A stretch of 36,433 nt of DNA from Patescibacteria group bacterium (GTDB taxonomy: Bacteria; Patescibacteriota; Patescibacteriia; 2-12-FULL-60-25): positions 1 through 36,433 of the forward strand of contig JARGGJ010000015.1 in assembly GCA_029210915.1 (NCBI GenBank), given 5' to 3'. Position 1 is the stretch's first letter, and the number at the start of each line of letters is the position of its first letter. A model generated the notes under the pieces. The model was given only the letters and a program-made list of their open reading frames with translations, had not been told where the DNA came from and searched no databases. Below are positions 1 to 36,433 of the stretch, piece after piece. Position numbers and translations under genes: made by a program.

Positions 1-1
1 G

Positions 2-763
2 TGTACGCTTCCGATGATTAAAGAGATTAAAAGCAAGATGAAGACAGCGAAGGTGGAGATCTTTGTGCATGGTGCGATGTGTGTGTCTGTATCGGGGCGT
101 TGTTTTATGTCTAACTTTTTAGAGTGTAAATCTGCGAATCGCGGGGAATGTTTTCAGCCTTGCAGGCGCGAGTATACGGTGCGAGATAAGGAATCCGGTC
201 ATGAACTGGATGTTAGTAATGGATACGTGATGAGCCCGAAGGATCTTTGCACGATAGAGATTTTGGATGAGATTGTGGAGACGGGAGCTGATTATTTGAA
301 GATTGAAGGCAGGGGGAGATCGCCGGAATATATCAAGACGACAGTTGCTTGTTATCGCAGAGGTGTGGATGCGGTTTTGGCCGGAAAATACACAGAAGAA
401 CTGAAAGATGAGTTGCTCGAGGAATTAAAGAAAGTTTATAATCGCGGATTTTCTACGGGTTTTATGTTTGGCAGGCCGGCGCATGAGGCTTGGTCGCGGG
501 TGCGTAATAGCCAGGCTACGGAGAAAAAAGAATATTTGGGGAAGGTGCAGAATTATTATCGCAAGACAAATATCGCGGAGCTGAAAGTTTTAAATGGGGA
601 GTTACAGGTTGGCGATGTGTTGCAGTTTCAGGGACCGACAACCGGAGTGGAGCGGATCACCGTTGAATCTTTTGAATCGCATCCGAATCAGGAAGCCACA
701 ATTGAAACTAGTTTTATTGTGAGGAAGAGTGATGAGGTGTATCGAATCACTAATAATGCATGA
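2..763 (+). CDS. U32 family peptidase/tRNA hydroxylation-type protein, 3' part (5' end outside window)
   Basis: The reading frame is open from the window edge, so this is the C-terminal part of a longer protein. The U32 signature is visible near its start: EIFVHGAMC, then SGRCFMS and further cysteines (NRGECFQPCRREY). In this family these cysteines are thought to bind an iron-sulfur cluster. Members such as TrhP and RlhA act in tRNA or rRNA hydroxylation, although the family is named for collagenase-type peptidases. The segment with Y-x-x-TVACYR and the C-terminal beta-rich tail (from about residue 185) fits TrhP/YegQ-like members. The stop is TGA at 761-763, so TGA is a stop codon here. The exact substrate is inferred from the family only. 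The next gene starts about 275 bp downstream. Confidence 0.85.
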   Translation, partial: CTLPMIKEIKSKMKTAKVEIFVHGAMCVSVSGRCFMSNFLECKSANRGECFQPCRREYTVRDKESGHELDVSNGYVMSPKDLCTIEILDEIVETGADYLKIEGRGRSPEYIKTTVACYRRGVDAVLAGKYTEELKDELLEELKKVYNRGFSTGFMFGRPAHEAWSRVRNSQATEKKEYLGKVQNYYRKTNIAELKVLNGELQVGDVLQFQGPTTGVERITVESFESHPNQEATIETSFIVRKSDEVYRITNNA

Positions 764-789
764 TGCATGATGCATAACAATATAAACCG

Positions 790-955
790 TAGAGACGTCC
801 CGTTGGGGTGTTTTTGCTTAGTAAACTCAATCAAACCCACTCTGTAGTGATAATCCCTTGTGGTTATCCGTACTATCGCTGAAAGCGGGACTGAGGAGTT
901 TGGGGATTTTTTACCTAAATTTAGCCAAAGAATTAGGTAAGCGTCTTAACAGAAC
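790..955 (+). ncRNA. Candidate structured RNA of unknown class
   Basis: No gene lies between 764 and 1037, but the sequence can fold extensively. Visible helices: GAGACG (792-797) with CGTCTT (942-947); TCCCG (798-802) with CGGGA (886-890); TAGT (845-848) with ACTA (872-875), enclosing GATAA-CC/GGTTATC (849-856/862-868); and TTACCTAA (911-918) with TTAGGTAA (933-940). A U-run follows at 906-912. A separate promoter (extended -10 at 966-974) follows the fold and serves the next gene, so this may be an independent transcript rather than a leader. I cannot match it to 6S, tmRNA, SRP or RNase P RNA. Strand is assumed from the neighbouring genes. Confidence 0.3.
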
Positions 956-974
956 CTGATTTTTATGCTATATT
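945..974 (+). promoter_or_regulatory. Promoter of the receiver-like gene
   Basis: An extended -10 (TGC plus TATATT, 966-974) is preceded by a TTAACA-like -35 at 945-950, spaced 18 bp. The start codon is 63 nt further on. This gene therefore has a long leader, with a small hairpin (CGGTT/AACCG around 1000-1011) and a Shine-Dalgarno site, unlike most genes in the window. Confidence 0.5.
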
Positions 975-1037
975 TAGCCGTCAAATAGACACCCTGTCGG
1001 TTGGGAAAACCGTTGGTTCTTTAGCTAGGGAGAGAAA

Positions 1038-1457
1038 ATGCATCTACGAATATTGTTTCTTGATGACTATGCTGAAACTCTTCGAGTCAGAAGAGAGCTA
1101 GAAGAGCATGGCGTTGTGTGTGAAATGGTGCCGAATGTTGAGTGTACATCAACGAGTAAGCGAAATTTGGAACGCGGTATGCCTTTGGCGAAGCGTGACC
1201 ATGAGCGTATCTGCGATCTTGTAAAAGTTCTAACACGCCTAGAAGTTGTTGACTTGGTTGTTCTTGGCAACAATCTGGGTTATGGGTTGTTGTTGGCAGA
1301 GGTGGTATCGGAAAGGATGAAAGAGCAGACGGTAATAGTTTGGAATGATCCACCGCTTGAGGGGCTGAAACCATATCAAGATCTAGGTTTTAAGCTCTTC
1401 GCTTCTCGCTTGGAAGTTGGACGAGTTATACGTGAACTTGCCAATAATGTACTGTAA
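1038..1457 (+). CDS. Receiver-like (CheY-fold) domain protein, probably degenerate
   Basis: A 139-residue protein. The N-terminus reads RILFLDDYAETLRVRRELEEHG, which resembles beta1 of a response-regulator receiver domain with its paired acidic residues (D9, D10). The later segment VDLVVLGNN falls where the phosphorylated aspartate should be, but shows asparagines instead. The canonical Lys-Pro near the C-terminus is also not evident (FASRLEVGRVIRELA). It is therefore probably a receiver fold that no longer takes a phosphate, or an unrelated Rossmann-like protein. No output domain is present. The start is fixed by a purine-rich Shine-Dalgarno stretch (AGGGAGAG) just before ATG 1038. It is monocistronic, with its own terminator downstream. 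Confidence 0.5.
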   Translation: MHLRILFLDDYAETLRVRRELEEHGVVCEMVPNVECTSTSKRNLERGMPLAKRDHERICDLVKVLTRLEVVDLVVLGNNLGYGLLLAEVVSERMKEQTVIVWNDPPLEGLKPYQDLGFKLFASRLEVGRVIRELANNVL

Positions 1458-1475
1458 TTGTTAAGTTTGTATCTC

Positions 1476-1521
1476 GGCTCGTTCGGATGGGAGTTTTATT
1501 CTCGCCGAACGGGCTTTTTTT
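1476..1521 (+). terminator. Rho-independent terminator after the receiver-like gene
   Basis: GGCTCGTTCGG (1476-1486) pairs with CCGAACGGGC (1505-1514) with one G-U pair, followed by seven T. The last T of the run is also the first base of the TGn element of the next promoter, so terminator and promoter abut. Confidence 0.85.
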
Positions 1522-1529
1522 GATATACT
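1521..1529 (+). promoter_or_regulatory. Extended -10 of the methyltransferase gene
   Basis: TGA followed by TATACT (1524-1529) ends six bases before ATG 1536. That spacing puts the transcript start at or on the start codon, implying a leaderless mRNA. Confidence 0.55.
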
Positions 1530-1535
1530 ACCTTC

Positions 1536-2135
1536 ATGGAAACATTAATATTCTCTTTACAAATTTTTATTGTCATCATCTGTTTGATTGTTATGATAAT
1601 TGGCTTCATGTATCAGTGGAGCCTTTTTGCTACGCGCGCGCCGTTTGTGGAGATACCGAAGGAGGTGTTGGGAGATATTGTGAAAGCGCTGGATGTTAAG
1701 CCAGGGAGTGTCGTTTATGATTTGGGGAGTGGGGATGGGAGAGTTTTAGAGGCTTGTTATCGCGTGCAATCTGACGCGAAGTATGTGGGAATCGATAAAG
1801 CGATTGTTCCGCATGTTTATGCCAAGTTGAGGTTGAGGTATAGAAAGATTCCATCCGGGGCGATTAAGTTATTGCATAAGAATTTTTTTAAGCAGGATTT
1901 ATCTGACGCGACTCATGTGTATGTTTATTTGTTTCCGGGGCTTTTGAAGAGTCTTTTGCCAAAATTACAAAAAGATCTTAAACCGGGGACCAGAGTTGTG
2001 TCTTGTGATTTTGAGTTTCCGGAAGAGTTTAAGCCGGTGCAAGTTATCGATCTTAATCGGCCGAAGGGGAAGAGGGGGAGGAGATTGTATGTCTACGAAA
2101 TAACCAATCACCAAATTCCAATAATCAATGAATAA
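1536..2135 (+). CDS. Membrane-anchored class I SAM-dependent methyltransferase (FAM173-like)
   Basis: A 199-residue protein. Residues 5-25 form one hydrophobic segment, probably an N-terminal membrane anchor. Residues 59-70 (VVYDLGSGDGRV) are methyltransferase motif I for binding S-adenosylmethionine, and VGID marks motif II. The later segment DLSDATHVYVYLFPGLLKSLLPKL and KPGTRVVSC closely resemble the FAM173/ATPSC-KMT group of protein lysine methyltransferases, as I remember that family. If so, a membrane protein such as ATP synthase subunit c would be a plausible substrate, but this is inference. ATG 1536 is chosen because a good extended -10 ends just before it and there is no Shine-Dalgarno site. 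The 3' end runs into an ATTGGTTATT-type repeat tract. Confidence 0.75.
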   Translation: METLIFSLQIFIVIICLIVMIIGFMYQWSLFATRAPFVEIPKEVLGDIVKALDVKPGSVVYDLGSGDGRVLEACYRVQSDAKYVGIDKAIVPHVYAKLRLRYRKIPSGAIKLLHKNFFKQDLSDATHVYVYLFPGLLKSLLPKLQKDLKPGTRVVSCDFEFPEEFKPVQVIDLNRPKGKRGRRLYVYEITNHQIPIINE

Positions 2136-2258
2136 CCAATCACCAAATTCCAATAACCAATGAATGAGTAATATTATTTTATTAACTAATCAAATAATCA
2201 ATAACCAAATGCAGTTCAGGTATTGGATGTTGGAATTTGATTATTGGTTATTACATAC
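2098..2258. repeat. ATTGGTTATT-family word repeats, first tract
   Basis: Imperfect tandem words: AACCAATCACCAAATTCCAATA occurs twice in slightly varied form (2102-2160), followed by the complementary orientation (TTGGAATTTGATTATTGGTTATT, 2231-2252). Two arms in opposite orientation can form a hairpin. The second arm runs up to the start of the next gene. Similar tracts lie at 2622-2654 and 4018-4217. Confidence 0.7.
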
Positions 2259-2261
2259 TTT

Positions 2262-2618
2262 ATGCAGAAATTTGATTTAGAGGATAGGACGCTTGAATTT
2301 GCCAGAAGAGTTATTAGATTATGTAAATCAATGCCTTTTAATACAATAAATGATCAGATAATTAAACAACTTATTAGATCGTCGGGTTCAATTGGAGCGA
2401 ATTATCGTGAAGCAAATGACTGTTTGGGTGATAAAGACTTTATATTTAGATTTAAAATTTCACGTAAAGAAATCAAAGAAACAGTGTATTGGTTGGAGTT
2501 GTTAAAGGAGGCGAATTCAAGTAGAGCTGGAGAAGTTGAGGTGGAAATTGTTGAGGCGATGGAGATGAAAAAGATTTTTTCAGTAATTATCCACAAATTG
2601 GAAACTAAAAAGCATTAA
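2262..2618 (+). CDS. Four-helix bundle protein (23S rRNA intervening-sequence/S23 family)
   Basis: A 118-residue, all-helical protein. It contains the family's typical features: an F-x-R-x-V-I-x-L start, IIKQLIRSSGSIGANYREA in the middle (compare the usual LRRAA-S-I-x-N-I-A-E-G), and KEIKETVYWLELL near the end. Members were first found inside 23S rRNA intervening sequences, but many are free-standing genes of unknown role, as here; no rRNA gene is in the window. A TTG 18 bases upstream in the same frame lies inside the repeat tract, so ATG 2262 is preferred. The gene is flanked on both sides by the same ATTGGTTATT-type repeats, which could suggest it travels with them. Confidence 0.8.
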   Translation: MQKFDLEDRTLEFARRVIRLCKSMPFNTINDQIIKQLIRSSGSIGANYREANDCLGDKDFIFRFKISRKEIKETVYWLELLKEANSSRAGEVEVEIVEAMEMKKIFSVIIHKLETKKH

Positions 2619-2621
2619 AAC

Positions 2622-2654
2622 TGATTGATTATTGGAATTTGATTATTGGTTATT
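2622..2654. repeat. ATTGGTTATT-family word repeats, second tract
   Basis: A short tract containing GATTATTGGAATTTGATTATTGGTTATT-like words. It follows the four-helix-bundle gene and leads directly into the next promoter. Confidence 0.65.
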
Positions 2655-2665
2655 GCAAATTATTG

Positions 2666-2674
2666 TGCTATAAT
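2666..2674 (+). promoter_or_regulatory. Extended -10 of the secreted Cys-rich gene
   Basis: TGC followed by consensus TATAAT (2669-2674) lies 12 bases before ATG 2687, so the transcript is predicted to have about five leader bases or fewer. Confidence 0.6.
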
Positions 2675-2686
2675 TAGTTTAATTGT

Positions 2687-3910
2687 ATGATAAAAAAATC
2701 TCGAGTGTCTTCGAAAACAAAAAAGACGCAAAGCTATAATATACAACACCTGCATTCTTGGTTGTTTGGGTTAGCGGTGCTGACTATTTTGGCGGTTGGG
2801 GTGCCGGTAGTGCTGTGGGCGCAATCCAACGATGCACCTCACAGAGTAAGTGTTGATGCTGGGGCTCTTAGCCAACTGCAAATGAAGCTTGCGGATTTGC
2901 AACAAAGTTTGGATTCACTTATGGCATCAAAAACAGAGATTGGCGAGCCGGCTTTGGGTTTTGTTACCATGCCCGATGATTTTAGAGCTGATTGTTTGAA
3001 TCAATGCAGAGAGCAGCAAGTTAGTTGTTTCGATGAATATGAGGGCACGGAACCATTCGGTTTGCATCCATGTTTGTCGCAATCCAGCGCTTGTATTACA
3101 TCGTGTAACGATGCACCTCGAGCTCCGGTTTCTTGCCAAGATAGGTGCGCTGTTGCCTTGGGTGGATGTGTAGAGAGTGTAGTTGCACCAAAAGGTACGG
3201 TTGTCGCAGATGAACAGGCGGCTTTAGATGTTTGCAGGATGCAAAATGTGGAATGTTTAATTAATGCTTGTAATTTATCAAACGAAGCTGCGATGCCCGA
3301 TACTTATTGCACAGATCAATGCAGGCGTTTGAATGTGATTTGTTCCACCGGGTCAACTCAATACGATGTAAACGCCATGGAGCTTTGTAAAAGGATGGAG
3401 CAAACATGTAATCAACGTTTATGCGCCAGGGTAGGTTTGTTTCCCGGCGTAAAAATCATGCAAACCGATGATGGAACTTATTTTGCGGATCAAAATGGAA
3501 AAGCTTTATATACTTACGCAAAAGATGCCAAGGGTGTAAGCGAATGCGCTGGCGCATGTTTGGATAATTGGCCGATGTTTTATGTGGAGGATTTAATGTT
3601 GGGAAATGATCTGAATAAAGAGGATTTTGATTCCATTTTACGTGAAGATGGCAATATGCAGTTAACCTATAAAGGTTGGCCTTTGTATTATTATGCCGGA
3701 GATCAGATTCAAGGAGATACAAATGGAAATATGAAAAATAATGAGTGGTATTTGGCTAACAGTGAGACACGGGCGTTAAGCCGTGATGTTTGTGAGGCTT
3801 CGTGCGATATGGATTTTGAAGAATGCAAAAGATCCGATGAAATGCCTTTTACATGCCAACAAAAGATGGAGAGTTGCAGAATTTCTTGTTTCGACTTTTC
3901 AACCAACTAG
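2687..3910 (+). CDS. Secreted/anchored Cys-rich protein with COG4315-type secreted repeat
   Basis: A 407-residue protein. A basic N-terminus is followed by a hydrophobic segment (about residues 25-46), which is a signal peptide or membrane anchor; residues 60-82 may form a short coiled coil. Residues 100-250 contain many CxxxC-type cysteine groups (CLNQC, CQDRC, CTDQC), and another cluster sits at the C-terminus (CEASC...CQQKMESC), all suited to disulfides outside the cell. Between them, about 258-360, is the pattern of the secreted-repeat (Lipoprotein_15, COG4315) family: YFADQNGKALYTYAKD, CAGACLDNWPMFY and TYKGWPLYYYAGD. The function of that family is not known. The cysteine content implies an oxidative folding route, or oxidation after secretion. 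Confidence 0.75.
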   Translation: MIKKSRVSSKTKKTQSYNIQHLHSWLFGLAVLTILAVGVPVVLWAQSNDAPHRVSVDAGALSQLQMKLADLQQSLDSLMASKTEIGEPALGFVTMPDDFRADCLNQCREQQVSCFDEYEGTEPFGLHPCLSQSSACITSCNDAPRAPVSCQDRCAVALGGCVESVVAPKGTVVADEQAALDVCRMQNVECLINACNLSNEAAMPDTYCTDQCRRLNVICSTGSTQYDVNAMELCKRMEQTCNQRLCARVGLFPGVKIMQTDDGTYFADQNGKALYTYAKDAKGVSECAGACLDNWPMFYVEDLMLGNDLNKEDFDSILREDGNMQLTYKGWPLYYYAGDQIQGDTNGNMKNNEWYLANSETRALSRDVCEASCDMDFEECKRSDEMPFTCQQKMESCRISCFDFSTN

Positions 3911-3952
3911 AAAACTGTACGTCGTACATCGTACTTTGTACAACGTACAAAA

Positions 3953-3977
3953 ACGGAGTTAAGGCTTCGTTTTTTTG
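3953..3977 (+). terminator. Terminator after the Cys-rich secreted protein
   Basis: ACGGAG (3953-3958) pairs with CTTCGT (3965-3970), one G-U pair, followed by a run of T to 3977. Confidence 0.75.
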
Positions 3978-4017
3978 ACTTCTATTTACCAACGTTCTAT
4001 ATTTGTTCTATAAACTA

Positions 4018-4217
4018 GTAATAACCAATAACCAAGCTCCAATATCCAATAAATATCAAATAAAAGCTTAAATAAATATAAACGAGATTCAGTTGTTATT
4101 GTTTTGAATTTGTTTGGAGATTGTAATTTGGAAATTAGGTTTATATCCAATTGGTTATTTGATGATTGATAATTGGTTATTTATTGATGATTGGAATATT
4201 GATTATTGGTTATTACA
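4018..4217. repeat. ATTGGTTATT-family word repeats, third tract
   Basis: The left arm carries AATAACCAATAACCAAGCTCC and AATATCCAATAAATATC words; the right arm (4141-4216) carries ATCCAATTGGTTATTTG, GATAATTGGTTATT and TGATTATTGGTTATTAC. The final 15 bases match those ending the first tract, and both run into ATGCAGAAA of the following gene. Confidence 0.7.
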
Positions 4218-4224
4218 GTGAGTT

Positions 4225-5514
4225 ATGCAGAAAAGTTTGTTTACAAATGATTTGGGTCAATCAGATTTGCATAAACCTTTGGCGGATAGGATGAGGCCGA
4301 GGAGTTTTGATGAGGTTTATGGGCAAGAGGATCTGGTTAAACCGGGTTCGGCTTTTAGGAATCTTGTAGAGCAAGATAAAGTACCAAGTTGCATATTTTG
4401 GGGTCCTCCGGGTACAGGTAAGACCACACTAGCCGAGGTTATAGCAAGAACTACGGAGGCTGAGTTTGTGCCATTGTCGGCGGTGACTGCGGGGGTGTCG
4501 GACATTCGCAAAATTGTTGCGGTTGCGGAAGAACGATTAAAGATGGGGAAGCGGACGATTTTGTTTATAGATGAAATTCATAGGTTTAATAAAAGCCAAC
4601 AAGATGCTTTGTTACCGCATGTGGAGCGAGGAACGGTGATTTTTATTGGCGCAACTACAGAGAACCCAAGTTTTGAAGTTAATCATGCTCTTTTATCGCG
4701 GGCGCGGGTTTTTACTTTATCGGCGTTAGGTGAGGGTGATCTAAAAGAGATTTTGAGTCGAGCGCTTCTGGATGAGGAGAGAGGTTTAGGAAAGGTTAAG
4801 GTCAAGGTTGATGAACATGCTTTAAAGTCGATTGTGCAGATTGCGGATGGGGATGCGAGGGCAGGGCTGAATGTATTGGAGATGTGCGTCAATTCAATCG
4901 GAGCTAAGGGGCCTAAAGCGAAAAAAGGTCAAAATGGTTCAGTGAACAGTGGACAGGGATTAGTGACGAACGAAACAGTCAGGACTGTCTTAAAACGGTC
5001 GCATATGGTTTATGATAAGGGCGGGGAGGAGCATTATAATATTATAAGTGCGTTGCATAAATCCATGCGCGGGTCGGATGCGGATGCTTCGTTGTATTGG
5101 CTCGCGAGGATGCTTGAGGCTGGGGAGGATCCGATTTATGTCGCACGGCGCGTTGTCCGCTTTGCATCTGAAGACATTGGTTTGGCGGATCCGCAAGCTT
5201 TGGTACAGGCAATGAGCGCAATGCAGGCGGTAAAGTTGATTGGAATGCCCGAGTGTAATGTGCATTTGGCGCAGGCAGTGGTTTATTGCGCCCGCGCCAA
5301 GAAATCCAATCAACTTTATGAAGCTTATGGAAAAGCGGCGCGGGATGCCAAGGAGACATCGCATATTGGCGTGCCTTTGCATTTAAGGAACGCTCCAACA
5401 TCTTTAATGAAAGATCTGGGCTATGGGAAAGATTACAAATACAATCCCTCGTTTGAGGAACCTGTAGAACAGGATTATTTGCCGGAGGAACTGAAGAAAC
5501 GGAAATATTTATAA
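4225..5514 (+). CDS. rarA: Replication-associated recombination ATPase RarA (MgsA)
   Basis: A 429-residue AAA+ ATPase acting at stalled replication forks. Walker A is GPPGTGKTT (residues 60-68), Walker [11 protein letters not shown] (112-121), and sensor 1 lies in [12 protein letters not shown] (139-150). The RarA-type C-terminal tetramerisation region follows ([27 protein letters not shown] and [13 protein letters not shown]). Length and order match the family. Start ATG 4225 comes directly after a repeat tract, with no Shine-Dalgarno site. One oddity: residues about 230-248 ([15 protein letters not shown]) lie in a variable loop whose DNA (4938-4958) resembles an intergenic repeat word found at 5691-5719 and 16861-16893, suggesting a repeat inserted in frame. 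Confidence 0.93.
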
Positions 5515-5803
5515 ATTAGTACTTAGTCCTAGTCGTATACTGGGGGTCGGGTTTTGTAGGGGCGTATCCTTGCTGCGCCACTCGAAGTGTATACGGAGTG
5601 TGGTGATCGCCCGTGCTAACGCCGTAGGCGGAACTTAAAGTCAAAGTAGGGTAAGATTCCAACAACGGATGTAGTTTTTTATATCTTTAGTGAGTGATCA
5701 GCGGACAGTGAACAGGGGGTGGCGAGCGATGTTGGGGGTTGGCTGTATTGTCGAGGTTGGTTTGGCGTTGTCGAGCTTAGCTCGGCGTTGTACAATGGTT
5801 CGG
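5515..5803. other. Intergenic region with repeat words upstream of the PBP gene
   Basis: About 290 bases without a gene if the PBP starts at 5804. The region begins with AGTACTTAGTCCTAGTCG words, then a GC-richer stretch that could pair GGGCG (5564-5568) with CGCCC (5607-5611), then an AGTGATCAGCGGACAGTG word, and last a CGAGCTTAGCTCG palindrome (5772-5784) inside the promoter spacer. Confidence 0.5.
5768..5796 (+). promoter_or_regulatory. Likely promoter of the PBP gene
   Basis: TTGTCG (5768-5773), 17 bp, TACAAT (5791-5796), ending seven bases before ATG 5804. The spacer holds a 13-bp palindrome (CGAGCTTAGCTCG) that could form a hairpin or bind a regulator. The match to consensus is moderate. 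Confidence 0.45.
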
Positions 5804-7552
5804 ATGAGGCAAAGATATCTGCAAGAAAAGGCGGAGACGCATAATACGGCTCGGCGTTTTTGGTTTTTGGTATTTGTTTTGGCTGTTGTTGGCTTTATTT
5901 TTGTTTTACGTTTGGCAAAATTTCAGATTTTAGATAAATCCATGTATCAAGTTTTGGCGTCTGATCAATATGATTTGGAATCAAAATTGTTACCCAGCCG
6001 TGGCAGGATTCTGATAAAAGATCCCATGGATGGAAAACTGTATCCATTGGCCGCGAATCGTGATTCGTGGCAGGTTTTTGCGGAACCAAAGAACATAAGT
6101 GATCCGGTGGTTACGGCACATGAACTTTCGGGAGTTTTGGGAATTCCGGATGTGGATTTAATAGCAAAATTAGCGGATAAGCCCGATGACCCTTATGAGC
6201 CGATTACTCGTGATGTTGAAACGGCGGTAGTAGAAGAGTTGAGATCTAAAAATTTGGAGGGCATAGGATATGCTCGCAGTATTGCCAGGTTGTATCCGGA
6301 AAAAAACATGGGTGGCCAAGTGGTGGGTGTTGTAACGCAAAACGATCAGGGCGCTCTGGAGGGTCGTTATGGTGTTGAATATACATTTGACGAGCAATTA
6401 GCCGGGCATCCGGGGAGTTTTTCGGTAGAAACGGATAGGGCGGGCAGGAGGATTATATTTGGGCAAAGTAAATTGATAGAGGCGACAGATGGTGATGATG
6501 TAATTTTAACTTTAGACAGATCCATCCAGTTTCAGGCTTGTGAGAGAATCAGGCAGGGAGTTTTAAATTATCAAGCCGATAATGGAACGATGATAGTGAT
6601 GGATTCTGATACGGGGGCGATTTTAGCTATGTGTTCTTTTCCGGATTTTGATCCATCAAATTTAAAAGAGGTGGAGGATGTGGGGATTTTTAATAATCCG
6701 GCAACTTTTGTTGCTTATGAACCGGGATCGGTTTTTAAAGCGATTACCATGGCGGGTGGTTTGAATGAAGATAAGGTTAATCCCAATACTACTTACGAGG
6801 ATAAGGGTTTTTTGGAAATTGATGATTTTACGATTAAAAATTCAGATGGCAAAGTTCATGGAATTAAAACAATGACCGAGGTTTTGGATGAATCGTTGAA
6901 TACGGGATCTATTTTTGTGATGAGGCAGTTGGGTAAAAAAGTTTTTCAGGATTATGTGAAGGAGTTTGGTTTTGGTGAAAGTACGGGGATTGAGTTACGT
7001 CCGGAATCATCCGGTGATATATCAAGTTTAGAAAATAAAGGCGAAATTTTTGCGGCTACAGCATCTTATGGCCAGGGTATTACAGTTACTCCGGTTCAGC
7101 TGATTGCAGCGTTTGGAGCTTTGGCGAATTACGGAAAGCTGATGAGGCCATATATTGTATCGGAAATTATTCATGCCGATGGTACCCGTGAAGTAACCGA
7201 ACCAAAAATTGTTCGAGAGGTTATTACTCAAAGATCTGCCCAATTGATAACAAGAATGTTAACCAGTGTGGTAGAGGGTACGCACGGTGAATTGGCGCAA
7301 GTCCCCGGCTATTGGGTTGCAGGTAAAACCGGAACGGCTCAGGTTGCTAAGCGCGGGAGCCGGGGTTATGAAGCTAATAAGTTTATTACGACTTTTATAG
7401 GCTATGCTCCAGCTGATGAGCCGGAGTTCGTTATGCTGGTAAAACTCGAAAATCCAAAAACTACCATGTGGGCAGCTTCAAGCGCGGCGCCGATTTTTGG
7501 TGATATGGCGAAGTATCTGTTGAATTATCTCAATATAAAGCCAACTAGATAG
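5804..7552 (+). CDS. Class B penicillin-binding protein (FtsI/PBP2-type transpeptidase)
   Basis: A 582-residue peptidoglycan D,D-transpeptidase of the cell-wall synthesis pathway. A single N-terminal membrane helix (about residues 15-37, FWFLVFVLAVVGFIFVL) anchors it, followed by a dimerisation region and the catalytic domain. The three penicillin-binding motifs are present: S309-V-F-K312, S364-L-N366 and K508-T-G510. GRILIKDP and VVGVVTQNDQGALEGRYGVE are typical of the N-terminal region. The frame is open 114 bases further upstream, but that extension translates repeat-rich DNA. ATG 5804, seven bases after a -10 hexamer, is therefore chosen. I cannot decide between divisome FtsI and elongasome PBP2 from sequence alone; length and C-terminus favour FtsI (SpoVD-like without PASTA). 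Confidence 0.9.
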   Translation: MRQRYLQEKAETHNTARRFWFLVFVLAVVGFIFVLRLAKFQILDKSMYQVLASDQYDLESKLLPSRGRILIKDPMDGKLYPLAANRDSWQVFAEPKNISDPVVTAHELSGVLGIPDVDLIAKLADKPDDPYEPITRDVETAVVEELRSKNLEGIGYARSIARLYPEKNMGGQVVGVVTQNDQGALEGRYGVEYTFDEQLAGHPGSFSVETDRAGRRIIFGQSKLIEATDGDDVILTLDRSIQFQACERIRQGVLNYQADNGTMIVMDSDTGAILAMCSFPDFDPSNLKEVEDVGIFNNPATFVAYEPGSVFKAITMAGGLNEDKVNPNTTYEDKGFLEIDDFTIKNSDGKVHGIKTMTEVLDESLNTGSIFVMRQLGKKVFQDYVKEFGFGESTGIELRPESSGDISSLENKGEIFAATASYGQGITVTPVQLIAAFGALANYGKLMRPYIVSEIIHADGTREVTEPKIVREVITQRSAQLITRMLTSVVEGTHGELAQVPGYWVAGKTGTAQVAKRGSRGYEANKFITTFIGYAPADEPEFVMLVKLENPKTTMWAASSAAPIFGDMAKYLLNYLNIKPTR

Positions 7553-7587
7553 AATTACTGGATTTAAATAATAAATAATAAAAATTT

Positions 7588-7673
7588 AGTTTGTAAAGTT
7601 CATAAAGTTTGTAAAGTGGTTATTAGGTTGATTGGCTTTATAAGCTTTATAAACTTTTAACCTTATAAACTAA
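7588..7673. repeat. GTTTATAAAG word repeats in inverted arms
   Basis: The left arm repeats TTTGTAAAG/TTCATAAAG words; the right arm repeats CTTTATAA/CTTTATAAAC, the complementary orientation. Together they can form a long imperfect stem. The same word family recurs at 32516-32602 before the helicase gene. Confidence 0.65.
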
Positions 7674-7684
7674 AACAAATAATA

Positions 7685-7780
7685 AATCACAACCCACTTC
7701 GCTAACCCACTACGCTAACCCACTACGCTAAAGCTACGAGGGTCAAGAAGCTACGAGGGTCAAGAATAATAAATAACAAA
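7685..7780. repeat. CCCACTACGCT...GAGGGTCAAG dispersed repeat, copy A (expanded)
   Basis: Three CCCACT(T/A)CGCTAA units are followed by two GCTACGAGGGTCAAGAA units and AATAATAAATAACAAA. Copies with single units lie at 9342-9388 and 33894-33940, so this copy looks locally expanded. Confidence 0.7.
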
Positions 7781-7969
7781 GCGAGCTGATTCAATTTAAT
7801 TAACAAATAATAAACCACGAATCGAGCTTAGCTCGACGAACTACGAACTACGAACATTATGAATCTGAGAATCTGAGCTTGTTGAACTTGCTGGTTATTA
7901 GATACCGTGTTTATAGCAGCAAAACTCGTTATAAACGTTAAAAACGTTATGAACGATATATATTATCAA

Positions 7970-7998
7970 TTGACGAAGTCGGATGTTTAGCGTAATTT
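7970..7998 (+). promoter_or_regulatory. murF promoter
   Basis: TTGACG (7970-7975), exactly 17 bp, TAATTT (7993-7998). The -10 ends eight bases before ATG 8007, predicting a leaderless transcript. Confidence 0.6.
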
Positions 7999-8006
7999 AG
8001 AAATAT

Positions 8007-9320
8007 ATGAGAAAAGTGTTCGAGCGTTATCTTGGATGGTGTACGAAAAGGGCAATTTTGCGGGATAAACCCGCTGTTATTGTTATAGGCGGATCTGTGG
8101 GCAAATCGTCTACGAGGAGCGCTATTTCTTTAACGCTTTCCGCTATATTTAAACCCGAAGAATATCGAACTTCATTAAAAAATTATAACAATGAGCTCGG
8201 TGTGCCGCTTTCGGTTTTTGCCAAAGAAATGCCGGGGAGAAGTGTTGGTAAGTGGTTGGATTTGTTGGTTACGGCAACTTTGCATTTATTGGGGTTTAAA
8301 AAATTAACCATGAGATATTTGGTTTTGGAAATGGGGGCGGACCATCCGGGGGATATCGATTATTTATTGAATATCGCATCGCCAAAAGTAGCAATTATAA
8401 CCGCATTGGGAGCAGAGCATGTAGAGTATTTTGGAACCGTAGAGAATGCTGTCGAGGAGGAGCGTAAAATACTAAGAGCTTTACCGGAAGATGGCGAAGC
8501 GATTTTAAATATTGATGATGAATATAGTTGGAGCTCCAGAGATTTGGTAAAAGGCGAGTCGGTTGGTTTTGGCAAAGGTGCCGAGGCACTCGCAAAGATA
8601 GAGTCAACACAAATTATATATAACCAAGAAAATTTTGCAGAATCCGGTTTAGAGGTAAATTTTAAAATCATGGGTTATCATGAGTTTACGGTGCTTTTAA
8701 AGGGTGTTTTTGGCGAACCAAACGCGTATGCTGTTGCGGCCGCTTTGGCATTTTGTTTGGGGATGGATTATGATTTAAAGCCCGTTATTGATAAATTGGA
8801 TAATGGTTTTATAGGTATGCCCGGGCGTACAAGGTTGATTGAAGGTATAAAAAAGACCGTACTTTTGGATGATACATATAATGCTCAGCCTCAAGCCATG
8901 ACTTCGGCAATTAAAGATTTGCAAAAGTTTCCTGTGCCCGAGGGAGGCAGGAGGATTGCTGTACTTGGCGATATGTTGGAACTGGGTAATATGGCAATGC
9001 ACGAACACGAATTAATAGGGGAATTAGCAGCTAAATCGAATATTGACATCTTAATTTGTTGTGGTACACTTGGGCGTGTAATCGCTGAGAAAGCGATTAT
9101 AAATGGCATGGATGAATCTCGTGTTCGTATGTTTGAAAAAAGTGAAGAAGCGGGATATTATCTGCAACAAGAAGTTATTCGCCCCGGAGATGCGATCTTG
9201 GTTAAAGGTTCACAAGGAGTTAGAATGGAGAAAATAGTTAAAGAGCTAATGGCAGAACCGCTTCGTGCGGAAGAGTTGATTGTAAGGCAGAGCGCGGAAT
9301 GGCTTGCGAAGATTCGCTAG
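8007..9320 (+). CDS. murF: UDP-MurNAc-tripeptide:D-Ala-D-Ala ligase (MurF-type Mur ligase)
   Basis: A 437-residue cytoplasmic ATP-dependent ligase that adds D-Ala-D-Ala to the peptidoglycan precursor. The N-terminal P-loop of Mur ligases is GGSVGKSSTR (residues 28-37), followed by the MurF-like YNNELGVPL (60-68) and YLVLEMGADHPGDIDYL. DDTYNAQPQAM and VLGDMLELG in the C-terminal part match MurF (DDsYNANP and vLGdM-ELG). The usual N-terminal UDP-binding domain is short, so the protein starts close to the P-loop, which is unusual for MurF (usually about 450 residues with about 100 before the P-loop). A related Mur-ligase-like protein with another substrate is possible. It lies after the PBP gene, in keeping with a shared cell-wall role. 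Confidence 0.8.
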   Translation: MRKVFERYLGWCTKRAILRDKPAVIVIGGSVGKSSTRSAISLTLSAIFKPEEYRTSLKNYNNELGVPLSVFAKEMPGRSVGKWLDLLVTATLHLLGFKKLTMRYLVLEMGADHPGDIDYLLNIASPKVAIITALGAEHVEYFGTVENAVEEERKILRALPEDGEAILNIDDEYSWSSRDLVKGESVGFGKGAEALAKIESTQIIYNQENFAESGLEVNFKIMGYHEFTVLLKGVFGEPNAYAVAAALAFCLGMDYDLKPVIDKLDNGFIGMPGRTRLIEGIKKTVLLDDTYNAQPQAMTSAIKDLQKFPVPEGGRRIAVLGDMLELGNMAMHEHELIGELAAKSNIDILICCGTLGRVIAEKAIINGMDESRVRMFEKSEEAGYYLQQEVIRPGDAILVKGSQGVRMEKIVKELMAEPLRAEELIVRQSAEWLAKIR

Positions 9321-9341
9321 CGCTTAACTTCAAAATTACAA

Positions 9342-9396
9342 CCCACTACGCTCTACGAGCTTCGAGGGTCAAGAATAATAAATAACAAATAATAAA
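9342..9396. repeat. CCCACTACGCT...GAGGGTCAAG dispersed repeat, copy B
   Basis: CCCACTACGCTCTACGAGC, then TTCGAGGGTCAAGAATAATA and ATAACAAATAATAAAG. It is nearly identical to the copy after the helicase gene (33894-33948) and sits between murF and tRNA-Glu. Confidence 0.75.
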
Positions 9397-9437
9397 GTTC
9401 GAAATTCGAAATACGATATTCGTGATTCGAGTTATAA

Positions 9438-9512
9438 GGCCTGTTCGTCTAACGGTTAGGACGTCGCCTTCTCAAGGCGAAAATAGGGGTTCGATTCCCC
9501 TACGGGCTACCA
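9438..9512 (+). tRNA. tRNA-Glu (anticodon CTC), CCA encoded
   Basis: A full cloverleaf can be drawn: acceptor GGCCTGT with ACGGGCT (9502-9508), D arm GTCT...GGAC, anticodon stem TCGCC/GGCGA with loop TTCTCAA (anticodon CTC), and T arm AGGGG-TTCGATT-CCCCT. The discriminator is A9509 and CCA is encoded at 9510-9512. The first acceptor pair is G1-U72, a wobble that is unusual for this tRNA. Repeats and a GIY-YIG gene follow directly. Confidence 0.92.
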
Positions 9513-9574
9513 CCGAGCTCAGCTCGGTTTCGGCGAAATAGTTGGGGAAGCTCAGCTTCCTTTCGACGAAAACA

Positions 9575-9704
9575 AGCGCTAGGAGCGAAGGTGAGGCGAG
9601 CTCAGCTCGCCCTACTAAGCGCTAAAGCTTTGGGAAGCTCAGCTTCCTTTAATTAGCAAGAGCTGGTTTCGGTGGTAATAATCAGGTGAAAGCCTGGTTG
9701 TTTT
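9575..9704. repeat. 130-bp direct repeat, copy 1
   Basis: Identical by eye to 9724-9853 (offset 149 bases). It contains two palindromes (GGCGAGCTCAGCTCGCC and GGAAGCTCAGCTTCC), an AGCGCT at each flank of the first, and ends with a hairpin AATCAGG/CCTGGTT (9680-9699) followed by GTTTTTTT, which looks like a terminator. Confidence 0.9.
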
Positions 9705-9707
9705 TTT
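9680..9707 (+). terminator. Terminator-like hairpin in direct repeat copy 1
   Basis: AATCAGG (9680-9686) pairs with CCTGGTT (9693-9699), followed by seven T (9701-9707). It could end the tRNA-Glu transcript. Confidence 0.65.
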
Positions 9708-9723
9708 CTGCTCAGACTATATG

Positions 9724-9853
9724 AGCGCTAGGAGCGAAGGTGAGGCGAGCTCAGCTCGCCCTACTAAGCGCTAAAGCTTTGGGAAGCTCAGCTTCCTTTA
9801 ATTAGCAAGAGCTGGTTTCGGTGGTAATAATCAGGTGAAAGCCTGGTTGTTTT
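9724..9853. repeat. 130-bp direct repeat, copy 2
   Basis: Identical to copy 1. The same hairpin ends here with only four T, then A, so its terminator function may be weaker. The 19 bases separating the copies are unrelated to the repeat. Confidence 0.9.
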
Positions 9854-9888
9854 ATTTCCGTAAAATCATTCCGAGCTCAGCTCGCTTT

Positions 9889-9897
9889 TGTTATACT
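9889..9897 (+). promoter_or_regulatory. Extended -10 of the GIY-YIG gene after tRNA-Glu
   Basis: TGT followed by TATACT (9892-9897), eight bases before ATG 9906, predicting a leaderless transcript. A CGAGCTCAGCTCG palindrome sits just upstream. Confidence 0.55.
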
Positions 9898-9905
9898 GTG
9901 ATTGT

Positions 9906-10178
9906 ATGTATTACGTTTATGTTTTAATAAGTTTGAAGGATCGGAAATTGTATGTTGGGTTTACATCAGATATTAATCGACGTCTTTCGGAACACTTGGA
10001 TGGGAAATCAAAATCTACTAAAGATCGCAGACCTCTAAAGTTAATTTATTATGAATCGTACTTAGAAGAATATGAAGCTAAAAGGAGAGAGATTTATCTT
10101 AAAGGTGGTAACGGCAGATCTCAACTAAAAGTGCAATTGAATGTTACATTGAGGAAATGCGGATATAGGTTTAGATGA
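9906..10178 (+). CDS. Small GIY-YIG nuclease-domain protein
   Basis: A 90-residue single-domain protein of the UvrC/homing-type GIY-YIG fold (UPF0213/YhbQ-like group). YYVYVL (residues 2-7) takes the GIY position, KLYVGFTSD (14-22) the YIG position, followed by INRRLSEH with the catalytic-type arginine, and EAKRREIYLKGGNGR with a likely metal-binding glutamate. Such proteins are predicted to cut DNA; the small CPR forms have no known role. An in-frame start at 9888 would begin before the -10, so ATG 9906 is used. The C-terminus (LNVTLRKCGYRFR) looks diverged. It lies after tRNA-Glu and is a distant paralogue of the GIY-YIG gene at 21480, also beside a tRNA. Confidence 0.85.
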   Translation: MYYVYVLISLKDRKLYVGFTSDINRRLSEHLDGKSKSTKDRRPLKLIYYESYLEEYEAKRREIYLKGGNGRSQLKVQLNVTLRKCGYRFR

Positions 10179-10256
10179 GAAGTTTTGTAAAACTCGCATT
10201 TTTTGCCTAGGTATGTGATAATCAAAATATAGTTAATTTTTTAATACATAAGGCTT

Positions 10257-11414
10257 ATGAAAAAGAAATATTTTCTTTTATTTGCAGCCATGTTTTTGGC
10301 TGTATTGTGGGCAGTTCCGGTATCGGCAGCTCAATTTCAGGGAGGGGAATCGATTACAATTACGTCGGTGGAAGATGATGTTTATGCTGCAGGCGCAAAT
10401 ATTTTTGCCGATGGTGAGATAGTGGGAGATCTGTATGCCGCCGGGGCTATTGTACGAAATAATGCCAATGTGAGCCAAGATGTGGTGATGGCCGGGTCCA
10501 TGGTTGATTTGTTTGGTAACGTTGGCGATGATGCTAGGTTGGCGGGTTCCATGGTTTCTATCGGTGGAATCATCGAAGATGATTTAATTGTCTTTGGCGG
10601 TATGGTGCGATTATTGCCCGGATCCGTAGTCAAAGGAGATTTAAGTGTTTTTGGCGGGTCGGTGATGATTGATGGAATTATTGAAGGTAATGTTTTGGGA
10701 GGTGGGGGGCAGGTGATTTTGAATGGCGAAGTAAAAGGATCCGCAATGTTGGAGGTCGATGAACTTATATTGGGTAACTCGGCTGTTGTGGGCGGAGTAA
10801 TGCAGTACACTTCCTCAAAAGATGCAAAGATCGACGATGGCGCATCTGTTGTAGGTGGTATTGATCACAAAGTTCCGGAACAGCCTAAAAAGGATGCGTC
10901 TCGTGATTATAAAGCACCGGATGTAGATAAGGGTGCTTTGTTTGGGCTCGGGGTAATGGCTTTTATTTTTAAGGTTCTAATTGGAATAGTTACTGTTTTG
11001 GTTGCTCTGTACTTCTTTAAGAGTCATTTGCTTGAAATGACAAAAACAACATTATCCAAGTTTCCGGCACAGCTTGGTTGGGGAACGATTTGGGCAATTG
11101 TGGTGCCAATTGTATCTATCATATTACTTATAACAATTTTTGGATCAGCCTTGGGTGGTTTTGCCTTAATTGTTTACGTGCTAACTTTTGCGATCGCGAA
11201 AGCGTTGGCAATGATTGCATTTGGCGCTTGGGTTTGGAAACTTGCCACAAAGTCGCAAACAGTGGAATTGGATTGGAAGATAGCACTGATTGGCGTATTG
11301 GGTTTAAATTTAATTTGGCTGATTCCTCTGATTGGATGGGTATTTTGCATGGTGTTTACACTAGCCGCACTTGGCGCAACTGTAAATTACTTGAAGAATG
11401 CAATAAAGTCCTAG
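10257..11414 (+). CDS. Exported polymer-forming (bactofilin-like) protein with C-terminal membrane helices
   Basis: A 385-residue protein. A signal peptide is clear (residues 1-25, KKKYFLLFAAMFLAVLWAVPVSAA). Residues 40-200 consist of short repeating beta segments rich in G, V, I, D and N (for example VVMAGSMVDLFGNVGDDARLAGS), the pattern of a right-handed beta-helix as in polymer-forming cytoskeletal or hexapeptide proteins. Residues 228-380 contain about four hydrophobic helices. The beta part would lie outside the membrane. The combination resembles CPR proteins annotated as polymer-forming, of unknown function. A terminator follows. No close promoter consensus is visible; TAATAC precedes the start by about ten bases. 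Confidence 0.7.
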   Translation: MKKKYFLLFAAMFLAVLWAVPVSAAQFQGGESITITSVEDDVYAAGANIFADGEIVGDLYAAGAIVRNNANVSQDVVMAGSMVDLFGNVGDDARLAGSMVSIGGIIEDDLIVFGGMVRLLPGSVVKGDLSVFGGSVMIDGIIEGNVLGGGGQVILNGEVKGSAMLEVDELILGNSAVVGGVMQYTSSKDAKIDDGASVVGGIDHKVPEQPKKDASRDYKAPDVDKGALFGLGVMAFIFKVLIGIVTVLVALYFFKSHLLEMTKTTLSKFPAQLGWGTIWAIVVPIVSIILLITIFGSALGGFALIVYVLTFAIAKALAMIAFGAWVWKLATKSQTVELDWKIALIGVLGLNLIWLIPLIGWVFCMVFTLAALGATVNYLKNAIKS

Positions 11415-11449
11415 TACTTAGTCGTGGTACTTAGTACTGATGACTAAAA

Positions 11450-11478
11450 AAGCCTTGGCGGAAGCTGGGGCTTTTTTT
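11450..11478 (+). terminator. Terminator after the polymer-forming protein
   Basis: AAGCCTT (11450-11456) pairs with GGGGCTT (11467-11473, two G-U pairs), ending in a run of T. It is preceded by GTACTTAGTCGTGGTACTTA words (11415-11442). Confidence 0.75.
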
Positions 11479-11569
11479 GATTAACAAATAACAAATAGCA
11501 AATAACAAAGCGGGCGGATGGGATTTTTGCTTTATTATTTATTATCTGTAATTTATTATTTTTATAAGT

Positions 11570-11607
11570 TGTTGTACTAAGTACGATGTACAAGGTACAA
11601 TGTATAT
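11570..11607. repeat. GTAC-centred word repeats overlapping a promoter
   Basis: GTACTAAGTACGATGTAC and AAGGTACAATGTA words. The last one contributes TACAAT (11596-11601), six bases before GTG 11608, so the repeat itself may supply the -10 of the next gene. The words are related to those at 3917-3949. Confidence 0.55.
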
Positions 11608-12486
11608 GTGCTAGAAGTATTTGGATATCATGCAATCGCAGCCGCAGCCTACGGTTTGTTTTTGGCTATGCTTTTGCGGTTAACAAGATCGGCTTATTTA
11701 TCTTTTAGGCGAAGAAAAAGCGGGTTTGGGGTTGTGTTTAATAGTGTCACAGGTAAGCCGGAATCAATGGCTATTGTTTCTTTGCAAACTTTGGGAGGAA
11801 AGACGTTTCGTACAGCTCCAACTGATAAAGAGGGCAGGTATAATTTAGTTGCGCCAAAAGGGGATTATATTTTAGAGGTAAGGAAGAACGGTTTTAGTTT
11901 TCCATCTAAGATTTTAAGTAAGAAAAATAATGATTCGGCTTTTCAAAATATTTTATGTGTTAAGCACATTATAGTTACGGATCATGGGTCCATTACGGTA
12001 AATATTCCGATAGATCCAAAAAATACAACTCGTAGGATATCTTTATTTAAAAGATATATTTTGCGAAATAAAGCAATTCAAGACTTTTTTAGTTTCACCT
12101 CCCCCTTTCTGGCTTTGTTAATTGCTTATATTTTGAGAGAGTTTTGGGTTGTGTGGATTTTATTGGGGTTTTATTTTACAGCTCTAGTGGTTAGATTTTT
12201 GGATTTTAAACCGCCATCACCGCCATACGGCACGGTTCGTGATGCGGAGACCGGGGAACCTTTGGATAGAGTAATGGTGAGAATATTTGAGCAAAAATAT
12301 GGAAAGCTTTTAGAAACTCAAGTGACATCCGGGAAGGGGAGATATGCCTTTGTTGTGAAAAAAGGACAGTATCGTCTGTTAGTACAAAAAACGGGTTACA
12401 AAAGTGTGATAATAAATTTTCCCGATATTAAGGATGATTATCATTTGCTGGCAAAAGATGCGATCCTTCATAAGCGTGATGGATAG
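11608..12486 (+). CDS. Membrane protein with two CarboxypepD_reg-like domains
   Basis: A 292-residue protein with a GTG start; an ATG two bases earlier is out of frame and stops after two codons. Residues 5-30 form a first membrane segment. Residues 40-105 (FGVVFNSVTGKPESMAIVSLQTLGGK...TDKEGRYNLVAPKGDYILEVRKNGFSF) form an Ig-like CarboxypepD_reg domain. Residues 162-197 are two hydrophobic helices, and residues 207-275 (YGTVRDAETGEPLDRVMVRIFE...GRYAFVVKKGQYRLLVQKTGY) form a second, similar domain. Such domains act as structural or ligand-binding modules. It probably sits in the membrane as an envelope protein; no enzymatic motif is seen. Confidence 0.7.
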   Translation: MLEVFGYHAIAAAAYGLFLAMLLRLTRSAYLSFRRRKSGFGVVFNSVTGKPESMAIVSLQTLGGKTFRTAPTDKEGRYNLVAPKGDYILEVRKNGFSFPSKILSKKNNDSAFQNILCVKHIIVTDHGSITVNIPIDPKNTTRRISLFKRYILRNKAIQDFFSFTSPFLALLIAYILREFWVVWILLGFYFTALVVRFLDFKPPSPPYGTVRDAETGEPLDRVMVRIFEQKYGKLLETQVTSGKGRYAFVVKKGQYRLLVQKTGYKSVIINFPDIKDDYHLLAKDAILHKRDG

Positions 12487-12610
12487 ATATTTAAAAAATT
12501 TTAAGGTAATATTCGACTCGATTAATTTTTTCAAAGCCAGGATCCTGTACCCAGGACTAGGGATTATTTTTGTTGGTATTTGACGACAGTCAAGTGGTGT
12601 GATTAGATGG

Positions 12611-12633
12611 TTTTAGCTAAATTATGCTAAATA
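12611..12633 (+). promoter_or_regulatory. Promoter of the prohibitin-like gene with conserved spacer
   Basis: The 17-base spacer TTTTAGCTAAATTATGC is followed by TAAATA (12628-12633). It closely matches the spacers before 17033 and 32649, although the -35 here is poor. ATG 12645 is 11 bases after the -10. Confidence 0.45.
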
Positions 12634-12644
12634 TTTCGCATATT

Positions 12645-13439
12645 ATGAATGATAAAAAAATTACTTCAATAATTGTTTCCGCGATAGTCGGGCTTGTTGT
12701 CTTGATACTCATTTTTTCGGCTGTTGGTACGGTAAATGCCGGTGAAAGGGGTGTTTTGGTACAGTTTGGCGCGGTTACCGGTAAGGTGTTTGATGAAGGA
12801 TTGTATTTTAAAATACCTTTTGTTCAGGAAGTAATTAGAATTGATGTAAAAGTGCAAAAATCAGAGGTGGGTTCGGATGCAGCATCCAAAGATTTACAGG
12901 TGGTAAATAGCAGAGTTGCGCTGAATTTTAAAGTTGATCCAAATAAAGCGGCAAATCTATATCAAGATGTGGGCAGAAATTATGAGGACAGATTAATCAG
13001 CCCCTCCATGCAAGAATCGGTTAAAGCGGCAACTGCCAAGTTTACGGCGGAAGAGCTTATCACAAAGCGCAGTGAGGTGAGAGAGGAAATTAAGCGGAAT
13101 CTTAAAGAAAAATTAGAGCCGCATGGTATTTTGGTGGATGAGTTTAATATTGTGGATTTTTCCTTTTCGCCATCTTTTAACCATGCGATTGAGGAAAAGG
13201 TAACGGCAGAGCAACAAGCTTTGGCGGCAAAAAATAAGCTGGAACAAGTAAAATTTGAAGCCGAGCAAAAAATTGCCGAGGCAAGAGGCCGTGCCGAGGG
13301 GATCAGGATAGAATCAGAAGCGCTTAAAACCAATGATAAGATCTTAGAGATGAGATTTATCGAGGCGTGGGATGGTAAGTTGCCGGTTGTGATGGGGCAA
13401 ACCGGTAGTATACTGGATATATCATCAGTATTAAAATAA
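12645..13439 (+). CDS. Prohibitin/SPFH (band 7) domain membrane protein
   Basis: A 264-residue protein. One N-terminal membrane helix (about residues 5-29) is followed by the SPFH domain: GERGVLVQFGAVTGKVFDEGLYFKIPFVQ is typical for prohibitins and HflC. A long alanine- and glutamate-rich coiled coil runs from about 185 to 235 (EEKVTAEQQALAAKNKLEQ...). These proteins form ring-like assemblies in membranes and modulate proteases such as FtsH. An alternative ATG at 12624 overlaps the -10 element, so ATG 12645 is preferred. It forms a likely operon with the next gene, four bases downstream. Confidence 0.88.
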   Translation: MNDKKITSIIVSAIVGLVVLILIFSAVGTVNAGERGVLVQFGAVTGKVFDEGLYFKIPFVQEVIRIDVKVQKSEVGSDAASKDLQVVNSRVALNFKVDPNKAANLYQDVGRNYEDRLISPSMQESVKAATAKFTAEELITKRSEVREEIKRNLKEKLEPHGILVDEFNIVDFSFSPSFNHAIEEKVTAEQQALAAKNKLEQVKFEAEQKIAEARGRAEGIRIESEALKTNDKILEMRFIEAWDGKLPVVMGQTGSILDISSVLK

Positions 13440-13443
13440 ATTT

Positions 13444-13809
13444 ATGAAAGCTAAAACAAGAAAAATTATTGGTATACTCATGATTGTGCTGCCGATCTGT
13501 ATTTTTTTGGGAGTAATAATTGCATGGCCTTTAATTGCAATCATGATTTCTCAATCATTAGGAGGGGTGACGCCAAATGATAATTTGGAATATTCAGCTG
13601 TTTTTAATTTTATTAATGTATTACTTGGTATTTTAGGTTTAGTTAGCATGGTGATGATACCAATCGGCTTTATTGCAGGCATTATTTTATTGGTGAAAAA
13701 GGATAATAATGTAATGTTAAAGACAGTAAATGATGTTCGGCAACAGGTTTCGGATACAAATCAGGATAATGAGGTTAGTAATGTTGATATTGGCGGTAAA
13801 GTAGAATAA
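13444..13809 (+). CDS. Small two-helix membrane protein, unassigned
   Basis: A 121-residue protein with hydrophobic helices at about 8-31 and 55-87 and a polar C-terminal tail (VNDVRQQVSDTNQDNE). I do not recognise a family. The four-base gap after the prohibitin-like gene suggests co-transcription and possibly a joint role in the membrane. The start ATG is right after the upstream stop and no ribosome binding site is evident. Confidence 0.65.
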   Translation: MKAKTRKIIGILMIVLPICIFLGVIIAWPLIAIMISQSLGGVTPNDNLEYSAVFNFINVLLGILGLVSMVMIPIGFIAGIILLVKKDNNVMLKTVNDVRQQVSDTNQDNEVSNVDIGGKVE

Positions 13810-13853
13810 ATAGTATAATTAAATCAATAATAAAAGACAAAATTAAAGTAGTC

Positions 13854-13934
13854 TTAAAGTCGAAAGTCATAAAGTCATAACAAGGTAACTTAAGTAACCA
13901 CGTTAGGACATTAAGACGTTATGACGTTAAGACT
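13854..13934. repeat. GTCATAACGTC word repeats in two inverted arms
   Basis: The left arm has GTCTTAAAGTCGAAAGTCATA and AAGTCATAAC words; the right arm has GTTAGGACATTAAGACGTTATGACGTTAAGAC in the complementary orientation, with a loop of about 18 bases that is itself nearly palindromic (GGTAACTTAAGTAACC). A related array lies at 35471-35536. Confidence 0.7.
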
Positions 13935-13974
13935 AACAAATGGAGGATTTTAATAAACCTAATATAAGAAAAAT

Positions 13975-14175
13975 ATGTCTTTTTGGCAAAAACTATTTGG
14001 TAAGAAAGAAGAGAAAGATTTATCTATGGAATCAAGCGCGGATATGCCTGTTTCGGCGCCTACACCACCTCCGGCTATGGAGGAGTCAGGAGCTGAATCT
14101 ACCGCAGCGACAGAACCGGCACCTGAGGCGCCGGCTGTGGAGACTGAGGATGTTGCCGGTGGTAAAAGCTGGTAA
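13975..14175 (+). CDS. Small acidic Pro/Ala/Glu-rich protein, unassigned
   Basis: A 66-residue protein. The start MSFWQKLFGKKEEK is amphipathic, a common beginning of small CPR proteins, and the remainder is low-complexity (APTPPPAMEESGAES...). It is probably disordered. Confidence is limited by the small size, but the start has a plausible upstream region and a strong terminator follows right after the stop. The longer overlapping frame from 13940 has basic, unnatural composition and is rejected. Confidence 0.5.
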   Translation: MSFWQKLFGKKEEKDLSMESSADMPVSAPTPPPAMEESGAESTAATEPAPEAPAVETEDVAGGKSW

Positions 14176-14195
14176 TTTATTTAGTACAGAACACA

Positions 14196-14230
14196 AAAGA
14201 CCGTCCTATTTGCAGGTAACGGTCTTTTTT
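14196..14230 (+). terminator. Terminator after the small acidic protein
   Basis: AAAGACCGT (14196-14204) pairs with ACGGTCTTT (14219-14227), followed by T. The nine-base stem is perfect and may serve both strands. Confidence 0.85.
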
Positions 14231-14270
14231 ATACCAACTTATAAATTACTTATGTTTGGTAGGTATTTGA

Positions 14271-15596
14271 CTATACGATCATTGGTAACTCTTCGACTTC
14301 CATTTTTTCACCGGTGACAATTCCTCCGATTCTGTAAGATCCATGCTGAGGAGCCTCCATGTATCCGTTCCAGGCCGCGCGGGCCAAACCGCCTGAATTA
14401 ATCCAGTCGAACAACCATTCGTTGGTGTACCTTGGGTCGGCTTGCTCTATGCCGGCGCCGATGTAGGAGAGCCAGGTTTTGTTAAAATCTTCTTGAGACC
14501 CTATGGTTGGCGCCATGAGTATCGGTAAACCGAGCGCGCAGTAAAAAGACATTTCACTTGGTTTTGTCCAAATAATATCAGTTTTGCGTAATATTTGGTT
14601 GAATTTTTTAAAATAATTTGCACGGTCGGGTATATAGTCTATAAATAGTTTTTTACCTATAAGATTTTTCATTCCAAGTTTTGAAACGGCTGAGGTGAAA
14701 TCTTTTGCGACTTGTTTTTTTGTACCGGCCATTAATCTGAGAGTAAAACTATCGCGTTTGAGCCGGCTTTTTATACTGCTCAAAATATCAACCGCCAACT
14801 GGCGTTGCGCCCCGGCTCCACCCACGGCAAACATAACCGTTAAGGGATGATCTTTTTTGGCTTCGCATGACCCAACTCCGACTTCACTTTCGATAGTTCT
14901 AAAATATTTTTTAACAAAAATACCTTGCGGATCCAAATTACAAATGCGATGCATCATGTCTTTTTTGCAGATGCTGTTATCTAACCCGCCAATAACTTCG
15001 CGTGGAAGCGGGAAACCGGTGTGGTAAATATTTTCTTCTTTAACACCATAGAGTTTAAGCCTTTCCACCACGCGCCCATTTGGTGCAAAATATTTGATAC
15101 GGCTTTTTTTAGGATCTTTTGGTACCCAAACCCGTGCCATATCCGCATCACAAATTTGGCAGTAGATATCGCCCGGGTAGTCGAAAACCTCGGCGGCAAA
15201 AGCACCTGTAAAGAAGGTACAGATAAGGGGTTTGGGATTTTTTGCGAGTTTTTCGATTAAATGTTTACCCATGCCCAGCTTTTCTATCATGTAATAAGTT
15301 TGGTGAACCTGGTAAGTTGGGTCGGAGAGATCACGGCGGGGATAAAAATCATCGATTTCTTGAATTTTATCCATGATTGCAAAAGCAATATCTCCGATAA
15401 TGGGAAGTGGTTTTAAGCGGGAAACGGCCTCGTAGCCTTTACGGCTCTCGACCCATAGTTTTTTATCACGGGCCGGAATGCCCGGGTAATCATCCATTTT
15501 GATAACACCGCCTTCGGCGAGTTCTTTTAGGGCGTAAGCGGCGCGGTCGTGGCCGTAACCCATGTTTACAGAGAGCACGTAAGCAGGTTTGCTCAT
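14271..15596 (-). CDS. GT-B-like glycosyltransferase (MurG/MGDG synthase-like)
   Basis: A 441-residue protein on the minus strand. The N-terminus YVLSVNMGYGHDRAAYAL resembles the first loop of MurG- and MGDG synthase-type GT-B enzymes (G-x-GH-x-x-A). AVGGAGAQRQLAVDIL (about residue 275) fits the start of the second Rossmann domain, and TDIIWTKPSEMSFYCALGLPILMAP (about 338-362) fits the sugar-nucleotide region with its conserved glutamate. The ordinary donor and acceptor cannot be read from the sequence; glycolipid synthesis is a reasonable guess. The N-terminal part is longer than in MurG. Upstream is a long AT-rich repeat tract (15600-15630) and an extended -10 (TGC TAAAAT, minus strand, near 15675). 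Confidence 0.6.
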   Translation of the reverse strand: MSKPAYVLSVNMGYGHDRAAYALKELAEGGVIKMDDYPGIPARDKKLWVESRKGYEAVSRLKPLPIIGDIAFAIMDKIQEIDDFYPRRDLSDPTYQVHQTYYMIEKLGMGKHLIEKLAKNPKPLICTFFTGAFAAEVFDYPGDIYCQICDADMARVWVPKDPKKSRIKYFAPNGRVVERLKLYGVKEENIYHTGFPLPREVIGGLDNSICKKDMMHRICNLDPQGIFVKKYFRTIESEVGVGSCEAKKDHPLTVMFAVGGAGAQRQLAVDILSSIKSRLKRDSFTLRLMAGTKKQVAKDFTSAVSKLGMKNLIGKKLFIDYIPDRANYFKKFNQILRKTDIIWTKPSEMSFYCALGLPILMAPTIGSQEDFNKTWLSYIGAGIEQADPRYTNEWLFDWINSGGLARAAWNGYMEAPQHGSYRIGGIVTGEKMEVEELPMIV

Positions 15597-15723
15597 AATT
15601 AAATAATAAATAACAAATAATAAATAACAAAGTTGGTGCTGAGCGGAGCTCGAATTAATTGAGTATATTTTAGCATAAAAGTGATGATGATGGGTAATTT
15701 ATTGGTTAGTCGGTTATTGGACG

Positions 15724-15732
15724 TGTTATACT
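15724..15732 (+). promoter_or_regulatory. Extended -10 of the PD-(D/E)XK-like gene
   Basis: TGT followed by TATACT (15727-15732), nine bases before ATG 15742; leaderless transcript predicted. An upstream in-frame TTG at 15733 directly follows the -10 and is unlikely to be used. Confidence 0.55.
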
Positions 15733-15741
15733 TTGTTTAAT

Positions 15742-16794
15742 ATGGAAAATCCTTTTATTGTGGAAAACAAGAATATAGAGCAAAAATTATCAGCAAAAGA
15801 ATATTTGATGAAAGAATTAATGGAAGACATTTCCATATTTAGTGAATTGGCGCAAAAAGCTATAAGAAAGTTAGTTGGAGGAGATAATAATTTGATGGAC
15901 GATGAAGCGACGGCTTTAAAGAACGAAAGAGATGAATGGTGGATGGAGAAATATGGGTTTCCTTATAAACAAAAGCAAGCCAGGAATGAGGTTTTGATGC
16001 GGAAATATGCACCACCAGAAGAAAAAGCTAAGGCTATAGAATTACAAAGGTCTTTATTAGAGGCATTGAAAAATGATGATCAAGAAAAAGTAAAAGAGTT
16101 GCAAGATGTTTATTTTCGTGAATATCCCGATCAACTTGAGGGTGTGACGATTTTATTTGAGATGCTGCCTTTTTTAAGATTGTCCGCAAAGGTAAGTAAG
16201 GAGAGTAAGGATTATTCAACCGAAAAAGAAAATTTTGAATATTTAACTCAATACCAATTCTTGCTAACTGATTTTATTTTATTTAATAGCAAAGATAAAG
16301 AGTTCATGAAGAATTTTTGGGATATTTGGGCAACGATAGCCAAGAATGATGGCGTGTTAAGGGAGTTTAATATTTTGAGGAGAGGAATTCTTAGCCAGGT
16401 ATCTGTTTTTAAAATTTTTGAAGCTTTGGGTTTTACGCCAAAATTATCACATCCAAAAGAGGATGCATTTGAAGCAATTGATATGTGGTCGGGTTCGGGA
16501 GAGGCTGTACAAATTAAAGGTACACCAAATGATGATGCGGCGGTTTTGATTGAAACGGATGAGATTAGCTTCCCGGGTGTTGATATTAATGATGGTGGTG
16601 AACTTAAACATTTAAATAGTTACATGCAAAATCAAGCTCAAAAGTTTAGAGCAAAATTATCGAGATATAATAAATTTACAAAGCAAGACGTGAAAGGTTA
16701 TTTTGTGGTTATACCTTACTCCAAATTTGATCATGTAACCGGGGAGCCGGATCGGGAATTCGTAAATAGGGTTAGGGAGGAACTTACTATTTAG
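15742..16794 (+). CDS. Unassigned protein with possible PD-(D/E)XK nuclease-like C-terminal domain
   Basis: A 350-residue protein. Residues 1-215 are mostly helical and charged, with no motif I know. From about 215 a compact region begins: VFKIFEALGFTPKLSHPKEDAFEAIDMW (223-249) and GEAVQIKG (253-260). The order helix, E/D, D247, Q257-x-K259 resembles the core of PD-(D/E)XK nucleases such as Hjc and many restriction enzymes, with Q replacing E. This is inference from a short pattern. The last part, KGYFVVIPYSKFDHVTGEPDREFVNRV, could be the end of the fold. No neighbouring methylase or repair gene gives context. A terminator follows. Confidence 0.5.
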   Translation: MENPFIVENKNIEQKLSAKEYLMKELMEDISIFSELAQKAIRKLVGGDNNLMDDEATALKNERDEWWMEKYGFPYKQKQARNEVLMRKYAPPEEKAKAIELQRSLLEALKNDDQEKVKELQDVYFREYPDQLEGVTILFEMLPFLRLSAKVSKESKDYSTEKENFEYLTQYQFLLTDFILFNSKDKEFMKNFWDIWATIAKNDGVLREFNILRRGILSQVSVFKIFEALGFTPKLSHPKEDAFEAIDMWSGSGEAVQIKGTPNDDAAVLIETDEISFPGVDINDGGELKHLNSYMQNQAQKFRAKLSRYNKFTKQDVKGYFVVIPYSKFDHVTGEPDREFVNRVREELTI

Positions 16795-16831
16795 TCCTTG
16801 TGCTTAGTCTTAGTCCTAGGAACTTAAAATG

Positions 16832-16856
16832 ACGGTTACGGGCTTGTAACTGTTTT
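16832..16856 (+). terminator. Terminator after the PD-(D/E)XK-like gene
   Basis: ACGGTTAC (16832-16839) pairs with GTAACTGT (16846-16853), one G-U pair, followed by T. Confidence 0.75.
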
Positions 16857-16969
16857 ACAAGTGAGTGAACAGCGGACAGTGCGCAGTGAATAGGGTTTTT
16901 TGTGTAAATTTAGATAATAATCATGTAAATTTTTGTAAAAATCAGGGTAAATCCTGGTTCTAATTGGTA

Positions 16970-16998
16970 TTGACATTTTGGCTTAATTGTGCTATATT
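16970..16998 (+). promoter_or_regulatory. Strong promoter of the orphan gene at 17033
   Basis: TTGACA (16970-16975), exactly 17 bp (TTTTGGCTTAATTGTGC), TATATT (16993-16998) with TGC extended -10. This is the best consensus promoter in the window. A 34-base interval leads to the start codon. Confidence 0.85.
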
Positions 16999-17032
16999 TA
17001 CACGTCCCAGCATAGAAAGAAAGGAGATTGGG

Positions 17033-17464
17033 ATGAAGTACATTCTCAGAAGAGAGGGTAATCCTCGAGTAGAAAGAGCTGTAAGGGTGATTCGTCATCG
17101 GGATGGTAAATCTTGGTGGATCAACCCGGTAAGTTTGGTTTTTTATGCCACCGGGGTCAGCCTAAGACGTGATTATTGCATCTTGAGTTTTGCAGCGGGG
17201 TTGCGCGATGCCGGGCATGAGGTGGTGATTGATGATAGCCGGCACGGCCATGTCTGTAAGTATCCTTTTGCGCAGACCGGGCCTGTGGTAACCATCTTTT
17301 GGTTAGTTGGTTACGCTTGGGGCTTGGGCTTGTGGACGTGTTTTACCGATAAGCTAAGAAACTCTGTGCAACACAATCAGATTTTCACAGCAATGGAGGC
17401 AACTGCTGAGTTTACGTTTTTCTGCCGTCCGAAAGATTTTCACATCGTGCTACCCTTAAAGTAG
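17033..17464 (+). CDS. Unassigned protein with Shine-Dalgarno-led start
   Basis: A 143-residue protein that I do not recognise. A strong AAGGAG (17020-17025) precedes ATG 17033 and decides the start; the frame is open upstream only through the promoter. The N-terminal 30 residues are basic (YILRREGNPRVERAVRVIRHR), and a hydrophobic stretch (TGPVVTIFWLVGYAWGLGL) lies at about residues 82-100, possibly one membrane helix. Cysteines at about 46, 71, 104 and 130 show no motif. Its long leader and ribosome binding site set it apart from most genes here and are shared with the genes at 1038 and 20618-21172. Confidence 0.55.
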   Translation: MKYILRREGNPRVERAVRVIRHRDGKSWWINPVSLVFYATGVSLRRDYCILSFAAGLRDAGHEVVIDDSRHGHVCKYPFAQTGPVVTIFWLVGYAWGLGLWTCFTDKLRNSVQHNQIFTAMEATAEFTFFCRPKDFHIVLPLK

Positions 17465-17489
17465 ATTGATAAACTTAAAACTTCGAACC

Positions 17490-17645
17490 TTAACTTGCAT
17501 CGCATCAATAACCAACTTTGTTGGTTGATGCATCTCGCTATGTGCTCTATATATAAATATAGAAAGCATAGACTTGAGAATTTATATGATAAATTCTCCA
17601 GAGATCTTAGTTTCTATCTGGTTTGATGGGGGTTAAGATCTTTTT
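17490..17645 (+). other. Hairpin-rich 3' region ending in a terminator
   Basis: Three hairpins follow the orphan gene: TTGATG-type arms (17503-17509 and 17522-17528) around CCAAC/GTTGG; GAGAATTTA (17577-17585) with TAAATTCTC (17590-17598); and AGATCTTA (17602-17609) with TAAGATCT (17634-17641) followed by T, a terminator. The region could be a structured 3' end or a small RNA. Confidence 0.5.
17602..17645 (+). terminator. Terminator before the CCA-adding enzyme gene
   Basis: An eight-base perfect stem AGATCTTA/TAAGATCT with a 24-base loop and a T-run (17641-17645). The large loop lowers confidence. Confidence 0.6.
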
Positions 17646-17679
17646 AGTAGTAAAATTAATAAAGTGATAAAATAAAAAT

Positions 17680-19383
17680 ATGAACGAAAAACAAATAAAA
17701 CCGGATAATGATATTAAAGCGATGTATAATCGCAGGCGTTTTGATATTGCTGAGTCTAATTTGAGGAAGATGCCCGAGTTATTAGAGGAAAAAGAGGATT
17801 ACAATGTTTACCAGGGCTTGAAACCTAAGGATTACGCGGATTATGTAGAGAAGATTCATTCAATCGAGGCTAGAGAAGCTTTTGAAATGGTTTTGGAAGT
17901 CGCTACAGCAATCAAAGAAGCCGGAGGCAAGGCGTTGATTGTGGGCGGTGCTGTTAGGGATGAGGTGCTGGGAATTACAGCAAAAGATTTTGATATAGAG
18001 GTTTACGGGCTTGATGCTGAAGAAGTAGAAAGGATAGCTCATGAGTTTGGGTCTGTTAAAGACGTGGGTAAAGCTTTTGGAATTTTAAAATTACAACATA
18101 AAGGCGGAGTGGAATTGGATATTTCGATGCCGCGCACAGATTCCAAGATTGGCGAGGGGCACAGAGGTTTTGAGGTAAAAGTCGATCCAAATATGTCTAT
18201 CGCTGACGCGGCAAGACGCAGAGATTTTACTTTTAATGCATTATCCAAAGATCCTTTAACAGGTGAGATCTTTGACCCTTTTCATGGGATGGATGATTTA
18301 CGCGAGCATGTACTTCGGGTGACTGATGAAGAGAGGTTTAGAGATGATCCGCTTAGATTATTACGCGGAGCTCAGTTTGTTGGTAGGTTTGGGTTAAAAG
18401 CAGCGCCGGAGACTATCGAGATTTTTAGGAGCATGGTGCCGGAGATGGCCGAGATATCTAAAGAGCGAGTGCGTGAGGAGTGGGAAAAGTTATTATTAAA
18501 ATCCAAGAGGCCATCTAAAGGATTGAATTTGTTGCGTGAGATTGGAGTTGTAGAGGCTTACTATCCTGAGTTGCAGGCTTTGATTGGTTGCGAGCAAGAG
18601 TTTGAGTGGCATCCCGAAGGAGATGTTTGGACGCATACACTGATGGTTACCGATAGCGCCAGGGAACTCATAAATATTTATAAATTAAAACAAGATAAGG
18701 CGCGGATTGTTATTCTTGCCGCACTTTGCCATGATCTTGGTAAACCAAGTACCACGGAGTTTGTTGATGGCAGAATCAGATCGCGCGGGCATGAACAAGC
18801 CGGGATGGAGCCAGCGGAAAAATTTTTAACTAAAATCGGCGGCAGAAAAGATGATATAGAGAAAGTTGCAAAGATTGTTGGCGAGCACTTGTGGCCCAAG
18901 GTTAGTTATGATCACGGAAGTGTGAGTGATGGCGCTTTTAGAAGATTGGCTAAAAGGTTACACCCGGCGACAATCGAAGAATTAAGTTATGTTAGTGAGG
19001 CGGACAGTTTGGGAACGGGGCCATTTATTGATCCCGAAAATCCAGAGCAGTTTTTGTTGGCGGGGTTGGAGCGAGGCGGTACTAAAGCTGCGGCTTGGGT
19101 TAGAGAAAAAGCGAAAACCATTGGCGTAGATCAAAAAAAGCCGGAGTTGGCTGTTACGGGCAAAGAATTGATTAAGTTGGGTTTTGTGCCAAGCGCTAAG
19201 GAAGGTCAAAGATTTAACGATGTTATCAGGTTGGCGGATGAATGCAGGGATTTGGGAGGTATGAAGAAAGAGGAATTGTTAGCAATCTTAAAAGACAGTG
19301 GAGGCTCGGTTGTTATGGCAACCGAGGCTTTGGATTATTACCTACAAAAATATACCAATCCTTTTGACACGGAAACTACCTAA
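17680..19383 (+). CDS. cca: CCA-adding tRNA nucleotidyltransferase with HD domain
   Basis: A 567-residue protein that builds or repairs the 3' CCA end of tRNAs. The class II nucleotidyltransferase head is clear: LIVGGAVRDEVLG (residues 87-98) and KDFDIEVYG (102-110) with catalytic D103 and D105; RRDFTFNALS (180-189); and DDPLRLLRGAQFVGRFGL (222-239). An HD phosphohydrolase domain follows (WHPEGDVWTHTLMV, then LAALCHDLGKPS with H351-D352), as in the E. coli type of enzyme. About 65 residues precede the head. ATG 17680 lies seven nt after a -10-like TAAAAT (17668-17673). Both tRNAs in the window already encode CCA, so here it may mainly repair ends. The 3' end overlaps the convergent cfa-like gene by eight bases. 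Confidence 0.92.
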   Translation: MNEKQIKPDNDIKAMYNRRRFDIAESNLRKMPELLEEKEDYNVYQGLKPKDYADYVEKIHSIEAREAFEMVLEVATAIKEAGGKALIVGGAVRDEVLGITAKDFDIEVYGLDAEEVERIAHEFGSVKDVGKAFGILKLQHKGGVELDISMPRTDSKIGEGHRGFEVKVDPNMSIADAARRRDFTFNALSKDPLTGEIFDPFHGMDDLREHVLRVTDEERFRDDPLRLLRGAQFVGRFGLKAAPETIEIFRSMVPEMAEISKERVREEWEKLLLKSKRPSKGLNLLREIGVVEAYYPELQALIGCEQEFEWHPEGDVWTHTLMVTDSARELINIYKLKQDKARIVILAALCHDLGKPSTTEFVDGRIRSRGHEQAGMEPAEKFLTKIGGRKDDIEKVAKIVGEHLWPKVSYDHGSVSDGAFRRLAKRLHPATIEELSYVSEADSLGTGPFIDPENPEQFLLAGLERGGTKAAAWVREKAKTIGVDQKKPELAVTGKELIKLGFVPSAKEGQRFNDVIRLADECRDLGGMKKEELLAILKDSGGSVVMATEALDYYLQKYTNPFDTETT

Positions 19384-20494
19384 TGGATTTGTATCCTCCG
19401 GGGATACCGTTTTTGGAAAAAACTATTTGCCAAAGCTGGTTTTTGCGAGCTCGGAAAACACCGGCGCAAGCAAGTAAATAGAATCGCCACATACGATGAA
19501 AACGCTCGTCGTATTGATTTTTAATATCTTCCCAGCTTGATTCAAAATTACGGTACCAAGCCATAAGAGTTTTGTCGTAATCGGCGGAGAAGTTGTGCCA
19601 ATCTTCCATTACCATTAAGCCTTCATGAGCTTTTGCGATCTGAAGCGCGGAAGGGAGCATGGAGTTGGGGAAAATGTATTTACTAATCCACGGATCGGTA
19701 CCAACACCCGATATATTTGTACCGATAGTGTGCAATAAAAGCAGGCCGTCATCGGCAAGGCAACGATGAGCGACTTTAAAAAATGTTCGATAATTTTTAT
19801 AACCAACATGCTCGAACATCCCCACCGAAATAATATGATCAAATTGCTCGTTAACATCGCGGTAATCTTGAAAGCGGATTTCCACAGGAAATCCGTGACA
19901 GAGTTTGCGCCCAAGTTTTACTTGTTGTTTGGAGATGGTGATGCCTACAACTCTTACGCCATATTTCTCCGCCGCGAATTTGGCAAAACTGCCCCAGCCA
20001 CAACCGATATCCAAAATTCTTTGACCGGGTTGCAAGTTGATTTTTTTACAAATTAAATCCAGTTTTGCTTCTTGAGCTTCGTCTAAGCTTGTTGCGTTAG
20101 CCCAATATCCGCAAGAGTAGGCCATGCGCTTGTCGAGCATGCGCGAGAAAAGGTCGTTGCCAACATCGTAATGGATTTTGCCGACTTTACGAGATCGTCT
20201 TTTGGTTTGCGGATTAAACACTAGATTTTTAAGATAACTGGAAATCAGTTGCACATTTGGTTTGAGCTTGCCAGTGATGTTTTGGCGCATTATGCGGGCA
20301 ATGAGTTCGTCTAGTTGATCACAATCCCACCAACCGTCCATATAAGATTCGCCAAATCCAAGAGAGCCCTGGGTTAGGACTCGAGTGAAAAATCTATTAT
20401 CATGTACCTTAATATCCCATGGATTGGGGCCATTAATTTTTATACCACTGCCATCCAGAAGATGGGTGATATCTTCCGCGAGTTTCGTATCCAT
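19376..20494 (-). CDS. cfa: Cyclopropane-fatty-acyl-phospholipid synthase
   Basis: A 372-residue SAM-dependent enzyme that cyclopropanates unsaturated acyl chains in membrane lipids. The typical N-terminal GESYMDGWWDCDQLDELI (residues 48-65) is present, as are HYDVGNDLFSRMLDKRMAYSCGYW (108-131) and the SAM-binding motif ILDIGCGWGSFAKFA (160-174). ISVGMFEHVGYKNYRTFF carries the catalytic region, and the C-terminal domain ends with FYLLACAGVFRARKNQLWQIVFSK, all as in Cfa of other bacteria. The gene is convergent with the cca gene and overlaps its last eight bases. Confidence 0.93.
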   Translation of the reverse strand: MDTKLAEDITHLLDGSGIKINGPNPWDIKVHDNRFFTRVLTQGSLGFGESYMDGWWDCDQLDELIARIMRQNITGKLKPNVQLISSYLKNLVFNPQTKRRSRKVGKIHYDVGNDLFSRMLDKRMAYSCGYWANATSLDEAQEAKLDLICKKINLQPGQRILDIGCGWGSFAKFAAEKYGVRVVGITISKQQVKLGRKLCHGFPVEIRFQDYRDVNEQFDHIISVGMFEHVGYKNYRTFFKVAHRCLADDGLLLLHTIGTNISGVGTDPWISKYIFPNSMLPSALQIAKAHEGLMVMEDWHNFSADYDKTLMAWYRNFESSWEDIKNQYDERFHRMWRFYLLACAGVFRARKNQLWQIVFSKNGIPGGYKSIR

Positions 20495-20586
20495 AGGCTC
20501 ATATTTAGATGCTAACAGATGTTGTTGGAAAGGTCTAATTAGTTGTTTTTTTGTTTTAGATACAGCTAATTTAATATTTCTAGTAT

Positions 20587-20612
20587 CAAAAAACAGCGCA
20601 GAGTTGCGCTGT
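20587..20612 (-). terminator. Terminator of the minus-strand orphan gene
   Basis: On the minus strand ACAGCGCA pairs with TGCGCTGT (20593-20600 and 20605-20612) with a four-base loop, followed by TTTTTG. It separates this gene from cfa. Confidence 0.85.
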
Positions 20613-20617
20613 TGTAA

Positions 20618-21172
20618 TCAGATGGATTTGATGCACAAGTGGCCATCTACCTCCATAATGATAATGGGGAGAGTTGCCGTGTCGCGGAAAACTTCGTATG
20701 AACCGCCGGAACGCTTGATTCTTTCTTTTAACGCGGCAATGAAAGTGTCGCGTATACGTTCTAGCCCGGCTGCATCCAGAGCGATGTAGTTTTTCATTTG
20801 AAGTTGAAAAGCTTCGCTCCAAGTGTTTGGTTGGCTGTCAAGGATTGTTACACCGTTTGAATACTTGCTGTAATCGATTTCCGGGAGTAGCCAAGTATCG
20901 TCCAATTGAATTGGATTGGATGGTGTGTAGTGAGACCTGGCTCGCAATAGAGAATCTACCCAATTCCGAACGTATTCCGAGCTTGCTACTCTTGCCTCGG
21001 ATTCGATGAATGTTTGATTCGACGATGCGACTTTTGTATTGTCTAAAAAATTACGGACTTGCTTCAGAAGAACCTCCGGAGAAATTAAGCTTTGCAGGTC
21101 GGCTAGTTGTTTTTTTGAATGTTCAATGTCTTTCAAAGAACGAGAGCGAACGCGTGTAATATCTGTACTCAT
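20618..21172 (-). CDS. Unassigned protein with Shine-Dalgarno-led start
   Basis: A 184-residue soluble protein that I do not recognise. An AAAGGA (plus-strand 21180-21185) precedes ATG at 21172; 13 further codons upstream in the same frame lie in the leader. The N-terminus is charged and helical (RVRSRSLKDIEHSKKQLADLQSLISPEVLLKQV), the middle contains WLLPEIDYSKY, and the C-terminus ATLPIIIMEVDGHLCIKSI may be a short beta pair. No catalytic motif is visible. It has its own strong promoter and terminator, so it is a single-gene unit, and shares the leader-plus-Shine-Dalgarno arrangement of the genes at 1038 and 17033. Confidence 0.6.
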   Translation of the reverse strand: MSTDITRVRSRSLKDIEHSKKQLADLQSLISPEVLLKQVRNFLDNTKVASSNQTFIESEARVASSEYVRNWVDSLLRARSHYTPSNPIQLDDTWLLPEIDYSKYSNGVTILDSQPNTWSEAFQLQMKNYIALDAAGLERIRDTFIAALKERIKRSGGSYEVFRDTATLPIIIMEVDGHLCIKSI

Positions 21173-21201
21173 CTGATATTCCTTTCTTCTATAATGAAGT
21201 C

Positions 21202-21230
21202 TTTTTAGCACTTTTTAACGATTTTGTCAA
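21202..21230 (-). promoter_or_regulatory. Promoter of the minus-strand orphan gene
   Basis: On the minus strand TTGACA (21225-21230), 17 bp, TAAAAA (21202-21207) with TGC before it. The leader to the start codon is about 29 bases. Confidence 0.75.
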
Positions 21231-21400
21231 TGATGGAGGCTATCTTGCAAGTTTCATAATTAATTGCTAAGATAACGCAGCAATATCAGTTTATTTCGTG
21301 TTTATGGTTTGTATCTTGCATTTAGCGGTGAGCCGGTTATAAGCTGTTGGTTTTGAGCGTTTGTTTCTTGTTTCTTGGGAATGTTTGGAAATTTTACCAG

Positions 21401-21470
21401 AGGGACGTCGTATAATGGTAGTACAGGGGTCTCCATCCCTCCTTTCGCGAAAGGAGGGATCCAAAACCTC
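21401..21470 (+). pseudogene. Truncated tRNA-Trp copy with palindromic insertion at the anticodon
   Basis: Bases 21401-21435 repeat exactly the first 35 bases of the intact tRNA-Trp (21730-21764): the acceptor 5' strand, D arm and half of the anticodon arm through CCA. A 24-bp perfect palindrome (21436-21459) follows, then TCCA again and AAACCTC (21464-21470), the rest of the anticodon stem. Removing the palindrome and one TCCA restores the intact tRNA sequence. After 21470 the similarity fades (AGC, then unrelated), so the T arm and 3' acceptor strand are missing. It cannot be a working tRNA. Confidence 0.85.
21436..21459. mobile_element. 24-bp perfect palindrome with 4-bp target duplication
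   Basis: The first half is TCCCTCCTTTCG and the second half is its exact reverse complement. It is flanked by TCCA on both sides (21432-21435 and 21460-21463), whereas the intact tRNA-Trp has TCCA once at this place. This looks like insertion of a tiny palindromic element with target duplication. Confidence 0.7.
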
Positions 21471-21479
21471 AGCTTATAT

Positions 21480-21731
21480 ATGCATCATGTATACGTTTTA
21501 CAAAGTGATAAAAATAAGAGTTTATATATTGGCATGACATCTGATCTTAACAGACGATTAGGTGAACATAATTCAGGAAAGGTTTATTTTACTAGCAGGC
21601 ATTATCCTTATAAGCTATTGTATTATGAAACTTATCAAACCAGAGTTTTAGCTGAAGAACGTGAGAAACAGCTCAAAAAATTCGGTTCGGCATATTACGC
21701 ACTTATCAAAAGGATAAAAGTTAACATATAG
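21480..21731 (+). CDS. Small GIY-YIG nuclease-domain protein between the tRNA-Trp copies
   Basis: An 83-residue single-domain protein. HVYVL (residues 3-7) takes the GIY position and SLYIGMTSD (14-22) the YIG position, followed by LNRRLGEHNSG with the catalytic-type arginine, YPYKLLYYE and LAEEREKQLKKFG with a likely metal-binding glutamate. The frame is open upstream through the tRNA copy and the palindrome, but the family's usual start is ATG 21480. The stop TAG is at 21729-21731 and overlaps the first two bases of tRNA-Trp. It belongs to the same family as the gene at 9906, and its placement inside a duplicated tRNA suggests it could mediate the integration. No dedicated promoter is obvious; the tRNA copy upstream contains TATAAT (21411-21416). 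Confidence 0.88.
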   Translation: MHHVYVLQSDKNKSLYIGMTSDLNRRLGEHNSGKVYFTSRHYPYKLLYYETYQTRVLAEEREKQLKKFGSAYYALIKRIKVNI

Positions 21732-21803
21732 GGACGTCGTATAATGGTAGTACAGGGGTCTCCAAAACCTCTAGCGCGGGTTCGATTCCTGCCGTCCCTG
21801 CCA
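21730..21803 (+). tRNA. tRNA-Trp (anticodon CCA), CCA end encoded
   Basis: Acceptor AGGGACG pairs fully with CGTCCCT (21793-21799). The D arm is GTA...TAC, the anticodon stem is GGGGT/ACCTC with loop CTCCAAA (anticodon CCA), and the T arm is GCGGG-TTCGATT-CCTGC with one G-U pair. The discriminator is G21800, as expected for bacterial tRNA-Trp, and CCA follows at 21801-21803. The 35 bases at its 5' end are repeated 329 bases upstream. Confidence 0.95.
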
Positions 21804-21809
21804 TGAAAA

Positions 21810-21836
21810 AAACTGTCGCAAAAGCGGCGGTTTTTT
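21810..21836 (+). terminator. Terminator after tRNA-Trp
   Basis: AAACTGTCGC (21810-21819) pairs with GCGGCGGTTT (21824-21833, two G-U pairs) with an AAAA loop and a T-run. Confidence 0.85.
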
Positions 21837-21841
21837 AATCA

Positions 21842-21850
21842 TGCTATAAT
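21842..21850 (+). promoter_or_regulatory. Extended -10 of the clostripain-like gene
   Basis: TGC followed by consensus TATAAT (21845-21850), 13 bases before ATG 21864. Confidence 0.6.
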
Positions 21851-21863
21851 CTAAAAGAAATAT

Positions 21864-23453
21864 ATGATGAAAATACTTATTAAAACGATAATTGTTGCAT
21901 TTGTAATTTTTTTAACATCAAGCCATTTCGTCTGTGCGGCAGTGCAAATGGATTCTTTGGTAAAAACAGATCACTCAACTGCTGTATATTATTTAGCCGG
22001 AGATGGAAAGCGTTATGTTTTTCCTAATGAAAAAATATACAAGAGTTGGTTTAATGACTTTAATAACGTCAATTTGATTTCGGCAAACGAAATGGCCTCA
22101 ATGCCCATAGGAGGCAATGTCACGTATAGACCCGGAATTCGACTTGTTAAATTACAAAGTGTACCAAAAGTTTACGCTGTCTCTAAGGGAGGTATTTTGC
22201 ATTGGTTAACATCTGAGGATATCGCAAAAGCGATGTACGGTGATTTTTGGTATAAGCTTGTTGATGATTTACCGGATGTTTATTTTATGGATTACAAGTT
22301 GAGTGATCAGATAACTGGTATTTTTGATTATTCGGCATTCGGTGAAGCTTCAATGACACAGACGATCAACGATGATAAGAATCTTTCAAGAACTCCAATG
22401 ACATTGTTATCTGATACAACAGCTATAAATTCCGGCATCATAAAGCCGGTCGTAAGGCAACCGGTTAAATTTTTGGATATATTATCTGTGAATAGCGGTG
22501 CTAGTTCATCATACAATGATAATAGCTGGGAAAGAACTATAGGAACAAAAAATAATCAATATGTTCAAATTTTTGAAGCGGTTATTTGGGATAATGGGGT
22601 TGAGGGTAATCCAAAGAAATTGAGTTTATATAAATTTGATGTAACTTTTGATCCCGCTCAGGAAAGATATATTAACGGTGGCGCGGAATGGGTGGAGTAT
22701 CGTGAAGGATATAATATTTTAAATATTACTATGCCTGATTGTCATAGAGCTACGGGCTATGATTATTATAATTGTAGCGAAGCTTATTTGGATGCGTTTG
22801 AAAGGGTTTTTCTTAAAATGGTTGATGATACACCAGCGTCTCATTATGCGATAAAATATTTGGGTCACGGATCAAACGGAAGCCTATTCGGTAGTATCAT
22901 GAGCGAGGAAGACTCTAAGGAGTTTTTATTGAGAACAAATAAAATTATTGGAAATAAATTGGATTTTCTTGATTGGGGGTATGCTTGTTCTATGGGCAAT
23001 AATCGCGTATTAGCCTCAGAGTATCCTTATGCGGATTACATCGTCGCATCTGATATTCCGCGCGGTGGCTATGCTGCCGATTGGCTAAAGATTTATACTC
23101 CTTTAAAACCAGAAGGTGATATGCCTAGGTTTTTTTCATCTAATAAGAGCATCCGTCAATCTTTAGTCGACTTGGTTAATTCCGAGCACCTAGTCTGGGA
23201 AGATTTTGTGACAAAAGAAGATATGGTTTCAAAACAACTAAAACAATCTTTGAGCATTTATGACAGCGCTAAGTACCCGGAGTACGCATATCAACTAAGT
23301 TTAAAAAACGGGCTTATGACCGGTGATGTATTGAATTATATTCAAAATATTGATACCGCATTAGAAAAATATTTTTATAATTTACGTTTTTATTATGTAA
23401 GTAATAAAGATTTCTTTACTTGGAATGAGGATTCGAACGGCCTAGTTTTTTAA
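21864..23453 (+). CDS. Secreted clostripain-like (C11) protease with CPR-type surface module
   Basis: A 529-residue protein. A signal peptide (residues 3-25, ending near FVCAA) is followed by a surface module of about 130 residues: SLVKTDHSTAVYYLAGDGKRYVFPNE and SMPIGGNVTYRPGIRLVKL, shared with the protein at 31360. From about 200 a second domain begins; it contains YLGHGSNGSLFG with H335 and LDFLDWGYACSMGNNRVLASEY with C375, followed by YADYIVASDIPRGGY. The spacing and the text around both residues resemble the His and Cys of clostripain-type cysteine peptidases (family C11, clan CD), although the usual Asp before the Ala-Cys is Tyr here. The substrate is unknown; an exported protease at the cell surface is inferred. 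Confidence 0.65.
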   Translation: MMKILIKTIIVAFVIFLTSSHFVCAAVQMDSLVKTDHSTAVYYLAGDGKRYVFPNEKIYKSWFNDFNNVNLISANEMASMPIGGNVTYRPGIRLVKLQSVPKVYAVSKGGILHWLTSEDIAKAMYGDFWYKLVDDLPDVYFMDYKLSDQITGIFDYSAFGEASMTQTINDDKNLSRTPMTLLSDTTAINSGIIKPVVRQPVKFLDILSVNSGASSSYNDNSWERTIGTKNNQYVQIFEAVIWDNGVEGNPKKLSLYKFDVTFDPAQERYINGGAEWVEYREGYNILNITMPDCHRATGYDYYNCSEAYLDAFERVFLKMVDDTPASHYAIKYLGHGSNGSLFGSIMSEEDSKEFLLRTNKIIGNKLDFLDWGYACSMGNNRVLASEYPYADYIVASDIPRGGYAADWLKIYTPLKPEGDMPRFFSSNKSIRQSLVDLVNSEHLVWEDFVTKEDMVSKQLKQSLSIYDSAKYPEYAYQLSLKNGLMTGDVLNYIQNIDTALEKYFYNLRFYYVSNKDFFTWNEDSNGLVF

Positions 23454-23531
23454 ATAAGAGCTAGATATTTTGTGATATCACCTAAATCCAAACTCAACCA
23501 ATCTAAAGTTCTAAAATCGTCTACTAGCCCC

Positions 23532-23607
23532 TGCCACGTAAAAAATCGCTTTAGTAATGTAAAGCGATTTTTAGATGGCTAAACTTTGAGAGGCGATTCA
23601 CGTGGCA
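23532..23607. terminator. Terminator within a nested inverted repeat
   Basis: A perfect 13-base stem AAAAATCGCTTTA (23541-23553) with TAAAGCGATTTTT (23560-23572) works in either direction. It lies within a wider pair TGCCACGT (23532-23539) and ACGTGGCA (23600-23607), so the whole could be a small structured RNA. Confidence 0.7.
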
Positions 23608-23676
23608 CGGCCATTTTTAAGTTTTACTATCCAAAATCTCAATCTAATGTATAATAAAAAGAGATGGGTTTATTGT

Positions 23677-23682
23677 TAAAAT
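23677..23682 (+). promoter_or_regulatory. Likely -10 of the TspO-like gene
   Basis: TAAAAT (23677-23682) ends eight bases before ATG 23691. A consensus TATAAT lies 27 bases further upstream and could serve as an alternative with a longer leader. Confidence 0.45.
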
Positions 23683-23690
23683 AAGACTAT

Positions 23691-24476
23691 ATGAATAAGA
23701 AAAATTACCTATATTTGAAGATTTTAGCAGCTCTCGGGTTTGTTGGGGTTGTTGCTGTTAATTACTTGGCAAATGCTTTGCCAATTGGTGGAGTTACCAC
23801 AGGGGAGGCATCTGATGCTTTTGTTAATTTGTTTACACCGGCTGGGGTCACATTCTCGATTTGGGGTTTGATTTACCTCTTGCTTGCTGTGTACGTTGTT
23901 TATCAATTTGGGGCTTTTAGCAAAAAAATAAATGATGAGTTGATAGCCAAAGTAAATGTCTATTTTATACTCTCGTCGATCGCCAATGTTTCTTGGATCT
24001 TTGCCTGGCATTATGGAGTTATTTGGCTTTCGGTTTTGTTGATGTTGGTTTTGCTTGTGAGTTTGATCAGGATTGCGGATATTTTGCGGAAAGAATCGTT
24101 TACAAATATCGAGAAGTTTTGTGTGCGTTTGCCGTTTAGTATTTATTTTGGTTGGATAACTGTGGCGACGATTGCAAACATAACCGTCTTTTTAGTCAGT
24201 TTAAATTGGAATGGATTTGGCTTATCTGATCAAGTGTGGGCGGTGATTATCCTTTTAGTTGGTGCGGGGATTGGGATTTGGCGGATGATGAAAGATAGAA
24301 ATATTGCTTACGGTTTAGTTATTGTTTGGGCGTATTTGGGGATATTGTTGAAGCATGTTTCGGAAGACGGTTGGGCCGGGCAGTATACGAGTGTTATTGT
24401 GATAGTGATAATCTGTATCGCGGCTTTGCTTGCCGGAAATTTAACATTAGTTTTAAGAGGGAAAGAGAAAAAATAA
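23691..24476 (+). CDS. TspO/MBR-like (tryptophan-rich sensory) membrane protein
   Basis: A 261-residue membrane protein with about seven to eight hydrophobic helices. The N-terminal part NYLANALPIGGVTTGEASDAFVNLFTPAGVTFSIWGLIYLLLAVYVVYQ matches the start of proteins annotated as tryptophan-rich sensory protein; the motif FTPAG-x-TFSIWG-L-IY is characteristic. Classic TspO has five helices and about 160 residues, so this longer version belongs to the wider family. Its ligand is unknown; TspO members bind porphyrins or steroids. A small membrane protein gene follows. Confidence 0.7.
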   Translation: MNKKNYLYLKILAALGFVGVVAVNYLANALPIGGVTTGEASDAFVNLFTPAGVTFSIWGLIYLLLAVYVVYQFGAFSKKINDELIAKVNVYFILSSIANVSWIFAWHYGVIWLSVLLMLVLLVSLIRIADILRKESFTNIEKFCVRLPFSIYFGWITVATIANITVFLVSLNWNGFGLSDQVWAVIILLVGAGIGIWRMMKDRNIAYGLVIVWAYLGILLKHVSEDGWAGQYTSVIVIVIICIAALLAGNLTLVLRGKEKK

Positions 24477-24524
24477 ATATATTGATTTATAAAATGCACT
24501 TGAAATATTATTTTACCGTCTATT

Positions 24525-24797
24525 ATGTCAGATTCACGATGGCTAAGTATCTTTAAGGATAAGGATGGGAAAGTGGTTTTAGCGCAAAAGCCAAATTTAC
24601 CAATAATAGTATGGTTTATCAGTTTTTTGGTAGCAAGAGTAGCATTTTATCCATTGCTTACTGAGCTTGCTCAGTATATTTCATTTGGAGCTCTTTTTAC
24701 CTGGGCTTGGTTGGAAATATTTTCGGGGGATAATGTGTTTCGTCGGATACTGGGAGTTGTTGTTATGACCGGGCTGTTGTATTTGAATGTGAGGTGA
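24525..24797 (+). CDS. Small membrane protein, unassigned
   Basis: A 90-residue protein with three hydrophobic stretches (about residues 25-42, 46-66 and 70-87) and a polar N-terminus (MSDSRWLSIFKDKDGKVVLAQKP). I do not recognise a family. It lies 48 bases after the TspO-like gene, and a clear terminator follows, so the two may share a transcript. Confidence 0.6.
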   Translation: MSDSRWLSIFKDKDGKVVLAQKPNLPIIVWFISFLVARVAFYPLLTELAQYISFGALFTWAWLEIFSGDNVFRRILGVVVMTGLLYLNVR

Positions 24798-24806
24798 TGC
24801 AATAAT

Positions 24807-24830
24807 AGCGACTTTAGGGGTCGTTTTTTT
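24807..24830 (+). terminator. Terminator after the small membrane protein
   Basis: AGCGAC (24807-24812) pairs with GTCGTT (24820-24825, one G-U pair), followed by a T-run to 24830. Confidence 0.8.
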
Positions 24831-24854
24831 GTTGAAAAACTTTTATAACCACTA

Positions 24855-25610
24855 TTAATAATCAAAAGGATTCTCGTTGACTTGGAATTGATCGATATTA
24901 AAGATAGGATTTATGATTTTGATAAAAGTTACGGATAACGCAGCCTCGGATTCATCTAATTCTTCTGTGGTTTGTGCAAGGATTTTTTTAGCATTTTCGG
25001 TATCTTGTGGGTGGGGGATGTAGCCTAAGTTGAGGTTTTTATTTTGGGAACGTTTAATTAGTGCCGCATCTTCCTGATCTGCGATTTTTTCTAACCAGTT
25101 TGGGTCAACTATCAAATTGCTAATAGACCCTAGTCGGGTATCTAACTCAATCCAATCGGCGCCAAGATCCGGATACTGTTCAGTGATTTGGCGTATAATT
25201 TGTTCGAGTAGTTTCATGTTCAACCCGCCAAAGCCTTTGTGGCGCAGGCTTTTATCTATGCGCCTGGTGTGTATTTGCCAGTGAGGATGGAATTTTTTAT
25301 CTGATGTTAGATGTTGGAACCTTGAGTTTTTGTCGTTATTTAAAACGGCTTTAAAAGAACTCATACGGCCTTCGAATTCATCCAGTTCAGGGTCATAAGA
25401 TTCGATAGAAATATCAGCAGGATATTCCTCTTGGATTAGACGGTTAATAGTAACAATTCCTTTTAGTTGTTTGCTGTTTAAGTTTATATCAAATTTAATC
25501 TTTTTAGAGCGCCCATAACCATCAATTTTTTCATCAATTGGTGACATGTCAGGGATTTGTATATGAGGCAAAGGAATCTCTTTTGATGTTTGTGGCTCTT
25601 CGAATCGCAT
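24855..25610 (-). CDS. Unassigned protein with possible GNAT-like motif
   Basis: A 251-residue protein on the minus strand. The segment SLRHKGFGGLNMKLLEQII (residues 121-139) resembles motif A of GNAT acetyltransferases (R-x-x-G-x-G/A, then a helix), preceded by a beta strand HWQIHTRRID. Other GNAT elements are not clear, so acetyltransferase activity is only a guess. The N-terminal 30 residues are rich in proline and acidic residues, and the rest is charged. It is a single gene, convergent with the small membrane protein upstream of it on the map. Confidence 0.5.
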   Translation of the reverse strand: MRFEEPQTSKEIPLPHIQIPDMSPIDEKIDGYGRSKKIKFDINLNSKQLKGIVTINRLIQEEYPADISIESYDPELDEFEGRMSSFKAVLNNDKNSRFQHLTSDKKFHPHWQIHTRRIDKSLRHKGFGGLNMKLLEQIIRQITEQYPDLGADWIELDTRLGSISNLIVDPNWLEKIADQEDAALIKRSQNKNLNLGYIPHPQDTENAKKILAQTTEELDESEAALSVTFIKIINPIFNIDQFQVNENPFDY

Positions 25611-25686
25611 GGGTTTTTATATAGGTATAGAATTGTGATTGGAGTAAGCATAATAAATAAACCACCTTAATAAAGTGATTTTTTGT

Positions 25687-25869
25687 TTAACTTCCCAAAA
25701 ACTTCATTGCATCGTAAACCAGAAATGCCGGCCAAACTATGGCTTTTAAGAAGCCAAGAACACCGACCCAAAAGCCGGTGGCGTGGCTGATGTAATAAAC
25801 TGCTGCACCAATGAAGCCGAGTCCGTAGACTCCGGTGCCACCTTCGGCGCAATTATATTTTTTGCTCAT
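25687..25869 (-). CDS. Small conserved membrane protein
   Basis: A 60-residue protein with two hydrophobic segments (about 14-30 and 34-53) and a Cys-Gly-rich start (MSKKYNCAEGGTGVYGLGFIGAAVYYI). I have seen this pattern, with HATGFWVGVLGFLKAIVWPAFLVY, in many CPR genomes as a hypothetical protein, but its role is unknown. The longer overlapping frame (25667-25852) is arginine-rich and rejected. Confidence 0.7.
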   Translation of the reverse strand: MSKKYNCAEGGTGVYGLGFIGAAVYYISHATGFWVGVLGFLKAIVWPAFLVYDAMKFLGS

Positions 25870-25984
25870 AATGTAGATATTTTAACATTATTACTGCTAT
25901 GTTGCCATTTTTTTGCTGCATTCGTGTAATTGATGCTCTTGTGTTAAAATTTTGGCGGATTTTATCTATATTTTTTATGATAAT

Positions 25985-26302
25985 ATGAACAATAATATAA
26001 AAATTCAGGTTTTGGGTTCGGGGTGTCCTACTTGTAAAAAGTTGTTTGAGCTAACCGAGCAAGCGGTTCAGGAAGTTGGTTTGGAAATAAAAGTGGAATA
26101 TATTACAGATATTCAAAAAATGATCGAGATGGGCGTTATGCAGAGTCCCGCTTTAGCAATTAACGGTAAGCCTGTGATGACCGGTGCGATTGGCGACAAA
26201 GATGATATTAAAAAATTGATACTTAATGAGTGTGAAAATGAGGGAGGCGAATCTGCGGGATGTTGCGGGGGAGGGTGTGGATGTGGTGGTAATTGCCAGT
26301 AG
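25985..26302 (+). CDS. Thioredoxin-like redox protein with Cys-rich tail
   Basis: A 105-residue protein of the thioredoxin_3 (redox-active disulfide protein 2) type. The active site CPTC (C14-x-x-C17) sits after beta1 (IKIQVLGSG), and the family's cis-proline region MQSPALAINGKPVMTG (52-67) follows. The last 13 residues (CCGGGCGCGGNCQ) carry five cysteines and could hold a metal. The start at ATG 25985 gives the family's normal N-terminus; the in-frame codons upstream are spurious. The permease gene begins eight bases after the stop. In other bacteria this pairing is common, with the thioredoxin thought to serve the transporter. Confidence 0.88.
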   Translation: MNNNIKIQVLGSGCPTCKKLFELTEQAVQEVGLEIKVEYITDIQKMIEMGVMQSPALAINGKPVMTGAIGDKDDIKKLILNECENEGGESAGCCGGGCGCGGNCQ

Positions 26303-26310
26303 CAATAATT

Positions 26311-27285
26311 ATGGACTTTTTTTATCCCATTGAATATTTTGCGGAGTGGTTTACGTATTCCGTAATTAAACTTAATCCGGAGTTGCATTTGGGAGATGCT
26401 GTGAACTTTTTCATTTATGATTCCATAAAGATATTGCTTTTGCTTTTGGTGATTAATTACTTTATGGCGATGGTAAGGCATTACTTACCTGTCGAGAAAT
26501 TGAAGGATTTTTTAGCGTCGCGTAAATGGTATGGGTTGGATTATTTTTTAGCCGCTTTTTTTGGCACGATTACTCCGTTTTGCTCTTGTTCTTCCATTCC
26601 ACTGTTTATTGGTTTTTTGGAAGCGGGCATTCCTTTGGGAGTGACGCTTTCGTTCTTGATTGTTTCGCCACTGGTTAATCAAGTAGCCGTTGTATTGTTT
26701 GTTGGTTTATTTGGTTGGAAGATAGCCTTGTTTTATGTTATCTCGGCTATACTCTTGGGTGTCGTAGGCGGATATGTTTTGAATCTGTTAAAGCTCGAAA
26801 AGTATGTGGCGGATTATGTTTGGAAGATTAAAAGCCAAAAATTAGAAGTAAAAAACAGTAAACAGGCTTACAGCGTTTTGCTAAAGAAGTTTTGGAGTGA
26901 GGGTTGGGATTTAACCAAAAAGATAATTCCTTATGTTTTGATTGGTATAGCTGTTGGAGCGGGTATACATGGTTTTGTGCCGGCCGGGTATTTTGAGGCT
27001 CATATTACGGCGGATAACCTATTAGCTGTGCCGATTGCCGCTTTGGTGGCTGTGCCAATGTATGCCAATGCCGTCGGTGTGATTCCAATTATGCAATCAT
27101 TGGTAGAAAAGGGTATTCCAATCGGTACGGCAATGGCTTTTATGATGGCTGTAGTGGGGCTTTCTTTGCCGGAGGCTTTGATTTTGAAACGCGTAATGAA
27201 ATTGAGGTTGCTTATTTATTTTTTTGGTATCACGACCATTAATATAATTGTGATTGGTTATTTGTTTAATATATTTATTGGATAA
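26311..27285 (+). CDS. ArsP/YraQ-type permease (DUF318)
   Basis: A 324-residue permease with about eight hydrophobic helices. The family motif is FGTITPFCSCSSIPLFIGFLEAGIPLGVTLSFLIVSPLVNQVAV (residues 84-127), with C91 and C93 in the CSCSS element. A second half (VPIAALVAVPMYANAVGVIPIMQSL) repeats the pattern. ArsP members export methylated trivalent arsenic; other members may move other thiol-reactive compounds, so the substrate is unknown. It is co-transcribed with the thioredoxin-like gene; an in-frame TTG at 26293 would overlap that gene, and ATG 26311 is preferred. Confidence 0.88.
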   Translation: MDFFYPIEYFAEWFTYSVIKLNPELHLGDAVNFFIYDSIKILLLLLVINYFMAMVRHYLPVEKLKDFLASRKWYGLDYFLAAFFGTITPFCSCSSIPLFIGFLEAGIPLGVTLSFLIVSPLVNQVAVVLFVGLFGWKIALFYVISAILLGVVGGYVLNLLKLEKYVADYVWKIKSQKLEVKNSKQAYSVLLKKFWSEGWDLTKKIIPYVLIGIAVGAGIHGFVPAGYFEAHITADNLLAVPIAALVAVPMYANAVGVIPIMQSLVEKGIPIGTAMAFMMAVVGLSLPEALILKRVMKLRLLIYFFGITTINIIVIGYLFNIFIG

Positions 27286-27339
27286 ATGGGATACCGGTAG
27301 TAGCCTGATGTTATATTTTAGATTACAATTATTATCAAT

Positions 27340-27762
27340 ATGCCGGAAATTCAAATGTTTAAAATCGCGGTAAGTGCATTTGTAGTTAACCAAAATAAGA
27401 TTTTATTGCTTAAAAGAAGCAATAATGAGTCTTTTTTGCCGGGAAAATGGGAGGTACCCGGAGGCGGTGTTGATGTTGGTGAGAGTTTGGAACAAGGAGT
27501 GATGCGCGAAGTTAAAGAAGAAGCGGGGATCGAAGTAATAATTAAAGATCTTTTTGGATATTTTGAGTTTGTGGATGGCAAAGGCCGGCACACGGTGAAT
27601 TTGAATTTTTTGTGTACAGTGGATGCCGAACACGGTGACGTTGATGTTGCGTTAGGAGAGATGCAAGAAGCTCGATGGGTAGAGTTGGAGGATTTTGATG
27701 ACGTGGATTTTACTTCGCGTAATATGTCTGATGCGTGTAAAAGAGCTTTGGAGATTGGATAA
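27340..27762 (+). CDS. NUDIX hydrolase
   Basis: A 140-residue nucleoside diphosphate-X hydrolase. The NUDIX box is complete: G42-x5-E48-x7-R56-E57-V-x-E60-E61-x-G63-I. IKIAVSAFVV-like strands and NKILLLKRSNNE precede it, and VNLNFLCTVD follows. The substrate cannot be told; the sequence resembles MutT-like enzymes that clean damaged nucleotides. A second ATG 15 bases downstream is an alternative start. The GrpB gene follows 13 bases after the stop, so they likely form an operon. Confidence 0.9.
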   Translation: MPEIQMFKIAVSAFVVNQNKILLLKRSNNESFLPGKWEVPGGGVDVGESLEQGVMREVKEEAGIEVIIKDLFGYFEFVDGKGRHTVNLNFLCTVDAEHGDVDVALGEMQEARWVELEDFDDVDFTSRNMSDACKRALEIG

Positions 27763-27775
27763 AAAGATCAGCCTT

Positions 27776-28315
27776 ATGAAAAATTCAGATACAAAACAAA
27801 GAAAATATTCGGTTTTGTCTTATGACGCCGAGTGGCCCGTATTGTACAAGTCGGTTCGTGTGGAATTGGAGCAGGTGTTTAATGATAAGGCAATAAAAAT
27901 AGAGCATGTTGGGAGTACAGCGGTCCCCGGGATGTCCGCAAAACCAACGATTGATGTTCTGGTTGTGGTTAAAGATGTTTTGGAAGTTGATAAGTTGAAT
28001 GAAAAAATGAAAGAGCTTGGTTATGATGCTTACGGTGAGTATGTTGGGAAGGGCGGGAGGTTTTTTGCAAAAGAGGAAAATTGCGAAAGAGTCGTGAATG
28101 TTCATTGTTTTCCCGAGGATCATCCAAAAGTTGCCGATTTGATTGGTATGCGTGATTATTTGCGATCGCATCCGGAAGAATCTAAAGCGTATGCGGAGTT
28201 GAAGTTGGAATTAGCACGGCAATATCCGGATGATTATTTTGAGTATAGGAAGGCAAAAGATATTTATATACAAGAGTTAAAAAAGAAAGTGGAGAATTGG
28301 AATGCGGGGAAGTGA
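27776..28315 (+). CDS. GrpB family protein (UPF0157, nucleotidyltransferase fold)
   Basis: A 179-residue protein. It contains the family core IEHVGSTAVPGMSAKPTIDVLVVV (from about residue 41), in which G-S-T is the helix turn of the nucleotidyltransferase fold and D-V the acidic strand. NVHCFPEDHP and LRSHPEESKAYAELKLELARQYPDD near the end are also typical. The function of the family is unclear; some members are fused to kinases. The start ATG 27776 is chosen because it begins just after the NUDIX stop; the longer frame overlaps that gene. Confidence 0.88.
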   Translation: MKNSDTKQRKYSVLSYDAEWPVLYKSVRVELEQVFNDKAIKIEHVGSTAVPGMSAKPTIDVLVVVKDVLEVDKLNEKMKELGYDAYGEYVGKGGRFFAKEENCERVVNVHCFPEDHPKVADLIGMRDYLRSHPEESKAYAELKLELARQYPDDYFEYRKAKDIYIQELKKKVENWNAGK

Positions 28316-28324
28316 AAAAGAGTG

Positions 28325-28330
28325 TATAAT
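28325..28330 (+). promoter_or_regulatory. -10 of the gene at 28337
   Basis: Consensus TATAAT, ending six bases before ATG 28337; leaderless transcript predicted. It lies within a few bases of the GrpB stop. Confidence 0.6.
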
Positions 28331-28336
28331 GATTTT

Positions 28337-28870
28337 ATGGAAAAAAATCCTTTTGAAGTAAGCAAAGAAAATACTACTGAAAAAAGAATTGAGACTGCGG
28401 TTGGTGACGCGCTGGCAGGTTTTGAGTCGCCGGATTTTATTGATAAAATTTACTATAAAGATTTGGAGGGCGAACGAAGATTGATAATTAAATATAATAA
28501 AAAAACGGAGGATATCAGTAGTAATGTTAGAAGGGATTTTCATGATAAGTTGAGTAAAATATTTGCCCAAAATAATTTGGAACTAAGTTCGGGCATAGAT
28601 TGGGGAGATGATGTCGAAACATTTACTTTGAGCGAGCTTACAATTGATGGTGCAACTAATTGGCGAAGGTGGTTGCCTTATCCCGAGAAATTCGATGAGG
28701 AAATTAAGTTGCTTTTGGATGAGGCCGCGGAAAAGGTTGGTCAACAATCAAACGGCGATAGATTTTCGAGGTTCTATGCATTTTTAGATGAGGCAGAGCA
28801 GAAGGGCTTATTATCTAAAGAAGAGGTTAGATACATAAGTATGAACATGAATCGGGTGTCGCATTTTTAG
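28337..28870 (+). CDS. Unassigned charged protein
   Basis: A 177-residue soluble protein that I do not recognise. It is rich in charged residues: MEKNPFEVSKENTTEKRIETAVGDAL, then a mixed region GERRLIIKYNKKTEDISSNVRRDF, and a helical C-terminus (EEIKLLLDEAAEKVG). The in-frame GTG at 28322 would overlap the promoter, so ATG 28337 is used. The PAP2 gene on the opposite strand ends four bases downstream. Confidence 0.6.
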   Translation: MEKNPFEVSKENTTEKRIETAVGDALAGFESPDFIDKIYYKDLEGERRLIIKYNKKTEDISSNVRRDFHDKLSKIFAQNNLELSSGIDWGDDVETFTLSELTIDGATNWRRWLPYPEKFDEEIKLLLDEAAEKVGQQSNGDRFSRFYAFLDEAEQKGLLSKEEVRYISMNMNRVSHF

Positions 28871-28874
28871 TTTT

Positions 28875-29540
28875 TTAATTTGATTTTTTATTATTGATTT
28901 CCATTGCACTCTCAAAAAGAGTGTAATCTTTTTTGAATAGATAAATCGATAGGTGATAGATTGCGTAGGTGATAAAGATCGCACCAAAAACATCTATAGA
29001 GTAGTGGATGTGGCCGAGTAAGACTGTAATGGAAAAAATTACAGTAAGAAGTAAAAAAATGTATCGCCAAACAACATTTTTCCAAAAGATCAGCGCCATA
29101 AGAAAGGGGAGGCCGGTGTGCCCGGAGAAAAAGAGATCTCCGGTAAAAAGGAAATTGTTCAGTAAAACGCCATGTTGAATATCATATACAGCCGGATACG
29201 GGCCTATGTGGGTTAGGATGATAAAGAAAGAACGAATTAGTACAAATAAAGAAAAACTTTTTAATATAAATGGAATACGTTTTGGTTCTATGAAGATTAA
29301 AATTAACAAAATGATTAGAAAAGTTATAAATCCTTGAATAAAAATAGGTTCTATATAAATAACCGGGAGGATGTTTAGAATCAGGTCTGTAACGGGTTGG
29401 TCGGCTAGGCTGCTTGCGTATTTGCCTGCAAAATAATTGATAATTATGCTCAGCGCAAAAAATACAAAACCTAGAATTGTAGATTCAATAAATGATTTTT
29501 GCGCCCAATGATATGCATGTTTTTTTATGATATGCTTCAT
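28875..29540 (-). CDS. PAP2-type membrane phosphatase (sphingomyelin synthase-like subgroup)
   Basis: A 221-residue membrane protein with about six hydrophobic helices. GDLFFSGHT (residues 134-142) and HIHYSIDVFGA (177-187) are the catalytic motifs of the PAP2_C-type subgroup, with H141 as the nucleophile-linked histidine and H179/D183 as the second pair. Members of this group act on lipid phosphates or transfer head groups. The natural lipid here is unknown. It stands next to no other lipid gene; Cfa, 9 kb upstream, is the nearest. Confidence 0.72.
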   Translation of the reverse strand: MKHIIKKHAYHWAQKSFIESTILGFVFFALSIIINYFAGKYASSLADQPVTDLILNILPVIYIEPIFIQGFITFLIILLILIFIEPKRIPFILKSFSLFVLIRSFFIILTHIGPYPAVYDIQHGVLLNNFLFTGDLFFSGHTGLPFLMALIFWKNVVWRYIFLLLTVIFSITVLLGHIHYSIDVFGAIFITYAIYHLSIYLFKKDYTLFESAMEINNKKSN

Positions 29541-29633
29541 AATAACCGGAGTTTATTTTTTTGTATGTATTTTTTAAAAATACAAAATTTGATGCAGGAT
29601 AAGCATTTTTAAAACTAAATATTTGTTTAATTT

Positions 29634-29840
29634 TTATGCTTTGTTTGTTAATTTTGGGGAAATGACTGCGATATAAATTGCCGATAAGCCGACGATTATG
29701 TAAACAAGGCGCGAAAGCCATGAAAAGTCGCCAAAAATTGTTGCCACCAAATCAATATTGAAGACTCCAACTAAACCCCAGTTTACACCGCCGACGATTA
29801 ACAAAATTAAGGCAATCCAATCTAATATAGTAAATTTCAT
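29634..29840 (-). CDS. DUF378 family small membrane protein
   Basis: A 68-residue protein with two to three hydrophobic helices. LDWIALILLIVGGVNWGLVGVFNIDLVATIFGD is the typical start of DUF378 (YuzA-like) proteins, followed by LSRLVYIIVGLSAIY. The function is unknown. It is a single gene upstream of the PAP2 gene on the same strand, separated by a gap of about 90 bases. Confidence 0.85.
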   Translation of the reverse strand: MKFTILDWIALILLIVGGVNWGLVGVFNIDLVATIFGDFSWLSRLVYIIVGLSAIYIAVISPKLTNKA

Positions 29841-29922
29841 ATTTGTGGATTGTTAGTATTTAATACACACGAAGGTTAACATCGACCTTTGAGTATACTT
29901 TTATTTGATATTGTTTCGGCTT

Positions 29923-29955
29923 TTCTTAAGAATATCATACTCATATTCCTAAGAA
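29923..29955. other. Imperfect hairpin upstream of the metal operon
   Basis: TTCTTAAGAATAT (29923-29935) pairs with ATATTCCTAAGAA (29943-29955) with one mismatch. It stands between the divergent DUF378 gene and the Fur-family gene and could be a terminator-like stem or a regulatory site; no T-run follows. Confidence 0.4.
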
Positions 29956-30101
29956 AGAGTCAAACGAAAATCGTTAAAATAGGTAAGATTAGATCTTTTT
30001 GCAAGCGTGCCTTTTGGTGTTGCATTGCAAGGAAAAAATGAGCTTATTGTTGGTTAATTTTTAAATTCTCGAAGAAATTAACGATAAAGCTTAGTTAATG
30101 T

Positions 30102-30131
30102 TATTGCAAATAATTTGCAATATGGTATTAT
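30102..30131 (+). promoter_or_regulatory. Zur/Fur-type operator overlapping the promoter
   Basis: A perfect palindrome TTGCAAATAATTTGCAA (30104-30120), extended by TA on each side (30102-30122). The -35-like TTGCAA lies within it, and TGG plus TATTAT (30126-30131) forms an extended -10, six bases before ATG 30138. Binding here would block transcription of the Fur-ZIP pair, so autoregulation is likely. Confidence 0.7.
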
Positions 30132-30137
30132 GCTTGC

Positions 30138-30509
30138 ATGATGATTAAAAAATTAAAGCAAGCCGGTTTTAAGATTACAAAACCTCGCAAGGCTGTGATT
30201 GATGCTTTGCAGAGTTGTCATGAGCCAAAATCGGCGCAAGAATTGCATCAGAATATTAAAGATGTTGACTTAGTATCAGTTTATCGTACTCTGGAGATAT
30301 TGGAAGAGATTGGGGCAGTTTGGCGTGAAGATTTGCAGGGTATGAGTAAGTATTATTTTGCGCAGGATTCACATCATCACATAGTATGCAGAAAATGCGG
30401 TAAAATTGAGTGTTTGCCTTGCACTCACACATTTGAAGTTGTTAAAGGTTTTAAAAAAATAAAACATCAATTAACTTTAGAGGGAACATGTTTAGTTTGT
30501 TTAAAATAA
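30138..30509 (+). CDS. Fur-family metalloregulator (Zur-like)
   Basis: A 123-residue transcription factor. The winged-helix DNA-binding part reads FKITKPRKAVIDALQSC (11-27) and DLVSVYRTLEILEEIGAV (44-61), followed by the metal-binding domain HHHIVCRKCGKIECLPC. Two CxxC pairs (C84/C87 and C118/C121) form the structural zinc site, and H79-H81 are candidates for the sensory site. It is short for the family (usually 130-160 residues). Zinc is the likely signal because the next gene is a ZIP transporter and a palindromic site covers the promoter, but iron or manganese is not excluded. Confidence 0.9.
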   Translation: MMIKKLKQAGFKITKPRKAVIDALQSCHEPKSAQELHQNIKDVDLVSVYRTLEILEEIGAVWREDLQGMSKYYFAQDSHHHIVCRKCGKIECLPCTHTFEVVKGFKKIKHQLTLEGTCLVCLK

Positions 30510-30510
30510 T

Positions 30511-31299
30511 ATGACACTTATTTATATCATCCTCGCTACTCTTGCGGTCAGCCTTATCTCTTTTGTTGGAGTATTGGGTTTAGCCTTATCAAAAAAGAAA
30601 CTGGACAATGTATTATTGGTTTTAGTGGCGTTAGCGGGAGGTAGTTTGTTGGGAGGGGCTTTTTTGCACCTAATACCCGAGGCCATCCATGAGATTGGAC
30701 ACGATCATGAGCAGCTGCAAATGATTTTTATTTTTGTGATTTTGGGTTTTTTATTATTTTTGCTCATCGAGCAAGGCCTGCATTGGCATCATTGCCATAC
30801 GGGGGAGCATGGAGGCAAAGCTTGTGCAGATCATTCGCACAAAAAACCGATGTCCAAATTGATTTTAATTGGTGATGGTGTACATAATTTGATTGACGGT
30901 TTAATTATTGCCGCATCGTTTATGGTTAACCCTTTGGTTGGATTAGTAACCACTATTGCTGTTGCCCTGCATGAGATACCGCAAGAAATTGGGGATTTTG
31001 GGGTTTTGGTTTATGGTGGTTACAATAAAACCAAAGCATTACTTTTTAATTTTTTATCAGGTTTAACCGCGGTGTTTGGTGGTCTGATTGGTTATTATTT
31101 TGCTGAGGCGAGTGGCGGAGTTGTTTTGTATCTTTTGCCGATTGCGGCCGGTGGTTTTATCTATATTGCGGCATCCGACCTTGTTCCGGAGATTAAGCAT
31201 GGTGAAAGGGCGAGCAGGCTGGCGCTTAATTTTTCCGTATTTGTGGCAGGGATTTTGCTTATGCTTTTAATGAAGTACTTACCGTTTGCCAGCCATTAA
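30511..31299 (+). CDS. ZIP family metal transporter
   Basis: A 262-residue membrane transporter for import of zinc or similar divalent metals. HLIPEAIHEIGHDH (53-66) is in the N-terminal half and a His-rich cytoplasmic loop (residues 91-110: HWHHCHTGEHGG..HSH) follows. GDGVHNLIDG (121-130) contains the conserved HNxxDG metal site, and HEIPQEIGDF (154-163) the second. About eight hydrophobic helices are visible. It starts one base after the Fur-family stop codon, so the two genes form one operon. Confidence 0.93.
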   Translation: MTLIYIILATLAVSLISFVGVLGLALSKKKLDNVLLVLVALAGGSLLGGAFLHLIPEAIHEIGHDHEQLQMIFIFVILGFLLFLLIEQGLHWHHCHTGEHGGKACADHSHKKPMSKLILIGDGVHNLIDGLIIAASFMVNPLVGLVTTIAVALHEIPQEIGDFGVLVYGGYNKTKALLFNFLSGLTAVFGGLIGYYFAEASGGVVLYLLPIAAGGFIYIAASDLVPEIKHGERASRLALNFSVFVAGILLMLLMKYLPFASH

Positions 31300-31342
31300 T
31301 GTTTCTAAATCTCTCTAAAAATGCGACTTGAAACGATGAACA

Positions 31343-31351
31343 TGTTATAAT
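31343..31351 (+). promoter_or_regulatory. Extended -10 of the surface-module gene
   Basis: TGT followed by consensus TATAAT (31346-31351), eight bases before ATG 31360; leaderless transcript predicted. Confidence 0.6.
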
Positions 31352-31359
31352 GTCCGCAT

Positions 31360-32511
31360 ATGCGTTATTTAATATCAACTCTAATCGTTCTTGCCGTAAC
31401 GATTACCATTTTTGCACAAGGTGCAAATGCCAAAACCATTGATTCGGGCGAGCTTATTAAAGCATCCAGCCCCGCGGTTTACTATTACTTTGACGGAAAG
31501 CGGTATGTTTTTCCTAACGAGGATGTTTATTTTTCTTGGTACGACAATTTTGATGATGTAAATATTGTATCAGACGCAACTTTGGCATCGGTGCCTCTTG
31601 GCGGGAATGTTACTTATCGCCCCGGGACAAAATTGGTTAAGATTGTATCAGATCCAAAGGTTTATATGATTGCGGAAAATAATGTTTTGAGTTGGATAAC
31701 ATCCGAGGCTGATGCGGTAACTTTATATGGAACGGATTGGTCCGGCGAGGTTAGGGATGTTTCGGATGCTTTGTTTTTGGATTATAAAATGGGAGATGCG
31801 ATGACCGATTTAAGTAATATTAACGAAGATTGGAAAAGTTTAATTAAATATTCATATCCGTTTTACGCATCTGTTCAAAAAGCGATTATTGCCGAGATGT
31901 CAATCGGAGATATCGATGATTTTTTGCATCCGTCCGGTATGGTGTTAATCGATACAGATGAGTATGGCTATTCGGCCACTACCACTGCCGGTTTGGATGA
32001 GTTATACGTTTTCTTTATGAACAATTCCGCGGGATGGACTGTACAGTTAGATTATTTTCATGGATATTCATCAGGTACAGCCAGATTATTAAATTTCTCC
32101 AAAGCCGTTGGTGATACTTTCGCTCATAGATCAATAGTAATTTCCAGTGAGGACGCCGAAGGTTCCGCAAGAGAGATCTTGTTTCATGAGATAACTTTTC
32201 CAAAGGGCTATTTAAGTTATCCGGGTGCGGTTACAATTAATTATGTGAAAGGAGATTATGATGTAGAGCAAGCTTTGGTTACCAGCGCATCAAGCGAGGA
32301 AGTTGAGAATTGGTATAATTCCGTAGGTGCGACTTTGGGTTGGAATAAGGCGGAGCCTATAATGGATACGGAAGATGGTTTTATTTATAATCGAATGGAG
32401 AACCCGGGCTTAAATTATTCTTTGCAACAAGTTTTAATTGATGGTTCACAGATGCCGGAGTTTGTGGGATTGGTTTTAATTGGCACAGAACTGAATAAGA
32501 CAATCAAGTAG
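31360..32511 (+). CDS. Secreted protein with CPR-type surface module, paralogue of the clostripain-like protein
   Basis: A 383-residue protein. The signal peptide (residues 1-24, ending at ANAKT) leads into the same module seen at 21864: SGELIKASSPAVYYYFDGKRYVFPNE and SVPLGGNVTYRPGTKLVKIVSDPKVYMI. From about 150 the protein differs: FHGYSSGTARLLNF and GFIYNRMENPGLNY show no known motif, and the protease His/Cys are absent. The shared part is thus a mobile module joined to different C-termini. It is probably exported and surface-exposed; its function is unknown. Confidence 0.7.
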   Translation: MRYLISTLIVLAVTITIFAQGANAKTIDSGELIKASSPAVYYYFDGKRYVFPNEDVYFSWYDNFDDVNIVSDATLASVPLGGNVTYRPGTKLVKIVSDPKVYMIAENNVLSWITSEADAVTLYGTDWSGEVRDVSDALFLDYKMGDAMTDLSNINEDWKSLIKYSYPFYASVQKAIIAEMSIGDIDDFLHPSGMVLIDTDEYGYSATTTAGLDELYVFFMNNSAGWTVQLDYFHGYSSGTARLLNFSKAVGDTFAHRSIVISSEDAEGSAREILFHEITFPKGYLSYPGAVTINYVKGDYDVEQALVTSASSEEVENWYNSVGATLGWNKAEPIMDTEDGFIYNRMENPGLNYSLQQVLIDGSQMPEFVGLVLIGTELNKTIK

Positions 32512-32515
32512 TTAC

Positions 32516-32602
32516 AAGTTTATAAAGTTCATAAAGTTTGTAAAGTTTGTAAAGTTGGTAGGAAGCGACTTTATGAACTTTATGAGCTTTTTACTTTATG
32601 AA
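32516..32602. repeat. GTTTATAAAG word repeats in inverted arms, second locus
   Basis: The left arm carries GTTTATAAAGTTCATAAAG and TTTGTAAAG words; the right arm carries ACTTTATGAACTTTATGAGC words in the complementary orientation. It is related to 7588-7673 and lies between the surface protein gene and the helicase promoter. Confidence 0.7.
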
Positions 32603-32611
32603 CTCAAAAAG

Positions 32612-32640
32612 GTGACATTTTGGCTTATTTAAGCTACACT
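32612..32640 (+). promoter_or_regulatory. Helicase promoter with conserved spacer
   Basis: GTGACA (32612-32617), 17 bp (TTTTGGCTTATTTAAGC), TACACT (32635-32640), eight bases before ATG 32649. The spacer shares its first ten bases with those at 16976 and 34021. Confidence 0.7.
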
Positions 32641-32648
32641 GGGTTCAT

Positions 32649-33878
32649 ATGAAAAACATAACACCGTTAGAACCGGGATTTTATGGAATGGGTATTGCTC
32701 CAAGGATGCTCGATATTTTGTGGAATCTCAAATTTAAAGCGCCAACTCCAATTCAACAAAAGGCAATTCCTATCGCTGTAGAGGGAAAAGATGTAATTGG
32801 CATCGCACAAACGGGAACCGGTAAAACACTGGCTTTTTGCATTCCCATGATTCAACGCTTATCGCAGACCAAGGGTCGTGGTTTGGTTGTTTTGCCTACA
32901 CGCGAACTGGCAATACAGGCAGAAGAAGTCTTTAAGGCGGTTGGTAAATCGATTGGGCTTAGGACGGCTTTGCTTATAGGGGGCGCATCGATGAATAATC
33001 AGCTTAAAGATCTTAAAAAAAATCCGCATGTTTTGATTGTGACCCCGGGGCGATTGATTGATCACTTGCAACAAAGAAAGGTAGATTTACGTGACATTAA
33101 GGTTTTGGTGCTCGACGAAGCGGATAGAATGTTAGATATGGGTTTTGCTCCGCAAATAAATCAGATTTTAAAGACCGTTCCAAGCGATAGACAAACTCTT
33201 TTGTTCTCTGCGACTATGCCTCCGGATATTATGAAGATTGCGAGTAAGTATATGGAGTTGCCAATTTCGATCGAGATCGCTCCGTCAGGTACAACGGCCG
33301 AACGTGTTTCGCAAGAGCTTTTTGTGGTTAATCGCGAGGATAAGTTGAAATTATTACAAAGGATATTGGAAGATTTTAGAGGATCGGTTTTAGTGTTTAG
33401 CAGGACCAAACACGGAGCCAGCAAGATAACGAGGACATTGAAGAAAATCGGACATACTGCGGCAGAGATTCACTCGGATAGATCACTTTCGCAGAGGCGG
33501 GAAGCTTTGGATGGCTTTAAGAGTGGAAAATATCGAGTGCTAGTTGCGACAGATATCGCTGCGCGTGGATTGGATGTTAAGGGAATCGAACTGGTTGTGA
33601 ATTACGATTTGCCGGAACATGCAGAGGATTATGTTCATCGGATTGGCAGAACCGGTAGAGCCGGGGAAGAGGGAAGAGCGATCTCTATCGCATCACCGGA
33701 TCAAAAGAAAGAAGTTGATGCTATCGAGAGATTCACAAGATCGTATTTGCCTGTTTCCACCGTACCGGATTTACCTGTTACACAAATAGCCGGGCAAGAT
33801 CGACCTTCATCGGGGAGAAGGCCGGGTAGGAGAGCTGCGGGGCGTGGGGCTGCAAGGCCGGGGAGACGCAGGCGGTAG
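32649..33878 (+). CDS. DEAD-box RNA helicase (RhlE-like)
   Basis: A 409-residue ATP-dependent RNA helicase. The motifs appear in order: Q-motif FKAPTPIQQKAIPI (29-42), motif I AQTGTGKT (53-60), PTRELA (83-88), TPGR (132-135), DEAD (156-159), SAT (187-189), and HRIGRTGRAG in the C-terminal domain. The last 30 residues are rich in Arg, Gly and Pro (RPGRRAAGRGAARPGRRRR), an RNA-binding tail. It probably works on ribosome assembly or RNA decay, and in small CPR genomes it may be the main helicase of this kind. Confidence 0.93.
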   Translation: MKNITPLEPGFYGMGIAPRMLDILWNLKFKAPTPIQQKAIPIAVEGKDVIGIAQTGTGKTLAFCIPMIQRLSQTKGRGLVVLPTRELAIQAEEVFKAVGKSIGLRTALLIGGASMNNQLKDLKKNPHVLIVTPGRLIDHLQQRKVDLRDIKVLVLDEADRMLDMGFAPQINQILKTVPSDRQTLLFSATMPPDIMKIASKYMELPISIEIAPSGTTAERVSQELFVVNREDKLKLLQRILEDFRGSVLVFSRTKHGASKITRTLKKIGHTAAEIHSDRSLSQRREALDGFKSGKYRVLVATDIAARGLDVKGIELVVNYDLPEHAEDYVHRIGRTGRAGEEGRAISIASPDQKKEVDAIERFTRSYLPVSTVPDLPVTQIAGQDRPSSGRRPGRRAAGRGAARPGRRRR

Positions 33879-33893
33879 AATATTAAAATAACG

Positions 33894-33948
33894 ACCCACT
33901 ACGCTCTACGAGCTTCGAGGGTCAAGAATAATAAATAACAAAGAATAA
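33894..33948. repeat. CCCACTACGCT...GAGGGTCAAG dispersed repeat, copy C
   Basis: Nearly identical to the copy at 9342-9396, including the AATAATAAATAACAAA tail. It lies right after the helicase stop codon. Confidence 0.75.
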
Positions 33949-33962
33949 AGAAATTACAGAGG

Positions 33963-33983
33963 CGTCTTATTGGGGCGTCTTTC
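33963..33983 (+). terminator. Possible terminator after the helicase
   Basis: GGCGTC occurs twice and can pair with itself through G-U pairs, followed by TTTC. The stem is weak, so the call is tentative. Confidence 0.4.
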
Positions 33984-34014
33984 AAATTTAAAACCGCCCG
34001 AGTTAAGAAAGATG

Positions 34015-34098
34015 GTGATATTTTGGCTTAAATTAGTTAAAAACAATAATATAATTTTTTAACAGTGTAAGTGATTAATCAGGTAGATGTGGTATAAT
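34015..34098 (+). promoter_or_regulatory. Tandem promoters of the CAP-domain gene
   Basis: The first has GTGATA (34015-34020), 17 bp starting with TTTTGGCTTA, and TAAAAA (34038-34043), giving a long leader. The second is an extended -10, TGG plus consensus TATAAT (34093-34098), 12 bases before ATG 34111. Either may be used. Confidence 0.5.
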
Positions 34099-34110
34099 GG
34101 TTTTAATAAT

Positions 34111-35469
34111 ATGCCTCCAAAGAAAAGGGCAAAAAAAAATATAAAAAAACAACATGTAGCAGTGAGGGCAACTAAGGCTGTACACCGGCATTTTTGGGAT
34201 CATTTTGTACCGCATGAGGGGAATGGTCATGTACCGCATGTTTTAAAGCATCGAACTCTTTTTGGTTATAGTGTGATTATTTTATTGTTGAAAGTATTGG
34301 TTGTGGTAACGCCTATAATGTTACCCTCGGCGAGTTTGTACTCGAGCGCCATTACCGCTTCAAATGTAATTTTGTTAACCAATCAAACCAGAGCCAACAT
34401 TGGGCTTTCGGGTTTAGTGCAAAATTCAAAATTGATGGCAGCGGCTCAGGCAAAAGCCATGGACATGTTAAAAAATCAGTATTTTGCGCATAACAGCCCG
34501 GATGGTTTATCACCTTGGTATTTTATTAAAAGTCAGGGGTATGCGTATGAAAGAGCCGGCGAGAATTTGGCGGTGCATTATACATCCGCAGAAGGGGTTC
34601 ACGAGGGTTGGCTGGCGAGCCCGGCTCATCGGGCGAATATAGTAAAAGAAGAGTTTACGGAAATAGGAGTTGGTGTTGTGAATGGGGATTTTGAAGGTTT
34701 TCCATCTACAATTGTAGTGCAATTTTTTGGCAGGCCAAAAGGAATTGTTGAACCGGTACCGGAAGCTGTTGTGGAGCCGTTGCCAGAGGTAAAAACAGAA
34801 CAGGTTGTAAAGGCGGAAACGGTTGTTGAAGAAATAAAGCCAGAGGAAAAGATGGAATTGCCGTCGGTAAAATCAGAAGCGGTTGCTCCTGCTGTTACAG
34901 TTGATTTATCCAATGATGTTGATTCCGATAAATCAGAAGTTGTGGTGCCAAAAACACCTCAGGTTGTTGATACATCAAAATTGGTTGTGGTGCCAACAGA
35001 GAAAGAAGGGGTTTATGAAGTTAAGGTTTCTGCTAATCAAGCTGAATCAGTTGTTGTGCAGATGGGATCTGAGTGGGTGGATTTGGATTTGGATGAAGAT
35101 GAGGAATTGTGGAAGGGCGAGGTTGCCGGGATGGCATCTTATAATAAAAATGGAGAATCCATGCAGATAATTACAAAAGATGAAAATGGCGAGGTTTCCG
35201 CTCAAACAGCCGCAATTATAGCACCGGATTTGTCTACGCAAGACTTTTTTGTTTTTAGTGAAGCTAAAAATAAGGCAATCAAGATATTTGGTTTTATAAC
35301 TTTGGATAATTTGGATGATAAGGTTAAGAAGTTTTATGTTTACATGATGATTTTCTTGGCTTCGGCAATTATCCTTAAGGTTTTAATAAAGATTCGTGTT
35401 CAAAAATATTCCAATATTGCGCATGCTTGTTTTGTGATTGGTTTTGCGATGGTGATGTTTTTGATGTAA
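34111..35469 (+). CDS. CAP-domain (SCP/YkwD-like) membrane protein
   Basis: A 452-residue protein. A basic N-terminus and a membrane helix (about residues 50-75) precede a CAP domain (about 82-205): ILLTNQTRANIGLSGLVQNSKLMAAAQAKAMDML, FAHNSPDGLSPW, RAGENLAVHY and GWLASPAHRANIVKEEFTEIGVG are the usual CAP motifs, with the conserved histidines and glutamates. A low-complexity region rich in V, E and P follows (about 210-300), then a small beta region (VYEVKVSANQAESVVVQMG) and two C-terminal helices (residues 404-450). It is an envelope protein. The natural ligand of bacterial CAP domains is unknown. The upstream frame from 34087 would overlap the -10, so ATG 34111 is used. Confidence 0.85.
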   Translation: MPPKKRAKKNIKKQHVAVRATKAVHRHFWDHFVPHEGNGHVPHVLKHRTLFGYSVIILLLKVLVVVTPIMLPSASLYSSAITASNVILLTNQTRANIGLSGLVQNSKLMAAAQAKAMDMLKNQYFAHNSPDGLSPWYFIKSQGYAYERAGENLAVHYTSAEGVHEGWLASPAHRANIVKEEFTEIGVGVVNGDFEGFPSTIVVQFFGRPKGIVEPVPEAVVEPLPEVKTEQVVKAETVVEEIKPEEKMELPSVKSEAVAPAVTVDLSNDVDSDKSEVVVPKTPQVVDTSKLVVVPTEKEGVYEVKVSANQAESVVVQMGSEWVDLDLDEDEELWKGEVAGMASYNKNGESMQIITKDENGEVSAQTAAIIAPDLSTQDFFVFSEAKNKAIKIFGFITLDNLDDKVKKFYVYMMIFLASAIILKVLIKIRVQKYSNIAHACFVIGFAMVMFLM

Positions 35470-35470
35470 C

Positions 35471-35536
35471 GTCGAACGTCGAATGTTTAAAGTCGAATTT
35501 AAAGTCATAACGTCATAACGTCTTAAAGTTATAACG
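35471..35536. repeat. GTCGAA/GTCATAACGTC word repeats, second locus
   Basis: CGTCGAACGTCGAATG, TTTAAAGTCGAATTTAAAG and TCATAACGTCATAACGTCTT words in the same orientation. They belong to the family at 13854-13934. The gap from 35470 to 35640 holds nothing else recognisable. Confidence 0.65.
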
Positions 35537-35640
35537 TGCGAACCTACAGTAGCTTTAGCGAGGGAGAGTAAAAAGTCGTATGTTGAAGATTGGTTCAGTA
35601 ATGTATTGACAGAAAGATTGAATTTTATTAGATTTTAGCA

Positions 35641-36351
35641 ATGATTGTAACAGCGATTAAGACACCGATTTTTAAAGAAGGGCAAGATTTGCCTGTATTT
35701 TTATTTAAAAATTTGCCTAAAATAAAAGATGGAGATGTGGTGGTGGTGACATCGAAGATTGTTGCACTAGCTGAGGGAAGAGTGGCTGAAAAGGTTGATG
35801 ATAAAACTAGGGAAAAATTGATTAAAGCAGAGAGCCAGTATGCAATGAAAACAAAATATGGATGGCTCGCTATACGCGATAATATGGTTATGGCAGGAGC
35901 GGGAGTTGATGAGTCTAACGCGAATGGAAAGATAATTTTATTACCAAAAGATAGCTTTAAAACAGCATCCACGATTCGCAAAGCACTTTTACGCAAGTTT
36001 GGTCTTAAGAAACTGGGGGTATTGATTACAGATTCGAGGATGTTACCGCTCAGATCGGGGACTACGGGTGTTGCTATGGGTTATGCGGGTATCAAGGGGC
36101 AAAAAGACTATCGTGGATTAAAGGATATATTTGGGAGAGTGAATAAAGTTTCCAGGGTTTCCGTGGTAGACAGTTTGGCTGCGGCTGCTGTTGTAGTGAT
36201 GGGTGAGAGTGCGGAACGATCGCCTATTGCAGTTATATCCGGTGCGCCCGTTGAATTTGCAGAGCGGGTAAATCGCCATGCGCTTGATATTGATATAAAG
36301 GAAGATCTTTATCAGCCGTTGTTTGAGAGAATAAAGAGGATTAAGTACTAA
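35641..36351 (+). CDS. CofE-like gamma-glutamyl ligase (F420/folate-type)
   Basis: A 236-residue protein of the coenzyme F420-0:L-glutamate ligase (CofE/FbiB N-terminal) family. The N-terminal DGDVVVVTSKIVALAEGR (about residues 30-47) matches the family, with GWLAIRDNMVMAGAGVDESNANGKIILLPKDSF and VLITDSRMLPLRSGTTGVAMGYAGIKG following. No other F420 gene is near, so the substrate is uncertain; CPR homologues have been annotated as putative folate gamma-glutamate ligases. The start is ATG 35641, consistent with the family's short N-terminus. Confidence 0.8.
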   Translation: MIVTAIKTPIFKEGQDLPVFLFKNLPKIKDGDVVVVTSKIVALAEGRVAEKVDDKTREKLIKAESQYAMKTKYGWLAIRDNMVMAGAGVDESNANGKIILLPKDSFKTASTIRKALLRKFGLKKLGVLITDSRMLPLRSGTTGVAMGYAGIKGQKDYRGLKDIFGRVNKVSRVSVVDSLAAAAVVVMGESAERSPIAVISGAPVEFAERVNRHALDIDIKEDLYQPLFERIKRIKY

Positions 36352-36385
36352 TCTAAATAATAAGGCTCTAGACTAGCAAACTCTA

Positions 36386-36394
36386 TGCTAAAAT
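36386..36394 (+). promoter_or_regulatory. Extended -10 of the last gene
   Basis: TGC followed by TAAAAT (36389-36394), six bases before ATG 36401; leaderless transcript predicted. Confidence 0.5.
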
Positions 36395-36400
36395 AGAGAT

Positions 36401-36433
36401 ATGCTCGTCAACAAAGCTAAAATATCAGACTAC
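36401..36433 (+). CDS. Start of a gene cut by the window end
   Basis: ATG 36401 opens a frame that runs to the window edge (MLVNKAKISDY). Only 11 codons are visible, so no function can be given. The support is the extended -10 at the leaderless spacing seen for other genes in this window. Confidence 0.45.
   Translation, partial: MLVNKAKISDY

Follow-up and report, generated by a model that had tools for sequence, protein, structure and literature searches.

The tRNA-Trp locus in the window

In the window, by which we mean the whole 36,433-nt stretch of DNA that was analysed, the sole tRNA-Trp among the tRNA genes found in the genome is preceded by a small GIY-YIG nuclease gene and, upstream of that gene, by a partial copy of the same tRNA. 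The features are as follows, where class A denotes a subfamily described below.

9438–9512, plus strand: tRNA-Glu(CTC), upstream of the second GIY-YIG gene
9906–10178, plus strand: second class A GIY-YIG gene, 90 aa, downstream of tRNA-Glu on the same strand
21401–21435, plus strand: partial tRNA-Trp copy, tRNA positions 1–35, an exact direct repeat of 21730–21764
21436–21459, no strand: 24-nt perfect palindrome (TCCCTCCTTTCG/CGAAAGGAGGGA) inserted in the anticodon loop of the copy
21460–21470, plus strand: tRNA-Trp copy resumes, tRNA positions 32–42 (L005 1481–1491)
21480–21731, plus strand: class A GIY-YIG nuclease gene, 83 aa (PF01541 match, E = 4e-15)
21730–21803, plus strand: intact tRNA-Trp(CCA), overlapping the GIY-YIG stop codon
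21815–21831, plus strand: terminator-like stem-loop 3′ of tRNA-Trp (consensus match only)

The original prediction placed the first 35 bases of tRNA-Trp twice in direct orientation around an 83-residue GIY-YIG gene whose stop overlaps two tRNA bases, and the exact repeat and the ORF coordinates agree with it. The TAG stop (21729–21731) shares two bases with the start of tRNA-Trp, giving a gap of −2 nt, and the 35-nt repeat has E = 2e-16 in a comparison within 3.2 kb. The copy was also said to continue past the palindrome, and it does resume there, ending at tRNA position 42 rather than at about position 43. The palindrome is bounded by a repeated TCCA (21432–21435 and 21460–21463), and a nearly identical palindrome occupies the same place in the Uhrbacteria locus L040. 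We rejected the idea that hairpins are merely common in the genome, as a scan of the window (arm of at least 9 bp, loop of at most 8) gave ten hairpins, and the only GC-rich perfect palindrome among them is the one at 21436–21459.

An assembly error at this locus is unlikely because the layout is repeated in many unrelated genomes. A group I or II intron carrying an endonuclease was rejected, as there was no Rfam match to a catalytic intron RNA in the window or the other loci scanned, and tRNA-Trp itself has no intron. Between the repeats there is no integrase, the GIY-YIG ORF being the only content of the unit. Compared with the tRNA-Trp genes of four congeners (L014–L017), the tRNA at 21730–21803 has a compensatory change in the acceptor stem and a difference at position 25, and the remnant has the same 5′ states as its own tRNA-Trp.

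GIY-YIG genes in the same genome

The genome has 12 PF01541 matches, one of which, in a 440-aa open frame, is UvrC-like. All 11 of the non-UvrC genes lie less than 400 bp from a tRNA, and all ten class A genes are within 400 bp of one and on its strand. Five GIY-YIG genes immediately precede a same-strand tRNA (Trp, Arg-gcg, Ser-cga, Ser-gct and Ser-tga), five lie downstream of a same-strand tRNA (His, Glu, Pro, Asn and Leu), and one, at tRNA-Met, is divergent. Each of the five upstream genes is preceded by a partial copy of its own tRNA, made of identical blocks with one to three inserts; GIY-YIG genes of the same class beside 5′ fragments of other tRNAs, for which the original prediction had proposed a search, are thus present. 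The GIY-YIG copy at tRNA-Pro contains a TAG and is a pseudogene. In the interval from tRNA-Glu to the second GIY-YIG gene of the window, 9576–9860 holds two near-identical blocks of ~130 bp that are rich in short palindromes (gagctcagctcg, ggaagctcagcttcc).

Remnants with hairpins also occur without a class A gene, at Lys, Arg-ccg, Thr, Phe, Met and Ala (loci L122, L143, L136, L128, L134 and L149), and in the Arg-ccg and Thr remnants the anticodon arm is swapped for GTCCGATGNNCATCGGAC. We read these remnants as probable scars of lost units. A class C GIY-YIG gene lies further upstream of the Met remnant.

Linkage of GIY-YIG classes to RNA genes

GIY-YIG proteins were sorted into classes A, B and C with three seed profiles, by protein sequence alone and with the own-genome copies among the class A seeds. 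Class A is the subfamily of the window gene, class B proteins have about 92–102 aa, and class C resembles UPF0213. Class A genes lie less than 400 bp from a tRNA in 10/10 cases in the own genome, in 15/17 in a family census made with a generic Pfam model (its loci coming mostly from the best-scoring matches), in 43/67 in a GTDB sample and in 26/53 in a second sample, a count that leaves out the repeated own locus; the percentages for the two wide samples are not free of bias, as the profiles used to retrieve those samples derived largely from tRNA-linked members. Pooling the four samples, 94 of the 147 class A genes are by a tRNA, and all 94 are on the tRNA strand. By our own arithmetic for 45 tRNAs in 1 Mb, about 5% would be expected within 400 bp of a tRNA by chance. 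Not every GIY-YIG gene follows tRNAs: class B genes do so in 0/47 cases overall (0/24 in the family census), and class C genes, mostly elsewhere, in 9/25, of which 4 are on the same strand (7/22 and 3 in the family census).

tRNA genes are common integration sites, and tRNA loci might passively collect any small gene as hot spots of recombination. We regard such trapping as extremely improbable, since it predicts neither the absence of the similar-sized class B genes from tRNAs nor the mostly unlinked class C genes, and neither a single orientation nor stop codons within a few bases of the tRNA would be expected. Viral carriage was also rejected, as no relative was found in viral contigs and the 11 distant phage matches, mostly from Rhizobium phages, are at 37–39% identity.

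The targets are not tRNAs only, as had been supposed. According to Rfam, 13 more class A genes lie at other RNA genes, all on the strand of the RNA gene: downstream of tmRNA (L064, L072, L073, L069, L080, L090, L265, L270 and L281), at the 5′ boundary of RNase P RNA (L253 and L255), inside 16S (L067) and inside 23S (L211). This brings the RNA-gene-linked total to 107/147. Another 39/147 have no recognised RNA gene adjoining, some of them being at contig ends, and the unlinked genes inspected in the second sample lacked both flanking repeats and any noteworthy tRNA-like sequence. One of the 39, L052, belongs to a tandem pair behind tRNA-Leu as its second unit. At that locus, in a Bacteroidetes MAG (L052 2443–3345), an intact tRNA-Leu is followed by two tandem units, each consisting of a GIY-YIG gene and a hairpin-filled 3′ copy of tRNA-Leu.

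Anatomy of the tRNA remnants

To find remnants, we chained exact matches between the tRNA and the far side of the GIY-YIG gene and used other tRNAs as the null. The first set comprised 68 tRNA-linked units, 35 upstream and 33 downstream of their tRNA. A colinear 5′ remnant of the own tRNA was found in 22/35 upstream units and a 3′ remnant in 7/33 downstream units (both above the 99th percentile of the null), leaving 13/35 and 26/33, respectively, with no remnant above threshold. With both sets combined, nucleotides 1–7 of the tRNA are found upstream of the ORF in 30/49 upstream units versus 1.7% in the null. In the upstream class the order is the original promoter side, a partial 5′ tRNA copy, the nuclease ORF and then the intact tRNA joined to the original 3′ flank, with the first bases of the intact tRNA touching or nearly touching the stop codon; the stop-to-tRNA distance is between −37 and +16 nt in 28/35 units. 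The downstream class is its mirror, with the intact tRNA followed by the ORF and a 3′ tRNA fragment, a layout that the original prediction had not included.

That the unit duplicates part of its tRNA target holds to the extent that partial copies of the own tRNA recur; the extent of the copy is not fixed, since remnants end anywhere from about tRNA position 36 to full length. Because these breakpoints vary, no single cut site is visible, and the layout is not that of integrase-style site-specific insertion; a fixed attachment site of an integrase-type element was rejected on the same ground. A different route to such repeats would be nicking of the tRNA gene at two offset positions and placement of the ORF between the filled-in ends, which would leave direct repeats of 20–120 bp with no homologous copying. 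Repeats that extend past the tRNA into its 5′ or 3′ flank fit this (118 bp at 98% in L066, 78 bp at 100% in L062, 67 bp in L182 and 48 bp in L200). We nevertheless consider it unlikely, as the lengths and ends of the repeats are widely variable, the unit encodes no transposase, integrase or reverse transcriptase, and at several loci (L041, L065 and L088) there are remnants on both sides of the unit.

The longest uninterrupted block shared by remnant and tRNA has a median of 30 nt, with hairpins in between. When compared with their own shuffles, 34/40 remnant inserts of at least 12 nt are hairpins, versus 12% of control segments. The inserts sit in the D-arm, the anticodon loop or the T-loop, or they stand in place of the anticodon arm (L182 27/45, L203 26/44 and L209 27/43). 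The palindrome in the tRNA-Trp copy is thus not incidental and belongs to hairpin insertions at tRNA loops that recur in remnants.

The class A protein

Residues Y5, G18, R26, H30, E62 and K66 are invariant in 50 relatives of the 83-aa protein, and pN/pS is 0.07–0.28 in the closest pairs, values that indicate that the class A protein is under purifying selection. An AlphaFold2 model of the 83-aa protein (mean pLDDT 93.6) is a single compact GIY-YIG domain, and a separate DNA-binding domain, which is usual though not universal in homing endonucleases, is absent from it. The nearest solved folds are UPF0213 1zg2 (by sequence and E-value) and the nuclease domain of Slx1 (TM-score 0.72), with I-TevI at 0.51. 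Slx1 is a structure-specific nuclease that works with Slx4 in eukaryotes. Because the modelled fold is Slx1-like and Slx1 is structure-specific, folded DNA is plausible as a substrate.

Occupied and empty sites

The flanks of tRNA-Trp are not syntenic among relatives and thus provide no strict empty site at this tRNA, so we compared tRNA-Arg(tct) instead. tRNA-Trp has no unit in G007, and in G001 there are only 13 nt of tRNA and a hairpin upstream of it. At tRNA-Arg(tct), the unit is present in one species (G024) and missing from three congeners (G025, G026 and G027), so that a tRNA locus with and without the unit, as the original prediction had called for, is found among relatives. G024 has a promoter-like string, a remnant (positions 1–62) with three hairpins, the GIY-YIG gene and the intact tRNA. 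The empty loci of G025 and G026 have the same tRNA-His neighbour and promoter-like string as G024, and the empty locus of G027 has a downstream gene in common with G024 (61% identical). The comparison of occupied with empty loci shows what becomes of the original gene: its 5′ part remains as the remnant, and an intact tRNA is rebuilt after the ORF.

Class A proteins that are 84–91% identical occur at different targets, including tmRNA and tRNA-Ala in one genome (L281/L282), Arg downstream and Lys upstream (L056/L076), and a pair of tRNA-Ser genes separated by 1 kb (L295). A tree of 68 nuclease sequences, which rests on 86 columns and has many unresolved forks, needs 33 changes of target isotype, compared with 46.7 in shuffles (0/200 as low), so that its clades follow the isotype more closely than shuffling would give; a supported clade joins units from several host lineages, seven at Trp and one at Cys. 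From the occupied and empty sites and the similar proteins at different targets, we infer that the unit is mobile. The original reading of a very small mobile unit therefore stands as regards a tRNA-tied unit that leaves an intact tRNA and a partial 5′ copy, with its mobility deduced from these comparisons rather than observed directly.

Could the gene instead be a resident housekeeping factor of tRNA operons, acting in tRNA-gene stability or tRNA processing, with the remnants as accidental tandem duplications? Purifying selection, the constant strand in every linked case and the presence of class A genes in 83/143 sampled genomes would suit such a host gene. However, the number of class A copies varies from none to at least 11 per genome, sites differ among congeners, copies lie inside 16S and 23S rRNA genes, remnants match the neighbouring tRNA and similar proteins sit at unrelated RNA genes, and we therefore think a host function quite improbable.

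Relation to known homing systems and a proposed mechanism

SegB of T-even phages is a free-standing GIY-YIG homing endonuclease that, in the part of the account available to us, cuts within tRNA genes and drives duplication of the tRNA-segB unit by recombination (PMC13096335). In T4 (NC_000866), the segB stop precedes tRNA-Arg by 5 nt, with both on one strand, so both here and in T4 a GIY-YIG gene outside an intron is directly upstream of a same-strand tRNA, with a gap of −2 nt in the window versus 5 nt in T4. RAWTSGAAC, the motif given for SegB in that part of the account (PMC13096335), is the reverse complement of GTTCSAWTY and fits the tRNA T-loop; it is present in 55/94 of our target tRNAs, absent from 39/94, and kept in 2/9 of the remnants that span it. 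SegB differs in length (221 aa vs 83), and the 32% identity extends over only 34 residues. With 34 of its 221 residues aligned, the two proteins lack full-length similarity and SegB was rejected as an orthologue. Also, SegB acts on a phage tRNA array rather than on single chromosomal tRNA genes, and the available part of the account reports no hairpins.

In fungal mitochondria, e.g., Pyronema confluens, an intact gene is followed by an endonuclease gene and a truncated copy of the target, an arrangement read, in the portion of the paper at hand, as a partial duplication linked to homing (PMC4866847). This is the same layout as that of our downstream class. The mitochondrial case differs in that its targets are protein-coding organelle genes, and that portion of the paper reports no hairpin-filled remnants of RNA genes. 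An earlier report on the same bacterial group, as far as its accessible text goes, describes GIY-YIG ORFs in non-intron insertions of rRNA genes, with most insertions of all kinds at the top or the base of a stem-loop. L067 and L211 resemble these insertions. The report mentions tRNA 0 times, places GIY-YIG outside spread by homing and, in that text, describes no partial target copies. In the open literature (subscription papers and preprints being outside the scope), we came across no account of bacterial tRNA genes that combine a GIY-YIG gene with a partial tRNA copy. The pattern points to a widespread and apparently undescribed kind of selfish element on the essential RNA genes of Patescibacteria.

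Our best explanation, which we hold to be fairly probable, is a minimal free-standing homing-endonuclease-like element, in which one 83-residue GIY-YIG gene occupies a tRNA gene, splits RNA genes and leaves one intact copy. In keeping with a free-standing homing element, the catalytic residues are conserved, the gene lies outside any intron or intein, and orthologous sites are both occupied and empty. We propose that the nuclease is transcribed as part of the RNA-gene unit, as suggested by its constant strand and the lack of a gap. It would then cut RNA-gene DNA, perhaps structure-specifically given its Slx1-like fold, and repair of the break would copy the unit into the cut gene; by likeness to SegB and the fungal mitochondrial endonuclease genes, the element would spread by cutting and recombinational repair. 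The host would survive because an intact tRNA is rebuilt. Later, the left-over fragment would gain hairpins at loop positions, which would split it into short blocks such that the unit is not easily deleted by recombination, and the hairpins may also destroy the cutting site in the remnant. A point against this explanation is that the intact tRNA adjoining the gene should remain a target, and thus self-cleavage must somehow be avoided. The variable breakpoints, the compact protein that lacks a DNA-binding domain of its own, the class A genes away from any recognised RNA gene and the units with no remnant above threshold also count against it.

If the homing-endonuclease-like explanation holds, selfish genes reside within the most essential RNA genes of many Patescibacteria, whose tRNA remnants record past insertions and losses. 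Homing with partial duplication would then not be confined to phage tRNA arrays and the protein genes of organelles but would also affect the genes for tRNA, tmRNA, RNase P RNA and rRNA in bacteria. In annotation, a small GIY-YIG ORF that adjoins a tRNA should then be taken as probably an element and not a repair gene.

Hairpins near GIY-YIG genes

Within 100 bp of the gene, the density of hairpins is 2.5 per kb for class A and 5.3 per kb for class B, compared with about 0.3–0.5 per kb further out. The same comparison gave no enrichment near class C, whose UPF0213-like genes are also mostly away from tRNAs, unlike class A. At the threshold used, 39/94 class A genes (about 40%) have a hairpin within 200 bp. 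Repeats such as ATTCCTGC...GCAGGAAT flank class B genes. There are 7 genome sites with the palindrome GTCCGATGNNCATCGGAC, every one of them within a tRNA remnant or a short way downstream of a tRNA, and in L221 this palindrome swaps the tip of another hairpin. At the T-loop, hairpin pairs accompanied by a duplicated CG are seen repeatedly in hosts that are unrelated (L062, L198, L262 and L277).

Dispersed hairpins are also known from Rickettsia palindromic elements and from REP-RAYT systems, in which the hairpins have a dedicated nuclease nearby and the RAYTs are Y1 transposases. The concentration of hairpins by class A and B genes resembles REP-RAYT; the nuclease differs, being GIY-YIG, and no Y1 transposase is encoded inside the unit. 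By analogy, our nucleases could belong with dispersed hairpin repeats as RAYTs do with REPs, the hairpins being the main mobile units that enter or replace stem-loop tips, and the tRNA copies and gene being by-products or an autonomous form. The enrichment specific to classes A and B, the inserts that enter tRNA loops or exchange the anticodon arm, the tRNA-bound sites and tip swap of GTCCGATGNNCATCGGAC, and the recurrent T-loop double hairpins all argue for such a two-part system. We still judge it rather unlikely, since many hairpins in the genome have no GIY-YIG gene nearby, fewer than half of the class A genes have a hairpin close by, and movement of hairpins by the nuclease is a conjecture.

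Beyond the free-standing homing-endonuclease-like element that we favour, the hairpin part may be something further. It is possible, and we suggest this tentatively, that a mobile system made up of hairpin modules and small Slx1-like GIY-YIG nucleases acts on DNA folded like its RNA product. Such a system would cut DNA in cloverleaf or hairpin form where structured RNA genes lie, and would insert or exchange hairpins at stem-loop tips; class A would be specialised for the genes of tRNA, tmRNA, RNase P RNA and rRNA, and class B for dispersed hairpin repeats. If right, hairpin repeats would gain a candidate partner, where REP-RAYT systems alone have an identified mover.

Hairpins were also observed in other settings. 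Among the own-genome tRNAs (L001–L013, L120–L149 and L220–L222), 34/41 have a possible hairpin behind them, its 5′ arm beginning at the 3′ tail of the tRNA or extending into it (shuffled mean 5.7). These hairpins are often CCACGTAAAAAGCCGC...GCGGCTTTTTACGTG, and their tips are exchanged between tRNAs (L221 vs L002). Seven downstream-class units (L047, L063, L069, L080, L082, L054 and L056) have in common an 80–90-nt two-hairpin leader from the tRNA 3′ end to the ORF, with arms GCAACGT...ACGTTGC and GGGACGT...ACGTCCC, the first arm following the tRNA tail, GCAA or GCCA. Class B genes in Flavobacteriaceae and Patescibacteria (L095, L107, L115, L188, L210 and L212) lie among direct repeats and hairpins of the ATTCCTGC...GCAGGAAT type, some of them in tandem arrays that include the gene. 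In L214 (1480–1540), two copies of CCCGGTCATCCGACCGG end an intergenic RNA-like stretch that has no Rfam match.
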